64,000 bases of DNA from the NCBI GenBank assembly GCA_019637315.1, contig JAHBVU010000002.1, forward strand, positions 62,001-126,000, given 5' to 3'. Made by a program: the position numbers and the translations under genes. Positions 1-64,000 of this stretch are shown here, one piece after another. The DNA is from Gemmatimonadales bacterium. GTDB lineage: Bacteria; Gemmatimonadota; Gemmatimonadetes; Gemmatimonadales; GWC2-71-9. The notes beneath the pieces are model-generated. The model saw only the letters and a program-made list of their open reading frames with translations, searched no databases and had not been told where the DNA came from. The stretch's first letter is position 1; every line of letters begins with the position of its first letter.

Positions 1-2
1 GC

Positions 3-623
3 CATCAGGCGGGCATGGCCACGGTCCGACGGATCGTCGAAGCCAGCATCGCAGCCGGGGTCCGCACCCTGACGGTCTTTGCCTTCAGCCAGGAGAACTG
101 GCAGCGTCCTCCTGAGGAGATCGACGCGCTGATGGCGCTGCTGCAGGAGTATGTCGCGACCCAGTCGACCGAACTGTCGGCTCAGGGCGTCCGGGTCCGG
201 ATGCTGGGCGATCTGACCCGCCTCTCGCCGGCCGCGCGTCGGGCGGTCGACTTCGTGGAGGGGGCCACGGTAGCCGGGACGGTCCTGGCGCTCAATATCT
301 GCATTTCATACAGCGCGCGGGCGGAGCTTGTCTCGGTTGCTCAGCAACTGGCGAAGGACGCCGTGGCGGGGCGGCTCGATCCGGATGCGATCGGCGAGGC
401 CGACATTGCGGAGCGCCTCTATACCGCGCCGTGGGGCGACCCGGATCTGCTGATTCGAACGTCGGGTGAGTTCCGGATCTCGAATTTTCTGCTCTGGCAA
501 CTTGCCTACGCGGAGTTGTATGTGACCCCGGTGCTCTGGCCCGACTTCGCCCCGTCCGATTTCTACGAGGCGTTGTTGGACTATCAGCGCCGCGAACGGC
601 GTTTCGGGCGGGTGGGAGCCTGA
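3..623 (+). CDS. uppS: Isoprenyl (undecaprenyl) diphosphate synthase, 5' end outside window
   Basis: This cis-prenyltransferase condenses isopentenyl diphosphate onto farnesyl diphosphate to make the C55 lipid carrier for peptidoglycan and other envelope polymers. The reading frame is open from base 3 (HQAGMATVRRIVEA), so the ATG at 15 is internal and the N-terminal substrate motif lies outside the window. Visible family motifs are FSQENW near the start and DLLIRTSGEFRISNFLLWQ near the end, which contains the conserved Arg/Ser that bind isopentenyl diphosphate. Another is the C-terminal LYVTPVLWPDF. It is followed after 12 bp by cdsA and then dxr, a common envelope-precursor order. The family is certain; the length is unknown because of truncation. 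Confidence 0.96.
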   Translation, partial: HQAGMATVRRIVEASIAAGVRTLTVFAFSQENWQRPPEEIDALMALLQEYVATQSTELSAQGVRVRMLGDLTRLSPAARRAVDFVEGATVAGTVLALNICISYSARAELVSVAQQLAKDAVAGRLDPDAIGEADIAERLYTAPWGDPDLLIRTSGEFRISNFLLWQLAYAELYVTPVLWPDFAPSDFYEALLDYQRRERRFGRVGA

Positions 624-635
624 GGACGGTTGGCC

Positions 636-1517
636 ATGTCGAATAATCTGCAGCGCATTCTCTTTGCAGTCGTTGCCATTCCTATCGCCATCGGGGTCGT
701 CTACTGGGGCGGCTGGCCGCTCGCGGTGCTCGTGGCCGTCATCGCAGCGCTTGGTGCGAAGGAGATGGTGTCCCTGGCGCGGCATCAGGGCCTGGCGCCG
801 CTCGACAAGCACGCCATGGTCTTCTCGGTTGCCATTCCGATCGGGGTCTGGCTGACCTATGGCGGTCAGCCGATTGCCTGGGGCGGGTTCGCGGTAAGCT
901 CGCTGATGCCGTCCGTTTGGTTCACCCTGGCCGGGACGGTCATCTGGATCCTGACGGCGACTCTGATCCGGCGCGCTCCGGACGAGCGTCCACTCGGCGT
1001 GGCGAGCGTGACGCTGCTGGTGCCCCTGTACTGCGCCGTGCTGCCGAGTTTCCTGCTGGGGATCCGCTATGCCACTGGCCTCGGTCGGAGCTGGGAAGCC
1101 ACCGCGGCGGTGTTCTTCCCGCTGGCGGTGACCTGGATCTGTGACACGGCCGCGATGTACGCGGGCAAGGCCATCGGCGGGGCCAAGCTCGCGCCGGTGG
1201 TCAGTCCGGGCAAGACCCGGGCGGGGTCGGTCGCCGGACTGATCGCGGGTCTGGTCACGGCCGTGCTGTTCAACCGGCTGGTGATGACGCCGTTGGGCTA
1301 CACCATCAGTGACCTCGAAGCGGTTGCGTTCGGGGTGATCCTGTCGGTCGCCGCGCAGATCGGCGACTTGACAGAGTCGCTCTTCAAGCGCGAGGCCGGC
1401 GTCAAGGACTCCAGCGGCCTGATTCCCGGCCATGGCGGGGTGCTCGATCGATTCGATGCGCTCTACTTCGTAGTGCCGATTGCCGCGATGCTCTACAGCT
1501 TCTTTGGCGTGATCTGA
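636..1517 (+). CDS. cdsA: Phosphatidate cytidylyltransferase (CDP-diglyceride synthase)
   Basis: Integral membrane enzyme that makes CDP-diacylglycerol from phosphatidic acid and CTP, feeding PssA (encoded near 44.5 kb) and other phospholipid branches. The 293-residue protein is mostly hydrophobic helices. Near the C-terminus (about residues 247-277) it carries the complete CDS signature, running from SLFKR through the KD pair to PGHGGVLDRFDA. ATG 636 is chosen because GAGG at 622-625 is well placed; a TTG two codons upstream (630) is also open. It lies 12 bp after uppS and 8 bp before dxr, so the three are probably one transcript. Confidence 0.96.
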   Translation: MSNNLQRILFAVVAIPIAIGVVYWGGWPLAVLVAVIAALGAKEMVSLARHQGLAPLDKHAMVFSVAIPIGVWLTYGGQPIAWGGFAVSSLMPSVWFTLAGTVIWILTATLIRRAPDERPLGVASVTLLVPLYCAVLPSFLLGIRYATGLGRSWEATAAVFFPLAVTWICDTAAMYAGKAIGGAKLAPVVSPGKTRAGSVAGLIAGLVTAVLFNRLVMTPLGYTISDLEAVAFGVILSVAAQIGDLTESLFKREAGVKDSSGLIPGHGGVLDRFDALYFVVPIAAMLYSFFGVI

Positions 1518-1525
1518 TACCAGCC

Positions 1526-2659
1526 ATGCGTGGGGTTGCCGTCCTGGGATCGACCGGGTCGATCGGTTGTTCCACGCTCGATGTGCTGCGTCGGCACCGC
1601 GACCGGTTCCGCCTGGTGGCGCTTGCCGCCGGCACCAATGCCGCGGCGCTCGATGCGCAGGTGGCGGAGTGGCAGCCGGCGTTTGCCGGCTTGGCCAACG
1701 GCGCCGCGGGCGGCAACCGGCCCAACGGGACGGCCTGTCTGGTAGAGGCGGCAACGCATCCCGATGTCGATATCGTCGTCAATGCGGTGGTCGGTTTTGC
1801 CGGGCTCGAAGCTACGCTCGCTGCGCTCGAGGCTGGCAAGCGGGTCGCGCTGGCCAACAAGGAGTCGCTGGTCGCGGCGGCGGCGCTGGTCGATCGAGCC
1901 CGTCGTCGGGGGGGCGGGGAACTCATCCCGGTCGATTCGGAGCACAGTGCCGTCCTCCAATGCATCACCACCGACGGGCCGCGGCCGAGTCGCCTCATCC
2001 TGACGGCATCGGGCGGACCGTTCCGTGACTGGCCCGCTGAACGGGTGGCGGCAGCCACGGTTGCCGAGGCGTTGCAGCATCCCACCTGGCGGATGGGCAG
2101 TAAGATCACCGTCGACAGCGCCACGTTGGCCAACAAGGCCCTCGAGGTCATCGAAGCGCACGTGCTCTTCGGCCTGCCCTATGATGCGATCGAGGTGGTG
2201 GTCCACCCGCAGAGCGTGGTACATGCGTTCGTCGAATTTGTCGATGGCAGTGTGCTGAGCCAGCTGGGCTACCCGTCGATGGAACTCCCCATCCTGTACG
2301 CGCTGACCTATCCGGAGCGTTTGCCCGATATGGGGATACGCCGCTTCGATCCGGTTACCGCGGGTCCGCTGACCTTCGAGCCGGTCCGCCATGAGGTCTT
2401 CCGCGCGTTCGCGCTCGGTGTTGCTGCCGGCCGAACGGGGGGAACGGCGCCCGCGGTGTTCAACGCGGCCAATGAGGTGGCGGTGGCCGCTTTTCTGGCA
2501 GAAGAAATCGGGTTCGGTCGGATTGCCGAAGTGGTCGAGCGCGTGCTGGCCGCTCATCGTCCCGAGCCGGCGGACGATCTGGCAGCCATTCGGACTGCCG
2601 ATGGCTGGGCTCGTACCGAAGCGCGGGCTGCTGTCGAGGGCGTGCCGTCACGGCCCTAG
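1526..2659 (+). CDS. dxr: 1-deoxy-D-xylulose 5-phosphate reductoisomerase
   Basis: NADPH- and metal-dependent enzyme of the MEP isoprenoid pathway. It converts DXP to 2-C-methylerythritol 4-phosphate, supplying the isoprenoid units used by UppS. The 377-residue protein has the N-terminal dinucleotide motif GSTGSIG (residues 8-14), ANKESLV (about 110), the metal site PVDSEHSA (about 135), SGGPF (about 161) and KITVDSATLANKALE (about 193). All the usual active-site blocks are present. It is the known target of fosmidomycin, and a fosmidomycin-resistance-type exporter is encoded 3.7 kb downstream. In many bacteria rseP follows dxr directly; here an aromatic operon lies between them. Confidence 0.97.
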   Translation: MRGVAVLGSTGSIGCSTLDVLRRHRDRFRLVALAAGTNAAALDAQVAEWQPAFAGLANGAAGGNRPNGTACLVEAATHPDVDIVVNAVVGFAGLEATLAALEAGKRVALANKESLVAAAALVDRARRRGGGELIPVDSEHSAVLQCITTDGPRPSRLILTASGGPFRDWPAERVAAATVAEALQHPTWRMGSKITVDSATLANKALEVIEAHVLFGLPYDAIEVVVHPQSVVHAFVEFVDGSVLSQLGYPSMELPILYALTYPERLPDMGIRRFDPVTAGPLTFEPVRHEVFRAFALGVAAGRTGGTAPAVFNAANEVAVAAFLAEEIGFGRIAEVVERVLAAHRPEPADDLAAIRTADGWARTEARAAVEGVPSRP

Positions 2660-2713
2660 AGACCTGGGCAGGGCGCGTAGTGTCGGGACGCTACCTCTCG
2701 GGGCGTGGTGGGC

Positions 2714-2742
2714 TTGCGCAAACCCTAACGACTTCCCAAATT
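2714..2742 (+). promoter_or_regulatory. Candidate promoter of the aro attenuator/operon
   Basis: TTGCGC (2714-2719), a 17-bp spacer and CAAATT (2737-2742) form a weak sigma-70-like pair. If used, transcription would begin at about 2749, the A of the leader-peptide ATG, giving a leaderless leader mRNA. That would explain why no Shine-Dalgarno sequence is visible before the ATG. The match is only moderate and no other candidate in 2660-2748 is clearly better. Confidence 0.3.
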
Positions 2743-2748
2743 CAATCC

Positions 2749-2844
2749 ATGCGCTCGACCCGATTCTATTCGTTTGCGACCTACTTTACCTACGCGGCGT
2801 ATTTTGCCAGCGGGGGAGTGGCTCGCATGCGTAGATCAGGCTGA
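2749..2844 (+). CDS. Phe/Tyr-rich attenuator leader peptide (31 aa)
   Basis: A short ORF (ATG 2749, TGA 2842) directly upstream of a transcription attenuator. Its 31 codons include four Phe (positions 6, 9, 13, 19) and four Tyr (7, 12, 15, 18), all in one 14-codon block at 2764-2805. This is the pattern of classical amino-acid leader peptides such as the pheA leader, here reading both Phe and Tyr supply. The next three genes commit carbon to exactly these amino acids. The peptide itself probably has no function; its translation is the sensor. No clear ribosome-binding site precedes the ATG, so translation may start on a leaderless transcript. The ORF is not a shadow of another gene, because dxr ends at 2659 and aroF starts at 2924. 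Confidence 0.85.
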   Translation: MRSTRFYSFATYFTYAAYFASGGVARMRRSG

Positions 2845-2880
2845 CAGTAGCGCCCGACGCAAGCGAGCCACGGCCCCCGC
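2810..2880 (+). promoter_or_regulatory. Antiterminator hairpin of the aro attenuator
   Basis: GCGGGGG (2810-2816) pairs with CCCCCGC (2874-2880), GTGGCTCGC (2818-2826) with GCGAGCCAC (2863-2871), and TGCGT (2828-2832) with ACGCA (2857-2861). Together this is about 21 bp with small internal loops. The 3' side takes in the 5' arm of the terminator (2872-2880), so the two structures exclude each other. The 5' side begins five bases after the last Phe codon (2803-2805), and the leader stop codon (2842) sits in the loop. A ribosome stalled on Phe/Tyr codons leaves much of this arm free. A ribosome reaching the stop melts it. Confidence 0.85.
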
Positions 2881-2901
2881 ACATCGCGGGGGCCTTTTTG
2901 T
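2872..2901 (+). terminator. Intrinsic terminator of the aro attenuator
   Basis: A perfect 9-bp GC-only stem, GGCCCCCGC (2872-2880) with GCGGGGGCC (2886-2894), with a 5-nt loop, followed at once by TTTTTGTTT. It lies 23 bp before the aroF start codon, where it would stop transcription of the structural genes. It is the alternative fold to the antiterminator at 2810-2880. Confidence 0.9.
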
Positions 2902-2923
2902 TTGCCCCAGACCCGAGGATTCT

Positions 2924-3763
2924 ATGACCGCCTTTTCTGCCCAGCCAGCTACCACGCCCGTCTTCGTGGGGGATCGGTGCTGTTTTGGCGGCGTCGATCT
3001 TGTCGTGGTCGGCGGTCCCTGCTCCGTCGAGGGCGCCGCCATGGTCCTCGATACCGCCCTGGCAGTGGCAGCATCGGGTGCCCGGATGCTTCGTGGCGGC
3101 GCCTTCAAGCCACGCACCTCGCCGCACACCTTCCAGGGGCTGGGCGATCCTGCTCTCGACCTGCTGGCGCAGGCCGGTGTGCGTGCGGGCCTTCCGGTGG
3201 TGACGGAGGTGACCGACCCACGGCACGTCGAACGGGTTGCCCAGGTGGCGGATATGCTGCAGGTCGGCGCCCGCAACATGCAGAACTACGCCCTGTTGGC
3301 GGAGGTCGGTCGGAGCGGACGGCCCGTTCTGCTCAAACGCGGCCTCGCGGCGACCCTCAAGGAGTTTCTGCTCGCTGCGGAACACATCCGAGTGGCCGGC
3401 AATGAGGCGGTCGTGCTTTGCGAACGTGGCATTCGGACCTTCGAAACGACCTCCCGCTTTACCCTCGACGTCACCGCGGTCCCTGTGCTCAAGGCCGAGA
3501 GCCATCTTCCGGTCATCGTCGATCCGAGTCACGCGGGCGGGCGGGCCTCGCTGGTGGCCCCGCTGGCCCGCGCCGCGATCGCAGCGGGCGCGGACGGGTT
3601 GATCGTCGAGGTACATCCCGAACCCGCCTCGGCGCAGTCCGATGCGGAGCAAGCCCTTACGTTTGCCGCATTTGCCGAGCTGATGGCGCAGGTCGAACGC
3701 GTGGCGGCGGCGGTCGGACGCACCGCGGCCGCCGCGCCGCTGCCGATCGAGGCGGTCGCATGA
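2924..3763 (+). CDS. aroF: 3-deoxy-7-phosphoheptulonate (DAHP) synthase, type I-beta core
   Basis: First enzyme of the shikimate pathway, joining phosphoenolpyruvate and erythrose 4-phosphate. The 279-residue protein matches the I-beta/KDO8P-synthase-like subclass throughout. Key blocks are GGPCSVEG (about residue 30), [19 protein letters not shown] (56-74), QIGARN-like [31 protein letters not shown] and VEVHPEP. Only about 25 residues precede the core, so the N-terminal ferredoxin-like/ACT or chorismate-mutase domain that gives feedback inhibition in many relatives is missing. ATG 2924 has GAGGAT just upstream; an open frame extends back into the leader but crosses the terminator. Its stop overlaps the next start. 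Control is probably by the upstream attenuator. Confidence 0.95.
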
Positions 3764-4311
3764 TGCGCATTGCCATTCAGGGCGAGCTCGGCGCCTTTTC
3801 TGAGCTTGCCGCCGAGTCGTTGAGCGGGGGGAGATGTCAGGTCGTGCCGACCCGGTCGTTCCGGGCCGTGGTCGAGGCGGTCGAGGCCGGACGGGTCAAT
3901 GCGGGCGTGCTGCCGGTTGAGAACCGAACGGTAGGACCCGTGGTCGACAGCCTCGCTGCGCTGGCGAGCGGAACGGCCGTCGAGATCGACGGGGAGTGCC
4001 TGGTTCCGGTGCGGCTGCACCTGATAGGGCTCAGTACGGCGAGTCTGCACACCCTGACGCAGGTTGCCTCGCACCCGGTGGCGTTGGCGCAGTGTCGCCG
4101 CTTCCTGGCGCGGTACCCCGGCTGGATCGTGGACGACTACTATGACAGCGCGGGTGCAGCTCGGGACGTGGCGGGTCGAGGAGAGCCCTCGTTTGCAGCC
4201 ATCGCAGGCATCGCGGCCGCAACCCGCTACGGGCTGGCCCTCCTTGCGACAGATGTCCATGACCTTCCCGGCAACGCAACGCGGTTCGTGCTGATTCGGA
4301 GGCGTGCATGA
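3763..4311 (+). CDS. pheA: Prephenate dehydratase, catalytic domain only
   Basis: Converts prephenate to phenylpyruvate, the Phe-specific branch step. The 182-residue product begins [14 protein letters not shown] (typical G-x-GAFSE start) and ends just after GNATRFVLI (about residues 170-178), which carries the catalytic Thr-Arg-Phe. Bacterial PheA proteins normally continue with a roughly 80-residue ACT domain that binds Phe (the ESRP-type motif); nothing of that is present, so the enzyme should not be inhibited by Phe in the usual way. Start is ATG 3763 (or 3760), overlapping the aroF stop, and its own stop overlaps the aroH start. Coupled translation of all three genes is likely. Confidence 0.92.
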   Translation: MRIAIQGELGAFSELAAESLSGGRCQVVPTRSFRAVVEAVEAGRVNAGVLPVENRTVGPVVDSLAALASGTAVEIDGECLVPVRLHLIGLSTASLHTLTQVASHPVALAQCRRFLARYPGWIVDDYYDSAGAARDVAGRGEPSFAAIAGIAAATRYGLALLATDVHDLPGNATRFVLIRRRA

Positions 4312-4688
4312 GCCGCCGCCGGATGTGGGCCCTTCGAGGCGCTACCACCGTCGATGCAGACCGCGCGGATCTGGTGCGGGCCGCGACGCGCGAGCTGCTC
4401 GCGGAGCTGGTGGCGCGAAACGGTCTCGACCAGGACGAGATCGTGAGTGCCATCTTCAGCGTGACCACAGACTTGGTCAGCGAGTATCCTGCGTCAGGGG
4501 CGCGGGAGCTGGGCTGGGTCGAGGTCCCGCTGCTCTGCACGACCGAAATTCCGGTTCCGGGCGGGCTGCGCCGGGTGATTCGGGTGCTGCTGCATGTCGA
4601 GCCTGCCGCGCCCCGGCCCCAATGGCACCCGGTCTATCTCCGGGGCGCCACGACGCTGCGTCCTGATCTCGTGGCGATGCCCTCCTGA
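4308..4688 (+). CDS. aroH: Chorismate mutase, AroH class
   Basis: Monofunctional chorismate mutase of the Bacillus-type trimeric AroH fold (126 residues, usual length about 120-127), converting chorismate to prephenate. Family landmarks are RGATTVDAD at the N-terminus (active-site Arg), LCTTEIPVPGGLRRVIRV in the middle (active-site Cys, Glu and Arg) and HPVYLRGATTLRPDL at the end (active-site Tyr). The ATG overlaps the pheA stop by 4 bp. With AroF and PheA it makes a compact Phe/Tyr-directed operon under the upstream attenuator. A 10-bp hairpin follows at 4709-4732. Confidence 0.95.
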   Translation: MSRRRMWALRGATTVDADRADLVRAATRELLAELVARNGLDQDEIVSAIFSVTTDLVSEYPASGARELGWVEVPLLCTTEIPVPGGLRRVIRVLLHVEPAAPRPQWHPVYLRGATTLRPDLVAMPS

Positions 4689-4708
4689 GGCGGGTCACCG
4701 CATCGGTA

Positions 4709-4732
4709 GCCGGCCATTTCGGAATGGCTGGC
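4709..4732 (+). terminator. Hairpin downstream of aroH, possible weak terminator
   Basis: GCCGGCCATT (4709-4718) pairs with AATGGCTGGC (4723-4732) around a TCGG loop, with one G-U pair. It lies 20 bp after aroH and well before rseP. No T-run follows, so it may be a 3'-end stabiliser or a Rho-assisted end rather than an intrinsic terminator. Confidence 0.4.
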
Positions 4733-4862
4733 GGTCGGGTTACCCTTCCTGCCGCACTTGTTCCGCCACGGAACAGTCCAGCCCGGCGCTCGGCCGGGTT
4801 GGTTGGATCTCCGGCCTCCCGCGGGTACCCGCTCGGGATCGTCGGCTGAACCTGGGGTTGGT

Positions 4863-6212
4863 GTGGGCTTAACGATCATCTCGACGCTGGTTGTCATCGG
4901 CGTGCTCGTGTTCATCCACGAGCTGGGGCATTTCCTGGCCGCCAAGTGGGCCGGCATCCACGTCCACCGTTTCTCCCTCGGACTTGGCGCGCCGATTCGC
5001 TGGCTCTCCTTCAAGCGAAACGAGACGGAATACTCCGTGTCCTGGCTGCCGCTTGGCGGGTATGTCAAGATGGCGACGGACATGGAAGAAACCGATGCGG
5101 TCCTCGAGGGCGGGGCAGCGCAGGCCGAGGTGCCTGCCGAGCGCCGCTTCGAAGCCAAGCCGGTCTGGGTTCGGATGGTGGTGATTCTGGCGGGCGTTGC
5201 GATGAACGCGCTCTTTGCCTGGATCGTTCTGTCGGGGCTGATCTATGTGCGCGGACGCCCGACCTTGCCCGTCACCACCATTGCAGGGGTCGATTCTACC
5301 CGGCTGCCGACTGGGGCCAGAGATTTGGAGCTGCTCGGGCGCGGTGACCGCGTCGTCGCAATCAATGGGGTTGCGGTGTCGACGTGGGAAGCGATGCAGA
5401 GGGAGTGGCTCGGAACCGGCGATACGGTCAGGATCGATCTTGCGGAGCGGAGCCCGGTGATTATCTCGGGCTCGCTCGACGACCGGCGGACGGCGCTCAG
5501 CACGATGCGGCCCCTGTTGCCCCCGGTGGTGTCGGATGTGGTGCCTCAGCGCCCCGGTGCGAAAGCCGGCTTGGCCCGGGGCGACACGATCGTCAGGTTC
5601 GACGGGGTCGCCGTCGGCGAATGGCGCGAGATGGTGAGCCAGATCGAGAGCAAGGCTGATCAGTCAGTCGAGCTGCTGGTCGGTCGCTCGACCGGTCGCA
5701 CCGTCATCCAGGTCACCCCGGCAGCCGAGGAGGTGCGCGATTCGAGCGGCAGCAGGACGGTCGGCCGGATCGGGATCTTCGGGCCGCTCAGTCCGGAACT
5801 CCGGGAGCAGGTCGGCCTTGGCACTGCGATTGTCGAAGGCGGCGAATGGACCTGGTTCATCGCGACCCAGATCGTCAACACGGTGCGCGGGATGTTCTCG
5901 GGTCGGGTCTCCACTCGTGAGGTCGGCGGGCCGATTGCCATCGGCATGGCCGCGGGTGAAAGCGCCCGGCGTGGTGCAGAGGACTTTCTGCTGTTCATGG
6001 CGGCCATCTCGGTCAACCTGGCGGTCCTCAACCTGCTGCCGATCCCGTTGCTCGACGGTGGCCAGTTCCTCTTCCTTCTGGCGGAAGCGGTGACTCGGCG
6101 CCCGATCACGGGGCGGGTGCGCGAGGGGCTCACCATGGCTGGCTTCATTGCCCTGGTGATGCTGATGGTACTGGCTTTTTCGAACGACATCCGCCGATTG
6201 CTCGGCATTTGA
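4863..6212 (+). CDS. rseP: Site-2 intramembrane zinc metalloprotease RseP
   Basis: Membrane protease that cleaves anti-sigma factors and signal-peptide remnants within the bilayer. The 449-residue protein has the HExxH zinc site in the first helix (HELGH, residues 19-23). Two PDZ-like regions follow (around GRGDRVVAINGVAVSTWEAM and AGLARGDTIVRFDGVAVGEW). The second zinc-site motif NLLPIPLLDGGQ is at about 390-400, followed by C-terminal membrane helices. GTG 4863 is chosen because it places HELGH at the usual distance from the N-terminus and GGGG at 4854-4857 can serve as a ribosome site; the frame is open further upstream to 4758. It is the usual partner of uppS-cdsA-dxr but here lies beyond the aro operon. 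Confidence 0.94.
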   Translation: MGLTIISTLVVIGVLVFIHELGHFLAAKWAGIHVHRFSLGLGAPIRWLSFKRNETEYSVSWLPLGGYVKMATDMEETDAVLEGGAAQAEVPAERRFEAKPVWVRMVVILAGVAMNALFAWIVLSGLIYVRGRPTLPVTTIAGVDSTRLPTGARDLELLGRGDRVVAINGVAVSTWEAMQREWLGTGDTVRIDLAERSPVIISGSLDDRRTALSTMRPLLPPVVSDVVPQRPGAKAGLARGDTIVRFDGVAVGEWREMVSQIESKADQSVELLVGRSTGRTVIQVTPAAEEVRDSSGSRTVGRIGIFGPLSPELREQVGLGTAIVEGGEWTWFIATQIVNTVRGMFSGRVSTREVGGPIAIGMAAGESARRGAEDFLLFMAAISVNLAVLNLLPIPLLDGGQFLFLLAEAVTRRPITGRVREGLTMAGFIALVMLMVLAFSNDIRRLLGI

Positions 6213-6246
6213 TGCGTCACGCCGGTCATTTTTTCAGGAGGATCAT

Positions 6247-6375
6247 ATGAGCAAACTGCTGCGTGGACTCGCGGCCGGTTGGGGCGCCAAGAAGCTCGGC
6301 GGCGGGTGTCTCAGCACCGTGCTCATTTTTCTGCTGCTGTGGTGGCTGCTCGGGAATTTCGAGATCTTCAAATGA
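6247..6375 (+). CDS. Single-pass membrane microprotein (42 aa)
   Basis: A small gene with a strong ribosome site (CAGGAGG at 6235-6241) before ATG 6247. It encodes a basic N-terminal segment (MSKLLRGLAAGWGAKKLGGG), one hydrophobic stretch (about residues 22-35, STVLIFLLLWWLLG) and a short tail, NFEIFK. Its TGA overlaps the ATG of the following exporter by 4 bp, so the two are probably translationally coupled. I do not recognise a family. It could be a small transporter subunit, a regulator of RseP or the exporter, or a translation-coupling leader. The ribosome site and overlap argue that it is real. Confidence 0.65.
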   Translation: MSKLLRGLAAGWGAKKLGGGCLSTVLIFLLLWWLLGNFEIFK

Positions 6376-7604
6376 GCGTTTCGGTGCCGGTCACGGCGGG
6401 GTCCGGCGAACTGCCGGCGCCCGCCGCTGACGGTGCCGGCGGGTATGATCGGCGTGCCATTACGTACCTTGCGGCTGCGCATGGCGTCGACGATTTCTAC
6501 CAGGCTGCCGTGCCCGCCCTGGTCCCCTTCTTTGTGGTCGCGCATTCGTTGAGTTATCAGGCGGCGGCGGTTGCGGTACTGGTCTCGAACCTGCTGTCCT
6601 CCCTGCTGCAGCCGCTGTTCGGCTACTGGGCCGATCGCCGACGGGCGCCGTGGCTCGTCTGGGGCGGGATGGGCCTGGCGGGGATCGGGGTATCGCTGGC
6701 GGTGCTGGTCGACTCGTTTCCCCTCGTGCTGGCGTTCTGCGGAGTTACCGGCGTCGGGATTGCGGCATTCCATCCGGAGGCGTCGCGGGCCACCGCGCAG
6801 GCATCGGGGCGCCGGCGCGGGGCGGGGATGAGCCTGTTTGCCTTGGGCGGCAACGCCGGCTTTGCCCTGGCGCCGCTTGCCGTCGTCCCCCTGGCCTCGA
6901 GCTACGGGATTCGCGCGGTGGGGGTCCTGATCATTCCGGCCCTCGTCATGATGGCGTATCTGGCCCGGAATGCGGTCCAGTGGCAGGTCGTTCCTGTCGG
7001 TCGGACCCATACCGGCCCAGGTGGCGGGGCACGGGTTCCGGATGCGTGGGGCGCGTTTGCTCGGCTGACCGGCGCGGTCGGGATGCGTTCGATCGTGTTC
7101 TTCGGGCTCAACACCTTTCTGCCCATCTACTGGGCCACCCGCTTCAACCTCACGCTTGCTGCGGGCGGGGTGGCCCTGACCGTCCTCCTCGTCGTCGGTG
7201 TTGCAGGCACGTTGCTCGGGGGCCGCGCGGCCGATCGGTTCGGTGCGCGCGCTGTGGTGGTGGCGTGCTCCTGCGCGCTCGGGCCGCTGCTCTGGCTCTT
7301 CCTGCAGGCCGACGATCGTCTCGTCGCGCTTGGTCTGCTCGTTCCCCTCGCTCTGGCGCTTTCGGCGCCCTTCAGCGTGATGGTGGTGCTCGGTCAGCAA
7401 TACTTGCCACGCCACGTCGGCACGGCGTCCGGCGTCACGCTCGGACTGGCCGTGACGGTCGGCGGACTTGCCGCACCGTTCCTCGGTCGGATGGCCGATC
7501 AGCATGGCGTGGCCGCCGCGCTTGGCCTGCTCGTCTGGACCGCGCTGCTGGCGGCGTTGATCTCGCTCACGCTGTCGCCGGTGCCAGGGTCTCGCTCGGC
7601 CTGA
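6372..7604 (+). CDS. MFS exporter, fosmidomycin-resistance (Fsr) type
   Basis: Twelve-helix major facilitator protein of 410 residues. It resembles the Fsr family across its length. Examples are HGVDDFYQAAVPALVPFF in the first helix, SSLLQPLFGYWADRRRAPW in the helix 2-3 region, FHPEASRATAQASGRRRG, and SLFALGGNAGFALAPL. Family members export fosmidomycin and other small acids; the natural substrate here is unknown. Start ATG 6372 overlaps the stop of the 42-aa microprotein. The cytoplasmic N-terminus is longer than usual (about 30 residues, low complexity). The target of fosmidomycin, Dxr, is encoded a few kb upstream, which may be coincidence. Confidence 0.82.
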   Translation: MSVSVPVTAGSGELPAPAADGAGGYDRRAITYLAAAHGVDDFYQAAVPALVPFFVVAHSLSYQAAAVAVLVSNLLSSLLQPLFGYWADRRRAPWLVWGGMGLAGIGVSLAVLVDSFPLVLAFCGVTGVGIAAFHPEASRATAQASGRRRGAGMSLFALGGNAGFALAPLAVVPLASSYGIRAVGVLIIPALVMMAYLARNAVQWQVVPVGRTHTGPGGGARVPDAWGAFARLTGAVGMRSIVFFGLNTFLPIYWATRFNLTLAAGGVALTVLLVVGVAGTLLGGRAADRFGARAVVVACSCALGPLLWLFLQADDRLVALGLLVPLALALSAPFSVMVVLGQQYLPRHVGTASGVTLGLAVTVGGLAAPFLGRMADQHGVAAALGLLVWTALLAALISLTLSPVPGSRSA

Positions 7605-7677
7605 GAGGCGCGAAGGAGCGTTGACGCCCTCGGATCGACGGCGCAAGTTTCCCTCCTCATCCCCACTTCGGATTCTT

Positions 7678-8784
7678 ATGACCTCGTCACGTCGTCAGTT
7701 CGTTCGCCGGGCCTCGGCCGCGACCGGGGCTCTCGCCCTGGCGCCGTTTCACATCTGGGTGCCGCGTTTCCGCTCGGAAAAGCTCAACATCCTGATTCTC
7801 GGCGGCACCAACTTCATTGGACCCTACCAGGTACAGTACGCCCTCGATCGCGGGCATTCGATTACGCTGTTCAACCGGGGCAAAACCAATCCGGGCCTGT
7901 TTCCCAATGTCGAAAAGCTGACCGGTGACCGGAACAGTGACCTCAAGTCGCTGGAAGGGCGTAAGTGGGATGTTGTGATCGACATTTCCGCGACCAACCC
8001 GGACTGGGTGGCGCTCTCCGGGCGCGTGCTGGAGAACTCGGTCAAACGATACGTCTTCATTTCGACCCGATCCGTCTACTACGACACGAGCCGAGTCCCG
8101 ATGACGGTGGATGCGCCACTCTTCTCTCGGGAGAACACGCCGGTGCCCGCCGGGCAGCCCCTGCCGTACGGACTTGCCAAGGCGATCTCCGAGCAGACGT
8201 TGCGAGATCGGTTCGGCAGCCGGCTGCTGGTGGTGCGGCCCTCGCTCGTGGTCGGGCCCGGGGACACCACCGATCGGTTCACCTACTGGCCCCTGCGAAT
8301 CGAACGGGGCGGGGAGGTGCTCTCGCCAGGCGATGGAACCGATCCGGTGCAGTTCATCGATGCCCGGGACCTGGGGGAGTGGGTCATTCGGCTGGTCGAG
8401 ATGGGCACCACAGGGACGTACAACGCTCTGGGGCCACAGACGCCGAGGTCCTTCGCTGAGCTGCTCCATGGGATCAAGGCCGTCACGACGTCCAACGCAA
8501 CATTTACCTGGGTCGATACCGACTTTCTGCTGGCCAACAAGGTTCGGCCCTACCAGGAGATGCCGGTCTGGCAGCCGGCGCGGGACGGGAAAGAGGGGTT
8601 TGCCCGCTTCGATATCTCCCGTGAGGTGGCGCTGGGGTTGACCTTCCGGTCGCTGGCGGTGACGACCAGGGATACGCTCGATTACTACCACGCGCAGACG
8701 CCCGAACGGCAGGCGCAGCTTCGGGCGGGTATCTCGGCCGAGCGAGAGCGGGAAGTCCTGGCCGCCTGGCGCGCCCGCCGCTAG
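7678..8784 (+). CDS. Tat-exported NAD-dependent epimerase/dehydratase family protein
   Basis: A 368-residue extended short-chain dehydrogenase with an N-terminal twin-arginine signal (SRRQFVRRA at residues 4-12, then a hydrophobic stretch to about 30). This suggests folding with cofactor in the cytoplasm followed by Tat export. The mature part starts with a Rossmann motif, ILILGGTNFIGPY, and has the catalytic YxxxK (PYGLAKAISEQ). It also has PSLVVGPGDTTDRF and DPVQFIDARDLGEWV, typical of nucleotide-sugar or isoflavone-reductase-like epimerases. The substrate is unknown. ATG 7678 is preferred over the upstream codon at 7621 because it places the RR motif at the very N-terminus. It stands alone between the exporter and rpsO. 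Confidence 0.8.
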   Translation: MTSSRRQFVRRASAATGALALAPFHIWVPRFRSEKLNILILGGTNFIGPYQVQYALDRGHSITLFNRGKTNPGLFPNVEKLTGDRNSDLKSLEGRKWDVVIDISATNPDWVALSGRVLENSVKRYVFISTRSVYYDTSRVPMTVDAPLFSRENTPVPAGQPLPYGLAKAISEQTLRDRFGSRLLVVRPSLVVGPGDTTDRFTYWPLRIERGGEVLSPGDGTDPVQFIDARDLGEWVIRLVEMGTTGTYNALGPQTPRSFAELLHGIKAVTTSNATFTWVDTDFLLANKVRPYQEMPVWQPARDGKEGFARFDISREVALGLTFRSLAVTTRDTLDYYHAQTPERQAQLRAGISAEREREVLAAWRARR

Positions 8785-8880
8785 GGGGGCTTGGGGGCGG
8801 GGTCCAGGGGGATTCGGCCGGCGCCTCTGGCTCGGATTTCCCCCCCCCGACCTCGCCCGTCGGCCGAGGCTGGGGGCGTC

Positions 8881-8909
8881 TTGCTTGCCGGGTTCCAGGC
8901 ATCTATATT
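8881..8909 (+). promoter_or_regulatory. Promoter of rpsO-pnp
   Basis: TTGCTT (8881-8886), a 17-bp spacer and TATATT (8904-8909) make a good sigma-70-type promoter. The predicted start near 8916 gives a leader of about 50 nt before rpsO. It is among the clearest promoters in the window. Confidence 0.7.
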
Positions 8910-8967
8910 GAAAGGCTACAACCACTTACGAACTTTTTGAGCATCGAAGCAACGAGGACACGGAAAA

Positions 8968-9228
8968 ATGGGGTACGACAAAGCGGGCGTCATGGTGAAG
9001 TATCGCCAGCACGGCGAGGACACGGGATCGGCCCGGGTTCAGGTCGCCATGCTCACCGAGCGTATCAACTCCCTCACGGATCACTTCCGCACTCACCCGA
9101 AAGACCATCATGGTCGGCGTGGGTTGCTGAAGATGGTCGGTCAGCGGCGGCGGCTCCTTTCCTATCTCCGCAGCACCGATCTTCAGACGTACCGAGCGCT
9201 GATTCAGGACCTCGGTCTCCGTCACTAA
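8968..9228 (+). CDS. rpsO: 30S ribosomal protein S15
   Basis: Primary 16S rRNA-binding protein of the small-subunit platform; 86 residues (usual 88-89). Diagnostic stretches are [44 protein letters not shown] and [20 protein letters not shown]. The ATG follows a purine-rich leader. The gene is followed by pnp as in many bacteria, with a hairpin in the 108-bp spacer. In E. coli S15 represses its own translation; nothing here shows whether that applies. Confidence 0.97.
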
Positions 9229-9246
9229 AACATCGGCTCCAGACGC

Positions 9247-9274
9247 GGGCGTCCCAGGATATGACGGGACGCCC
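9247..9274 (+). promoter_or_regulatory. rpsO-pnp intergenic hairpin
   Basis: GGGCGTCCC (9247-9255) and GGGACGCCC (9266-9274) form a perfect 9-bp stem with a 10-nt loop, 18 bp after rpsO and 63 bp before the pnp start. No T-run follows, so it is unlikely to be a plain terminator. By analogy with the E. coli rpsO-pnp leader it may be an RNase III cleavage and PNPase autoregulation site. Confidence 0.55.
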
Positions 9275-9336
9275 TCGGTGCTTTGGGGCTGCCTGGTGTG
9301 TCGCCGACCGCCAGTTCACCGTTGAGGGTAAATCCT

Positions 9337-11418
9337 GTGCATCGTATCGAAACGACTTTTGCCGGGCGGCCGCTGCTGCTCGAAACCGGCCGATTGGCCA
9401 AGCAGGCTGCGGGCTCCGTGCTGGCGCAGTTCGGAGAAACCGTGGTGCTGGCGTCCGTCACCGTGAGCAGCCGCGAGTCGTCGCTGCCGTTTTTCCCGCT
9501 GACGGTCGAGTATCGCGAAAAGACCTACGCGGCTGGCAAGATCCCGGGCGGTTTCCTTAAGCGTGAGGGCCGTCCGAGCGACGACGAAATTCTGGCGGCG
9601 CGGATCATCGATCGCTCGATACGTCCGCTCTTTCCGGAGGGCTTCAAGAACGAAGTCCAGGTCTTCGTGACGGTCGTCTCGGCCGACCAGGAACACGGAG
9701 CGGACGTGCTTGGTGCGCTGGCCGCGTCGGCGGCGCTGGCCGTCTCGCCGATTCCGTTCAACGGACCGATCGCGACGGTGCGGGTCGGCCGGGTCGAAGG
9801 CAAGTGGATTCTGAACCCGACCTTCCACCAGCTCGAGTTCTCCGATCTCGACGTGACCGTCAGCGGCAACGGCGACTCGATCGGCATGGTCGAGGGCGGT
9901 TCGGCCGAAGTGTCCGAGGCGGATGTGATCGAAGCGCTCAAGGTCGCCCAGAAGGGCATCCGTGAGCTGCGGGGGCACATCGAGACGATGGTGGCCAAGG
10001 CGGGCAAGCCCAAGATGTCATGGACCCGCTCCGAGCCGGACGCGACGCTGATCAAGCGCGTTCGCGAGCTGGCCGAGAAGGACATGTCCAAGGCGATCAA
10101 TCACAAGGACAAAGCGGGTCGGGCCGGTCAGGTGCGGTCGATTCGTGAAGCGGCTGCCGCCACGATTGCGGTCGAGTTCCCGGACAAGATCAAGGATGCT
10201 GAGGCCGAGCTCGACGAGATCGAGTATCGCGTCATGCGCGGTCAGGTGCTCGACAAGGGCGAGCGGATCGACGGTCGCGATCTCGAGACCGTTCGTCCGA
10301 TCTCGATCGAGGCTGGTCTCCTCCCGCGGGTGCACGGTTCCACCCTCTTTACTCGCGGGGAAACCCAGGCGCTGGTGGCTGTGACCCTGGGCACGGCCGA
10401 TGACGAGCAGCGGATCGACTCGATCAACGTGGCCGGCGAGTCGACCAAGTCGTTCATGCTGCACTACAACTTCCCGCCGTACTCGACCGGTGAAGTGCGC
10501 CCGATCCGCGGCACCAGCCGCCGGGAGGTCGGACACGGCGCCTTGGCCGAGCGGGCGTTGCAGGCGGTGCTGCCGGGCTTCGATGCCTTCCCGTACACGC
10601 TGCGGGTGGTGTCTGAAATTCTCGAATCCAACGGATCGTCGTCGATGGCGACGGTGTGCGGCGGTTCGCTGGCACTGATGGATGCGGGCGTGCCAATCAA
10701 GGCGCCGTGCGCAGGTGTCGCGATGGGGTTGATCACCGACGGTAAGCGGGTGGCAGTGCTCACCGACATTCTCGGCACCGAGGATCATCTTGGCGACATG
10801 GACTTCAAGGTGGCCGGAACCGAGGCGGGTATTACCTCGATCCAGATGGACATCAAGATCGCCGGCCTGAGCCTCGAAATCATGACCGATGCGCTGGAGC
10901 GGGCTCGCCGTGGCCGCCTGCACATCCTGGGCGAGATGAAGAAGGCGCTTGCTGCGCCGCGTGCGGAGCTTTCCAAGTATGCGCCGCGGATCTTCACGAT
11001 GATGATCAAGCCCGACAAGATCGGTGACGTGATCGGTCCGAAGGGCAAGACCATCCGGGGCATCCAGGACGCCACCGGGGCCAAGATCTCGATCGAGGAC
11101 TCGGGGTTGGTCACCATCGCCGCTGTCGGTGGTGAGGCGGGCGACAAGGCGCGCGAGATGGTCTCGGCGCTGGTGGCCGAACCCGAGGTCGGCAAAGTCT
11201 ACGAAGGACCGGTCAAGAGCACGACGGCGTTCGGCGCCTTCGTGGAAATCATGCCCGGCGTCGAGGGCCTGCTGCACATCAGCGAGTTGCAGCATGCGCG
11301 GACCGAGAAGACCGAAGACGTGGTCAAGAAAGGCGACATCGTGCGGGTCCAGCTCCTCGAGGTGGATGAGCGGGGCCGTATGAAGCTGTCGCGGAAAGCA
11401 CTCCTGCCCAAGGAGTGA
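9337..11418 (+). CDS. pnp: Polyribonucleotide nucleotidyltransferase (PNPase)
   Basis: Phosphorolytic 3'-to-5' exoribonuclease of mRNA decay, normally a trimeric ring. The 693 residues show two RNase PH-like halves (about 5-230 and 310-550) joined by a helical linker. A KH domain with DKIGDVIGPKGKTIRGIQ (about 557-575) and an S1 domain (GPVKSTTAFGAFVEIMPGVEG to about 690) follow. GTG 9337 is chosen because it gives the normal N-terminus (HRIETTFAGRPLLLETGRLA) and has GAGGG at 9325-9329; an ATG-less extension to 9283 crosses the leader. The stop overlaps the following GTG start. Confidence 0.97.
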   Translation: MHRIETTFAGRPLLLETGRLAKQAAGSVLAQFGETVVLASVTVSSRESSLPFFPLTVEYREKTYAAGKIPGGFLKREGRPSDDEILAARIIDRSIRPLFPEGFKNEVQVFVTVVSADQEHGADVLGALAASAALAVSPIPFNGPIATVRVGRVEGKWILNPTFHQLEFSDLDVTVSGNGDSIGMVEGGSAEVSEADVIEALKVAQKGIRELRGHIETMVAKAGKPKMSWTRSEPDATLIKRVRELAEKDMSKAINHKDKAGRAGQVRSIREAAAATIAVEFPDKIKDAEAELDEIEYRVMRGQVLDKGERIDGRDLETVRPISIEAGLLPRVHGSTLFTRGETQALVAVTLGTADDEQRIDSINVAGESTKSFMLHYNFPPYSTGEVRPIRGTSRREVGHGALAERALQAVLPGFDAFPYTLRVVSEILESNGSSSMATVCGGSLALMDAGVPIKAPCAGVAMGLITDGKRVAVLTDILGTEDHLGDMDFKVAGTEAGITSIQMDIKIAGLSLEIMTDALERARRGRLHILGEMKKALAAPRAELSKYAPRIFTMMIKPDKIGDVIGPKGKTIRGIQDATGAKISIEDSGLVTIAAVGGEAGDKAREMVSALVAEPEVGKVYEGPVKSTTAFGAFVEIMPGVEGLLHISELQHARTEKTEDVVKKGDIVRVQLLEVDERGRMKLSRKALLPKE

Positions 11419-12671
11419 CCGTGGCTCGGGAGCAACTCGACGAGCGGCTCTACCAGACCACCGCACCGAACGGCCTCGTGGTGCTCACCGAGCACCTCCC
11501 GGGGCTCCGGTCTGTGGCGGCAGGGGTCTGGTTCCGCTCGGCGAGTGGTCACGAGCGGCGCGAGCAGATGGGCATTGCCCATCTGCTCGAGCATATGGTT
11601 TTCAAAGGAACCGAGCGGCGATCGGCCAAGGAACTGGCCCACGCGCTCGAAGTACGCGGCGGTGCTCTCGACGCGTACACCAGCCGGGATCACACCAGTT
11701 TTCAGGCCCATGTTCTCGACCAGGACCTGCCGCTCGCGGTGGAGGTTCTGAGCGATCTCGTTCGTCGCCCGCTGCTGCGGCCCGAGGACCTCGAGCTCGA
11801 GCGCAACGTCGTGCTCGAGGAGATCAAGGGAGTCGAGGATACCCCGGATGACCTGGTCTTCGACCTGGCTTCGGCGGCGCTCTGGCCTTCGCATCCCTAT
11901 GGCTACTCCATACTCGGCACCCCGGAGACGGTGGGAGCGCTGACTGCGGCCGACCTGACGGCCTTTCATCGTGGCGCCTATCATCCTCGCAACTCGGTCA
12001 TTGCGGCCGCCGGTAACGTCGATCACGACCGGTTGCTGGAACACCTGGCCGCTGAGGGGTGGTTTGACACCTCGCTCGACGGCGATCGGACGCCACCGGT
12101 TGCGCCGAGCCCTGGCCGCCGCGGCGATCGGTCGGTGGTGCCGCGTGAAACGGCACAGGCACATCTGGTCCTTGGAACGGATACCTTTGCCTCGCGGGAT
12201 CCGCGGCGATTCGCCCTGGCCATCCTGGTCAACCTGCTGGGCGGCGGGATGTCGAGTCGGCTGTTTCAGCGGGTTCGCGAGCAGTTGGGGCTGGCGTATG
12301 CGATCTACGCCTATCAGCAGGCCTACCGATCCGCAGGGCTGCTGGGTATCTACGTGGCGGCGCAGCCCGCCGCGGCGGAGCGGGCTCGGGAGGCGATTGC
12401 TGCGGAACTTCGGCAGCTGTCTGCCGGTGACCTGACTGATTCGGAACTGACCGATGGCAAGCGCCAGCTCCAGGGCCAATTGATGCTGGCGCTGGAGAAC
12501 CCGTCGAGCCGGATGCACCGCCTGGCGGGCTTCGTGCTCAACGACGACCGGTACCGTAGATTGGACGAAGTCCTGGCCACGATCGACGCGGTTAGCCGGG
12601 ATGACGCGCTGCAAGTAGCCGGGGAGTTCCTGGCACCCGAGCGGATGACTGTAGTGCAGTTGGGCGGCTGA
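11415..12671 (+). CDS. M16 family zinc metalloprotease
   Basis: Pitrilysin/processing-peptidase-like protein of 418 residues. The inverted zinc motif HLLEH is at residues 56-60 with the distal Glu in NVVLEEIKG (about 136), so the active half is intact. The second M16 domain contains the usual [20 protein letters not shown] substrate-binding block. It belongs to the group that follows pnp in many genomes (Bacillus mlpA-like); its substrate is not known. GTG 11415 overlaps the pnp stop (GTGA); GTG 11421 is an alternative. No signal peptide is visible, suggesting a cytoplasmic role. Confidence 0.9.
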
Positions 12672-12703
12672 AGTTTCCGGCCGCTCCGGACGTAAACCAA
12701 CTT

Positions 12704-12713
12704 TGTCGCGACA
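12704..12713 (+). promoter_or_regulatory. 10-bp palindrome upstream of ald, possible operator
   Basis: TGTCGCGACA is a perfect palindrome ending 13 bp before the ald start codon. Alanine dehydrogenase genes are often controlled by Lrp/AldR-type regulators, so an operator is possible. A 10-bp GC-rich palindrome can also occur by chance. Confidence 0.25.
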
Positions 12714-12726
12714 TGTGGAGACGGGC

Positions 12727-13839
12727 ATGATCATCGGCGTACCGAAGGAGATCAAGACCAATGAGAATCGGATCGCATTGGTCCCGGCTGGTGCGGAGCT
12801 ACTGACGGAGGCTGGCAATACGGTCTACATCGAGAAAGGCGCGGGGCTGGGAAGCGGCTTCACCGATGAAGACTATGTGGGCGCCGGTGCCAAGATCCTC
12901 GATACGGCGGAGGAGGTTTGGGCCAAGGCCGACATGATCATGAAGGTGAAGGAGCCGATCGCGGTGGAGTGGCCCCGGATGCGCGCGGGGCAGGTCATCT
13001 ACACCTACTTTCACTTCGCGGCGTCCGAGGAGCTGACCCGGGCGGTGATTGCCTCGGGTGCCATTGCGATTGCCTACGAAACCGTTCAGCTGCCGACCGG
13101 GGAGCTGCCGCTGCTGACGCCGATGTCCGAGGTAGCCGGTCGAATGGCGGTGCAGGAGGGGGCCAAGTACCTCGAGAAGGTCTACGGCGGTCGGGGTGTG
13201 CTGCTGGGCGGCGTTCCCGGTGTGCCGCCGGCCGATGTGATCATCCTGGGTGGCGGCGTGGTCGGCATCAATGCGGCGAAGATGGCGGCCGGCATGGGCG
13301 CCAACGTCAGCATTCTCGACCTGTCGCTCGATCGGCTGCGCTATCTCGACGACGTCCTGCCGGCCAACGTCACGACCCTGTACTCCAACCGTTACAACAT
13401 CCTCGGCGCGATTCAGCGTGCCGATCTCGTGGTTGGCGCCGTGCTGCTCCCGGGCGCCAAGGCGCCGCGACTGATTCGCCGTGACGACCTCAAGACGATG
13501 AAGCCGGGTGCGGTCATCGTCGACGTGGCGGTCGACCAGGGCGGGTGTGTCGAAACGATTAAGCCGACGACGCACGAAGATCCGATCTATTTCGTCGACG
13601 GGGTGCTGCACTACGCCGTGGCAAACATGCCGGGCGGGGTGCCGCGGACCTCGACCCTGGCGCTGACCAATGCAACGCTGCCCTATGCCATTCCACTTGC
13701 CAAGCTTGGCTGGCAGGAGGCCTGTCGCCGCGATCGGTCGTTGCAACTCGGCCTCAACGTGGTGCAGGGCAAGGTGGTGTATCCCGGTGTGGCGGAGGCG
13801 TTTAGCCTGCCGCTGGTCGAAGTCGGCGCCGTGCTCTGA
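12727..13839 (+). CDS. ald: Alanine dehydrogenase
   Basis: NAD-dependent reductive amination of pyruvate to L-alanine and the reverse. The 370-residue length is typical. Diagnostic regions are the N-terminal [15 protein letters not shown], the substrate Lys in MKVKEP (about 73), the catalytic His in YTYFHFA (about 95), the Rossmann motif [15 protein letters not shown] (about 174) and [19 protein letters not shown] 12727 gives the canonical N-terminus and is preceded by GGAGACGGG. An in-frame ATG at 12703 is less likely. It lies between the M16 protease and dut and is followed by a long inverted repeat. Confidence 0.96.
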
Positions 13840-13842
13840 GAC

Positions 13843-13889
13843 GAGGCGATCCCGGGCGCGCCGATCGACGGTGCGCCCGGGATCGCCTC
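13843..13889 (+). terminator. 17-bp perfect inverted repeat after ald
   Basis: GAGGCGATCCCGGGCGC (13843-13859) is exactly complementary to GCGCCCGGGATCGCCTC (13873-13889), with a 13-nt loop, starting 3 bp after the ald stop. There is no T-run on either side. It probably acts as a strong 3' end or RNase barrier for ald mRNA before dut, but a DNA-binding site is also possible. Confidence 0.6.
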
Positions 13890-13940
13890 TCCCGCAGGTG
13901 TTGTTCCCTCGAACCATTTCGCTTCCTCCGCAAAACGATC

Positions 13941-14381
13941 ATGGTGACTGTTCAGATTCAGCGACTCTCTCACGGCGTGGACCTTCCAGTGCCAGCTCTG
14001 CAGACAGCGGGCTCGGCAGGTGCGGATATCGCGTCGGCCGATGAGGGCACCCTTCTGCCCGGCGAGCGGCGGATCTTCCGAACCGGCTTTGCCGTGGCCA
14101 TTCCGACCGGATTCGAAATCCAGATTCGGCCGCGCTCTGGCCTGGCGCTCAATCACGGGATCACCCTTCCCAACAGCCCCGCCACGATCGACTCGGACTA
14201 CCGCGGCGAACTCAAGGTCGGGCTGATCAACCTGGGCCAGGAGCCGTTCCAGGTGACTCGCGGCATGCGGATCGCCCAGTTGGTACTCGGTCGAGTCGAG
14301 CCGGTGCAATTTCGGCTGGCTGATTCGTTACCAGCGACGTCGAGGGGAGAGGGCGGTTTTGGGAGTACCGGCCTCAAGTAA
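13941..14381 (+). CDS. dut: dUTP diphosphatase
   Basis: Homotrimeric dUTPase that hydrolyses dUTP to dUMP, keeping uracil out of DNA and feeding dTMP synthesis. All five motifs appear in order in 146 residues: SAGADIAS, RPRSGLAL, NSPATIDSDYRGEL, GMRIAQLV and the C-terminal GEGGFGSTG. ATG 13941 is the first plausible start after the ald inverted repeat. It is separated from mreB by 131 bp that carry a candidate mreB promoter. Confidence 0.97.
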   Translation: MVTVQIQRLSHGVDLPVPALQTAGSAGADIASADEGTLLPGERRIFRTGFAVAIPTGFEIQIRPRSGLALNHGITLPNSPATIDSDYRGELKVGLINLGQEPFQVTRGMRIAQLVLGRVEPVQFRLADSLPATSRGEGGFGSTGLK

Positions 14382-14453
14382 CTTGCCGTTTCATTCTTAA
14401 ACGTCCTTCTTGGGCCCGGGGGGTCAGGTCGGGCGAGGTCGGCTGGTGCAGCC

Positions 14454-14482
14454 TTGTCGAAGTTCTTGCCGGACATTAACTT
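14454..14482 (+). promoter_or_regulatory. Candidate promoter of the mre operon
   Basis: TTGTCG (14454-14459), a 17-bp spacer and TAACTT (14477-14482) lie 30 bp before the mreB ATG. The hexamers are imperfect matches, so this is the best of several weak candidates in the dut-mreB gap rather than a firm call. Confidence 0.35.
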
Positions 14483-14512
14483 GCGCATCGGCCGGGGGGC
14501 GTCAGCTATCTC

Positions 14513-15547
14513 ATGAAGTTTCCGTTCAAATTCAAGTCACTCATACCCGCGAACGAGATCGCCGTCGATCTCGGCACGGCAAACACGCTGGTCTACGTCA
14601 AGGGCGAGGGGATCGTCCTCAACGAGCCGTCGGTGGTCGCCATCGATCGGGCCAGCGGAGAGCCCAAGGCGTTCGGACTGGATGCTAAGCGGATGCTCGG
14701 GCGTACGCCTGAGGGGATCATCGCCGTCCGTCCACTCAAAGACGGGGTAATCGCCGACTTCGAGCGGACCGAGAAGATGCTGCGTCACTTTCTCAGGACC
14801 ATCATCTCGAAGCACTTCTTCCACGTCAAACCGATGGTCATCGTTGCGGTGCCCTCCGGGATTACCGAGGTGGAGCGCCGCGCGGTTCGTGACTCGGCGG
14901 AAACGGCGGGCGCCAAGGCTGTCTTCATGGTGGCGGAGCCGATGGCCGCGGCGATTGGGGTGGGCCTTCCGGTCGAAACGCCGACTGGCAACATGGTGAT
15001 CGATATCGGCGGCGGTACTACCGAGATCGCCGTGATTGCGCTGTCCGGCATCGTCTGTGACACCTCGATCCGGACCGGCGGCGACGAGCTCGACCAGGCC
15101 ATCGTCCAGTTCATGCGGAAGAATTACAACCTGCTGGTTGGTGAGCCGACGGCCGAGGCGATCAAGATCAAGATCGGGTCCGCCTACCCGACGGGCGACG
15201 AGCGGGAGATGGAAGTCAAAGGCCGCGACCTGGTCTCGGGTATTCCCAAGACGGTTCGAGTGCATTCGACCGAGGTGCGTGAGGCGGTTCAGGAGCCGAT
15301 TCAGCAGATCGTCGACGCGGTGCGCCGGGCCTTGGAAATCACGCCGCCCGAACTGGCCGCGGACATCGTCGATCGCGGCATCGTGATGACCGGCGGCGGC
15401 GCCCTGATTCGCGGTCTCGATCTTCTGTTGCAGCAGGAAACCGGTCTGCCGATCCACGTCGATGAGGATCCCCTGACGTGCGTCGTCCGCGGTACCGGTC
15501 GCATTCTCGACGAGTACGACAAGTATCGGAATGTCCTGACGAGGTGA
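14513..15547 (+). CDS. mreB: Rod shape-determining actin homologue MreB
   Basis: Membrane-associated actin-like filament protein that guides lateral wall synthesis. The 344-residue protein has the phosphate-1 loop DLGTANT (residues 19-25), [13 protein letters not shown], the phosphate-2 motif [11 protein letters not shown] (about 165) and the adenosine motif [12 protein letters not shown]. The N-terminal [10 protein letters not shown] is amphipathic and could bind membrane. It heads the mreB-mreC-mreD-mrdA-rodA operon and is followed after 1 bp by mreC. Confidence 0.97.
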
Positions 15548-15548
15548 C

Positions 15549-16391
15549 ATGAGGCCGAGCCTGGGCCGGTCGCTGTCCCGGAGCGATACGTTCCTTCTCG
15601 CGGTGTGCCTGGTCCTGTCGCTCATTGCGCTGGCCTTGCCGTCGCGCTGGACTCAGGCGTTTGCCTCCTGGGTGCGGTCGACCGCGCTTGCCCCGCTTCT
15701 CTGGATCCAGAACAACGCCGAAGAACAGCGCACCAGCCGGCTGCGGTTGCGGGCTATTGCCGGCGCCCGCGATTCGGCGGCTCTCGCTGCGCAATCGCTG
15801 GCGGCCCTGACCGCCGAGAACCAGCAGCTCAGGGCGTTGCTCGAGTTGCGGCCGCGGGTTGGCTACCAGACGGTGCCAGCCGAGGTGCTCCGTCAGTCGC
15901 TCCCGACCGACGGACGGACCCTGCTGCTCGGGGCGGGGCAGTCGTCCGGAGTCGCAGTGGGTGACCCCGTGGTGTCGCCGGAAGGGCTGATCGGCCTGGT
16001 GATCAGTGTGGATGCGGCGTCGTCAATCGCGATGTCCTGGGCGCATCCCGATTTTGCCGTGGCCGCGGTGACAGAAGATGGCAGCGTAATGGGTCTTGCG
16101 GCGCCGATCGGCAATGTCGGCGCCAATGAAGCGTTTCTGGAGCTTCGGGGTGTGCCGTATCGTGACACGGTTGCGGTCGGTACGCAGGTGCTGACGTCCG
16201 GGCTCACCGGGGTCTATCCCAAGGGCATACCGATCGGTCGGGTTGCCGGCGTGCGTCGTGAAGAACTGGGATGGGAGCGGATCTATCGCCTCAACCCGCT
16301 GGCCAATCCGGCGCACGTAACACACGTCCTGGTGTACCTGATCCGCAGCAGCAGCCGACTGTCCATCGGCGAGCCTGATTCCAATCCATGA
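15549..16391 (+). CDS. mreC: Rod shape-determining protein MreC
   Basis: Periplasmic scaffold of the elongasome that links MreB/MreD to PBP2. The 280 residues contain one transmembrane segment near the N-terminus (about 13-31), a coiled coil (about 55-100, with EQRTSRLRLR and ALTAENQQLRALLEL) and the beta-rich C-terminal domain (LLLGAGQSSGVAVGDPVV, LTSGLTGVYPKGIPIGRV). Start ATG 15549 is 1 bp after the mreB stop, and the stop overlaps mreD by 4 bp. Confidence 0.94.
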   Translation: MRPSLGRSLSRSDTFLLAVCLVLSLIALALPSRWTQAFASWVRSTALAPLLWIQNNAEEQRTSRLRLRAIAGARDSAALAAQSLAALTAENQQLRALLELRPRVGYQTVPAEVLRQSLPTDGRTLLLGAGQSSGVAVGDPVVSPEGLIGLVISVDAASSIAMSWAHPDFAVAAVTEDGSVMGLAAPIGNVGANEAFLELRGVPYRDTVAVGTQVLTSGLTGVYPKGIPIGRVAGVRREELGWERIYRLNPLANPAHVTHVLVYLIRSSSRLSIGEPDSNP

Positions 16392-16885
16392 TGACGAGCC
16401 GGCGGGCCCAGCGGTGGCGGGTCGGAGTGGTGATCGCGATTCTGGTTGCCGCGCATTTCTACGTTCGTCCGTGGTTCGGGGGGCGTGCCGGTCCGGATCT
16501 GATCATGCTGGCCATGATGCTGGTTGCGATTCGGAGCCGCCCGGGAACGGCCGCGGTGGTCGGATTCGTGGTCGGGCTCACCGCAGACATTCTGACCCCG
16601 GCGCGATTCGGAGCGGGTGCGTTGGCGCACACGATCGTCGGGTATCTCGCGGCGTGGGGCCGAGCGGTGTTCTTCCCGGACAACCTGCTGGTCAATGCCG
16701 GCCTGTTTGCCGCTGGCCTTTGGCTCCGAAACCTGATTGTATTGATCACCAGTTCGGCGACGACGGGTGACCTGGCGGAATCGCTCCTGATCTGGTCGCC
16801 GATCCAGGCGTTGTCTACGGCCGTGGCGGGGGTGATCGTCGTGGTGTTGTTCCGAGAGTGGCTGGCCATCCGGTTGGAAGAATGA
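16388..16885 (+). CDS. mreD: Rod shape-determining membrane protein MreD
   Basis: A 165-residue hydrophobic protein with five or six predicted membrane segments, in the invariant position between mreC and the PBP2 gene. Sequence conservation in MreD is low. The assignment rests on hydrophobicity, length, FVVGLTADILTPARFG (a typical G-x-x-x-D segment) and gene order. ATG 16388 overlaps the mreC stop, and its stop overlaps the mrdA start. It works with MreC to position the elongation machinery in the inner membrane. Confidence 0.88.
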   Translation: MMTSRRAQRWRVGVVIAILVAAHFYVRPWFGGRAGPDLIMLAMMLVAIRSRPGTAAVVGFVVGLTADILTPARFGAGALAHTIVGYLAAWGRAVFFPDNLLVNAGLFAAGLWLRNLIVLITSSATTGDLAESLLIWSPIQALSTAVAGVIVVVLFREWLAIRLEE

Positions 16886-18753
16886 GCAGCGCGTTCAATC
16901 CCTTCCGGGTTCGCGAGCGGAGCACGATCGCGGCGTGGGTGCTCGCCGTGGTGTTCCTGCTGCTGGTGGCGGCGTTTTTCCGGGCGCAGGTACTGAGCAG
17001 CGAGGATTTCCGCCGACAGTCGGCCAACAATCGGATTCGGCGCCTGACGCTGGCCTCGCCGCGCGGAATCATTTTCGATCGGCATGGCATTCCCATCGCC
17101 GAGAACGCTCCCGGGTATACGGTGCGGCTGGTGGCGCGGACCGGGTCCGGGCAGAGTCCGAAGGACTCATTGCGGGCCGTGGTGCGCCGGATCGGAAAGC
17201 TGGTGTCGGTCAGCGACGATCTGGAAGCCCAGGTCATCCGCCGGTACGAGATCGCGCCCTTCCAACCCGCGCTCGTCTTCGCCAATGCAAGCCTCGAGAC
17301 GGTGGCGGTGCTTGAAGAACACCGGTATCTGCTGCCCGGACTGGTGGTGCGCACGGAACCGCGTCGATCCTATCCGGGCGGGGCCGCTGTCGCGCATCTG
17401 ATCGGTTACGTCACCGAAGTCTCGGACGACGACCTCGACAAGAAACGCTATCCCGGCGCCAAGGCGGGAACGCTGGTCGGCAAGGACGGACTCGAGTTCC
17501 GTTACGATTCGATCGTGCGGGGCCTCGAGGGCGTCAGCTTCGTCGAGGTCGACGCCCGGGGCCGGATGGTTCGAGATGAGAGTCAGTCGCCGGTATTGCG
17601 ACCGGTGGCGGGTGAACCGATCAAGACGACCATTGATTTGGATCTCCAGCTCTTTACCGACAGCCTGTGGAATGCGGAGCGACCGGGTACGCGCGGCGCC
17701 TTGATTGCGATGCAGCCCGACGGCGAAGTGCTGACGCTATACTCGGCGCCCGCGTTCGACCCGAACGAGTTCATCAGCGGTATCACGTCGAGGCGCTGGG
17801 CTGAACTCAACACCGACGAGGCGCGACCGCTGCTCAATCGGGCCGTGCGCGGCACCTTTCCTCCTGGATCGCCGTTCAAGCTGGTGACGGCCGCCGTGGC
17901 GCTCAAACGGGGGCTGGTCGACTTCGACACCCATATGCCGCAGTCGTGTTCCGGCGGACTGCGGTTCGGGAATCGGGTGTTCCACTGCTGGAAGCGTAGC
18001 GGCCACGGCTCTCTTGATCTGAGGGGAGCGATTGCGAACAGTTGCAACGTCTATTTCTACCAGCTCGGCCTCAGAATCGGTCTTCCGAACCTGCTCAGCG
18101 AAGTCACCGCAATGGGGCTTGGGCAGCCGACCGGCATCGATCTTGGGTCCGAACGCAGCTCGATCTTTCCTCCCTCGACCGCGTACTACGACCGGCAGTA
18201 CGGGCCGCGCGGCTGGAGCAACGCGGTCACCCTCAACCTGTCGATCGGGCAGGGCGAAAACACCCAGACGCTGCTGAGCCAGGTCAGGTTCTACGCCGCC
18301 CTGGCGGGCGACGGCGCCATTCCGACTCCGTATATCGTCAACCCGCCGACTGGTGCGCAGCGCTCGCTGGGCTTGACCCCGGAGCAGCTGCGAGGCTTGC
18401 GGAGTGCGATGCAGGCCGTGGTCGACCACGGCACGGCGGCCCGGAGCGGCGGCCGGGATATCAGGGTTGGCGGCAAGACTGGGACCGCCCAGAACCCGCA
18501 CGGCCCCGATCATGGCTGGTTCGTGGCCTTTGCGCCGGCCGATGAGCCCAAGATCGTGGTCGGCGCCATCATGGAGTTTGCCAGGCACGGGTCGGGCGTC
18601 GCGCCCTTCGTGGTCAAAGTGATTCGGCGCTATCTGGAGGGTCTCGATCCCTCGCTGAGCGACGCCGAGGTACGACTCCTGATTCAGCCCGATTCCGCGA
18701 CCACAGTGTCGGAGTTGCCAGAGGATTCGGCGGGACCGGCGCGAGAGCCGTGA
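16882..18753 (+). CDS. mrdA: Penicillin-binding protein 2 (peptidoglycan transpeptidase)
   Basis: Class B PBP that cross-links peptidoglycan during cell elongation, partner of RodA. The 623-residue protein has one N-terminal transmembrane helix (about 12-35), a pedestal/dimerisation domain (with the GI-type segment PRGIIFDRHGIPIAENAPGY) and a transpeptidase domain. The three active-site motifs are present: SxxK at Ser330-Lys333 (GSPFK), SxN at 387-389 (SCN) and KTG at 532-534. ATG 16882 overlaps the mreD stop. Confidence 0.96.
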   Translation: MSSAFNPFRVRERSTIAAWVLAVVFLLLVAAFFRAQVLSSEDFRRQSANNRIRRLTLASPRGIIFDRHGIPIAENAPGYTVRLVARTGSGQSPKDSLRAVVRRIGKLVSVSDDLEAQVIRRYEIAPFQPALVFANASLETVAVLEEHRYLLPGLVVRTEPRRSYPGGAAVAHLIGYVTEVSDDDLDKKRYPGAKAGTLVGKDGLEFRYDSIVRGLEGVSFVEVDARGRMVRDESQSPVLRPVAGEPIKTTIDLDLQLFTDSLWNAERPGTRGALIAMQPDGEVLTLYSAPAFDPNEFISGITSRRWAELNTDEARPLLNRAVRGTFPPGSPFKLVTAAVALKRGLVDFDTHMPQSCSGGLRFGNRVFHCWKRSGHGSLDLRGAIANSCNVYFYQLGLRIGLPNLLSEVTAMGLGQPTGIDLGSERSSIFPPSTAYYDRQYGPRGWSNAVTLNLSIGQGENTQTLLSQVRFYAALAGDGAIPTPYIVNPPTGAQRSLGLTPEQLRGLRSAMQAVVDHGTAARSGGRDIRVGGKTGTAQNPHGPDHGWFVAFAPADEPKIVVGAIMEFARHGSGVAPFVVKVIRRYLEGLDPSLSDAEVRLLIQPDSATTVSELPEDSAGPAREP

Positions 18754-19991
18754 TGCGGACAGCCCTCGACAGGCCGCTGCTTGTTACGCTGATCCTGCTC
18801 TGCGGGTACGGCCTCGCCATGGTCTATTCGGCCGGACAGACTGATGTTCCCTCGGTTGCCGAGGGCGCCTGGATTCGGCAGGCTGGCTGGATGGCGATCG
18901 GCGCCACGGCAGCGGCCCTGTCCTTTAGAGTCTCTTTCCGCTTGCTCGAGTGGAGTGCGCCGATGCTCTACGGGCTCGGCCTGGTTCTGCTCCTCGTAAC
19001 ACTTTTCATCGGGACCGGGGCGGGCACGGCGGCGAGCAGCAGAAGCTGGCTCACGATCGCGGGCGTCCGGCTTGGTCAGCCCGTTGAGCTTGCGAAGCTG
19101 GGGACCGTGCTGCTGCTTGCTCGCTACCTCTCCAGCCTCAGGCACGCTCCCGCGACGCTCCGAGACCTGGTCAAGCCGGGTTTGATTGCGGGCATACCCT
19201 TCCTGCTCGTGATGCAGCAGCCGGATCTGGGAAGCGCGATGGTCTTCATCGGGATCGTGTTTGCGATGCTGTTCTGGGCCGGTGTCCGACCCTCCCTGCT
19301 GCTCCTGCTTGCCTCGCCGATGGTGAGTCTGCTGCTTGCCGCTAACACGGTCTGGTGGGCTGGCTGGATCGTCCTGCTGACGGTGCTCCTGCTGGTGTGG
19401 CGGACCTATGTCAGCGAGGGCGTCTTCATCTGGCTCGTCAATGCGGCGATGGGCGTGCTCGCGATCATGCTCTGGGATCGTCTCAAACCCCACCAGCAGC
19501 TGCGGCTGGTCTCCTTCCTCAACCCGGCTGCCGACCCGGTCAATTCAGGGTACCAGGCGATTCAGTCGAAGGTTGCCATCGGCTCGGGCGGATGGTTCGG
19601 CAACGGCTGGCTGGAGGGTCCGCAGAAGCGCCTTGCCTTCCTGCCCGAGCAGCAGACCGATTTCATCTTTTCGGTGGTCGGGGAAGAGCTGGGGTTCATT
19701 GGCGTCCTCGTGGCCCTGGTGCTGTTCTATCTCCTGTTCATGATCCTGGTGCGGGTGGCCAGGCGGGCCACCGACACCTTCAGCAGCCTGGTTGTCTTCG
19801 GGGTGCTCGGTGTGCTGTTTACCCATGTCTTCGAGAATATCGGGATGACGATCAACATCATGCCGATTACCGGGATTCCGCTGCCGTTTTTTTCCTATGG
19901 CGGATCCTTCATTCTGGCGTGTGGCCTGTCGATGGGGCTTGTGTTCCGGGTTGCTTGGGACTCAAGATTGAGTGGCTATGTCGAGACATAG
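18753..19991 (+). CDS. rodA: Peptidoglycan glycosyltransferase RodA (SEDS family)
   Basis: Membrane polymerase that extends glycan strands from lipid II, with PBP2 as partner. The 412-residue, roughly ten-helix protein contains SEDS landmarks: QPVELAKLG, MQQPDLGSAMVF, SGYQAIQSKVAIGSGGWFG, LPEQQTDFIFSVVGEELGFIG (with the catalytic Asp region) and the C-terminal MPITGIPLPFFSYGGS. ATG 18753 overlaps the mrdA stop by one base; GTG 18750 (4-bp overlap) is the alternative. It ends the mre operon. Confidence 0.96.
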   Translation: MRTALDRPLLVTLILLCGYGLAMVYSAGQTDVPSVAEGAWIRQAGWMAIGATAAALSFRVSFRLLEWSAPMLYGLGLVLLLVTLFIGTGAGTAASSRSWLTIAGVRLGQPVELAKLGTVLLLARYLSSLRHAPATLRDLVKPGLIAGIPFLLVMQQPDLGSAMVFIGIVFAMLFWAGVRPSLLLLLASPMVSLLLAANTVWWAGWIVLLTVLLLVWRTYVSEGVFIWLVNAAMGVLAIMLWDRLKPHQQLRLVSFLNPAADPVNSGYQAIQSKVAIGSGGWFGNGWLEGPQKRLAFLPEQQTDFIFSVVGEELGFIGVLVALVLFYLLFMILVRVARRATDTFSSLVVFGVLGVLFTHVFENIGMTINIMPITGIPLPFFSYGGSFILACGLSMGLVFRVAWDSRLSGYVET

Positions 19992-20095
19992 CAACATGTT
20001 AGGTGTCAAGGTCTGGCGCGAACCGACCCCGGCCGCCAGATTCCACCGCTCGATTTCTTCTGCGGAGCGATTCTCCTTGCGAGTCGGTGGCAGCG

Positions 20096-20971
20096 ATGGC
20101 CTGGTTTAAGAAGGAACGAAAGCCTCGGGCGTCCCAGCGCGCCCGCCTCGAGATCCCGAAAGACGCATGGGACAAGTGCGAGGCGTGCGATCACGTCGAC
20201 ATTCGGGAGCGGTTCGAGCGGGCTCTCAATGTCTGCCCGGCTTGCGGCCACCATCGCCGCTTCACGGCGGAGGAGTACATCGAGCTGTTGACCGATGCGG
20301 GAACCTGGCGGGAGCTGAACGGCAACCTGCGCGCACTGGACCCGCTTTCGTTCGAGCACTATCCTGATCGCACCAAGCTTTCCCAAGCCAAGACGGGTCA
20401 GCTCGATGCGATGTTCACCGGACTGGCGCGCCTCGAGTCGATTCCGATCCACCTGGGCGTCATGAACTTTGCCTTCATGGGCGGTTCGATGGGCTCGGTG
20501 GTTGGTGAGCGGATTGCCCGGCTGGCGCGCCGCTCGGCCGACAAAGGGGTCCCGCTCATTCTGGTCTGCTGCTCTGGCGGCGCCCGAATGCAGGAAGGCG
20601 TCTTCTCACTGATGCAGATGGCCAAGACATCAGCGGCCATTGCGGAGGTGAAGCGTGAAGGGGTGCCGTTCCTGACTCTGCTTACCAACCCGACTACAGG
20701 TGGGGTCTCGGCGAGCTACGCCATGCAGGGAGACGTGATCCTTGCAGAACCGGGGGCGGTCATCGGGTTTGCCGGCCAGCGGGTCATCAAACAAACCATC
20801 GGACAGGATCTTCCCGAAGGTTTTCAGACGGCCGAGTTTCTGCTGGAGCACGGCCAGATCGATGATGTCGTTCCCCGGGGCTCGCTTCGTGAAACCGTGA
20901 CCCGGCTCTTCCGCCATATGCTGGGTCACAAGTCTGAGGCTCAGGTCGGAGGGCCGAGGGCCGAGGGGTGA
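20096..20971 (+). CDS. accD: Acetyl-CoA carboxylase carboxyltransferase subunit beta
   Basis: Beta subunit of the carboxyltransferase that, with AccA, forms malonyl-CoA for fatty acid synthesis. The 291-residue protein begins MAWFKKERKPR and carries a four-Cys zinc ribbon (Cys28, 31, 47, 50). The crotonase-fold core follows, with FMGGSMGSVVGERIARL, CCSGGARMQEG, LTNPTTGGVSASYAMQGD and EPGAVIGFAGQRVI. ATG 20096 is used because the zinc ribbon then sits at the normal position; the open frame back to 20003 is not conserved-looking. Its stop overlaps folC, the usual accD-folC arrangement. Confidence 0.96.
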   Translation: MAWFKKERKPRASQRARLEIPKDAWDKCEACDHVDIRERFERALNVCPACGHHRRFTAEEYIELLTDAGTWRELNGNLRALDPLSFEHYPDRTKLSQAKTGQLDAMFTGLARLESIPIHLGVMNFAFMGGSMGSVVGERIARLARRSADKGVPLILVCCSGGARMQEGVFSLMQMAKTSAAIAEVKREGVPFLTLLTNPTTGGVSASYAMQGDVILAEPGAVIGFAGQRVIKQTIGQDLPEGFQTAEFLLEHGQIDDVVPRGSLRETVTRLFRHMLGHKSEAQVGGPRAEG

Positions 20972-22236
20972 GCGAGCCCGCGAGCCCGATGGTCGAGGCT
21001 GCGGAGCTCAGCTATCGCGACGCCCTCGACTTTCTCTTTCCCAGAACCACCGCGATCAAGTTCGGCCTCGAGCGGACCGAGCGCCTGCTGGCCGCGCTCG
21101 GCAATCCGCACCACGTAGTGCCGGTTGTGCACGTCGGCGGCACCAATGGGAAGGGAAGCGTCACTGCCCTCGTCGTCGCTGCGCTGGCGGAAGCCGGGTG
21201 GCGGGTTGGGACCTACACCTCGCCACATCTCGTCGATTTTCGTGAGCGGATAACCGTCGGCGGCGTTCCGATATCGGAAGCAGCCGTGGCGATGTGGACG
21301 GCTCGGCTCCGTCCTCTGATCGAGGCTGAGGGCGCGACGTTCTTCGAGGCCGCCACCGCGATTGCGTTTGCGGACCTGGCCGCTCGCGGTGCCGAGATTG
21401 CCGTGATCGAGGTCGGCCTGGGTGGCCGACTGGACAGCACGAACGTGGTCCGGCCGCTGGCGAGCGGGGTCACCAAAATCGCGATGGACCACCAGAAGTA
21501 TCTCGGGGACACACTCGAGCGGATTGCCGCCGAGAAGGCGTGGATTGCCAAACCGGGGGCGCCGTTCGTGATCGGCGAGGAAGATCCTGCCGTAATAGCC
21601 GTCCTGGCATCGGAAGCCGCCCGGGCGGTTCAGTCCATCGATGCCGGCGTCCATCCCGATCTCCGGGTGGTTCCCGCTGGCGTCGCTTGGGATGGCCCCC
21701 TGGGTCTGGCAGGACCGCACCAGCGACGCAATGCGGCCGTCGCCGCCGCGTTGCTGGCGGCCCTGCCGGTGCCCTATCGACCGTCGTCCGAGGCGACGGC
21801 TGCCGGTTTTGCGGCGGCCTTCGTTCCCGGGCGGCTCGATCGTCGGGGCAAGTGGCTCTTCGACGTGGCCCACAATCCGGACGGGGTCCGAGCACTGGTG
21901 CGGGCCCTGCAGGATCAGGCGCCGGCGGGGCCCGTCCATGCTCTGGTCTCGATCCTGGGCGACAAGGAGTGGCCCGCGATGCTGGTCGAGCTCGACCGGG
22001 TCGTCGACCAGGGTGTTCTGACCGTTGCGCCGTCCGCCGATACGCGGAAGTGGGACCTGGAATGGCTTCGTCAGTGGCTGGAGCGGTCGGATCGCCCGTT
22101 GGCCCGGGCCCGCTGGAGACTGATCGAGGACTTCCCTGCGGCGTTGGCGGAGGTGCAAGACGGGGCCGGAACCGTGCTGGTCACCGGTTCGTTCCACACC
22201 GTTGGCGACGTCATGGCCGCACTGGGTTTCGCCTGA
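20968..22236 (+). CDS. folC: Dihydrofolate synthase / folylpolyglutamate synthase
   Basis: Mur-ligase-family enzyme that adds glutamate to dihydropteroate and to reduced folates using ATP. In the 422-residue protein the P-loop is HVGGTNGKGSV, and the folate/omega-loop region is TYTSPHLVDFRERI. The second nucleotide/metal region is VIEVGLGGRLDSTNVV, followed by the Mur-like C-terminal domain (LFDVAHNPDGVRALV). GTG 20968 overlaps the accD stop (GTGA). The C-terminal LVTGSFHTVGDVMAAL is typical. Confidence 0.95.
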   Translation: MSEPASPMVEAAELSYRDALDFLFPRTTAIKFGLERTERLLAALGNPHHVVPVVHVGGTNGKGSVTALVVAALAEAGWRVGTYTSPHLVDFRERITVGGVPISEAAVAMWTARLRPLIEAEGATFFEAATAIAFADLAARGAEIAVIEVGLGGRLDSTNVVRPLASGVTKIAMDHQKYLGDTLERIAAEKAWIAKPGAPFVIGEEDPAVIAVLASEAARAVQSIDAGVHPDLRVVPAGVAWDGPLGLAGPHQRRNAAVAAALLAALPVPYRPSSEATAAGFAAAFVPGRLDRRGKWLFDVAHNPDGVRALVRALQDQAPAGPVHALVSILGDKEWPAMLVELDRVVDQGVLTVAPSADTRKWDLEWLRQWLERSDRPLARARWRLIEDFPAALAEVQDGAGTVLVTGSFHTVGDVMAALGFA

Positions 22237-22269
22237 CGCAGAGCCGTCCATAACCGGGGTGCCCCCGTC

Positions 22270-22275
22270 TATATT
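22270..22275 (+). promoter_or_regulatory. -10 element abutting hisS, candidate leaderless start
   Basis: TATATT at 22270-22275 ends five bases before the hisS ATG (22281). Transcription from it would start at or next to the ATG, giving a leaderless mRNA; no Shine-Dalgarno sequence fits otherwise. The -35 position (TCCATA at 22247-22252, 17-bp spacing) is a poor match. Confidence 0.5.
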
Positions 22276-22280
22276 GGGGC

Positions 22281-23594
22281 ATGGCGATTCAGGCCCTCCC
22301 CGGCTTCCGTGACTTCCATCCAGATGATCTCGCCGCTCGGTCGCACCTCTTCGGGGCGATGCGGCGCGTGGCCCTCAGGTACGGGTTCCAGGAGTACGAC
22401 GGACCGCCGCTCGAGTCGCTGGAGCTGTACACCAGGAAGAGTGGCGACGAGATCGTCGGGCAGCTCTACAACTTCCGGGACAAGGGCGACCGGGAGGTTG
22501 CGCTTCGCCCGGAAATGACGCCGACCCTGGCGCGCATGGTGGCGCCGAAGGCGGCAGCGCTCAAGAAGCCGATCCGCTGGTTCTCGATTCCCCAGCTGTT
22601 CCGGTATGAACGGCAGCAGCGTGGACGGCTTCGGGAGCACTTTCAGCTCAACTGCGATCTGATTGGCGAGGCGGGGCCGCTGGCCGATGCCGAGATCATT
22701 GCGCTTTCGATCGACGTGATGCGCGAGCTCGGCCTGACCGAGGCCGATGTCCGGGTGCGCATCTCCGATCGGCGTTTGCTGACCGGCATCCTGACCCGAC
22801 TCAGCTTTACGGATGCCCAGCGGACGCTCGCGTTTCAGGCGCTCGACAAGCTGGGTCGCAATGAGTACGCGGCGCGGGAGGCGGCGCTGCGAGCGGCTGG
22901 AGTCGATGAGTCCGCGCTGGCGCGGCTGTCGGGGCTCGCCACCTTGAACGGGTGGGACGCGCTCGATCAGGCGTTTCCCGATCTCGGGGCCGCCGCCGCG
23001 CCGCTCCGAGCCAGTTGGCAGGCCCTCGAGGCCATGGGACTCGGTCGGTACCTCGATCTTGACCTCACGATCGTGCGCGGGCTGGCGTACTACACGGGCA
23101 CGGTGTTCGAGCTCTTCGATGCCCAGCGATCGCTGCGCGCCATTTGCGGCGGCGGCCGCTACGACGGTCTGTTGCAGGCGCTCGGCGGTGTCGACCTGCC
23201 CGCGCTCGGCTTCGGCATGGGTGACGTGGTGCTGGGTGACCTGTTGCGGGAGCGCGGGCTGTTGCCGCGCGCGCCGGCCAGCGCCGATGTCTTCGTGGCT
23301 CAGGTCACGGCGGACGACCGTCCGCATGTGCTGGCGGTGACGCACCAGCTGCGCGATGCGGGCTTTCGGGTGGAGTTTCCGTTTGCGGAGCAGGCCGTTG
23401 GCAAGCAGCTCAAACTGGCAGACGCACGCGGTGCGCGGGCAGTCGTGGTGATCGGGCCCGATGATCGAGCCCGCGGACACGTGGTACTCAAAGACCTGGC
23501 GGCGGGATCACAGCTGGCTATCGAGCCGGCACGCTTGCCGGAGGCGCTCGACCACATGGGCATTGCCAGGGTCGCAGCTGGGATCGAACGATAA
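22281..23594 (+). CDS. hisS: Histidyl-tRNA synthetase
   Basis: Class II aminoacyl-tRNA synthetase of 437 residues. Visible motifs are LPGFRDFHPDD at the N-terminus, motif 2 (FRYERQQRGRLREHFQLNCDLIG), the His-specific RGLAYYTGTVFELFD and the GGGRYDGLL block, followed by an anticodon-binding domain (ADVFVAQVTADDRPHVL onward). The anticodon domain and the intact RGLxYYTG motif argue for HisRS rather than the paralogue HisZ. It begins a run of closely spaced genes, hisS-proS-lysA-guaA. Confidence 0.94.
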   Translation: MAIQALPGFRDFHPDDLAARSHLFGAMRRVALRYGFQEYDGPPLESLELYTRKSGDEIVGQLYNFRDKGDREVALRPEMTPTLARMVAPKAAALKKPIRWFSIPQLFRYERQQRGRLREHFQLNCDLIGEAGPLADAEIIALSIDVMRELGLTEADVRVRISDRRLLTGILTRLSFTDAQRTLAFQALDKLGRNEYAAREAALRAAGVDESALARLSGLATLNGWDALDQAFPDLGAAAAPLRASWQALEAMGLGRYLDLDLTIVRGLAYYTGTVFELFDAQRSLRAICGGGRYDGLLQALGGVDLPALGFGMGDVVLGDLLRERGLLPRAPASADVFVAQVTADDRPHVLAVTHQLRDAGFRVEFPFAEQAVGKQLKLADARGARAVVVIGPDDRARGHVVLKDLAAGSQLAIEPARLPEALDHMGIARVAAGIER

Positions 23595-23603
23595 GGAATC
23601 GGC

Positions 23604-25055
23604 ATGTCGGACAACAAGGCACTCACGACTCGGGCGCAGGATTTCAGCGCCTGGTACAATGAACTCATCGCTCGCGCTGAACTGGCCGATTACAGCCCCG
23701 TGCGCGGCTGTATGGTGATTCGCCCGAACGGCTTTGCGATCTGGGAGCACATGCAATCCGCGCTCGACCGGATGTTCAAGGACACCGGGGTGCAGAACGC
23801 GTACTTCCCGGTCTTCATTCCGCAGAGCTTTCTGGCCAAAGAAGCTGAGCACGTCGAGGGCTTTGCGCCCGAGACGGCGGTTGTCACGCACGCTGGCGGC
23901 AAGGAACTCGAAGAGCCACTCGTGGTCCGTCCGACCTCGGAAACGATCATCGGTGCGATGATGGCGAAGTGGATTCAGAGCCACCGGGATCTGCCGCTGC
24001 TGCTCAACCAGTGGTGCAACGTGGTGCGCTGGGAAATGCGGACCCGGTTGTTCCTGCGGACCACCGAGTTCCTCTGGCAGGAGGGGCACACCGCCCACGC
24101 CACTGAGGCGGATGCGGAGGCCAAGACGCTCGAAATCCTGCAGATCTATCGACGTTTTCAGGAAGAGTACCTGGCCATCCCCGTCGTCTCGGGGCGCAAG
24201 AGCGAAGGCGAGAAGTTTGCCGGCGCGCTGCGGACCTACGCACTCGAGGGCCTGATGCAGGACAACAAGGCCCTTCAGCTGGCGACCAGCCACAATCTCG
24301 GGCAGAACTTTGCCAAGGCATTCGATATCACATATCAGACGGCCGACGGCGGGCTCGAGCACGTCTGGAATACGTCGTGGGGCTCCTCGACTCGAATGAT
24401 CGGCGGCATGATCATGGCGCACAGCGACGACGCGGGCTTCGTTTGTCCGCCACGCCTGGCGCAATGGCAGGTCGTAATCGTGCCGATCTACAAGACCGAC
24501 TCGGAACGGGCAACTGTTTTCGAGGCCGCCACGCGGCTTGCGGCTGAGCTCAAGGCGCAGGACCTTCGCGTCATGGTCGACACCCGTGAGGGGATCAAGC
24601 CGGGTGCCAAGTACTATGAGTGGGAAGGGCGAGGTGTGCCGTTCCGAATCGAGATCGGTCCCCGCGACCTCACCACCAGTTCGGCCATGCTGGCCCGACG
24701 GCTGGGTGGCCCGAAAGTCTCGCTTCCTCTCGCAGGGCTCGGGGGGCGTTTGCATGGCGAGATCGATGCCATGCAGCGTAATCTGATCGATGCCGCCCAG
24801 ACGCGGCGCGAGGCCAACACGCTTCGGGGTCCGAAGAGCAAGCAGGAGTTCATCGACTATCTGGAAAGCGGTGGCGGGCTGGTCTATACCGGTTGGTGCG
24901 GAGATGCCGCCGTCGAGGCCGAGATCAAGGAGGCGACCAAGGCGACGATCCGGGTAATCCCTGATCCCGAATTCCGATCAGCGACGGCTCCGACCACCTG
25001 TATTTGGACGGGGAAGCCCGCCGCAGCCGAAGTGGTTTTTGCGAGGGCGTATTGA
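23604..25055 (+). CDS. proS: Prolyl-tRNA synthetase, archaeal/eukaryal-type (short form)
   Basis: Class II synthetase of 483 residues, the form without the editing insertion found in the longer bacterial ProRS (about 570 aa). Landmarks are RAQDFSAWYNELI, ADYSPVRGCMVIRPNGFAIWE, VVRPTSETII, RWEMRTRLFLRTTEFLWQEGHTAHA and WGSSTRMIGGMIMAHSDD. The C-terminal zinc-like domain ends in the usual terminal Tyr. It starts 9 bp after hisS, and its stop overlaps the lysA TTG start. Confidence 0.96.
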   Translation: MSDNKALTTRAQDFSAWYNELIARAELADYSPVRGCMVIRPNGFAIWEHMQSALDRMFKDTGVQNAYFPVFIPQSFLAKEAEHVEGFAPETAVVTHAGGKELEEPLVVRPTSETIIGAMMAKWIQSHRDLPLLLNQWCNVVRWEMRTRLFLRTTEFLWQEGHTAHATEADAEAKTLEILQIYRRFQEEYLAIPVVSGRKSEGEKFAGALRTYALEGLMQDNKALQLATSHNLGQNFAKAFDITYQTADGGLEHVWNTSWGSSTRMIGGMIMAHSDDAGFVCPPRLAQWQVVIVPIYKTDSERATVFEAATRLAAELKAQDLRVMVDTREGIKPGAKYYEWEGRGVPFRIEIGPRDLTTSSAMLARRLGGPKVSLPLAGLGGRLHGEIDAMQRNLIDAAQTRREANTLRGPKSKQEFIDYLESGGGLVYTGWCGDAAVEAEIKEATKATIRVIPDPEFRSATAPTTCIWTGKPAAAEVVFARAY

Positions 25056-26380
25056 ACGCGCCGGTGGCTCGCACCGACGCATCGGCGCCGGCGGATCCAA
25101 CGCCGCTCTTCGCCGATGCCGGGCTCGAGCGGGACGGGCACGGCGTGCTTCGCATGGGCGGCGTGTCGCTCGACTCGATCGCCGCCGATATCGGGACACC
25201 GGCCTATCTTTACCACGCGGCACCGATTCGGGAGCGATATCGGTCGTTGACGGCGGCGTTTCGCGAGATTCCGCATGAGATACACTATGCGGTCAAAGCG
25301 AACTCGAATTTGGCGGTTCTGAATCTTCTCAAAGGGCTTGGCGCCGGGGCCGACATCGTGTCGGGCGGCGAACTGCAGCGGGTGCTGCGTGCTGGATTCG
25401 ACCCCGGGTTGATTGTCTTCAGCGGCGTCGGGAAATCGGAAGAGGAACTCGAAGCGGCGGTGGCTGCCCGGATCGGCAGCATCAATATCGAAGCGCCTGA
25501 AGAAATGACGGTGCTCGAGCGGATCGCCGCCCGTCGATCCGATCCGAGTCCGATCCGGTTGGGTATTCGAGTCAATCCCGATGTCGCAGCGGAGACCCAT
25601 CCATATATCTCGACGGGCGCCGGCGGCATCAAGTTCGGGGTCCCGGTCGAGCAGGTGCCTGCGCTCGCCAAGCGGATCGCGTCGAACCCGCGGTTTACCC
25701 TGGTCGGCATCGCCATGCACCTGGGGAGCCAGTTGCTCGATCCTGCTCCCTTCACCCGCGGTGCTGCCAAGCTGACGGAGCTGCTCGACCAGCTGAAGGA
25801 CCTCGGGATCAGGACCATCACGACCCTCGATGCGGGCGGCGGGCTGGGAATCCGGTATCGCGATGAGACGCCGCTCAGTCCGGAAAGTCTTGCTGCGCAG
25901 CTCGGCCCGATCGTGACCGGGCGGGGGCTGACGCTGCACCTGGAACCCGGTCGGTACCTGGTGGGCAGTGCGGGCATTCTGCTCGCCAAGGTGCTCTATC
26001 GCAAGCGTTCGGGGGGGAAGGACTTCGTCATCGTCGACGCGTCGATGACCGATCTGGTGCGCCCGAGCCACTACCAGGCCTATCATGCGATGGTCGAGAC
26101 CACCAGCCGCCATGCCAACGGCGTGGTGGCCGACGTGGTTGGCCCGGTCTGCGAAACCGGCGACTTTCTGGCGCTCGAGCGGCTGCTTCCCGACGTTCAG
26201 CCCGGGGAGCGCATCGCGATTCTCTGTGCCGGCGCCTACGGTGCCGTGATGTCGTCCAACTACAACACCAGGCCTCGGGCGCCGGAGGTGCTGGTCGATC
26301 GCGGCCGGTATGCCGTTGCCCGCCCGCGTGAGACTACCGACGCGCTCTTCCGCGACGAGGTGGTCGAGCCGTTACCGTAA
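25052..26380 (+). CDS. lysA: Diaminopimelate decarboxylase
   Basis: PLP enzyme converting meso-diaminopimelate to L-lysine. In the 442-residue protein the PLP Lys lies in [13 protein letters not shown], the phosphate-binding region in [11 protein letters not shown], and the substrate region in LEPGRYLVG. The C-terminal [12 protein letters not shown] and [12 protein letters not shown] complete the alanine-racemase-fold signature. TTG 25052 is chosen: it overlaps the proS stop (TTGA) and has GAGGG at 25043-25047. GTG 25064 lacks a spaced ribosome site. The first 45 residues before the barrel are poorly conserved. Confidence 0.94.
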
Positions 26381-26390
26381 CAGGGTCCCC

Positions 26391-27941
26391 GTGAGCAAGA
26401 ACGCAGTTCTCATCCTGGATTTTGGTTCCCAGTTTACCCAGCTGATTGCGCGCCGGGTCCGCGAAGCGCACGTCTACTGCGAAATCCACCCGCCTACCCG
26501 CTCGCTCGAGTGGATCAAGGCGTGGGATCCGAAGGGAATCATTCTCTCGGGAGGCCCCAATTCGGTGTACGACGAGGGCGCGCCAACCGCTCCCGAAGGC
26601 GTGCTCGAACTCGGCGTCCCGGTGCTGGGGCTGTGCTACGGGATGCAGATCATGGCGCAGCTGGCGGGGGGCGTCGTGGTTCCTGCCGGCCGTCGCGAGT
26701 ATGGTCGGGCGCAGATCACAGTGCAGGGCGGCAAGCTGTTCGGTGGCTTTCATGCCGGCGAGGGCACCACGGTCTGGATGAGCCATGGTGATCACGTCGA
26801 TGCGGTGCCGCCGGGGTATCGCCTGACCGCATCGAGTGACAACTGCCCGGTCGCCGGCATCGAGCACGAACGCGAGCCGTGGTACGCGGTGCAGTTCCAT
26901 CCGGAGGTTGCCCACACGGCCCGCGGCGGAGAAATCCTCAACGCCTTCCTCTTCGATGTCTGCGGTTGCAGCCCCGACTGGACCTCGGCGCACTTCATCG
27001 AGACCGAGGTTGCCAAGGTCCGAGCTCAGACCGGCGAGACGGCCCGCGTCATCTGCGGCCTCTCGGGCGGGGTCGACTCCGCCGTGGCGGCTGCACTGGT
27101 GCATCGCGCCGTGGGCGACCGGCTGACCTGCATCTTCGTCGATCACGGCTTGCTGCGGTTGCATGAGCGCGAGCAGGTCGAGCAGACCTTCCGGCGTCAC
27201 CTGGGCATTGACCTGCGGGTTGTCGATGCCAGCGAGCAGTTCCTCGGCCTGCTCGACGGTGTGACCGACCCGGAGCAGAAACGCCGGATCATCGGCCATA
27301 CCTTCATCGATGTCTTCGAGCAGGCGGCCAGAGAAGTTGGCGATGGCGTCGGCTTTCTGGTGCAAGGGACGCTCTATCCCGATGTGATCGAGTCCGTCTC
27401 GCCGACGGGTGGGCCATCGGTGACGATCAAGAGCCATCACAATGTCGGCGGCCTGCCCGAGCGCCTGCCGTTCAAGCTGGTCGAGCCGCTGCGGGAGCTC
27501 TTCAAAGACGAAGTTCGTTCGGTAGGCAGGGAGCTTGGCCTGCCTGAAGAGATCGTCGGGCGACATCCCTTCCCGGGGCCCGGGTTGGCCATTCGTATTC
27601 TCGGGGAGATCACCCGGCCATCGCTCGATACCTTGCGCCAGGCCGACGCGATCTATCTCGAGGAGATTCGGGCGGCGGGCCTCTACGACGACATCTGGCA
27701 GGCCTTCGCGGTCCTGCTGCCGATTCGGTCGGTCGGTGTGCAGGGCGATGGGCGGACCTACGATCAGGTGATTGCCCTTCGGGCGGTCACCAGCCGAGAC
27801 GGCATGACGGCCGACTGGTACCCGTTTCCGCCGGAGGTCATGGGACGGATGTCCAATCGGATAGCCAATGAAGTTCGCGGCGTCAATCGCGTCGTGTACG
27901 ATGTCAGCTCGAAGCCGCCCGCCACGATCGAGTGGGAGTAG
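26391..27941 (+). CDS. guaA: GMP synthase (glutamine-hydrolysing)
   Basis: Converts XMP to GMP. The 516-residue protein has a class I glutamine amidotransferase domain (nucleophile Cys in VLGLCYGMQ, about residue 82, and FHPEV His/Glu). A PP-loop ATP pyrophosphatase domain ([16 protein letters not shown], about 222) and the C-terminal dimerisation domain ([13 protein letters not shown] end) follow. GTG 26391 gives the expected start ([21 protein letters not shown]) with AGGG upstream; the frame is open back into lysA. It lies 10 bp after lysA. No guanine riboswitch fits in that gap. Confidence 0.97.
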
Positions 27942-27951
27942 AGACCCCGCA

Positions 27952-28737
27952 ATGAGTTCGGACTCGACGCCACCGCCTCCGCTGCGGGTGCTGGTCACGG
28001 CAGCAGGCGGTGGTTTGGGCCGTGTGATCGCCCTGCGGTTTCGCGCGGCTGGGGCCGCTGTCGTCGCCTGCGATATCGACGGCGCAGCTATTGCACAGGT
28101 CGCTCAGGAGTCGGACGGCATCGTTGGTATCCGCGCCGATGCGGGTATCGAGTCGGACGTTGCCGGCGTTTTCGAGATGGTCGACCGCCAGCTGGGCGGC
28201 CTCGACGTGCTGGTGAACAACGTTGGCGTGGCGGGCCCGACGGCGGCGGCTGAGGACGTGACCTTGGATCAATGGGAGAGTTGCCTCCGCGCCAACCTGA
28301 CCAGTCATTTCCTGTTCGCCAGGGGAGCCATCCCGGGCATGAAGCATCAGGGCAGCGGCCTCATCGTCAACATCTCCTCGGGCAGTGCCAAGGTCGGCCT
28401 GCCACTTCGATTGCCGTATGTCGTGTCGAAAGGCGCGGTGCTCAGCCTGACGACCAACCTTGCCCGGGAACTGGGGCCGTCTGGCATTCGGGTCAATGCC
28501 ATCCTCCCTGGGGCCATTCGCGGCCCGCGGATCGAGCGGGTCATTGCGGCCAAGGCGGAGGCGCTCGGCGTATCGCCGACCGACTACGAACGGTCGCTGC
28601 TCCGCTACATCTCGATGCGAACGATGGTCGAGCCGGACGATATCGCTGCGATGATCGAGTTTCTTGCCTCACCCGGAGGCGCCCGGATTACGGGTCAGCT
28701 GATCGGGGTTGACGGCAACGTCGAATGGGAGGAGTAG
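27952..28737 (+). CDS. SDR family oxidoreductase (3-oxoacyl-ACP reductase-like)
   Basis: Classical short-chain dehydrogenase of 261 residues. It has the cofactor motif TAAGGGLGRVIA near the N-terminus, NNVGVAGPT (NNAG-type), the catalytic Ser in NISSGSAK and YxxxK in LPYVVSKGAV. The C-terminal ITGQLIGVDGNVEWEE resembles GxxLxVDGG of FabG-like enzymes. The substrate cannot be told from sequence. ATG 27952 lies 10 bp after guaA, so it may be cotranscribed. It converges on the ptsN-like gene. Confidence 0.85.
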   Translation: MSSDSTPPPPLRVLVTAAGGGLGRVIALRFRAAGAAVVACDIDGAAIAQVAQESDGIVGIRADAGIESDVAGVFEMVDRQLGGLDVLVNNVGVAGPTAAAEDVTLDQWESCLRANLTSHFLFARGAIPGMKHQGSGLIVNISSGSAKVGLPLRLPYVVSKGAVLSLTTNLARELGPSGIRVNAILPGAIRGPRIERVIAAKAEALGVSPTDYERSLLRYISMRTMVEPDDIAAMIEFLASPGGARITGQLIGVDGNVEWEE

Positions 28738-28794
28738 ACCTGACCAAGACGACGGCGTGCCGTGCGTCTGCGGGATATGGGACGCTCGCGCCTG

Positions 28795-29247
28795 TCAGGC
28801 TGTCTTGAGGTCGAGGAGTGCCAGAAACTCCTCGGCAGAGCTGAGGCGACTCAGCCGGAGGGGCACCTCGGGGTCTTTGGCAAGCTGTGCAATCTTGCCG
28901 AGTACTGGCAGGTACTGATTGGCGACCTCGGACGGCGGAGCCACGATCAGGAACACGTTGTTGACGATCTTCTGATCGATGGCATTGAAGTCGATTCCTC
29001 CCTGATGCCGGCCAAAGGCGACCCGAAGGCGGTTCACGGCAAGCGTGCGGCAATGGGGTACGGCAATACCCCGTCCGATGCCAGTCGACCCCAGTTGCTC
29101 CCTTCGCTGGACCAGCCGAAGTACCGTGCCGTGCGAACGCGGATCGATTCCGAGGAGGTGCACCATCTCCGCCAGTACCGCATCCTTGTCGGTACCGTGG
29201 AGATCGAGCGAGATTGCTCGAGGGTCGAAGAAGTCGCGCAGTCGCAT
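28795..29247 (-). CDS. PTS EIIA, nitrogen-regulatory (PtsN) type
   Basis: A 150-residue stand-alone EIIA domain of the fructose/Ntr class. The phosphorylatable His lies in the conserved block GIGRGIAVPHCRT (about residue 67). The N-terminus MRLRDFFDPRAISLDLHGTDKDAVLAEM and the middle RREQLGSTGIG are typical of PtsN. Such proteins take phosphate from NPr/EI-Ntr and regulate potassium and nitrogen physiology by protein contacts. No EIIB/EIIC, NPr or EI gene is nearby. It is on the strand opposite its neighbours, convergent with the SDR gene and divergent from the DoxX gene. Confidence 0.85.
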   Translation of the reverse strand: MRLRDFFDPRAISLDLHGTDKDAVLAEMVHLLGIDPRSHGTVLRLVQRREQLGSTGIGRGIAVPHCRTLAVNRLRVAFGRHQGGIDFNAIDQKIVNNVFLIVAPPSEVANQYLPVLGKIAQLAKDPEVPLRLSRLSSAEEFLALLDLKTA

Positions 29248-29344
29248 GCGGGGGGAAGTCTATGAGTCTGGCGGGGAATCCGGTAGGGTGGTCGGTCGCA
29301 TCCTGCGCAATCCGTTGATCCATCCTTCGTCTGGCTGAGGTTCT

Positions 29345-29731
29345 ATGGCGCTGTCTGCCGCGCAATCGCTGAGTTTGATACGTCGGATCGTGGCGGCAAC
29401 GTTACTGATTCATGGCGCAGCCAGGATCGCGCACAGCGGCGTTTCTCCATTTGGCGAGTTCCTGGCCGGGCAGGGCATTCCGTTTGGCTTCGCCCTGGCC
29501 TGGGCAATCTCGATTTTCGAGGTGATCGGCGGCATTGCGTTGTGGCTGGGCCGATTCGTCCGACCGGTCGCGTGGCTCTTCGCGGGTCAGCTGGCCGCCG
29601 GTGTTGCCCTGGTTCACGCTCGTGAGGGTTGGTTCGTCGTCGGGTTGGGGCGGAACGGGATGGAGTTCAGCGTGCTGCTGATCGGCTGCCTGGTTGCCCT
29701 GGCGCTGGCTCACGGGCCTGCACGCAAGTAG
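29345..29731 (+). CDS. DoxX family membrane protein
   Basis: A 128-residue protein with four predicted membrane helices. It matches the DoxX pattern: an N-terminal RIVAATLLIHGAARIAHSG helix, EFLAGQGIPFGFALAWAISIFEVIGGIAL with the conserved acidic residue, and a C-terminal helix pair. Function is poorly known; some relatives act with thiosulfate:quinone oxidoreductase or in redox homeostasis. ATG 29345 has TGAGG upstream. It lies 9 bp before dusB and 97 bp from the divergent ptsN-like gene. Confidence 0.78.
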   Translation: MALSAAQSLSLIRRIVAATLLIHGAARIAHSGVSPFGEFLAGQGIPFGFALAWAISIFEVIGGIALWLGRFVRPVAWLFAGQLAAGVALVHAREGWFVVGLGRNGMEFSVLLIGCLVALALAHGPARK

Positions 29732-29740
29732 TTTTAGGCC

Positions 29741-30724
29741 ATGCGGTTACCGTACGCCTCCTCGATCGAGACACCCCTGATCCTGGCCCCTATGGCCGGG
29801 GTTTCGGAGGCACCGTTCCGGCAGATCTGCCGGCAGTTCGGTGCCGATGTGCTGATGACCGAGTTTCTCGCGGCGGAGGCCATCCGCCGGGGCATCCGAG
29901 CGACCCTGGAGGGGTGCGAGTTCGAGGAGATCGAGCGTCCGCTCGGGGTGCAGATCTACGGTGCCGACCCGGAGGCGATGGCTCGGGCTGCGGAGATCGT
30001 CACCGCCGAGTACGCTCCCGATTTCATCGACATCAATTTCGGTTGCCCGGTCAAGAAAGTGGTGCAGCGCAACGGCGGGTCGGGCTGCCTGCGCGACCTG
30101 CAGCTGGTGACGAATATCATCCGGGCCGTGGTCCGCGCGACCAATCTTCCGGTCACCGTCAAGACGCGCAGCGGCTGGAGTGAGGACTCCCGTCAACCGG
30201 TCGAGATCGCCCTCCGGATGCAGGAGGCCGGGGCCAAGGCATTTACGCTTCACGCCAGGACCCGGACCCAGATGTTTTCGGGCAAGGCCAATTGGGATGA
30301 GATCGCCCGGGTGGTCGACGCGCTCGACATCCCGGTCATCGGCAACGGCGATATCGAATCGCCGGCTGACCTGGTGCGCATGAAAGAGCACACGGGGTGC
30401 GCGGCTATCATGATCGGCCGAGGCTCGTTCGGCAACCCGTGGCTCTTCCAGCAGGGACGGGCGCTCCTCGATGGAGCGGCCGACTTCCGCCGCCCCTCGC
30501 CGGCGGAGCGGTTCGAGGTGGCGCTCCGCCATGCGGAGTTGGCCCTCAGGCTCCAGGGTGATTCCCGCAGGACGGTCATCGAGTTCCGGAAACACCTGGG
30601 CTGGTACACCAAGGGTTTGCCGCAGGCGTCATCGCTGCGGGAGCGCCTGTTTCAGGTCGAGACCATGTCGGCCGCAGAAGCGATTTTCCGCGAGTACCTC
30701 GAGGCAAGCACCATCAGCGTCTGA
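29741..30724 (+). CDS. dusB: tRNA-dihydrouridine synthase (DusB type)
   Basis: FMN enzyme reducing uridine to dihydrouridine in the tRNA D-loop. The 327-residue protein has the N-terminal LAPMAGVSEAPFR, the catalytic Cys in INFGCPVKKVVQRNGGSG (about residue 102), KTRSGW, LHARTRTQMFSGKANWD and VIGNGDIESPADL. It also has IMIGRGSFGNPWLF, all typical of Dus proteins. The C-terminal helical tRNA-binding domain (FRKHLGWYTKGLP) is present. It follows the DoxX gene by 9 bp. The DusB rather than DusA/C assignment rests on overall pattern. Confidence 0.93.
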   Translation: MRLPYASSIETPLILAPMAGVSEAPFRQICRQFGADVLMTEFLAAEAIRRGIRATLEGCEFEEIERPLGVQIYGADPEAMARAAEIVTAEYAPDFIDINFGCPVKKVVQRNGGSGCLRDLQLVTNIIRAVVRATNLPVTVKTRSGWSEDSRQPVEIALRMQEAGAKAFTLHARTRTQMFSGKANWDEIARVVDALDIPVIGNGDIESPADLVRMKEHTGCAAIMIGRGSFGNPWLFQQGRALLDGAADFRRPSPAERFEVALRHAELALRLQGDSRRTVIEFRKHLGWYTKGLPQASSLRERLFQVETMSAAEAIFREYLEASTISV

Positions 30725-30780
30725 CGTCGCAAATCCCTTGGGGCAAACCGGTCGACCCGGCGGCAATCGAGAGAGCAACC

Positions 30781-31695
30781 ATGTGGCAGACCGTTGTCGA
30801 GCGAGCCGACCCGCCTCTCAAATGGATCGATGTCGTGGGTCCCGACCGGCGCGAGCTGACGGAGCTCGCCAGTGACTTCGGCTTCCACTCGATGTCGATC
30901 GAGGACTGCCTCGATCCGTGGCACCTTCCCAAGGTCGAGCGGATCGGCGACACCACCTTTCTGATCCTCCGGGTCTTCGATCCGAACAGCCCTCCTTCGG
31001 GTGGAACCATTCAGGACGTCACCCGCAAGATCGCGATCTACTTTCGCGCCGGCCTCATCATCACCGTTCATCGGGTCGACCTGCCGGCAGTGCGCCTTGC
31101 CCGGGAGCAGTTTGCCCACTGGTCAGGGACCGGCACCCTCCACGAAACGAGAATTCTCGGCTACCTCATCAACTCCGCGCTCGATTCCTTCGAGGCTCCG
31201 CTGGAGGTGGCCGAACGGACCATCGACGGCTGCGAGGATGCGCTGCTGACCCAGAACACCCCGACGCCTGACCTGCAGACCGTTCACGGCATCAAGCGGC
31301 GGGTGGGGGTGATCAAGCGGCTACTCTGGCAGACCAATGCGGTCATCCAGCGGCTGGTGCCGGTTCAAGAGCGGGCAGGGGCGGTCTTCCAGGACGTCAA
31401 GGAGAACGCCGAGAGCTACTATTTCTACGCCGAACAACTGATGGACGAGATCAACAACCTCCAGAGCCTCCACGTCGCCATGGCTTCGCAGCGGGCCGGG
31501 GACACGATGCGGGTGTTGACGGTATTCTCGGCCTTCTTTCTCCCGTTGACGTTCATCGTTGGGATCTACGGGATGAACTTTCGTTGGATGCCGGAGCTGG
31601 AGCATCGCTGGGGTTACCCCGGGGTACTCGTTCTGATGGGGGTCGTGTGCCTTGGAATCGCCGCCTGGTTCCGCCGAAGAGGCTGGCTAGGCTGA
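30781..31695 (+). CDS. corA: CorA-type magnesium/cobalt transporter
   Basis: Pentameric divalent-cation channel. The 304-residue protein has a long cytoplasmic alpha/beta N-terminal domain and an extended coiled helix (about 185-245). Two C-terminal membrane helices follow, with the selectivity motif YGMN at about 263-266 in LTFIVGIYGMNFRWMPE. The last helix ends in a basic tail, RRRGWLG, as usual. ATG 30781 has GAGAGAG upstream. It is the last protein gene before ssrA. Confidence 0.94.
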   Translation: MWQTVVERADPPLKWIDVVGPDRRELTELASDFGFHSMSIEDCLDPWHLPKVERIGDTTFLILRVFDPNSPPSGGTIQDVTRKIAIYFRAGLIITVHRVDLPAVRLAREQFAHWSGTGTLHETRILGYLINSALDSFEAPLEVAERTIDGCEDALLTQNTPTPDLQTVHGIKRRVGVIKRLLWQTNAVIQRLVPVQERAGAVFQDVKENAESYYFYAEQLMDEINNLQSLHVAMASQRAGDTMRVLTVFSAFFLPLTFIVGIYGMNFRWMPELEHRWGYPGVLVLMGVVCLGIAAWFRRRGWLG

Positions 31696-31781
31696 CCGTG
31701 GGCACTTTACAGGTAACTTGAGTTTGCGACTGTAAGGCGCTGGCAGTATTGTCTTTACGGCAATTGTCTTGGAGTGCTTTG

Positions 31782-31810
31782 TTGACCGTATGGCGGATTG
31801 TTGTTATTGT
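31782..31810 (+). promoter_or_regulatory. Promoter of ssrA
   Basis: TTGACC (31782-31787), a 17-bp spacer and TATTGT (31805-31810) form a good sigma-70 promoter. The expected start near 31817 leaves a leader of about 15 nt, which RNase P would remove to give the tmRNA 5' end at 31832. Confidence 0.7.
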
Positions 31811-31831
31811 TCAGGTTCGTTGGGCCCTCTC

Positions 31832-32194
31832 GGGGGCGACTGGTTTCGACGGGTTAGTTGAAGGTGGAAACGCGTGTCCAGGTTCCAAGCACCTGGTAAA
31901 ACCCTTGGAAAACATTATCTGCCAACACTGAATTGGCGATGGCTGCCTAAGCTGAGCTAAGCTCGCTTACGCACCACCGGAGAAAGGAGCCCTGCCTGGG
32001 GCGCCCCAATCCGGACCGAAAATCCAGGCTGGCCCGTAGCGACGCTCTCGCGGTGCGGGTGAGATTCAGGAGAGCTCGGGGCGACGAAGGCTGGCCGGTA
32101 GCCGGCGGCGCTCCAGGGTAAGAAAATCGGCCTACACACGTAGTGGTTCTGCTGGAAGCTGATTCGGACCAGGGTTCGATTCCCTGCGCCTCCA
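31832..32194 (+). ncRNA. ssrA: Transfer-messenger RNA (tmRNA)
   Basis: One-piece tmRNA of about 363 nt for rescue of stalled ribosomes. The 5' end GGGGGCGACTGGTTTCGACGG and the 3' end with the T-arm (CCAGGGTTCGATTCCCTG) and CGCCTCCA form the tRNA-like domain. The acceptor stem GGGGGCG pairs with CGCCTCC, with one G-U. The tag reading frame starts with the resume codon GCC at 31921 and ends with TAA at 31948, encoding ANTELAMAA (tag A+ANTELAMAA). The ending differs from the common ALAA by Met at the antepenultimate position. Pseudoknot-forming GC segments follow the tag. The terminal CCA is not fully encoded after the discriminator A. Confidence 0.96.
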
Positions 32195-32536
32195 TGACCG
32201 AGCGGCCGGCCGTCGAGAAGACGGTCGGTCGCTTTGTCGTTACTGTGTTTGGTCTGCGGTCGAGGCCTGGTTCAGGCCTTCCGAATCGGCCTTCCACATC
32301 CTCACTGCTCTATGCGCTTGTTCCGGAGTAGGGCCGAATGGCCCTATGTTGTGTCCTTGACGAGTGGCTGGTTTTGCGCAGCCGGTGCGCATGATGCCCA
32401 GCAAATTGATTCTCAGGTCTTGCGCACCGAGAAGAAAGCTGTTACCGTGATTCTCAGGTTCTCGGTCGCGCACCCCAAAGCAATCGTAGGAGACTACTGC
32501 CACTTTCTGCTTCACTCCACCGAGGAGGAACTGCCG
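32195..32536 (+). other. Gene-free stretch between ssrA and the accessory peptidase gene
   Basis: About 340 bp holding the ssrA terminator (32202-32240) and a perfect 7-bp hairpin (32329-32346). It also holds an inverted pair GGTGCGCA (32384-32391) / TGCGCACC (32421-32428). TTGACG at 32357 may be part of a promoter, but no good -10 follows at normal spacing. No convincing protein gene or copy of the tmRNA 3' end is seen. Base composition is visibly less GC-rich than the flanks. Confidence 0.5.
32202..32240 (+). terminator. Terminator of ssrA
   Basis: A 13-bp stem, GCGGCCGGCCGTC (32202-32214) with GACGGTCGGTCGC (32220-32232), two G-U pairs, loop GAGAA, followed by TTTGTCGTT. It lies 8 nt after the mature tmRNA 3' end. 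A second short hairpin (TAGGGCC-GAAT-GGCCCTA, 32329-32346) lies about 90 bp on. Confidence 0.8.
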
Positions 32537-34442
32537 ATGTTGTCGCGAGCACGTTGGAGGGAGAGTACGGCTGCGAGACGGTGGGGCGGCTATGTACAAG
32601 GTTTCACTGCAGTTGCTGTCCTGCTCCTGATTGGGGTTGTGCCGAGGAACCCACGGTCGCTCCGACAATCGTGCAACAACCTCAATCGGCCATCCAGGCG
32701 AGTAGTCGAAGCGACGGAACCAACGAAGTCCTGCGGATTCATCGCTTCGATGCCTCCATTGCTGCGACGGGATCCTTCCGTCCGGGTCAGCCGGTCCAAC
32801 TCGCCGTCGCCACGAGAGCGAACCTTCCGACCGATGCGTCGAGGTGAGCGTGTCTGTGCCGGAGATAACGCTTGCCGCGCGAACAGGGTGGGGCGAGACG
32901 TTTTCGTATGACGTTGGCGCGGAGGTAAGTCCTGTTCTGAGAACGCAGCCACGGAGTCTCGATCGCGGGAGCACGTCGGCTGAGGTTGTCGAAGTAACAC
33001 CTCAGGCTCCCGGGTACTATCGTGCAACCGTCTCGGTTCGCTCCGCCTCACCCCAGACTCCCAACACGTTCGAGCGAATGTGGGTCAGCAACGTACGGGT
33101 TGTTGAGGTATGGTTGCTTGTTCTCGACACGGGCGGACGAGTCACCACTGAGTATGAGCGGGCCAATGTCCCGCCCGGCTACCAACACCAGCCTGGACCT
33201 TTTCGGCGCACGTCGGGTCCACCCCAGGCGCCCGACAGCCCAGCACGGGATGCGCCCCGCCGTGCAGCAGGGGCAAGTAGCACAAGACTCGACATCGAGA
33301 ACCGTTCCCTCACACCCGACGTCATTACGTTCCAGGCGATCTATTGGAATAGCGACGCCTCGGCCTACCATCCGTTGGTTGGCGCCAAGTTCCAGGTCGA
33401 TACGTGTGTCGTCGAGGAGTGGCAGTTCATTTGCGATCCGGAGAACTGGCAGACCGCGGTATCCGGGGCGACGAACTCTCAAGGGTACTATTATCTCGAG
33501 GGATGCACCACGTCCAACGCGGAGTACTGGAGTACACTCTGGACCCATGCCGGACTCAGCCGGTTTCAGGTGAAGGGCGGCGGGACACAGCAATGGGGGA
33601 TGGTCGCGACCGACTGTGGCGAAAGCTACTATACGATCACGTCGTCGGTGGGCGGTCATGCCTTCACCAATCTGCAGAAGACGCTCGATGGAACCCAGTC
33701 CTTGTTTGGAACGATTCATCCCTTCATCGACGTCAATATGTATTCCTGCCCAACGGACAGTTATCCGAACTACTATTCGCCGGGGCAGGACGAAATCTAT
33801 CTCTGCACCCAGGACGTTTGGGGCGGATGGGGTCAGTTCATCGCGGGTCACGAGTACGGGCACGCCTTCCATCAGACGACGCTGTGGGGGAACGTTGGTG
33901 GCAATTGCCCTTCAAAGCACTTTCTTGACACGAACTCGAATTGGACCTGTGCCTTTTCGGAAGGGTTTGCCGACTACTTTGGCGCTGCGACCAGACCGGA
34001 CCTCGGAACGTTCCCCATTCGGGGTGAGATCGAATCCAACGTCTACTTTCCGGGCTGTGTTCAGAGGGCATCGACGTATCCGTACGCCTGTACAGGAGGT
34101 ACCTCATACGAAGGTGCTCTGATTGAGGCTGCGTTCGCTGCCTTTCTGTACGATCTGACAGATTCAGAAGTCGAAGTTCACGATTCGATCGCCGCTCCGG
34201 GCACCTATATACGAGACATCATTCGTACCTGCGAGACCAAGTATGGCGCAAGTGCATGGGGTCGAGCGGATGGCCCTGACGAAATTGCGTACTGTGTAGA
34301 GAACGCGATCAACCCTGGTTCGTACTTCTCGCCGCGTATGTTGGTGGCCAGTCAGTATCGGGAATCAGCCAGCGAAGGCGGAGGATGGACCAGTGCTCGT
34401 GCCCGAAAGAACTGGGTCTGGAACCTGTACGAGAAGCCATAA
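32537..34442 (+). pseudogene. Lipoprotein zinc metallopeptidase gene with two -1 frameshifts
   Basis: Read as one gene, this encodes a lipoprotein of about 635 residues: ATG 32537 with GAGGAGG at 32522-32528, a signal helix ending LLLIG, then CAEEPTVAPTIVQQPQ. The lipobox Cys is one frame off; adding one G to the GGGG at 32633-32636 restores LLLIGGCAEE. A second shift lies near 32838, where one more G in GCGTC joins NLPTDA to VEVSVSVPEITLAA. From 32844 on, the frame is open and encodes the catalytic part. HEYGHAFH is an HExxH zinc site, and SEGFADYFG about 35 residues later supplies a gluzincin-type Glu. The exact peptidase family was not recognised. Either the gene is decaying or these are sequence errors. 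If only the 3' ORF is translated it lacks a signal. Confidence 0.75.
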
Positions 34443-34445
34443 GCC

Positions 34446-34862
34446 ATGCAACACCCATTGGGCTTGGTGCTGCTCGTTGGGTTCCTCGCGGGATGCAACA
34501 CAAAGCCGGAATGCCATCCGTGCCGAACGACGGCCCTTGCAAATGTCTATGTGCGCACCCAAAGCGGCGCCGCAGTTGCCGGGGCGCGACTCGTGGTCCT
34601 GGCTTTCCGCGATGCTTGCGGGGGCTTTCAGCTCGGAGGAGAGAGTAACGTTGTAACCGACGCTAACGGGCACCGTCGGATGCTGATTTCGTCACTCTAC
34701 TCACCGCAGACGGCCCGATGTATCCTCGTGGCCGTGGATCCGGAACCAGGAGACCGTCCCCCCGGAGTCGAATTCCCAGTGAATCTCGAGTTCCGGGAGG
34801 GAAACAACATCGTTCCGCGGGATAGTGTTCGCTTGGATGTCGTCGTGCCGGATACGCCATAG
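34446..34862 (+). CDS. Small lipoprotein with carboxypeptidase-regulatory-like domain
   Basis: A 138-residue protein with a lipoprotein signal (MQHPLGLVLLVGFLAGC; lipobox FLAGC, Cys17). The mature part has two early Cys (ECHPC) and a beta-sandwich pattern, ANVYVRTQSGAAVAGARLVV then VVTDANGHRRMLI. This resembles carboxypeptidase-regulatory/Ig-like domains. It starts 3 bp after the broken peptidase gene and may be cotranscribed. GC is lower than the operon that follows. No enzymatic residues are recognised; it probably sits at the envelope. Its stop lies 31 bp from the convergent purK stop. Confidence 0.7.
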   Translation: MQHPLGLVLLVGFLAGCNTKPECHPCRTTALANVYVRTQSGAAVAGARLVVLAFRDACGGFQLGGESNVVTDANGHRRMLISSLYSPQTARCILVAVDPEPGDRPPGVEFPVNLEFREGNNIVPRDSVRLDVVVPDTP

Positions 34863-34893
34863 CGCGGCCCCGCAGGGAAGAGCAGCGAGTGGG

Positions 34894-36021
34894 CTAAGCT
34901 GTGAGGAGCCGGAACGCGTGCTCGGCAAGCGCAAGTGCGCCCTGCGGCGTGGCCGCGATGCAGTTGAGGTGCCCCATCTTCCGGCCCGGCCGAGGAGTCT
35001 TCTTGCCGTAGAGATGGAGGGTCACGCCCGGTAGCGCCAGGGCGCGGTGCCAGGGCGGGGGGCCATCGGACCACAGGTCGCCGAGCAGGTTGATCATGGC
35101 AACTGGGGTCAGCAGGCGCGGATCGCCGAGCGGCAGGCCGGCCAGGCAGCGCACCTGTTGCTCGAATTGATCGGTTGCGCAAGCGTCCATCGTGTAATGG
35201 CCCGAGTTATGAGGTCGGGGTGCCAACTCGTTGACGAACAGCTGGCCTCCGTCCGCCACGAACAGCTCGACCCCCATCACCCCGACATACTCGAGTTCCG
35301 CGGCCACTCGGCCGGCCAGCTCGAGCGCCTGTGCCGTGAGTCCGGCATCGATCGCAGCCGGGACGACGGTCGTGTGCAGGATGCCGTTGCGGTGCACGTT
35401 CTCACCCACCGGGAATGACGCGACAGCGCCATCGGCACCACGCGCAAGCACCACCGAAACTTCCCGTTCGAGCGTGAGGCGTCGCTCGAGGACGCAGGGC
35501 ACTCGGCCAAAGCGCTCGAAGGCCCCAGTCGCGTCGTCGAGTGAATCGACGACTGCCTGTCCTTTGCCGTCATAGCCCATTCGGCTGGTTTTGAGCAGAG
35601 CCGGGGCGCCGAGCCGATCCCAGGCGCCGGGAAGGTCGGCAGCAACTTCGATCGACTCGAACGGCGCAGTGGCGATACCGTGGGCACGAAGGAACGACTT
35701 CTCGATCAACCGGTCCTGACAGATGGCGACAGCAGTTCCGGATGGTCGGCACTCGATCTGCTCTGCGAGCCAATCGAGTGTGCTGGCCGGAACGTTCTCG
35801 AACTCGGTCGTCACCGCCGCGACCGATCGTACCAGCGTCTCGAGGGCCTGGAGATCGTCGTACGGTGCGGTCAGGTGGCGGGTCGCGACAGCGCCGGCGG
35901 GGCTATCAGGGTCAGGCTCGAGGACGACGACCTCGTAGCCCATGGCCCGGGCCCGCAGTGTGAACATTCGTCCCAGCTGCCCTCCGCCCAGGAGGCCGAG
36001 GGTCCCGCCGGGCGGAATCAT
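34894..36021 (-). CDS. purK: 5-(carboxyamino)imidazole ribonucleotide synthase
   Basis: ATP-grasp enzyme of purine synthesis that forms N5-CAIR from AIR and bicarbonate, passing it to PurE. The 375 residues begin [20 protein letters not shown] and contain [17 protein letters not shown] (ATP-grasp loop), [27 protein letters not shown] and [18 protein letters not shown], all PurK-specific. It overlaps purE by 4 bp and is the last gene of the 14-gene minus-strand operon. Confidence 0.96.
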
Positions 36022-36509
36022 TCGGGCGGAAGCGTCGCGCCGAGGACGGCAGCGGTCTGATTGGCACGAAAGGCGTCGAGTCGCGCAGCCAGGGCCTGGT
36101 CATGGCGCGCCAGGATGGCCACAGCGTACAGGCCGGCGTTGTGGGCGCCAGCCTCTCCAATCGCAAAGGTCGCGACCGGCACGCCGGCGGGCATCTGGAC
36201 GATCGAGAGCAGGGAGTCGAGCCCCTTGAGATGGCGGCTCGGCACCGGAACACCCAGGACGGGTACGGTCGTCTTGGCGGCGAGCATTCCTGGCAGGTGC
36301 GCTGCGCCGCCGGCGCCTGCGATGATGCAGCCGAGTCCCCGGGCGGCCGCTGATTCGGCGTACTCGAACAACAAGTCGGGCGTCCGGTGCGCCGAGACGA
36401 CGCGGGTTTCGTGGGGCACGGCAAACTCGGTCAGCCGCGCCGCCGCGTGCCGCATCACCTCCCAGTCGGAGGTGGACCCCATCACGACGCCGACCAGGGG
36501 AGCTGTCAT
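36018..36509 (-). CDS. purE: N5-carboxyaminoimidazole ribonucleotide mutase
   Basis: Class I PurE (163 residues) that converts N5-CAIR to CAIR. Motifs are [14 protein letters not shown] (phosphate-binding GSxSD), SAHRTPD (catalytic His) and [18 protein letters not shown]. The start ATG 36509 gives the standard N-terminus; longer in-frame extensions run into ppdK. It is one base after ppdK and overlaps purK by 4 bp, giving the usual purEK pair. Confidence 0.97.
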
Positions 36510-36510
36510 C

Positions 36511-39174
36511 TCAGAGGGTGCCTCGGGTCCGGTCCATGGTGCCGCGCTCGGCCAGGGCCGCCTGCGCAGCTGCAAGCCGCGCAATCGGAACCCGATAGGG
36601 CGAGCAGGAAACGTAGTTCATTTTCTGCTTCTCACAGAAGGCCACCGCGTTCGGTTCGCCGCCGTGCTCGCCGCAGATGCCGACTTTGAGGTCCTGGCGG
36701 GTTTTGCGACCGAGCTCCACCGCCATGGACAGCAGGCGGCCGACGCCCACGGTATCGAGCTCCTGGAACGGGTCGAACTCGATGATGTTACGCTCGAGGT
36801 AGGCCGGCAGGAAATAGCCCGAGTCGTCGCGGGAAAGGCCCCAGGTCGTCTGGGTCAGGTCGTTGGTGCCGAACGAGAAGAACTGGGCTTCGCGGGCAAT
36901 CTCATCGGCGGTCAGCGCGGCGCGGGGCAGCTCGATCATGGTGCCCAGCAGGTAGGGTACCGTGATCTGCCGTTCTCGGAAGACCTCCTCCGCCACCTGG
37001 CGGACGATCAGGGCCTGCTTCCGGAACTCGACCACATGCGCCACCAGCGGAATCATCACCTCCGGCTGGACCCGGCCTTTCCGCTCCGCGACCGTGCAGG
37101 CCGCCTCGAAGATGGCGCGGGCCTGCATGGCCGTGATCTCGGGATACATGATACCAAGCCGACAGCCGCGCAGGCCCAGCATCGGATTGACTTCCCGCAA
37201 CGAGTCGATGATTCGCTGGATGTCCTTGACCGACTTGCCAAGCTGCTTGGCCAGGTCGGCCAGTTCGCTGGCGTCGTGCGGCAGGAACTCGTGGAGCGGC
37301 GGGTCGAGAAGTCGGATGGTGACCGGATAGCCCTCCATCGCCCGGAAGATGCCTTCGAAGTCCGCTCGCTGCATCGGCAGCAGCTTGGCCAACGCCTTCT
37401 TCCGGCCGACCTCGTCCTCGGCCAGGATCATCTCGCGCATGCTCGTCAGGCGGTCGCCTTCGAAGAACATGTGCTCCGTTCGGCAGAGCCCGATGCCTTC
37501 GGCGCCGAAATCTCGGCCCCGATGTGTGTCGGCCGGGGTGTCGGCATTGACTCGGACGCGCAGGTGGCGCATCCGATCCGCCCATGTCATCAGCCGGGTG
37601 AAGTGCCCATCGAGGACGGGCGTGACCAGTTGCGCCTGACCGGCATAAACCCGTCCGTTGCTGCCGTCGACGGAGATCCAGTCGCCTGCGGCAATCGAAC
37701 GCCCGTTGACGCGGAAGACCGCTTCCGGCACATCGACATCGATATCCTGAGCGCCTGCCACGCACGGGGTGCCCATGCCACGCGCCACCACGGCCGCGTG
37801 CGAGGTCATGCCGCCGCGCGCCGTCAGAATCGCCTTGGCGGCAACCATCCCGTGAAAGTCCTCAGGACTGGTTTCGCGGCGGACCAGGATGACGGGTCCC
37901 TTCTTGCTGAGCTCGGCTGCGACGTCTGCATCGAAAACGACGGTGCCGCTCGCTGCGCCGGGCGAGGCCGGTAAGCCGGTCGTGAGCAAGTCGAGATGGG
38001 CATTCGGATCGATGGTCGGGTGCAGCAGCTGATTCAGGTCGTTGGGGGGGATGCGGGCAACGGCTTCTTCTTCGCTGATCGAGCCCTCGTCGACCATTTC
38101 CACCGCAATCCGGACAGCCGCCTGGCCCGATCGCTGACCGCGCCGAGTCTGCAGCATGTAGAGCCGGCCGCGCTCGATGGTGAACTCGAGGTCCTGGACA
38201 TCGCGGAAGTGGCGCTCGAGGGTCCGCGCGACCCGTTCGAGTTCGCCATAGGCCTGCGGCATCTGCTCTTTGAGCTCAGCAATCGGTGCCGGGGTGCGGG
38301 CGCCCGAGACCACATCTTCACCCTGGGCGTTGAGCAAAAACTCGCCGTAGAGGGTGTGCTCACCAGTCGAGGGGTTCCGGGTAAAGGCCACCCCGGTGCC
38401 GGAGTCTTCGCCCATGTTGCCGAAGACCATCGCGACGATGTTGACGGCCGTTCCCATGCTGTCCGGAATGTCATGCAGCTTTCGGTAGTCGATGGCGCGG
38501 CGGGTATTCCAGCTCTCGAAGACTGCCTCGATGGCGCCCCAGAGCTGGTCGACCGGTTCCTCGGGAAACGGTTTGCCCGTCTCTTGTCGAATCAGTTCCT
38601 TGAACTCGACCACCGTGGCCCGCAGCTCCTCGATCGGCAGGTCGATGTCGCGGGCCACGCCGACGCGGTGCTTGTGGGCTTCCAGTCGCTCCTCGAAGAG
38701 CTTCTTCGGCAGGTCGAACACCACGGCGCCGAACATCTGGACGAACCGGCGATAGGAATCCCAGGCAAAGTGGGGGTTGCCGCTGAGCTGTTCGAGGCCC
38801 GCCACCGTCGTGTCGTTGAGCCCCAGGTTGAGGATGGTCTCCATCATCCCAGGCATCGAAAGGGCTGCCCCCGACCTGACCGAGACCAGGAGCGGGTTGT
38901 CCACACCTCCAAACTGCTTGCCGGTTGCCGCCTCCAACCGTTGCAGCCCTGCCTCAACCTGGGCACGGAGCCGCGGCGGAAACTGCCGCATGCCCAGGTA
39001 GGTGCCGCAGACCGTCGATGCAATGGTGAACCCCGGCGGCACCGGGATACCCAGATTGGTCATCTCGGCCAGGCCTGCGCCCTTCCCACCCAGCGTCTCC
39101 TTCATGGCGGCTGTGCCGTCTGCGCGGCCCTGCCCGAAGAAGTAGACCAGCGGTTGGGTCAGGTGGTCGGTCAT
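36511..39174 (-). CDS. ppdK: Pyruvate, phosphate dikinase
   Basis: Interconverts pyruvate + ATP + Pi and PEP + AMP + PPi. The 887-residue protein (usual about 875-900) has the nucleotide-binding domain ([25 protein letters not shown] near the N-terminus), the phosphohistidine domain ([19 protein letters not shown], about 455) and the TIM-barrel PEP domain ([17 protein letters not shown] about 830). ATG 39174 overlaps the purF stop by 4 bp. A long open frame further upstream is antisense-like to purF. Its presence inside a purine operon is unusual; AMP is a shared metabolite. Confidence 0.96.
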
Positions 39175-40568
39175 GCCGTGCTCCCAGCGAGAGTTTGGGG
39201 TCGTCCGAGCTGGACCAGCTCGTCGGCCACATCCACGAGATAGTGGCCCGAAAAGCAGGCGTGGCAAAAGCTGTTCCGCGCCCCGCCGGCCTTGATCATT
39301 CCGTCCAAGGAGAGGTAGCCGAGGGAGTCGACGCCGAGGTAATCCCGAATCTCTGCCAGGGAATGGTTCGCTGCGATGAGCTCTGACCGGGTGGGGGTGT
39401 CGATGCCGTAGTGGCAGGGGCCCGTAATGGGGGGGGACCCCAGCCGCAGATGGACTTCCCGCGCGCCGGCCGCCCGGATCATCGCGACCAGGCCCTTGCT
39501 GGTGGTGCCGCGGACCAGGCTGTCGTCGACCACCACCACCGATCGGCCCTCGATGACGTGGCGCACCGGGTTGAACTTGATCTTGACCTTGGCCACCCGA
39601 AGCGCCTGGGTCGGATTGATGAACGTCCGGCCGATATAGTGGTTGCGGATCAAACCGTGCTCGAGCTTGAGCCCCGACTGGTCCGCATAGCCAAGCGCCA
39701 TCATGTTGGCGCTGTCCGGGACGCTGAATACGACATCGGCGCCGGGTGCCGGATGCTCGATTGCCAGCTGACGACCGAGGTCGCGGCGGACTCGGTCGAC
39801 CGACTCGCCAAAGACGGTGCTGTCGGGTCGGGAAAAGTAGACCAGCTCGAAGACGCACCGCTGCGCAATCGGTGCGCGGCCGATCGGCGCGAGATCCCGG
39901 ACCATGCCGGCGTCGATTTCGACGAAATCGCCGGGCGCAAGTTCTCGCTCGAGCGTCGCGCCGACCAAGTCGAGAGCACAGGTTTCGGACGCTGCGACGA
40001 CACCCTGGCCCAGCCGACCGAGCGCCAACGGTCGGAAGCCGTGTCGATCGACCGCGCAGTAGAGCGTGCGCCCGACCGCAATCACCAGGCTGAAGGCGCC
40101 CTCGACTCGGGACAGCGCCTCACGGATTCGGCCCTCGATCGTCGGTGCACGCGAGCGGGCGATGAGATGAACGATGACTTCGGAATCCGATGACGTCTGG
40201 AAGATGGCGCCCTGCGACACCAGCTCCTGCTTGATCGTCATCGCGTTGGTCAAATTGCCGTTGTGGGCCAGGGCGAGCGGGCCGCCCTGGATATCGGCCA
40301 GACACGGCTGCGCATTGGCCAGAACCGAAGAGCCGGCCGTGGAATAACGCGTGTGTCCAACCGCCACGGAGCCCTCGAGCGCCCGAAAGTCGCCCTCACG
40401 GAAGATGTCACCCACCAAGCCCATTCCCCGAACGGCGTGCGGCGTTCCGTCGTCGTCCACGGTGACGATCCCGGCGCTTTCCTGCCCCCGGTGCTGTAGC
40501 GCATAGAGGCCGAGATACGCGGCCCGAGACGCATCGGGCAGGTTGGAGACACCGATTACGCCGCACAT
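39171..40568 (-). CDS. purF: Amidophosphoribosyltransferase
   Basis: First committed step of purine synthesis (PRPP + Gln to phosphoribosylamine). The 465-residue protein starts MCGVIG, so Cys2 is the N-terminal nucleophile after Met removal with no propeptide. It has QHRGQESAGIV, HNGNLTN, the PRPP motif VVVDDSLVRGTTSKGLV and the C-terminal CHACFSGHY, a Cys pair like the iron-sulfur ligands of the Bacillus type. The start lies 3 bp after the purL stop; the end overlaps ppdK. Confidence 0.97.
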   Translation of the reverse strand: MCGVIGVSNLPDASRAAYLGLYALQHRGQESAGIVTVDDDGTPHAVRGMGLVGDIFREGDFRALEGSVAVGHTRYSTAGSSVLANAQPCLADIQGGPLALAHNGNLTNAMTIKQELVSQGAIFQTSSDSEVIVHLIARSRAPTIEGRIREALSRVEGAFSLVIAVGRTLYCAVDRHGFRPLALGRLGQGVVAASETCALDLVGATLERELAPGDFVEIDAGMVRDLAPIGRAPIAQRCVFELVYFSRPDSTVFGESVDRVRRDLGRQLAIEHPAPGADVVFSVPDSANMMALGYADQSGLKLEHGLIRNHYIGRTFINPTQALRVAKVKIKFNPVRHVIEGRSVVVVDDSLVRGTTSKGLVAMIRAAGAREVHLRLGSPPITGPCHYGIDTPTRSELIAANHSLAEIRDYLGVDSLGYLSLDGMIKAGGARNSFCHACFSGHYLVDVADELVQLGRPQTLAGSTA

Positions 40569-40571
40569 GGT

Positions 40572-42845
40572 TCAGACCGCCATTCGTCGGGGGATAGCAT
40601 CAAAGTAGGTTCGCCGCAGTTCGACCGTCTGCCAGGTGTGCAGCGCCGTCCCGACCGTCACGCGCAACTCGGCGTTGGGATCGGTAACCGTGCCGGCCAC
40701 GGCAAAGGGAACCCCATGCTCTGCTGCCAGGGCCCGAACGGCCTCGACCTGGTCCGGAGCAAACGACACCAGCGCGCGGGCGCCGTCCTCTCCGTAGAGG
40801 AAAGCCGCCGGCTCGATGCCGTCCGGTACGGCAAACTGAACCCCGGCGCCAAACGTGTGCCGGGCGTACGGATCACCGATGCAGGCTTCGGCCAGGGCAA
40901 CGGCCAACCCGCCGTCCGACAGGTCGTGGGCGGAGCGAAGCAACCGTTGCCGGGCTGCAGCAGCGAGGAATCGCTGCAACCTGTGCTCGGCATCCAAGTC
41001 GCAGGCCGGCGGCGGTCCGCCCAGGAAGTCACGGATGATCCACCAGTACATCGAACCACCGAGGTGCCCGGTGGTATGGCCCAGCAGAGCAATCAGGTCT
41101 CCGGGGGCCCGGAAGCAACTGGGTATCCGAGTCGTCACGTCCTCGAGCAAACCAACCATGCCCACGGTCGGCGTCGGATCGATCGCGCCGGTCGGATTCT
41201 CGTTATACAGCGAGACGTTACCGCCGGTGACGGGCGTGCTGAATGCCAGGCAAGCGTCGCCCATGCCGCGAACGGCCTCGCGGAACTGGAAGAAGACCTC
41301 GGGCTTGTCAGGATTGCCGAAGTTGAGGCAGTTGGTAATTCCGAGCGGGACGGCTCCCGTGCAGGCGACATTCCGAGCCGCCTCTGCGACTGTCATCTTG
41401 CCGCCTTCATACGGATCGAGGGCGACATACCGGTTGGGACAGTCAACCGACACGGCCAGCCCGAAGGTGGCGCCCTCGACCATCAGCACGCCGGCATCGC
41501 CTCCGGGGCCGAGGACGGTGTTGGCCTGAACCGTCGAATCGTACTGCTCGTAGACCCAGCGCTTGCTGGCAATGGTCGGATCGTCGAGCAGGCGGGGCAG
41601 GGCCTCGGTCAGATCGACGGCTGGCGGAGCGGTCGGCTGCGCGGCGCGCCGAGCGATAGCCTCGGCTGACTCGATTGCCTCGGGGTAATAGATCGGGACC
41701 CCGTTGACGAGCCGTTCGCCCGGAATCGCGGCGACCGTAATGCCGTCGTGCACTACCCGAAACAGGCCGTCATCCGTAACCCGGCCGATGGGCGTGCCGA
41801 ACAGTTCCCACTTGGCGCAGATGGCCTGCACTTCCGCGACGCGATGGGGTTCGACGACCAGCAGCATGCGCTCCTGCGACTCCGACAGCAGGATCTCGTA
41901 CGGCGTCATTCCTGCTTCGCGCAGGGGAACCTTGCTGGTGTCGAGCTCGACGCCGACGCCCCCGCGCGCCGCCATCTCTGCGGACGAACTCGTGAGTCCG
42001 GCGGCGCCCATATCCTGAATGGCGACGATGGTGCCGGAGGTGATCAGCTCGAGACTGGCCTCGAGCAGCAGTTTCTCGGTGAACGGATCGCCGACTTGGA
42101 CCTGCGGACGGCGCGCCTCGCTGGCCGCAGACAGATCTTCCGATGCAAAGCTGGCGCCGTGAATGCCGTCGCGTCCGGTGCGCGCGCCGACATTCATCAG
42201 GATATTGCCGACCCCATGCGCCTTGGCCCGAATAAGGTCCTTGGCACGCAGGATCCCGACACACATCGCATTGACCAGCGGGTTGCCGGAGTATCCCGGT
42301 GCGAAGGTCACCTCGCCGCCCAGGGTCGGGACGCCGACGCAGTTCCCGTAGTCGCCGACACCCTTGACGACGCCACTGAAGAGGTAGCGGTTACGCGGGT
42401 CGTCGAGCGGGCCGAATCGGAGGCTGTTGAGCACCGCGATCGGTCGGGCGCCCATCGTGAAGACATCGCGGAGGATGCCACCGACGCCGGTGGCGGCGCC
42501 CTGATACGGTTCGACCGCGGAGGGATGGTTGTGGGACTCGATCTTGAAGGCAACGGCCCAGCCGTCGGGCAGTCCCAGCACACCGGCGTTTTCCCCGGGG
42601 CCCTGCAGCACCTGCGGACCCTCGGTCGGAAAGGTCTTAAGGACCGGACGGGTATGCTTGTAGGAACAGTGCTCCGACCAGAGCGCGCTGAAGACGCCGA
42701 GCTCGGTCAGGGTCGGGGTACGCCCGAGAATATCGAGAATGACCTCATACTCCCGCTCCGTGAGCTTGTGCTCCCGGACGAGGGCATCGGTGACGACGGG
42801 TTCTCCGGCAAACGGGCTGGCAGCAACGGCTCGGACCATGGTCAC
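40572..42845 (-). CDS. purL: Phosphoribosylformylglycinamidine synthase subunit PurL (small type)
   Basis: Catalytic subunit of the multi-subunit FGAM synthase, working with PurQ and PurS, both encoded upstream in this operon. At 757 residues it is the small Bacillus/archaeal form rather than the 1300-residue E. coli one. Landmarks are [68 protein letters not shown] and [20 protein letters not shown] 42845 overlaps the zinc-ribbon gene stop (GTGA); ATG 42839 is an equally reasonable start. Confidence 0.97.
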
Positions 42846-43153
42846 GCTTTCTTGCGATTCGCGAAGAGGCCACCGAAGAAGCGCCCGAAGTATCCGGGGT
42901 CATCCTGCTTGGCAAGCGTGTCGAGTTCGCCGTCATCGAGCCAGATCCCGTTGCAGTCGGGACAGCGGTCGATCTCGACACCACCGATGCTGTGGTGCTC
43001 GAGGTGGCCGCCATCCTTGGGGCAGCGCATGTAGTGCGTCTTCCGCTCCGCCAGGTCGGCTGCCTTCTGTTGAGCGATGCGCTGCGTTTCGAGCAGTTCG
43101 GCGTTCTGACGGGCGAAGTATTCGTCTTCGTTCTGGCTCGGCTTCTCGGTCAT
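42842..43153 (-). CDS. zf-TFIIB domain protein in the purine operon
   Basis: A 103-residue protein with a charged helical N-terminus (about 1-40) followed by a zf-TFIIB-type zinc ribbon. The sequence [30 protein letters not shown] has CxxD and CxxC half-sites (the first is Cys-Pro-Lys-Asp) and ends with [11 protein letters not shown]. The C-terminus is [17 protein letters not shown]. Such ribbons occur in many uncharacterised proteins. It lies between purQ (25-bp gap) and purL (4-bp overlap), so it is made with the FGAM synthase subunits. Its role is unknown. Confidence 0.82.
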
Positions 43154-43178
43154 CGGGAACCTCGCAAAATGGCGGTGG

Positions 43179-43885
<707 letters not shown>

Positions 43886-43889
<4 letters not shown>

Positions 43890-44137
43890 CGCGCGGTTAC
43901 CTCGATCTCGTACTCTTCGGTTACCGGGTTGGCCAGCAGCTTTTCACACATGGCGATCGCTGCGTTCCTGGCAGCGCCCTCGCTATCGGCCTGCAAATCG
44001 AAGGCGATGGCGCGTCCGACGTGCACGTTGTCCGCCTGGTCGAACTTGAGAGCGCGGAGTGCGGATTCAACGGCCTGCCCTTGCGGATCGAGCAGCCCCC
44101 GGCGCGGCATCACACGAACAAAGATTCGAAAGCTCAT
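43886..44137 (-). CDS. purS: Phosphoribosylformylglycinamidine synthase subunit PurS
   Basis: Small (83-residue) structural subunit that brings PurL and PurQ together. It shows the PurS pattern: [30 protein letters not shown], then VGRAIAFDL and [20 protein letters not shown] 44137 overlaps the pssA stop by 4 bp and has GGAGGA just upstream. The open frame continues far upstream, but only as a shadow of pssA. Confidence 0.95.
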
Positions 44138-44949
44138 CGTTCCTCCTCCGGAACGCGGTCGACAGGAGATTGATTGCCGGCGGCGGCCTCGAGCGCGGTC
44201 GGTTGCCCGCGTTCGAGCAGATTCAGGACCATATGACGGACGATGCCGCCCAGCATGTAGAAGATGCCCAGTAGAAACAGGAACGAGCCCGGCGCCAGGA
44301 TCGCTCCGGCAATGATCACCACGTGAACCAGGAGGCCTGCTATGCCGGACCAGGTTCGCAGGCCGATGCGTGGCCAGCGAGGATACTTGATGTTGCTCAC
44401 CATCAGCGCGGCGAGCAGCAGGATCAGCACCGTGACGCCGACGTGTTGCGCGTCGCGGTCGGCAAACGTAGTCTGAAACCAGGCAGTCTCGGTGAACAGA
44501 TAGAACGTCGCCAGCGTCATACCTGCGGCCGGCGAGGGAATGCCGGTGAACCATGCCGACGGCGCACCGTGCGACATCACGTTGTACCGTGCCAACCGGA
44601 GCGCCGTGGCGACGACGTAGAGATAGCAAACCACCCAGCCGAACTTGCCGGCCGTCGTGAACTCGAGAAAGTACATCAACAGCGCCGGCGCAACCCCAAA
44701 CGACACCACATCGACCAGCGAGTCCAGTTCGGCGCCGAACTTGGTGCCGGTGTTCGAAAGCCGCGCGATCCGTCCGTCGACCATGTCGAGGACGCCGGCA
44801 AACACGATGAAGAAGCCGGCCCAGCGGAAGTTGCCGTTGAAGGCCATCACGATGGCCCAGAATCCGAAAAACAGATTCGCCAGCGTGAAAAAGCTCGGCA
44901 CCACGACCACGACGCGCCGGATCCCGGTCCGGCGCCGCGGGTCCGTCAT
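44134..44949 (-). CDS. pssA: CDP-diacylglycerol-serine O-phosphatidyltransferase
   Basis: Membrane enzyme making phosphatidylserine from CDP-diacylglycerol and serine. The 271-residue protein has the CDP-alcohol phosphatidyltransferase motif in order: DG..AR........G...D...D ([18 protein letters not shown], then ELDSLVD). Multiple helices and a hydrophilic C-terminal tail are present. ATG 44949 overlaps the psd stop (ATGA), in keeping with the rest of the operon; ATG 44958 is also open. With psd it forms the phosphatidylethanolamine pathway, inserted between purC and purS. Confidence 0.94.
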
Positions 44950-45575
44950 GTCGACCATGTGGCAATCACCGTCTCGCCCGCCTTGGTGATGTCGCCTGCC
45001 TTGACGCGGAGCGTGGCGTCAGGCGGGAGGAAGAGATCGACCCGCGACCCGAAGCGGATCAGGCCGAGTCGCTCACCTTGCATGGCGTGATGGCCCGCCT
45101 CGTGGTCGGTCACGATCCGGCGTGCCACGAGACCGGCAATCTGGCGGATCAGCAGTTTGCCCTGTCGGACCCGCAACCCGATGGTCGATTGCTCATTGGC
45201 GGTGCTGGCCTTTTCCACCGCCGCGTTGAGAAACGCTCCCTCGGTGTAACTGCGGAACTCGACCGAGCCAGTCGCGGGATAACGGTTGACGTGGACGTTG
45301 AACACGTTCATGAAGATGGCCACGCGGGTGGCCGGTCCGCCCAGGTAAATCGGCTCGTCGATCGAGATGATGCTGACGATTCTGCCGTCGGCAGGAGCCA
45401 GAATCAGGTCGTCTCCCCGAATCCGGTCGCGGACCGGGTCGCGGAAGAAGGCAATCACCCAGATGACGATCGGCAGCCAGATCAGCGCCGCTGCGTACCA
45501 CCCGGCGGCGGCAAGCAGGACCAGGATTGCGGCGGCAATCAGGATGAACGGCCAGCCCTCCCGCGCAACTCTCAT
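44946..45575 (-). CDS. psd: Phosphatidylserine decarboxylase, short (archaeal-type) form
   Basis: Pyruvoyl enzyme converting phosphatidylserine to phosphatidylethanolamine. The 209-residue protein has two N-terminal hydrophobic segments (about 8-42), [29 protein letters not shown] (catalytic His region) and the C-terminal self-cleavage site [11 protein letters not shown]. There, Gly-Ser is expected to split and Ser become pyruvoyl. It overlaps purC upstream and pssA downstream by 4 bp each. Confidence 0.94.
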
Positions 45576-46495
45576 GAATGGTCCTCAGCGAGCGCAACAC
45601 CGGTCAGCAACTGGTAGGCCTCGAGATAGCGACGACTGGTCGCGTCAACGACCTCGGGCGGCAGCGGGGGAGGTGGCGCCTCCATGTTCCAGCGTCCGGC
45701 GCGCTGAAGGTCCTGCAGGTAGTCGCGCAGCGGCTGTTTGTCGAAGCTCGGCTGCGAGCGACCGGGAGCATACCGGTCCTGGGGCCAGAAGCGCGACGAA
45801 TCCGGTGTGAGCACTTCATCAATCAGGCGAAGGGTCCCGTCCGGGCTCAGGCCGAACTCGAACTTGGTGTCGGCGATGATGATGCCACGAGTAGCCGCAT
45901 GGTCACGACCAGCGCGATAGGTGGCCTGGCTTCGGGCCTCGAGCTGCGCGGTAAACTCGGTGCCGAGCGACTGTGCCACGTCCTCAGGAGTGACGTTGAT
46001 ATCGTGCCCTGAGGCAGCTTTGGTTGCCGGCGAAAACACCGGTGAAGGGAAAGGGTCGCTTTCGCGAAGCCCCGGTGGCAGGGGCACGCCGGCCAGTGTA
46101 CCGGTTGCTGCGTACTCCTTCCAGGCGGAGCCGGAGAGGTAGCCGCGAATGACGCATTCGAACAACACCGGCTGAGTGCGTCGGACCAGCATGGCCCGGC
46201 CGAACAACTGGCCTCGCTCGCCGGCCAGCGCGGGAATCTCCCGGACGATCTCATCAGCATCGGCCGTCAGAAAGTGGGTCGGGCCGAGCGGCGCCAGCTT
46301 CTCGAACCAGAAGGCCGAAAGCTGCGTCAGGACGGCGCCCTTCTGCGGAATGGTCTCGTGCATGACGATGTCGAACGCGCTGATCCGGTCGCTGGCCACC
46401 ATCAGCAGACGGTCCGCATCGACTTCGTACACCTCGCGAACCTTGCCGCGACGAAGCAGGGGCAAGGGCAGCGAGCTGGCTGCCAGTGCGGTCAT
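45572..46495 (-). CDS. purC: Phosphoribosylaminoimidazole-succinocarboxamide (SAICAR) synthase
   Basis: ATP-dependent addition of aspartate to CAIR. The 307-residue protein is of the longer PurC type. It has RRGKVREVYEVDADRLLMVASDRISAFD near the N-terminus, IPQKGAVLTQLSAFWFEKL, ECVIRGYLSGSAWKEY, DTKFEFGL and LIDEVLTPDSSRFWP. ATG 46495 overlaps the purB stop. Open frame upstream of it is shadow of purB. Next in the pathway, PurB, is encoded just upstream. Confidence 0.97.
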   Translation of the reverse strand: MTALAASSLPLPLLRRGKVREVYEVDADRLLMVASDRISAFDIVMHETIPQKGAVLTQLSAFWFEKLAPLGPTHFLTADADEIVREIPALAGERGQLFGRAMLVRRTQPVLFECVIRGYLSGSAWKEYAATGTLAGVPLPPGLRESDPFPSPVFSPATKAASGHDINVTPEDVAQSLGTEFTAQLEARSQATYRAGRDHAATRGIIIADTKFEFGLSPDGTLRLIDEVLTPDSSRFWPQDRYAPGRSQPSFDKQPLRDYLQDLQRAGRWNMEAPPPPLPPEVVDATSRRYLEAYQLLTGVALAEDHS

Positions 46496-47931
46496 ACCGT
46501 CACCTCCGGAGCGGGCGCCTCGGCGGCGACGGCTGCGGCCCGGTCCAGGAGCGGAAGGAAGAATTCCTCGAGGAACTCCGCGGTCTGCTGGGGCGCGCGT
46601 CCGACGTATCGGGCCGGATCGAGTTCGGCGCGAAGCTGGGCCACCGGCACCGAGGCAAACTCCGGCGCCACGGCCAGGCGTTCGAGCAGATCGTTCCGCC
46701 CGCCCTCGCTGACTTGCTTGGCGACCGCGTGGCTTGCCTGCCGAATCACCTCGTGCAGCACCTGACGATCGCCGCCGGCTCGGACCCCGACCATCATCCA
46801 CCGCTCGGTGGCCATGAACGGCATCTGATCGGCGACGTGGCGTGCGATGACGCCTTCGCGAACTTCGAGGCCCGCCGCAATGTTGGTGGCCAGAATCAGC
46901 ACCGAGTCGGTGGCCAGGAAGGCCTCCGGCAGCGTGAGTCGGCGGTTGGCGCTGTCGTCGAGTGTCCGCTCCAGCCATTGCGTGGCTGCCGTATGGGCGG
47001 TGTTGCCGGTCAGCGAGATGACGAAGCGCGCCAAGGCATTGATCCGCTCGGCGCGCATCGGATTTCGCTTGTACGCCATCGCACTCGAGCCGATCTGCTC
47101 CGATTCGAACGGCTCGAGCAGCTCGCCTTCGTGCTGCAGCAGGCGGAGGTCCGCCGCCATCTTCGACGCCGACTGGGTGATGCCGCTCAGCAGATCGAGA
47201 ATCTGGGCATCAGCCTTCCGACTGTAGGTCTGGCCGGTGACGGGAAACGAGGCCGCAAAGCCCAGCCGGCGGGTCACCGCTCGGTCGAGCTCCCGCACCT
47301 TGTCGTGGTCGCCGTGAAAGAGTTCGAGGAAGGAGGCCTGTGTACCGGTGGTGCCCTTGCACCCGCGGGTTCGCAGCACCTCGAGCCGATGCAGCATCTC
47401 CTCGATATCCAGCGCCACATCCTGGGCCCACAAGCTCGCTCGCTTGCCGACGGTGGTCAGCTGCGCAGGCTGGAAGTGGGTATAGGCCAGGCAGGGAAGC
47501 GCGGCGTAGCGCTCCGCAAAACCGGCCAGGGCGCGTCCCAGCGCCACCAGGCGACCCAGCAGGAGGCGGAGCCCGTCCCGCATCACCATCATGTCGGCGT
47601 TATCGGTCACGAACGCGCTGGTGGCGCCGAGGTGAATGAACGGCCGCGCGGCGGGGGCCTGCTCACCGAGCGCATGCACATGGGCCATGACATCGTGGCG
47701 GAACCGCCGCTCGAACTGGGCGGCCTGGGCCAGGTCGCAATCATCGAGGTGCGCCCGGATCTGATCGAGCGCCTCGTCGGGAATCGCAAGGCCCAGATCC
47801 CGCTCGGCTTCGGCCAGGGCAAGCCAGATCCGGCGCCAGAGCCCGATCTTGTAGCGCTCGCTCCACAGCAGCTGCATCGCGGGCGACGCGTATCGGGTGC
47901 CCAGCGGTGAGTTGTAACGGGGCTCGGTCAT
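46492..47931 (-). CDS. purB: Adenylosuccinate lyase
   Basis: Fumarase-superfamily lyase acting on SAICAR and adenylosuccinate. The 479-residue protein begins RYNSPLGTRYASPAMQLLWSERYK and has the catalytic His region HLGATSAFVTDNAD. It also has the substrate loop THFQPAQLTTVGKRA and the signature GSSAMAYKRNPMRAERI (the SSxMPxKxN-type mobile loop with Pro replaced by Ala). Length and overall pattern match the longer eukaryal/Legionella-like form. It overlaps htrA upstream by 4 bp and purC downstream by 4 bp. Confidence 0.95.
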   Translation of the reverse strand: MTEPRYNSPLGTRYASPAMQLLWSERYKIGLWRRIWLALAEAERDLGLAIPDEALDQIRAHLDDCDLAQAAQFERRFRHDVMAHVHALGEQAPAARPFIHLGATSAFVTDNADMMVMRDGLRLLLGRLVALGRALAGFAERYAALPCLAYTHFQPAQLTTVGKRASLWAQDVALDIEEMLHRLEVLRTRGCKGTTGTQASFLELFHGDHDKVRELDRAVTRRLGFAASFPVTGQTYSRKADAQILDLLSGITQSASKMAADLRLLQHEGELLEPFESEQIGSSAMAYKRNPMRAERINALARFVISLTGNTAHTAATQWLERTLDDSANRRLTLPEAFLATDSVLILATNIAAGLEVREGVIARHVADQMPFMATERWMMVGVRAGGDRQVLHEVIRQASHAVAKQVSEGGRNDLLERLAVAPEFASVPVAQLRAELDPARYVGRAPQQTAEFLEEFFLPLLDRAAAVAAEAPAPEVTV

Positions 47932-49361
47932 CGGAACGAAAGATCCACGTATGAGTAGGCGCCGGCCCGTTCGAAAAAGATCCGGAACAACGTGCTCGAG
48001 CCCATCGATTCGAGCATGCCAGCCACCTGCGCTGCAGTGCGGACTTCGGTGCGGTTGATGGCGATCAGCACGTCACCCTCGAGTAGACCGGTGGCCCGGC
48101 TTACTTCCGGGGTGATCCGATAGATCAGCGCCCCCCGGTCGCGGCGAAGGCGCCGTTCGGCCATGACACTCGGCGTGACCGTGATCAGCTCGAGGCCGCG
48201 GATCACGCTGACCTTGGCGGCGGTGACACTGGGCAGGTCGCCGGTGACGATCCTGCGAGTCTCGACCGTGCCGGTGGTGCCGCGCTTGACACGCAATGAC
48301 ACGGTGTCGCCGACATGCAGGTCCAGCTTGACCGCTTCCCAGTCGAGGTAGTTGCGGAGCTGGCGACCGTTGGCTTCCACCAGGATGGCTCCGCGTTCGA
48401 TGCCCGCCTTGGCCGCCGGCCCGTCTGCGGTCACGTCCACCACCTGGACTCCGCCCGACCGCTTCCAGTCGCGCATGGTGGAGGCGTCGCCAACGGTCAG
48501 CCCCGTCCAGGCCCGCCGGACGGCCCCGTTGCGAATGATTTCCTCGGCCACCCGAACCACGCGCTCGATCGGGATGGCAAACCCGATTCCGGTGGAACCG
48601 GCCGTGGTCGAAAGGATGAAGGAATTGACCCCCACCACCTCGCCGAGCGAGTTGGTCAGTGGACCGCCCGAGTTGCCCTGGTTGATCGCCGCATCGGTTT
48701 GAATCATGTCGAGATACAGCCCGGACAGCGTGTTGTTGGGTAGCACGTTTCGGCCGAGGGCGCTTACCACGCCAGCGGTAACCGTCGGCTCAGCGTTGCC
48801 GAGCAAGTAGGTGTATGGATTCCCCAGCGCCACCACCCACTCGCCGATCATCAGATCCGTACTGCGGCCGATCTGCACGGCGGGGAGGGTTTGCTCGACC
48901 TTGAGAACGGCGATGTCCGTGGTGGGATCTTCGCCGAGGAGCTTGGCTGGCAGATCGGTACCGTCCGGCAGCGACACCGTGATCGAGTCGGCGCCCTCGA
49001 CTACATGCTGGTTGGTAACGATGATTCCGTTCGCCTTGGCGACGAAGCCGGTGCCGTAGCCCTGTACGGTCCGTTCCCTCGTCTGGGGCACGAAGAACGA
49101 AAAGAAGTCGGCAGATTCGCCGGCGGCGACCCGGCGCCGCGAGAGCACGCTGATCGAGACGACCGAGGGGGCGACCCGGGTCACCGCGTCGACAATGGCG
49201 GTTCGGCGGCTGGTGTCGATGGCCGATGAATGCGTGGCCGCTCGCTGGGCACTGGCCTGGTCACCGAGCGGGGCGGGGTCGCGTTGCCGGTCGGAGCACG
49301 CCACGAAGGCGCCTGCGAGCAGCAGTGACGCAATCAGGAAACGAAGGGAGGCGCGAACCAT
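47928..49361 (-). CDS. HtrA/DegP-type serine protease, probable lipoprotein
   Basis: Periplasmic quality-control protease. The 477-residue protein has a hydrophobic signal ending GAFVAC (Cys22, a plausible though imperfect lipobox). A trypsin-like domain follows, with the triad His119 (TNQHV), Asp149 (TTDIAVL) and Ser231 (NQGNSGGPL). Two PDZ domains come next (about 285-375 and 385-477). All catalytic residues are intact. It overlaps truA by 28 bp at its start and purB by 4 bp at its end. This is an unusual position for a stress protease, in front of purine genes. Confidence 0.92.
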   Translation of the reverse strand: MVRASLRFLIASLLLAGAFVACSDRQRDPAPLGDQASAQRAATHSSAIDTSRRTAIVDAVTRVAPSVVSISVLSRRRVAAGESADFFSFFVPQTRERTVQGYGTGFVAKANGIIVTNQHVVEGADSITVSLPDGTDLPAKLLGEDPTTDIAVLKVEQTLPAVQIGRSTDLMIGEWVVALGNPYTYLLGNAEPTVTAGVVSALGRNVLPNNTLSGLYLDMIQTDAAINQGNSGGPLTNSLGEVVGVNSFILSTTAGSTGIGFAIPIERVVRVAEEIIRNGAVRRAWTGLTVGDASTMRDWKRSGGVQVVDVTADGPAAKAGIERGAILVEANGRQLRNYLDWEAVKLDLHVGDTVSLRVKRGTTGTVETRRIVTGDLPSVTAAKVSVIRGLELITVTPSVMAERRLRRDRGALIYRITPEVSRATGLLEGDVLIAINRTEVRTAAQVAGMLESMGSSTLFRIFFERAGAYSYVDLSFR

Positions 49362-50113
49362 TCCTCTGGATACACCGCGGTTACGAAGTAGAGACCCTCG
49401 GCCGGCGCCGGCGGACTGGTCCGGACGTCGGCGGCCCGAGCCAGCAGCCGGTCGAGATCGTCGAGCGGTCGGCGACCGAGGGCAATGTCCACCGACGTGC
49501 CGACCAGCATGCGCACCATGTGGTGCAGAAAGCGGTTGGCGGCGATGGCAAACGTCACCCCGGTTCCGTCAGGTCGCTCGATCCATTCGGCCTGGCGGAT
49601 CTCGCACCGCGTGTGGGGCGGATGCGACCGCAGCACCGAAAAGGCGGCGAAATCGTGTTCGCCCAGCAACCGACCCGCACAGGTCCGCAAGTGCGCCAGG
49701 TCGAGCGGCGCCCCCAAGGCCCACTCGAAGGGCCGCCGAAACGGCGACCTGGCCAGGCGGTCGGTGCCAATCTGATACCGATACCGCCGTTCGGTAGCCG
49801 AGCGCCGAGCGTGGAACCCCTCGCGGGCTTCCCGGACGGCGGTCACCATGCAGTCACGCGGCACCAGAGCGTTCATCGCTCGCTCTAACGCAGTCGGGGT
49901 CCAGCGATCCGGGAGAGCGAAGCTGATCGCCATTCCCAAAGCGTGGACCCCGGCGTCGGTTCGGCCTGCCGCGTGCACGCGCACCGGTTGGCCCGCGAGC
50001 CGCTCGAGAACCGCCTCCAGCTCGGTCTGTACCGCGCGTCCTTCTCGCTGACGTTGCCAGCCGACAAAGTCGGTACCGTCGAATTGGAGCGTCGCGAGAA
50101 ACGTTCGCGGCAT
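49334..50113 (-). CDS. truA: tRNA pseudouridine synthase A
   Basis: Isomerises uridines 38-40 in the tRNA anticodon arm. The 259-residue protein has the N-terminal LQFDGTDFVGWQRQ, the catalytic Asp in AAGRTDAGVHALG, and FLHHMVRMLVGTSVDIALGR near the end. Start ATG 50113 is directly preceded by a candidate promoter (TACATT ending 7 bp before the ATG), so it is the first gene of the 14-gene operon. The 3' end overlaps htrA by 28 bp. Longer frame upstream is shadow of lexA. Confidence 0.95.
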   Translation of the reverse strand: MPRTFLATLQFDGTDFVGWQRQREGRAVQTELEAVLERLAGQPVRVHAAGRTDAGVHALGMAISFALPDRWTPTALERAMNALVPRDCMVTAVREAREGFHARRSATERRYRYQIGTDRLARSPFRRPFEWALGAPLDLAHLRTCAGRLLGEHDFAAFSVLRSHPPHTRCEIRQAEWIERPDGTGVTFAIAANRFLHHMVRMLVGTSVDIALGRRPLDDLDRLLARAADVRTSPPAPAEGLYFVTAVYPEEWFAPPFVS

Positions 50114-50120
50114 CGGCTCT

Positions 50121-50148
50121 AATGTAGCGCAAGACAGGGGGGAAACAA
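50121..50148 (-). promoter_or_regulatory. Candidate leaderless promoter of the truA-pur operon
   Basis: On the minus strand, TTGTTT (50148-50143), a 16-bp spacer and TACATT (50126-50121) end 7 bp before the truA ATG at 50113. Transcription would start at or one base before the ATG, and no ribosome site is visible. It lies between the lexA terminator and truA, the only gap where an operon promoter is expected. Confidence 0.5.
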
Positions 50149-50187
50149 AGCCGGGTGCCAGCGTCAAAATCCGACGGGCCACTGACG

Positions 50188-50222
50188 AAAAACCCCGCGC
50201 CGACCGATGGTCGAATGCGGGG
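50188..50222 (-). terminator. Terminator of lexA
   Basis: Minus-strand stem CCCCGC/GCGGGG (50222-50217 with 50198-50193) enclosing a second perfect stem CGACC-ATC-GGTCG, followed by TTTTT (50192-50188). It lies about 30 bp after the lexA stop and isolates lexA from the truA operon. Confidence 0.75.
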
Positions 50223-50250
50223 CGCGCACTGGGAGCGACGGCGGCTGTGC

Positions 50251-50859
50251 TCAGTACTTCCGAATGACCCCAACCACCACGCCTTGAACCATGACGTCGC
50301 CTTCGGGGACCCTGATAGGCTGCATCGCGGCGTTGGCCGGCTGGAGCCGAACCCAGCCGCCCCCCTCTCGATAGTATCGCTTGACCGTGGCCTCGGCGCC
50401 GTTGACGAGCGCGATAACCATCTCGCCGTTCTCGGCGGTTTGTCGGCCGTGGACCACGACGAGGTCGCCGTCGATGACGTGATCGTCGATCATCGAGTTG
50501 CCGCGGACCCGGAGCGCATAATTCGGCCCGCGCCGGCTCAGCATCTGATCGGGGACCGACACCATTTCCCCATGCACGGCGGCTTCGATCGGAAGGCCGG
50601 CGGCTACCAGACCGAGCAGGGGGATTTCCGTCGCTCCGGCCGCCCCTTTGGGAGGGAGGACCTCGATCGATCGGCTCTCGTTGTAGGTGCGCCGGATGTA
50701 GCCTTTCCGCTCCAGATTGGTCAGGTGCTCGTGCACCGTGGCCAGCGACTGAAAGGCAAACTGCTCGGCGATTTCCTCGAAACTCGGCGCATAGCCGTGC
50801 TGGCGAATGTGCCCCTCGAGGTAGGTCAGGATTTCCCGTTGGCGTCGTGTCAGCGCCAT
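50251..50859 (-). CDS. lexA: LexA SOS repressor
   Basis: Self-cleaving repressor of the DNA-damage response. The 202-residue protein has a winged-helix DNA-binding domain (MALTRRQREILTYLEGHI to about 65), the cleavage site Ala87-Gly88 (GLVAAGLP) and the catalytic dyad Ser122 (RGNSMIDD) and Lys160 (ATVKRYY). ATG 50859 has GGAGG well placed upstream; longer frame is not conserved. It is transcribed away from the HEAT/HD-GYP/chemoreceptor cluster and ends at its own terminator. A palindrome in its promoter spacer may be its autoregulatory operator. Confidence 0.96.
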   Translation of the reverse strand: MALTRRQREILTYLEGHIRQHGYAPSFEEIAEQFAFQSLATVHEHLTNLERKGYIRRTYNESRSIEVLPPKGAAGATEIPLLGLVAAGLPIEAAVHGEMVSVPDQMLSRRGPNYALRVRGNSMIDDHVIDGDLVVVHGRQTAENGEMVIALVNGAEATVKRYYREGGGWVRLQPANAAMQPIRVPEGDVMVQGVVVGVIRKY

Positions 50860-50913
50860 AGTTTGGATGGTCCTCCGGAAGTCGGCCACGTATCGGAAAC
50901 CCGAAACAATGCC

Positions 50914-50942
50914 AAAGTACCCGAACGGGTCCCGAAGCGCAA
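50914..50942 (-). promoter_or_regulatory. lexA promoter with candidate LexA operator
   Basis: Minus-strand TTGCGC (50942-50937), a 17-bp spacer and TACTTT (50919-50914). The spacer holds the perfect 12-bp palindrome ACCCGTTCGGGT (50930-50919), which ends on the first base of the -10. A repressor bound there would block RNA polymerase. The core CGTTCG recalls the GTTC half-sites of known LexA boxes, but the site is not an exact match to a described consensus. Confidence 0.45.
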
Positions 50943-51011
50943 GATACCCCAATCGGCTCGGCATGCCGTTGGCGGCTATTATCTTGTGCTGATCGCGGCT
51001 CAGGCACGGGG

Positions 51012-52772
51012 GTGCCGGCTCAGCGATTCTTCGGTGCAATCGATGACGCATTGCCTTTGGGGGGCCGCCTGACGGATGCTGTTCGCTCCGCGGGAGATCT
51101 CGATCTTCCGCTCCCGCCACAGCAGGTCGAGGAACTGATCCGGACCGTCGTCAAGGCGGTGCGGGCGTTCCAGATGTATCTCCCCAACAATCCGATCTAT
51201 CAGCGTTCAATCGACGCGCTGCGTGCGGCATTCAACCCGATCTGGGCCAACGTGTCCGTCCTGACGCTCAAAGTCGTCGAGACCGACTTGGTTTGGGAAG
51301 ATCAGGTTGTCTACCATCAGCCGGTTCGGACCGAGAGCTTTGCCTGGAGCCTGTACAAGGACGGCCTCCGATTGCTGGTGCTCCGACCCGGCGTCGAGGA
51401 TGAAGAGCTCGCCGTGTTTCTCCAGACCATCGTTCGGGCCCGCCTGCTGGCGCCCGATGCAGGAGACGACCTGCTCACTCTCCTCTGGGAGCACGACTAC
51501 ACGCTTCTCGACTACCGCTTCGCGGAGATCGTAACGGAAACGCTGACAGTGCTCGATCCGCAGGCCATCGAGATGGGCGTTGGTCCGGATCCGTACCAGC
51601 AGACCCAGACACAACAGCGCGTGCGCGACGAGCTGGGGTCGATCGGTCCCGGGTTTGTTGATCTCGATGAGTTCGACTCGACGCTGTACTTCCTCGACGA
51701 GGTCGAGATCAACGCGCTCAAACGCCAGGTCGACGAGGAGTACGAGCGCGACATCCGGACCTCGGCCCTCTCGGCGTTGCTCGACATTTTCGAGCTGCAG
51801 CCCAGTACCGCCGTTCGTGAGGAGGTCATCTCGGTCCTCGAGTCGGTGTTTCCCAACCTGCTCAACCGGGGCGAGTTCCGGGTCGTGGCGTGGCTGTTGC
51901 GAGAGTTGCGGCTGATCGGGCATCGGGTAGCCGCGATCGACCCCGCCGTGCGCGGTAAGCTCGACTCCTTCGAGAACCGCCTCAGCGAGCCGGGTTTGCT
52001 TGCCCAAATGTTGCAGGCGGTCGATGAAGCGGTCGGTTCCGTCCAGGATGAGGACATGACCGAGCTGCTGAAGGAGTTGCGGGTGCCTGCGCTGGAACCG
52101 CTGCTGGTGCACCTCCAAGGGGTGCGCAACGAGCGGACGCGCAAGATTCTGGAACAAGCCGCCGATCGGATCGTTCGGGGACACGTCGATGCCTTTCTCG
52201 AGGCTTTGCGCCGTCGCGACTTTCCCGCCCTGACCGGGGCCATCGGGATCGTTCGGCGGATCGAGCTCCAGCAGGCGATCGGTCCGCTGGGCGATCTGGT
52301 GGGGCATCAGGATCCGTCAGTGCGACTGGCCGCGGTGGAAACGCTCGGTCAGCTGGGCACACCCGGCGCCCTCTCGCTGCTCGAGCGTGGCGTGGATGAT
52401 GCCGACCGGGCCGTCCGGCTGGCCGCGGTTGCCATCGTGTCGAGTCGCGGCTACAAGGGCGCCCTCCGGCGCCTCGAAGCGGTGGTGCAGGGCAAGGGGC
52501 CGCACGAACTGGAACGCGCGGAAAAGCGCCAGTTCTTCGAAGCCTTTGCGGTGGTTGCCGGGCCAAAGGGATTGCCGATGCTGGCTGATGTTCTCGAACC
52601 CAAGGGCATGTTCAAGCGCAAAGAGTCGCCGGATACGCGAACCTGCGCGGCATACGCGATTGCCCGGATCAAGACGGCCGAGGCGCGGGATGTGCTCGAG
52701 CGGGTCGCGAATGACAAGGAACTGTCGGTCCGGAACGCGGTGGCCCGGGCGCTGCGGGAGTGGGACGAGTGA
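51012..52772 (+). CDS. HEAT-repeat protein with N-terminal module shared with the HD-GYP neighbour
   Basis: A 586-residue, apparently cytoplasmic protein. About residues 33-175 form an alpha/beta module (helix with VKAVRAFQMYLPNNPIYQRSI, strand LTLKVVETDLVWEDQVV, then LLVLRPGVEDEELAVFLQ). The linker is acidic. From about 250 the protein is helical, with HEAT-like repeats clearest at the C-terminus (DPSVRLAAVETLGQLGTPGALSLLERGVDDADRAVRLAAVAIV). No catalytic motif is seen; a scaffold or regulator is likely. GTG 51012 has only a weak ribosome site. The next gene starts within its stop codon (GTGA), so the two products are probably made together. Confidence 0.75.
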   Translation: MPAQRFFGAIDDALPLGGRLTDAVRSAGDLDLPLPPQQVEELIRTVVKAVRAFQMYLPNNPIYQRSIDALRAAFNPIWANVSVLTLKVVETDLVWEDQVVYHQPVRTESFAWSLYKDGLRLLVLRPGVEDEELAVFLQTIVRARLLAPDAGDDLLTLLWEHDYTLLDYRFAEIVTETLTVLDPQAIEMGVGPDPYQQTQTQQRVRDELGSIGPGFVDLDEFDSTLYFLDEVEINALKRQVDEEYERDIRTSALSALLDIFELQPSTAVREEVISVLESVFPNLLNRGEFRVVAWLLRELRLIGHRVAAIDPAVRGKLDSFENRLSEPGLLAQMLQAVDEAVGSVQDEDMTELLKELRVPALEPLLVHLQGVRNERTRKILEQAADRIVRGHVDAFLEALRRRDFPALTGAIGIVRRIELQQAIGPLGDLVGHQDPSVRLAAVETLGQLGTPGALSLLERGVDDADRAVRLAAVAIVSSRGYKGALRRLEAVVQGKGPHELERAEKRQFFEAFAVVAGPKGLPMLADVLEPKGMFKRKESPDTRTCAAYAIARIKTAEARDVLERVANDKELSVRNAVARALREWDE

Positions 52773-54238
52773 CCGGCGACGAGAACAGGGCCCGACCGGG
52801 CGGGCGGGACCCGGGCGACGAGGGTTTCATCCGTTCCTCCGGCCGCGGTCTGCTGCTCGCCCTCCACTCGGCGCTGCGGTCGCTCAAGCTGTACCCGGTC
52901 GAGAACGCGACCGTGCAGAAGTCGCTCGACGAGTTGCAGGCGCAGTCGTCCGCCTTCGTCGCGGCGGAGCAGGAAGTTGAGCTGCGGCTCTCCGGGGATT
53001 TCATGTTCCTCAACGGCGTCCGACTGCGGCTCGAACTCGACAATTTCGCCGCCTTCAGTGGTGTCGTTTCGATCCTGCGGGCGTTCGACGTTGGTGTGCT
53101 GCGGGTGCATGCCGGCATCGAGCGACGGGAGTGGCTCGCCTTCCTCAGTATCATGCTGAACCTCGCTGCGCAGCCCGCGGAGGATCGCTACCTCCTGCTG
53201 CTGGAGCGTATGACGGGCGCGGGCCTGCCGAACCTGGAGCTCGAACCCAGCGCCGAGGCGTCAGAAGAGATCGGGGGGGAGCAGGAGGCCAAGGAGGTTG
53301 CGAAGCGTACCTACGCGCAAGGCGTCGCCGTCACGAAGGAAGTCGTCAACTCGATTCGGATGGGGCGGACCTCGAGTCTCAAGAAGGTCAAGCGCGCGGT
53401 CCAGATGATCGTTGACCAGGTACTCAACAATGAGACGTCGATTATCGGCCTGACCACGCTTCGCGACTATGACGAGTACACCTTCATGCATTCGGTCAAC
53501 GTCTGCATTTTTGCCGTGGCGCTGGGCCGGAAGATCGGGTTCAGCAAGCTGCAGCTCTATGATCTGGGCATGACCGCGCTGCTCCACGACATCGGCAAAG
53601 CCCGCGTGCCGATCGAGATCACCAACAAGACGACTGGGTTGGAGGAGTTCGAGTGGCGGGAGATGCAGGCGCATCCCTGGCGTGGGGCGATGACGCTGTT
53701 CAGCCTCCGCGGATACGACGAGATTCCGTACCGGCCGATTCTGGTGGCGTACGAGCACCACATGAAGGTCGACCTCTCAGGGTATCCCCGTGTCGTCCGG
53801 CCCCGGGCGCTCGGCCTGTTCTCGCGAATCGTGGCGGTCGCTGACGGATTCGATGCCGCCACGACACGGCGCAGCTATCAGACGACCCCGATCGAGCCCG
53901 ACCAGGTCCTGAAGGAGATGTGGAACAACCCGCGACGCGGCTACGATCCGATGATCGTCAAGGCGCTGATCAACCTGATCGGAGTCTACCCGATCGGGAC
54001 CTGCGTCATCCTGGACACCTTCGAGGTCGGTATCGTAGCGTCGACCGTGACCGATCGTGATCAGTTGAATCGTCCGGAAGTGCGCATCGCGATCGACGCC
54101 AATGGCGGCGTCGTTCCGCCGCCGGGGCTCGCCGTCGATCTGCAGGAAACCGATGCAGCCGGCAATTTCGTTCGGTCGATCGTCAAGGTGACGAGCCCTG
54201 ATCGATACGGGCTCGTGCCCGGCGACTTCTTCGTCTGA
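52769..54238 (+). CDS. HD-GYP domain protein (putative cyclic-di-nucleotide phosphodiesterase)
   Basis: A 489-residue protein. The N-terminal part (about 26-165) resembles the first module of the preceding HEAT protein. The C-terminal part is an HD-GYP-type phosphohydrolase with a first His (FMHSVNV), HD (LLHDIGK, about 273), His (AHPWRG), paired His (YEHHMKVDLSGYP, about 330) and a final Asp (AVADGFDAATT). All metal ligands are present. The usual HHE..DGSGYP loop reads HHMKVDLSGYP, so specificity or activity may differ. GTG 52769 overlaps the previous stop. It lies 8 bp before the chemoreceptor-like gene. Confidence 0.85.
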   Translation: MTGDENRARPGGRDPGDEGFIRSSGRGLLLALHSALRSLKLYPVENATVQKSLDELQAQSSAFVAAEQEVELRLSGDFMFLNGVRLRLELDNFAAFSGVVSILRAFDVGVLRVHAGIERREWLAFLSIMLNLAAQPAEDRYLLLLERMTGAGLPNLELEPSAEASEEIGGEQEAKEVAKRTYAQGVAVTKEVVNSIRMGRTSSLKKVKRAVQMIVDQVLNNETSIIGLTTLRDYDEYTFMHSVNVCIFAVALGRKIGFSKLQLYDLGMTALLHDIGKARVPIEITNKTTGLEEFEWREMQAHPWRGAMTLFSLRGYDEIPYRPILVAYEHHMKVDLSGYPRVVRPRALGLFSRIVAVADGFDAATTRRSYQTTPIEPDQVLKEMWNNPRRGYDPMIVKALINLIGVYPIGTCVILDTFEVGIVASTVTDRDQLNRPEVRIAIDANGGVVPPPGLAVDLQETDAAGNFVRSIVKVTSPDRYGLVPGDFFV

Positions 54239-54246
54239 GCTGAGCC

Positions 54247-56322
54247 ATGGCCGCCGGCGCCGACACCGTAGCTCGCGGATACGCCCGGGCCCTAGTCTAT
54301 CTGGGAACCACCACGGTCGTGGCCACCCTGGTGCTCGATCCGCGCTGGCTCGACGCGCCTCTCGTGGGCCTGGCCATCGCTGCAAGCCTCCTGATTCTTC
54401 GCGCCGCGCCGGTTCGTCTCAGCAAGTTTTCCTACCTGACCCAGACGGGCGTGGCGGCGCTGGCCGCTGCTGTGACCGCAGCACCCTCGACCGCCGTGCT
54501 TGGACTGTTTGCCGGGGTCATCCTCACCGACTGGGGTGTGCTACGTAAGACCGGCTGGGCCGCGCTGGTCAACGCCGGACGAGAAGTGATTGCCTTCGCG
54601 GTGGGCTTCGGGTTCTATGCCCTGGTGCTCGAGTCCACCGGGCTCACGAGCATTCACCTCGAGTTTCTCCCGGCGGCCGCCGCGCTCAGTGCGGCATACT
54701 TCTTTGCCAGCAGGTTGCTGTTCTACTTCTCGCTGCTTTTGCGCAGCAAGCTGACGCCCGAGGACCGATCGTTCCTGCTCCGCTGGGAAGTCGTCTCCTA
54801 CCTGGTGACGGTGCTTGCGACGGCGGTCGTGGTGTGGGCGATTGCCGCGCTGTCGCCGGTCGGGTGGATTCCTGTGGCTGTTGCCCTTGGGGTGCTGGGG
54901 TATCTGACCCGCTTGCTGCTGGAAGAGGCGATTGCGGCCGAGGACCTCAATAAGGTCCACATGATGCAGTCGACCATTACGAGCAACGTCAGCCTGCGCC
55001 TTTCGTTCGAGCAGTTGGAAGAACTCGCCTATCGACTGCTCGACTGGGGTGATTTCCGAGTCTATCGTGGGGCTCCTGAACCGGTGCTTGCCTATCGGGC
55101 CGAGAGCGGCCGGCCCGGACGACGCACTCCCGATGCCGGGCTCAATGCGCTGCGGCAGCAGGTGGTTGAGACCGGGGAACCCGCGATTGTCGACGACACC
55201 CGGCAGCGCCCGGGGCTGACCACGTCGCCGGATGTCCGGTCGATCGTGATCCACCCGCTCCGGTTTGCCGATCAGTCGCTGGGCACGCTGGAACTCGAAC
55301 ATCACAAGCGATATCACTATCGCTCGCGCGACCTCTCGGCCATCGCGGCGATCGCCACCCAGATTTCCACCGCGATTCACATTGCCGAACTGCGGCGGCC
55401 GCTGTTCGAAACCGTCGACCAGATCGGTTCGCAGTCCCAGGCCCTGGCCCGGGCCGTCAACTCGCTCCGTGCCTCGGCCAACGCACTGGCGGCAGCGTCC
55501 GAGAACATGCGCCGGGAAGCCGCGACCCAGGAGGCCTTTGCCCGAACCGGGCTCGACGCGACGACCCAGCTGTCTTCGCGCGCGGAGCGGGCGGCCTCGG
55601 CCGGTGCTCGGGCCGCCCGGGTCAGTCAGCGGGCTGCCGCCGACGCTGCCAAGCACCGCTCCGGGATCGAGGAGGCCATCGAGCGCCTGCTGCAGGTGCA
55701 GGGCTTCGTTGCCGACAGTTCGCGCCAGGTGGCCTCGCTCGGCGAAACCAACGCTCGGATCCAGGGTCTGCTCGACTCGATTCAGGAACTGGCCGAACTC
55801 ACCAACCTGATTGCACTCAACGCCTCGATCGAGGCGACTCGGGCCGGCGACGGCGGGCGCGGCTTTGCGGTCGTCGCGCAGGAGATCCAGAAGCTCGCGA
55901 TTCAGAGCGGCCATACCAGTGAACAGGCCGGCCGGCTGGTCGCCGACATCGTCCGGAAGACAGCGGGCATCGGCGATCAGATGGCACGCGGCCAGGAGCT
56001 GGTGGCCGGTGTCGGGCAGATGAGCACCGAGGCGGCCCGCGCCCTCGATGCCATCGTTCACGCGACGATCGAGGCCGGTGAACACGCGCGAGCCATTGCC
56101 GAATCGGAGGCGGAGCAGGAGCAGGGCAGTCGGCGGCTGGCCGATCAGATCCGCCAGCTGGCGGAGGCCTCGGTGCGTATGCGCGGCGAGACAGAGTCGC
56201 TGGCCCGCCAGGCGGGCGAGGCGACCCGCGGTCAGGCCGACCTCGAGGCGGCGCTGAGTGAGCTGCAGCGGGTTGCGGCCGACCTCAAACAGCTGGCCCG
56301 CCATTTCGCGGTGGAGACCTGA
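54247..56322 (+). CDS. Membrane chemoreceptor-like protein: multi-helix sensor, GAF, MCP signalling domain
   Basis: A 691-residue protein in three parts: six or so membrane helices (about 12-225) with no large periplasmic domain; a GAF-like domain (about 250-385); and a methyl-accepting-type coiled coil. The coiled coil has the conserved tip [35 protein letters not shown] (about 517-555). This tip normally binds CheA/CheW. No che genes are in the window. The architecture suggests sensing within the membrane or cytoplasm. It follows the HD-GYP gene by 8 bp, and panC starts 2 bp after its stop. Confidence 0.85.
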
Positions 56323-56324
56323 CG

Positions 56325-57185
56325 ATGCAGACGATCCAAACCGTCAAGGCGGTCCGCGAAGCCGTCCGCGTCTGGCACCGTCACGGTGAGCGTGTGGCCC
56401 TGGTTCCGACCATGGGCGCGCTCCACGAGGGGCATCTGGCGCTGGTCGACGCGGCCCGCGCGCATGCCGATCGGGTGGTGGCCAGCGTCTTCGTGAATCC
56501 GCTGCAGTTCGGGCCCAACGAAGATCTGGCGCGGTACCCGCGCAACCTCGAACGGGACCGCGCACTGCTCGAGACTCGGGGCGTCGATCTGCTTTACGCA
56601 CCGACCGTAGAGGAAATGTACCCGGAGCCAGCCCAAGTTACCGTCGAACCGGGCGGTCTGGCGATTCGTTGGGACGGCGCGGCCCGCCCAGGGCACTTTG
56701 TCGGGGTGCTGACCGTCGTGGCCAAGCTGTTTAATCAGGTCGCTCCCGATGCGGCCGTGTTCGGCCAGAAGGACTTTCAGCAGGTGACGGTCGTCAGACG
56801 AATGATTCATGATCTCGACTGGCCGATCGATCTGGTCGTGGTACCGACGGTCCGTGAGGCTGACGGCCTGGCGCTCAGCAGTCGAAATGCCTATCTGACT
56901 CCGGCTGATCGCCTCGAGGCGCGGCGTCTCTCGGCGGCCATTCGTGAGATCCAGCAGGCCTGGGTGGCAGGGGAATCCGACCCGGGTCGGCTCGGGTCGG
57001 TTGGGCGCGCCGTCCTGGAGGCGGGTCAGGGCGTGGCCGTCGAATATGTCGCCCTGGTCGATCCGGTCACCCTGGAGACGCCGCGGTTTGCTGATGCCAC
57101 GTCGGTTGTCCTGATCGCCGCCCGGGTAGGGACGACCCGTCTGATCGATAACGCAGCGCTGGGTCAGCACCTCGGTGGCGCCTGA
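56325..57185 (+). CDS. panC: Pantoate-beta-alanine ligase (pantothenate synthetase)
   Basis: ATP-dependent joining of pantoate and beta-alanine for coenzyme A synthesis. The 286-residue protein has LVPTMGALHEGHLALV (HxGH-like nucleotide site), VFVNPLQFGPNEDLARYPR, FVGVLTVVAKLFNQV, AVFGQKDFQQ, VVVPTVREADGLALSSRNAYL and the C-terminal small domain. Its stop overlaps the next ATG by one base. No panB or panD is in the window. Confidence 0.97.
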   Translation: MQTIQTVKAVREAVRVWHRHGERVALVPTMGALHEGHLALVDAARAHADRVVASVFVNPLQFGPNEDLARYPRNLERDRALLETRGVDLLYAPTVEEMYPEPAQVTVEPGGLAIRWDGAARPGHFVGVLTVVAKLFNQVAPDAAVFGQKDFQQVTVVRRMIHDLDWPIDLVVVPTVREADGLALSSRNAYLTPADRLEARRLSAAIREIQQAWVAGESDPGRLGSVGRAVLEAGQGVAVEYVALVDPVTLETPRFADATSVVLIAARVGTTRLIDNAALGQHLGGA

Positions 57186-57748
57186 TGTATCACACGGCTA
57201 GCGACCCCCGGCTTCCGGCCTGGGCCTGCGTTGGCGAACGCCGCCTCGAGCACATCCGCCGCGTTTCCGACCTGGTCGAGGGCTGGGCCGAGGCCATGCG
57301 CATCGCGCCAGATGAACGACTCCGCTGGCTGCGGGCGGTGTGGCTCCACGACGCCCTGCGCGATGCAGAGCCGGCGGTCCTGGTCGCCGAGGGGGGTGAG
57401 ACTGCCGGGGTGACGTTGCTCGATATTCTCCACGGCCCCGCAGCCGCGCATCGAGCCGAGCGGGAGGGAGAGCGGGATCAGGGCATTCTCGATGCGGTGC
57501 GCTATCACTCCGTGGGGTACGCAGGATGGGAACCGGTCGGCCGCGTCCTGTATGCGGCGGATTTTCTCGAACCGGGCCGTTCATTCGACCGTGAGGAGCG
57601 CGCGGCGCTGGCCGAACGATTCCCAAGAGATCCCGACGCCGTCTTCCGCGACGTGGTGCGCCGCCGCTTGAGCTACCTCGTGCGTGAGGGATGGAGCATT
57701 CCTGAGCCGACGGTTCGCCTCTGGAATCATCTGGCCGCTTCGGGTTGA
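57185..57748 (+). CDS. YqeK-like HD-domain hydrolase
   Basis: A 187-residue HD protein resembling the YqeK family, whose characterised members split Ap4A symmetrically. Metal-site pattern: His23 (LEHIRRV), His55-Asp56 (WLHDALRD), ILHGPAAAHRAE (about 82), AVRYHSVGYAGW (about 105) and AADFLEPGRSF (about 124), all in family order. In many genomes yqeK is followed by a LytR_C gene and rsfS. Here a LytR_C gene follows at 59009 after an inserted propeller gene. The ATG overlaps the panC stop. Confidence 0.78.
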   Translation: MYHTASDPRLPAWACVGERRLEHIRRVSDLVEGWAEAMRIAPDERLRWLRAVWLHDALRDAEPAVLVAEGGETAGVTLLDILHGPAAAHRAEREGERDQGILDAVRYHSVGYAGWEPVGRVLYAADFLEPGRSFDREERAALAERFPRDPDAVFRDVVRRRLSYLVREGWSIPEPTVRLWNHLAASG

Positions 57749-57943
57749 CTTGCCCGACGCGGCTCGGCTGTGCCGTCCTGACAATCGACCGCTGCGGGGC
57801 ATGAGCGTTCCCCTGACCTGATCGCAGTCTGACGACACCGGGAAGCGGGTTGAACCGTAGAGAGAGGTGCCGTCGCGGCTTGAACTCTGCCTCCACCCGG
57901 CCGGGGGCCGCACTGGCACTCGTTCGCAGTCTCGGGAGAACCC

Positions 57944-58912
57944 ATGATCCTCCTTGCCGCCGTCCTTGCGACCTTGACCACCGCGACCCCGCAACCCGCC
58001 GGACCGGTGCTGGTCGTCGTCAACAAGCCCGCCAGCACCGTCTCGGTGGTGGCGCTCGTGTCGGGCCAGGTCCTCGCCACACTGCCAACCGGCACCGGTC
58101 CGCACGAGGTGGCCGCATCAGCCGATGGACGCTGGGCCGTCGTGACTGACTACGGGGCCCAGACGCCGGGTTCGTCGCTCACGGTCGTGGACCTTCGGAG
58201 CCTGACAGTGGCGCGGACGATCGCCCTTCCTGCCAACCCGCGCCCGCACGGCGTTTGGTTCCTTCCGGACAACGTTACGGTGGCCATCTCGTCCGAGGCG
58301 AGTCAGGCTGTGGTGCTCGTCGACGCCGCTCGAGGGACCATCACGCGAACGGTGCCCACCGGGCAGGCGTTGAGCCACATGGTCGTGGCCTCGCGGGATG
58401 GCAAACGCGGATTCACGGCCAACGTTGTGCCCGGTACGCTCAGCGCCATGGATCTCGACACGCCGGGCGAGCCCAGAGTGCTCAAGGTGGGCACCATGAC
58501 CGAAGCGATCAACATCACGCCATCAAACGACCAGGTCTGGCTGGGCAGCAACAATACCGGTAAGGTGTACGTCGTCGACCTGGCCAGGTGGCAGGTCGTC
58601 GACTCGCTGCAGACCAGCGGCTTTCCGTACCGGATCGGCTTCACCCCCGACGGCGCCATGGCGGTCGTCACGAATCCGCAGCAAGAGGAAGTGCAGGTGA
58701 TCGACGCGAGAACGCGTGCCAAGCTGGCAACGGTGCGAGTGAGCGGCGGCCCGATGGGCGTTGCCGTCGCGCCCGACGGGTCGGTCGCATGGATCACCCT
58801 TGCCGGGACGGGTCAGGTGGCTGAACTCGACCTCCGCGCCCACACGGTGCGACGGCAGCTTGCGGTCGGAGCCGGCCCCGACGGTATCGCATACGCCAAC
58901 CCCACCCACTGA
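57944..58912 (+). CDS. Secreted YVTN-type beta-propeller protein
   Basis: A 322-residue protein with an N-terminal signal-like hydrophobic stretch (MILLAAVLATLTTATP) followed by about seven repeats of roughly 42 residues of the YVTN/NHL propeller kind. Examples are VVVNKPASTVSVV, SADGRWAVVTDY, HGVWFLPDNVTVAIS and GVAVAPDGSVAWIT. Such proteins bind ligands or partners at the envelope; no catalytic site is recognised. GGGAG lies upstream of ATG 57944. It interrupts the usual yqeK-LytR_C neighbourhood with 195 bp before it and 96 bp after. Confidence 0.8.
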   Translation: MILLAAVLATLTTATPQPAGPVLVVVNKPASTVSVVALVSGQVLATLPTGTGPHEVAASADGRWAVVTDYGAQTPGSSLTVVDLRSLTVARTIALPANPRPHGVWFLPDNVTVAISSEASQAVVLVDAARGTITRTVPTGQALSHMVVASRDGKRGFTANVVPGTLSAMDLDTPGEPRVLKVGTMTEAINITPSNDQVWLGSNNTGKVYVVDLARWQVVDSLQTSGFPYRIGFTPDGAMAVVTNPQQEEVQVIDARTRAKLATVRVSGGPMGVAVAPDGSVAWITLAGTGQVAELDLRAHTVRRQLAVGAGPDGIAYANPTH

Positions 58913-59008
58913 GGGCGCCCGGACGACATCGCAGCCTGGCGCCGGCGATTTGCGCACGGGCTATTATTATCGGCAGGGTAAGGGCACTCCAGAGCCGACC
59001 GTCAGTCT

Positions 59009-59461
59009 ATGGAACCAACGCACCGAATCGGTCTGATCGTCGCGGGCTTGCTGATTGCTGCTGGACTCGTCCTGAGCGGAAGGTGGGCTTGGGGCGAGCG
59101 GCAGTCGCGCGACCCCGCACCCCGTCCGAGCATCGCGATGGTGAACCAGGCCGCCGGCGTCGAACGCGGCGTGGTCGTCGAGGTGATCAACGCAACGGGT
59201 CGCGAGGGTCTCGCACGACAGGTGACCCGATTGTTGCGGGAGCAGGGCGTCGATGTGGTCTATTTCGGTTCGACCGATCGTCGGCCGGACTCGACGACCG
59301 TCATCATCCGGCGCGGGGTGGATCCGGAGCGTGGGCGCCCGGTTGCCCGGATGGTCGGCACCAAACGTGTCACGGTCGAGGCGGACAGCACCCGCCGGGT
59401 CGACCTTACGATCCTGCTTGGTGCGGACTACCGGCTTCCGGCTGGTCGCCTGCCGCTCTGA
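59009..59461 (+). CDS. Membrane-anchored LytR_C domain protein
   Basis: A 150-residue protein with one N-terminal membrane helix (about 7-27) and an extracytoplasmic LytR C-terminal-type domain. The domain runs from VVVEVINATGREGLARQVTRLLREQGVDVVYFG to TVIIRRG and VDLTILLGADY. The enzymatic LytR-CpsA-Psr part is absent. Such stand-alone domains are often near yqeK. Two overlapping TATTAT elements at 58962-58970 may be its -10. Its last 56 bp overlap the 3' end of the convergent glycerate kinase gene. Confidence 0.8.
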   Translation: MEPTHRIGLIVAGLLIAAGLVLSGRWAWGERQSRDPAPRPSIAMVNQAAGVERGVVVEVINATGREGLARQVTRLLREQGVDVVYFGSTDRRPDSTTVIIRRGVDPERGRPVARMVGTKRVTVEADSTRRVDLTILLGADYRLPAGRLPL

Positions 59462-60773
59462 GGCTCGGTCGATCGCCAACCAGCACGACTATGATATCCA
59501 TCACGTTGGTTCCGGTCAGCCCCGGGCGGAGCAACGCTCCGGCCGCTGCCAGGGCGGGGTGGGCGTCGTGCCTGGCAAGGGCCCGTTCGGGGTCGATCCC
59601 GGCGTGACGGATCGCGTCCCAGGTTCGCGAGTCGACCACGGCCCCAGCGGCATCCGTCGGCCCGTCGCGACCGTCAGTACCGCCGGCCAGCACGGTGGCC
59701 CGATATCGATCGGCGTGACGGGCCAGACCGGCAGCCGCTGCCAGGGCCAGTTCCTGGCAGCGACCTCCCTGACCGTGATGCGCACCAAGCGATACGGTCG
59801 TTTCACCGCCACCGATCCACGCGGTTCCGGGCTGCGGGTCGTCGCCCAGCACGCTCCGGATCAGCTCACCTCCCACGGCGGCGGCCTCGCCCGTGACTGG
59901 CGTCGGGTGGCGCCGAACCTGGTAGCCCAGGGCGCGCGCTCGCTCCTCGGCGTGGTCGAGAGCCACAGCGTTCGAGCCGACGATCCGGGTCGTGACGCGA
60001 TCGAAGATCGAGTCACCCGGCTTCGGGGTTTCAGGCACGACGCCCCGAACGGTTCGCTCGAGATACCGCATGGCGGCCTCGGGCACGCCGACATCGCCGC
60101 CCAGGCTGGCAAGCAGCGCGAGGATCTCTGCGGCCGAGGCTGAGTCTGGTGCGCAGGGGCCTGAGCCGATATCGGCAGGATCGTCGCCGGGCACGTCCGA
60201 CAGCAGGAACAGCCGGATCCTGTCGCCGCCGCACGCGGCGGCCAGGCGACCGGCTCCCCAGCGCGAGAAGCGTTTCCGAGCGCGGTTGAGGGCGTGGATC
60301 GGCAGGCCGGCTCGCGCGAGCGCCCGCATCAGCAGGTCGTACTCGACCTCGGACATGCCCTCCACCGGCGCCCCGACCAGGCTGCTGGTTCCGCCGGAGA
60401 TCAGGACCCAGACATCGTCATGATGGGTGACACGAGCCAGCGCCTCGCCCAGCGCAGCGGCGGCCGCGCGAGACCGAGCGCCGGGCACCGGGTGATCGCC
60501 GGTGACCCGCTGGAGCCGAGGGTCTGGACTGTCTCCGACGTCTGGCGTTACGACCAGGCCGCCCTGGATCGGAACCTCGAGGCGGTCGAAATGCTGGACC
60601 GCAGCGGCTGCCATCGGATACGCAGCTTTCCCGAGGGCAATGATGCGTGCGGGGTTGGGAGGCGGCGTGCCGGCAAAGGCGCGAGTCACCGCCCGGCGCG
60701 GTTCGACCCCGGCAACGGCGGCGGCATAGATTGCGACCGCATCGGCGCGGAGCCGGTCGAGGGTCTGATGCAC
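59406..60773 (-). CDS. gckA: Glycerate 2-kinase (MOFRL family)
   Basis: Phosphorylates D-glycerate to 2-phosphoglycerate. The 455-residue protein has the family's N-terminal IIALGKAAYPMA, GDHPVPGARS, VLISGGTSSLVGAPVEGM, LNRARKRFSRWGAGRLA and SDVPGDDPADIGSGP. The C-terminal MOFRL segment (GGRCQELALAAA, LAGGTDGRDGPTDAAGAVVD, GLTGTNVMDIIVVLVG) follows. GTG 60773 starts 6 bp after a TATATT and may be leaderless. The last 19 residues extend past the family end and cause the overlap with the LytR_C gene. It is divergent from the glyoxylate reductase gene. Confidence 0.93.
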   Translation of the reverse strand: MHQTLDRLRADAVAIYAAAVAGVEPRRAVTRAFAGTPPPNPARIIALGKAAYPMAAAAVQHFDRLEVPIQGGLVVTPDVGDSPDPRLQRVTGDHPVPGARSRAAAAALGEALARVTHHDDVWVLISGGTSSLVGAPVEGMSEVEYDLLMRALARAGLPIHALNRARKRFSRWGAGRLAAACGGDRIRLFLLSDVPGDDPADIGSGPCAPDSASAAEILALLASLGGDVGVPEAAMRYLERTVRGVVPETPKPGDSIFDRVTTRIVGSNAVALDHAEERARALGYQVRRHPTPVTGEAAAVGGELIRSVLGDDPQPGTAWIGGGETTVSLGAHHGQGGRCQELALAAAAGLARHADRYRATVLAGGTDGRDGPTDAAGAVVDSRTWDAIRHAGIDPERALARHDAHPALAAAGALLRPGLTGTNVMDIIVVLVGDRPSLRAAGDQPEAGSPHQAGS

Positions 60774-60779
60774 CGCGCC

Positions 60780-60785
60780 AATATA
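60780..60785 (-). promoter_or_regulatory. -10 element abutting gckA, candidate leaderless start
   Basis: Minus-strand TATATT (60785-60780) ends 6 bp before the GTG start at 60773. A transcript from it would begin at or next to the GTG. The -35 region is not recognisable. The gap to the divergent gene is only 47 bp. Confidence 0.45.
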
Positions 60786-60820
60786 TCGTGTCTCGTGTCG
60801 ATCGCGAGGAGGAAAGAGAC

Positions 60821-61792
60821 GTGACGGATCGCCCCAGAATCTGGTGCCTGCATCGGCTGCCGCGCACCGTCGAAGCGCGCCTCGAAGCCGAGTTCGACGT
60901 GGAGTGGAATCGGGACGATGGTGCCATCGCGGACGACGAACTCGTCAGTCGGGCCGGCGAGTTCGATGGCCTGCTCACCACGGTGACCGACCCGGTACCT
61001 GCGGCGGTGTTCCGAGCGGCGGGTCGGAGGGTTCGAATCGTGGCAAACTTTGGCGTCGGTGTCGACCGGATCGATCTCGCGGCAGCCCGCAGTGCTGGTG
61101 TCGTGGTCACCAACACCCCCGGTGTGTTGACCGATTGCACCGCGGACCTTACGCTCGCCCTGATCCTGATGACGCTGCGACGCCTGGGAGAGGGGGAACG
61201 CTTGTTGCGGCGAGGGCAGTGGACGGGCTGGCGCCCGACCCATCACCTCGGCCGTCGAGTGTCGGGCCGGACACTGGGGATCATCGGGATGGGGCGGATC
61301 GGGCAGGCGGTGGCCGCGCGGGCGCGCCACGGCTTCAACATGTCGATCCTGTACGCCAGCCGAACCCCCTTGGCGCCGGAGGTCGCCGCCCGTCTTGGGG
61401 CGGTGCGCTGTGAGGTTGATCAGCTGCTCGAGCGCGCCGAGATCGTCAGCCTTCATCTGCCGGCGACCGACGACACCGTCGGAATCCTGGACGCGCGCCG
61501 GTTGGGCCTGATGCAGCCGGAGGCCGTACTGATCAACACCGCCCGGGGCAACCTGGTCGACGAGCAGGCTCTTGCTGCGGCGCTGGCGTCGAGGCGGCTT
61601 TCCGCCGCCGGTCTCGATGTCTTCGTTCACGAGCCCGATGTCCCCCCAGCGCTCCTCGAGCTCGACAACGTGGTGCTGCTACCGCACCTGGGCAGCGCCA
61701 CCGAGGAGACCCGAACTGCCATGGGCATGATGGCGGTCGACAACCTCGAGGCGTTTTTCGGCGGGCGGGCCCCGCCGCATCGCGTCGTCTGA
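60821..61792 (+). CDS. 2-hydroxyacid dehydrogenase, glyoxylate/hydroxypyruvate reductase type
   Basis: D-isomer-specific dehydrogenase of 323 residues. It has FGVGVDRIDL, the Rossmann motif LGIIGMGRIGQAVA (about 150), the catalytic Arg in NTARGNLVDE (about 240), the Glu in FVHEPDVP and the His in LLPHLGSATEETR (about 288). Reduction of hydroxypyruvate to D-glycerate would feed the divergent glycerate kinase, which fits the pairing. GTG 60821 is firm because GAGGAGGAAAGAG lies just upstream. Its stop is only 5 bp from the convergent acyltransferase stop. Confidence 0.92.
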   Translation: MTDRPRIWCLHRLPRTVEARLEAEFDVEWNRDDGAIADDELVSRAGEFDGLLTTVTDPVPAAVFRAAGRRVRIVANFGVGVDRIDLAAARSAGVVVTNTPGVLTDCTADLTLALILMTLRRLGEGERLLRRGQWTGWRPTHHLGRRVSGRTLGIIGMGRIGQAVAARARHGFNMSILYASRTPLAPEVAARLGAVRCEVDQLLERAEIVSLHLPATDDTVGILDARRLGLMQPEAVLINTARGNLVDEQALAAALASRRLSAAGLDVFVHEPDVPPALLELDNVVLLPHLGSATEETRTAMGMMAVDNLEAFFGGRAPPHRVV

Positions 61793-61797
61793 AGGGC

Positions 61798-63162
61798 CTA
61801 TGCGGGTTCAGCTGGCGCCGTGCTGGTTGGCGGCGGCTCCTGCGCGAGTCGGCGGGCCAGGTCGAGCAGATCGCTCCGCAGCTGGGCTCTTTCTCGATGG
61901 AGCCGCTGGTAGTGCTCGGGCTCGAAGAGGTGAAATCCCAGTGCGCGCGTTGCGGTCAGAAAGCGGTCGGATCGTTCGGCCAGTTTGATGGCCGCAAACC
62001 CTGCGAACGGCGCGGTCAGGGCGGCAAGGAGACCCCACTCGAGTCCCACCGAGCGCCCGACCAGCCATCCAATCAGAAGCCAAGTCATCGGGTAGAACAG
62101 GGCGGCACCGATCACTTTGACGGTGGCGCGTGCGTCGGGATGGTCCCGCGTCAGGTAGTGCGCGGTCCGATCGACCATCCAGTAGGCGGGCAGGTGGATC
62201 AGCAGGCCGGGAAGGGCGAGCGGTATGAAGATCAGGATCCGGAAGATCAGCCACCCGATCGCCCCGGCGAGATGGCGTGCGCGGGGTTTTGGCCGGGCTC
62301 TCCCGGACGGATCGAGGCCAGCAAGCTGAAAGGCGCGCTCGAGCCGGTCCAAGCGTCGCACGAACCGCTCGAGCAGCGCGGCATCGTGCTGCTTGAGGGC
62401 GCGGTGCCCTTCCACGACGCGGCGGCGAACTGCCCAGCTATCGTCCAGCCTCCAGGCCTTTGCGTCGGAGGCATCCGCAGCGATGACCCGATCGATCCGT
62501 CGAGCCAGGTGGAGCGCCTCGTGCTCATCCGCCTGGACGACCACCGATGCCAGTCGGTCCTCGATGGCGCGAGTCAGGTCGGCGGCCGTGGTGCCGGCGG
62601 GTTCGCCGTCGGCCGGCAGCATTCCGGGGTCGACCAGCAACGGTTCACCGAAGTACACCAGAACCGAACTCCTGAACTTCATCTTGTCGCTATAGTCGAG
62701 GCCCACGGGGATGATGGCCACCGGGGCTGCCGTGCCTGCGCCGAGCGCAATCCGGGCTGCTCCCGTCTTGAAGGGGCGGAGCCGACTCTCGCTATGGCTG
62801 GCGCCTTCGGGCGCAATCGCGATCGCGCCGTCGCGCTCGAGGATTTCGCGAGCCCGTTTGAAGGTCGCACGGTTCTTGGTCATGTCCGCGGCGTCCTGGG
62901 TACGAAAGACGGGAATCGCATCCATGGCGCGTACGAACCAACCGATCACCGGCATCCGGAAGAGCGGCTCCTTGGCAAGAAAGGAAACCGGTCGTGGGGC
63001 GTAGCACAGGACCAGCAGCGGGTCGATCAACGCATTGGGGTGGTTGATGACGAACAGGACGGGGCCGTGGGGCGGAATGTGCTCGAGCCCGGCAATTTCG
63101 ATCCGCCGGAAAAACAGCTCCAGCACCCAGGTGAAAAACGCCTGCAGGGTGGAGCGGACCAT
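61798..63162 (-). CDS. 1-acyl-sn-glycerol-3-phosphate acyltransferase-like protein with membrane tail
   Basis: PlsC-superfamily protein of 454 residues, much longer than typical PlsC (about 240). Block I is INHPNALIDPLL (His41, Asp47) and block III is APEGASHSESRLRPFKTGAARIAL. The acyltransferase part ends near 190. A helical linker and then three or four membrane helices (about 285-385) and an amphipathic tail follow. The arrangement recalls Gpt2/SCT-like glycerol-phosphate acyltransferases. The acyl donor and acceptor cannot be told. It lies 3 bp after rlmN on the same strand. Confidence 0.85.
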   Translation of the reverse strand: MVRSTLQAFFTWVLELFFRRIEIAGLEHIPPHGPVLFVINHPNALIDPLLVLCYAPRPVSFLAKEPLFRMPVIGWFVRAMDAIPVFRTQDAADMTKNRATFKRAREILERDGAIAIAPEGASHSESRLRPFKTGAARIALGAGTAAPVAIIPVGLDYSDKMKFRSSVLVYFGEPLLVDPGMLPADGEPAGTTAADLTRAIEDRLASVVVQADEHEALHLARRIDRVIAADASDAKAWRLDDSWAVRRRVVEGHRALKQHDAALLERFVRRLDRLERAFQLAGLDPSGRARPKPRARHLAGAIGWLIFRILIFIPLALPGLLIHLPAYWMVDRTAHYLTRDHPDARATVKVIGAALFYPMTWLLIGWLVGRSVGLEWGLLAALTAPFAGFAAIKLAERSDRFLTATRALGFHLFEPEHYQRLHRERAQLRSDLLDLARRLAQEPPPTSTAPAEPA

Positions 63163-63165
63163 GGC

Positions 63166-64000
63166 TCAGCCGGGTCGCCCGACCGCCGCCGTCGCGTCTC
63201 GCCGCCGCTTGGCCTCGAGTTCGACGTAGAGCTGGCCGCAGGCGGCGTTGATGTCGAGCCCGCGGCTCCGGCGCACCACGGCTTCGATGCCGACGGACCG
63301 AAGCCGATCGGCAAAGGCACGAATCCGGTTGCCCGAGCTGGGAGTCAGACCCGGCGAACCGCCCGGGTGGAGCGGCAGCAGGTTGACATGCGCAGCAAGA
63401 GAGCGGGCCAGGTGCGCCAGTGCATCGGCATCCGCGTCCCGGTCGTTGCGCCCCTGGATCAGGACGTACTCGAAGGTGACCCGTCGCCCGAACTTCCTGG
63501 CCGCCTCGATGACCTCGGCTAGCGGGTACTTCTTCTCGATCGGCATCAGCGCGAGACGCTCCTCGGGGTGGGGCGAGTGGAGCGAGATGGCCAGGCGAAA
63601 CTGTTCGGGGCGCTGGCGCAGGGCTTCCATACCCGGTACGATGCCGACCGTCGAGACCGTAATATGTCGCGCCCCGATGCCGAAACCACGCTCGTCATTC
63701 AGGATCGACAGCGTCGTGGACACCGCCGGCCAGTTGAGCAGGGGTTCACCCATGCCCATGAATACGATGTTGGTCGGTTTGTCCGCCGGATTCCGGATCA
63801 CGATTTCCCGCACCTGGGCGGCGATCTCGGCCGGCGTGAGATTGCGGCGGAACCCCATCCGCCCGGTGGCGCAGAAGACGCACCCAAGTGCACAGCCTGC
63901 CTGTGACGAGATGCAGAGCGTCCGGCGCGTCCCGCTCGGGATCAGCACCGACTCGATCGCCTCCTGATCGGCCAGACGCCACAGGTACTTCTGGGTTCCG
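63166..64000 (-). CDS. rlmN: 23S rRNA (A2503)/tRNA (A37) C2-methyltransferase, 5' end outside window
   Basis: Radical-SAM dual methyltransferase. The frame is open to the window edge (TQKYLWRLADQEAIESVLIP), so the N-terminal domain is missing here. The iron-sulfur motif is CALGCVFC with ATGRMGF following. Other family landmarks are NIVFMGMGEPLLNW, HITVSTVGIVPGM, RLAISLHSPHPEERLALMPI, FEYVLIQGRND, VNLLPLHPGG, and the C-terminal Cys in DINAACGQL that carries the methyl group. All catalytic Cys in view are intact. Confidence 0.95.
   Translation of the reverse strand, partial: GTQKYLWRLADQEAIESVLIPSGTRRTLCISSQAGCALGCVFCATGRMGFRRNLTPAEIAAQVREIVIRNPADKPTNIVFMGMGEPLLNWPAVSTTLSILNDERGFGIGARHITVSTVGIVPGMEALRQRPEQFRLAISLHSPHPEERLALMPIEKKYPLAEVIEAARKFGRRVTFEYVLIQGRNDRDADADALAHLARSLAAHVNLLPLHPGGSPGLTPSSGNRIRAFADRLRSVGIEAVVRRSRGLDINAACGQLYVELEAKRRRDATAAVGRPG

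Follow-up and report, generated by a model that had tools for sequence, protein, structure and literature searches.

The aroF-pheA-aroH genes lie on the forward strand of the 64-kb stretch of Gemmatimonadales DNA that we analyzed (the window), between dxr (positions 1526 to 2659) and rseP (4863 to 6212). The first gene, aroF (2924 to 3763), encodes a DAHP synthase of the TIGR01361/PRK08673 type, the type of B. subtilis and Thermotoga; the second, pheA (3760 to 4311), encodes the sole prephenate dehydratase (PDT) of the window genome; and the third, aroH (4308 to 4688), encodes an AroH-type chorismate mutase. The match of the DAHP synthase to PRK08673 begins at position 76 of 338, and the protein is without the N-terminal regulatory domain of ~75 residues. 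The match of the PDT to PRK11898 ends at position 185 of 284, and the protein consists of the catalytic domain, with no ACT domain. In relatives of these two families, the missing domains carry feedback regulation.

Leader ORF and alternative hairpins upstream of aroF

Upstream of aroF is a 31-codon leader ORF that runs from an ATG at 2749 to a TGA at 2842 to 2844 and encodes MRSTRFYSFATYFTYAAYFASGGVARMRRSG. Its regulatory block (2764 to 2805, codons 6 to 19) contains four Phe codons (6, 9, 13, and 19) and four Tyr codons (7, 12, 15, and 18), in the order F6 Y7 F9 Y12 F13 Y15 Y18 F19. At the Phe-plus-Tyr frequency of the neighboring genes, the chance of at least eight such codons in 14 is 2.5 × 10^-8 per position. 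Beyond the ORF is an intrinsic terminator hairpin (2872 to 2894) with nine G-C pairs (2872-2880:2886-2894) and the loop ACATC, followed by the T-run TTTTTGTTT (2895 to 2903) and the aroF ATG at 2924. A first-pass annotation of this DNA, made by a model, had described the 14-codon block with four Phe and four Tyr codons, the perfect 9-bp terminator with its T-run, and the aroF start behind it, and all of these are present where it had placed them.

The leader ORF contains, toward its 3' end, the 5' arm of an antiterminator (2810 to 2832), and the 3' arm (2857 to 2880) has positions 2874 to 2880 in common with the terminator. The arms form helices of 7 bp (2810-2816:2874-2880), 9 bp (2818-2826:2863-2871), and 5 bp (2828-2832:2857-2861), for a total of 21 bp. 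RNA from 2806 to 2885, from which the 3' arm of the terminator is absent, folds exactly as this antiterminator (−48.0 kcal/mol; z = −5.8), and in RNA from 2806 to 2899 the terminator forms alongside the inner 14 bp of the antiterminator (−53.5 kcal/mol; z = −4.9). Since the terminator and the inner 14 bp coexist in the full RNA, mutual exclusion is confined to the outer 7 bp, 2810-2816:2874-2880. The proposal that a 21-bp antiterminator excludes the terminator thus holds for the presence of all 21 bp, but only the outer seven compete.

We conclude that positions 2749 to 2923 are, with high confidence, a complete ribosome-mediated transcription attenuator ahead of aroF-pheA-aroH. A scan of both strands of the window for a leader plus terminator gave one match, the attenuator ahead of aroF, and the same scan of 1.28 Mb of first-order Markov sequence gave none. 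The hairpin is downstream of dxr and is the sole terminator-like site between 2600 and 4950, as would be expected if it were simply a dxr terminator or insulator and the ORF were accidental. However, it is more than 200 bp from the dxr stop codon, the leader, a conserved promoter position, and the complementary 21-bp arm intervene, and this set of leader, promoter, and arm recurs ahead of orthologues, so we give this explanation almost no weight.

Promoter and start of the leader message

A candidate −35 box, TTGCGC (2714 to 2719), is located 35 nt 5' of the leader start codon, and a weak candidate −10 box, CAAATT (2737 to 2742), is located 17 nt past the −35 box, with 6 nt between it and the start codon. 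CAAATT is a poor match to consensus and is absent from the promoter-like sites listed for 2600 to 4950, but its position agrees with that of the −10 boxes of relatives (TATGCT, TATTGT, TATCGT, TATCCT, and TATACT). Of 22 nonredundant leaders, 18 have a TTG[AC][ACG] motif 35 to 40 nt upstream of the start codon, compared with 6% of background ATG/GTG codons, and TANNNT is found 6 to 10 nt upstream in 10 of 21 leaders, compared with a background of 1.5%. No Shine-Dalgarno sequence was found at the window leader or at most of the relatives' leaders, where Shine-Dalgarno-like sequence is rare. With this −35/−10 spacing, transcription would begin at the first codon of the leader, which suggests that the leader is probably translated from a leaderless message.

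Conservation in orthologues and leader type of each isoenzyme

DAHP synthases were present in all 61 genomes searched, and a scan of named genomes added 80 loci. Conservation of the aromatic codons in related genomes, one of the checks that the first-pass annotation had proposed, is borne out by a tree of 81 Gemmatimonadota DAHP synthases. An aromatic leader with a terminator precedes 22 of the 24 genes of the window gene's clade; for the remaining two (L018 and L039), the upstream sequence was read by eye and has no leader. Trp leaders precede all four members of a second clade, and an aromatic leader with a terminator was found at 0 of 43 members of a third clade, the most widespread. The leader type therefore follows the isoenzyme. 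The window genome (G000) has one DAHP synthase in each clade: the window gene; L114 (G000:C3), which has a Trp leader, MQHLVTLNLWWWPWRNSAVGRASV (WWWPW), with terminator arms GAGCCCACCGC and GCGGTGGGCTT (L114:835-980) and a leaderless promoter, TTGACC/TATACT; and L115, which is directly 3' of another gene and has no leader. By their upstream sequences, the DAHP synthase isoenzymes of this genome appear to be wired separately, to Phe/Tyr and to Trp attenuators.

The leaders of relatives include MRVYFYSYFRC (L005), MSPRPAFFTYFFSYGYR (L016), ATRFYYYASYW (L006), MTRHASAITYACRFYYPPTRMGPGEFGMRS (G043), and FWFSANYYYVFFGY (L012, the window gene's nearest neighbor in the tree); Trp codons are also present in some Phe/Tyr leaders. 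Stem sequences vary by genome, as seen in GGCCCCCGC (window), AGGCCCGTGGA (L005), GCCCTGGGGAT (L006), and AAGCTCCCGA (L053). Despite this divergence, each terminator has a 5' arm that also pairs with the 3'-terminal part of its own leader ORF. Since the divergence among the leaders precludes a reliable alignment, we used a cross-pairing permutation test in place of a covariance model, in which leader ends were paired with terminator stretches taken from the other genomes, with near-copies left out. The own-genome pairing sum was −700.8, compared with a permuted mean of −580.3 (standard deviation, 18.2; best, −655.1), and none of 20,000 permutations was as low, although relatedness among the genomes makes this test somewhat optimistic even with near-copies omitted. 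In 25 of 26 leaders, terminator and antiterminator have at least five bases in common (seven in the window), and the antiterminator pairing is weaker in Trp leaders than in Phe/Tyr leaders. Compensatory change in the stems, which had also been put forward as a check, is therefore seen as arms that pair better with their own partners than with those of other genomes.

Some leader peptides act in trans, such as peTrpL of Sinorhizobium (PMC7298713), and a functional peptide from the small ORF would be compatible, as an added role, with the RNA-pairing evidence. As an explanation of the ORF we consider it quite improbable, since the peptides share little beyond the aromatic block and the 3' end of the ORF follows the needs of RNA pairing.

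Under strict criteria, an aromatic leader with a terminator is found upstream of 13 of the 80 named DAHP synthase loci and in 0 of 160 control stretches. These matches are from Gemmatimonadota, Planctomycetota (L059, L079, L099, L103, L106, and L109), and Chloroflexota (L063, L082, L087, L093, and L095); several of the Chloroflexota elements precede aroH-aroF. Two apparent Bacillota leaders, L078 and L086, were rejected, since their GWYRG is an in-frame reading of the T-box motif GGGTGGTACCGCGG. T-boxes control aromatic genes in Bacillota, and these two matches raise the question of whether the window element could itself be a protein- or ligand-binding RNA, such as a T-box or riboswitch, rather than a translated leader. 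This is very unlikely: Rfam searches gave no match in window positions 1 to 10000 at E values up to 1 and none above gathering scores at the ten loci tested, and what the leaders conserve is the aromatic codons and the reading frame, not an RNA core.

Predicted operation of the attenuator

The first-pass annotation had attributed ribosome-stalling logic to this element, and this logic is supported by the conservation of the parts in orthologues, the co-variation of the antiterminator arms, the fitting promoter, and the match between the sensed amino acids and the pathway, for which DAHP synthase, PDT, and chorismate mutase are encoded downstream. From these parts and their conservation we infer stalling, termination, and a response to Phe/Tyr, as follows. 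RNA polymerase would start at or beside the leader ATG, and a ribosome would follow on the leaderless message. When charged tRNA-Phe and tRNA-Tyr are ample, the ribosome would pass codons 6 to 19 and mask the 5' antiterminator arm, the terminator (2872 to 2894) would form, and transcription would end near 2900. If the ribosome stalls in codons 6 to 15, the 21-bp antiterminator would zip during transcription, as 2857 to 2880 emerge and ahead of the synthesis of 2886 to 2894; 2874 to 2880 would be sequestered, and polymerase would enter aroF-pheA-aroH. Read-through is also predicted when there is no translation. The three genes are thus probably switched on at Phe/Tyr shortage.

We modeled the ribosome as a mask of ~30 nt on an equilibrium RNA fold. 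With the A site at codons 6 to 15, 2810 to 2832 stays free in this model, while a ribosome at Y18 covers up to 2812 and one at F19 covers up to 2815, leaving few of the seven competing bases exposed. These footprints suggest that stalls from F6 to Y15 should antiterminate, as the idea that a stall frees the 5' antiterminator arm had it, but that a stall at F19 should not; the last codon pair, Y18 and F19, is probably too near the antiterminator to act. With the ribosome at the stop codon, the model has about 2825 to 2854 covered and the inner helix disrupted, but 2810 to 2824 is left free, which indicates that shut-off would also rely on timing. The masked-ribosome model gave no change of sign at equilibrium: wherever the ribosome was placed, the terminator was preferred in the full RNA, and we use the model solely to indicate which stalls would keep the seven competing bases accessible. 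With the terminator the more stable structure throughout, switching has to be kinetic, with the outcome set by timing. For a 1:2 pause/anti-antiterminator hairpin like that of E. coli trp, folding gave only weak pairings upstream and established no such hairpin.

Phe and Tyr as sensed residues

Dual sensing of Phe and Tyr by the window leader is plausible. Codon content, together with the Tyr-only leaders found in tyrA operons, is suggestive of it, but the claim goes no further than plausible since the C. glutamicum AroR leader, Phe-Tyr-Phe, responds to Phe limitation and not to Tyr (PMC11802643). By analogy, the window attenuator might sense mainly Phe, with the Tyr codons as passengers. The committed product of the operon, through PDT, is Phe, and TyrA was not found in the window genome, both of which fit this reading. 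On the other side, half of the leader's aromatic codons are Tyr, alternating with Phe, and relatives with tyrA operons include Tyr-only leaders (L014, YYAY; L017, YAYYY), which makes sensing of Tyr possible in this family. On balance we think sensing of mainly Phe somewhat unlikely, though a serious contender. tyrA is located downstream in six relatives, and the ratio of Tyr to Phe codons is 19:11 in tyrA operons and 13:20 in pheA operons, a trend only (P = 0.08).

A search for TyrA (PDH_N) in the window genome, the assembly of which is 95% complete, found none. A single homologue of aromatic amino acid hydroxylases (PF00351) is encoded in the genome, at L180:1723-2532 on the reverse strand (G000:C21). 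Formation of Tyr from Phe by this protein was rejected, as it is without all three iron ligands (FHDVFGH is replaced by FADLVGR and FWFTVEFGL by FAFTATFGL), which are intact in relatives; the hydroxylase route may hold for G047 and G045. With TyrA undetected and the iron ligands lost, neither route accounts for the organism's tyrosine. In five genomes of the same genus (G001 to G005), no PDT (PF00800) was found and no TyrA match was above the cutoff, with one weak match in G001 below it; these organisms may be auxotrophic for Phe/Tyr, or unrelated enzymes may do the work.

Probable insertion between dxr and rseP and absence of sensing domains

The promoter, attenuator, and three genes make up a probably inserted unit of 2.2 kb (2660 to 4862, forward strand). 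In the five same-genus genomes, dxr and rseP are adjacent, with aligned ends 12 to 25 nt apart in the three measured, and these genomes have no PDT (PF00800) and no DAHP synthase of the window type among their matches. The nearest relative of the window DAHP synthase (L012) is from another family (support, 98/88). The adjacency of dxr and rseP in these genomes suggests that the aro unit was probably acquired as a self-regulated cassette. Transfer into this genome explains the pattern most simply; the alternative is that all five same-genus genomes lost the unit. The first-pass annotation had regarded absence of the leader from close relatives as evidence against the attenuator. The same-genus genomes do lack the leader, but this is because they lack the whole operon, and most members of the window gene's clade have the leader.

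Acquisition of the unit by insertion would put rseP behind the aro attenuator unless rseP has its own promoter. Between aroH and rseP (4689 to 4862), we found no consensus promoter and no terminator; rseP may be subject to the attenuator or have an unrecognized promoter.

Sensing domains are also missing in other operons. The ACT domain is absent from seven of eight PDTs encoded beside or divergently from a Phe/Tyr-leader operon and present in nine of nine PDTs encoded elsewhere (Fisher P = 4 × 10^-4, with the ACT motif judged by eye and common descent ignored). Judged by distance from the terminator, the DAHP synthase is without the N-terminal domain in several leader-bearing operons (L001, L006/7, L019, L053, and L117), though most leader-bearing DAHP synthases keep it. 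Replacement of allostery by attenuation is possible in these operons. We offer as tentative, and on present evidence doubtful, the broader reading that the unit is a mobile, self-contained cassette for Phe/Tyr supply, whose enzymes have shed their sensing domains (the N-terminal domain of DAHP synthase and the ACT domain of PDT) and would be governed instead by the Phe-plus-Tyr attenuator, in a host that wires two DAHP synthase isoenzymes, each through an attenuator of its own, to different aromatic amino acids.

Several other gene arrangements were observed. L158 (G019) contains an open frame, 3' of an attenuated aroF, that fuses an ACT-less PDT to an AroH chorismate mutase. At L156 and L157 (G058 and G043), pheA is divergent from an attenuated aroF and the PDTs have no ACT domain; in G043, a short AroQ-like ORF is directly 3' of aroF. 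L124, L125, L126, and L142 have frames of 600 to 640 residues with matches to both PDT and DAHP synthase, an apparent bifunctional fusion, and no leader.

Relation to known attenuators and significance

By every feature that is testable, the window element is a classical attenuator in its sequence. The nearest studied case is the C. glutamicum aroR-aroF attenuator (Neshat 2014; PMC11802643; PMC4046766), in which a DAHP synthase gene also follows a leader that contains Phe and Tyr codons. The first-pass annotation had thought a double Phe-plus-Tyr sensor unusual for an operon that joins DAHP synthase, PDT, and AroH, and the C. glutamicum case gives the idea a precedent. In C. glutamicum, transcription reads through under Phe limitation, and Tyr has no effect. 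The aroR leader has three aromatic codons while the window leader has eight, the phylum is different, and pheA and aroH are further members of the window operon. E. coli pheL-pheA (and pheST) likewise has a Phe-rich leader and alternative hairpins with PDT downstream, but pheL-pheA is specific to Phe and its operon has no DAHP synthase. The uORFC-13-1 motif (aroF, Acholeplasma; PMC8632094) likewise has a DAHP synthase gene preceded by a terminator and by a short ORF in which Phe is encoded at least once, but as described it involves Phe only and is restricted to Acholeplasma and environmental sequences (PMC8632094). The trpL attenuators and the WWWPW leader of L114 have the identical layout, in which terminator and antiterminator share an arm, and the promoter spacing of L114 is that of the window leader; they differ in having Trp codons, and the L114 gene is an isoenzyme outside the window operon. 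As the first-pass annotation had supposed for this lineage, no publication joining attenuators and leader peptides with Gemmatimonadota was found in the literature searched, which was mostly outside the subscription journals. We also found no Rfam family that covers these DAHP synthase attenuators.

The mechanism itself is already known, and the interest of this locus is in the wiring of the isoenzymes, the leaderless start, the insertion of the cassette, and the possible trade with allostery. Ribosome-mediated control of DAHP synthase by attenuation has been studied in Corynebacterium, and these findings add Gemmatimonadota and, on sequence grounds, Planctomycetota and Chloroflexota to its range. 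The E. coli DAHP synthases, which answer to different amino acids, are controlled by the TyrR and TrpR repressors (PMC11802643), and the isoenzymes of the window genome would be an attenuation-based counterpart of that arrangement. The empty site is clean and feedback domains are missing, which makes it testable whether a transferred operon can bring its own supply sensor and so fit a new host without allosteric control.
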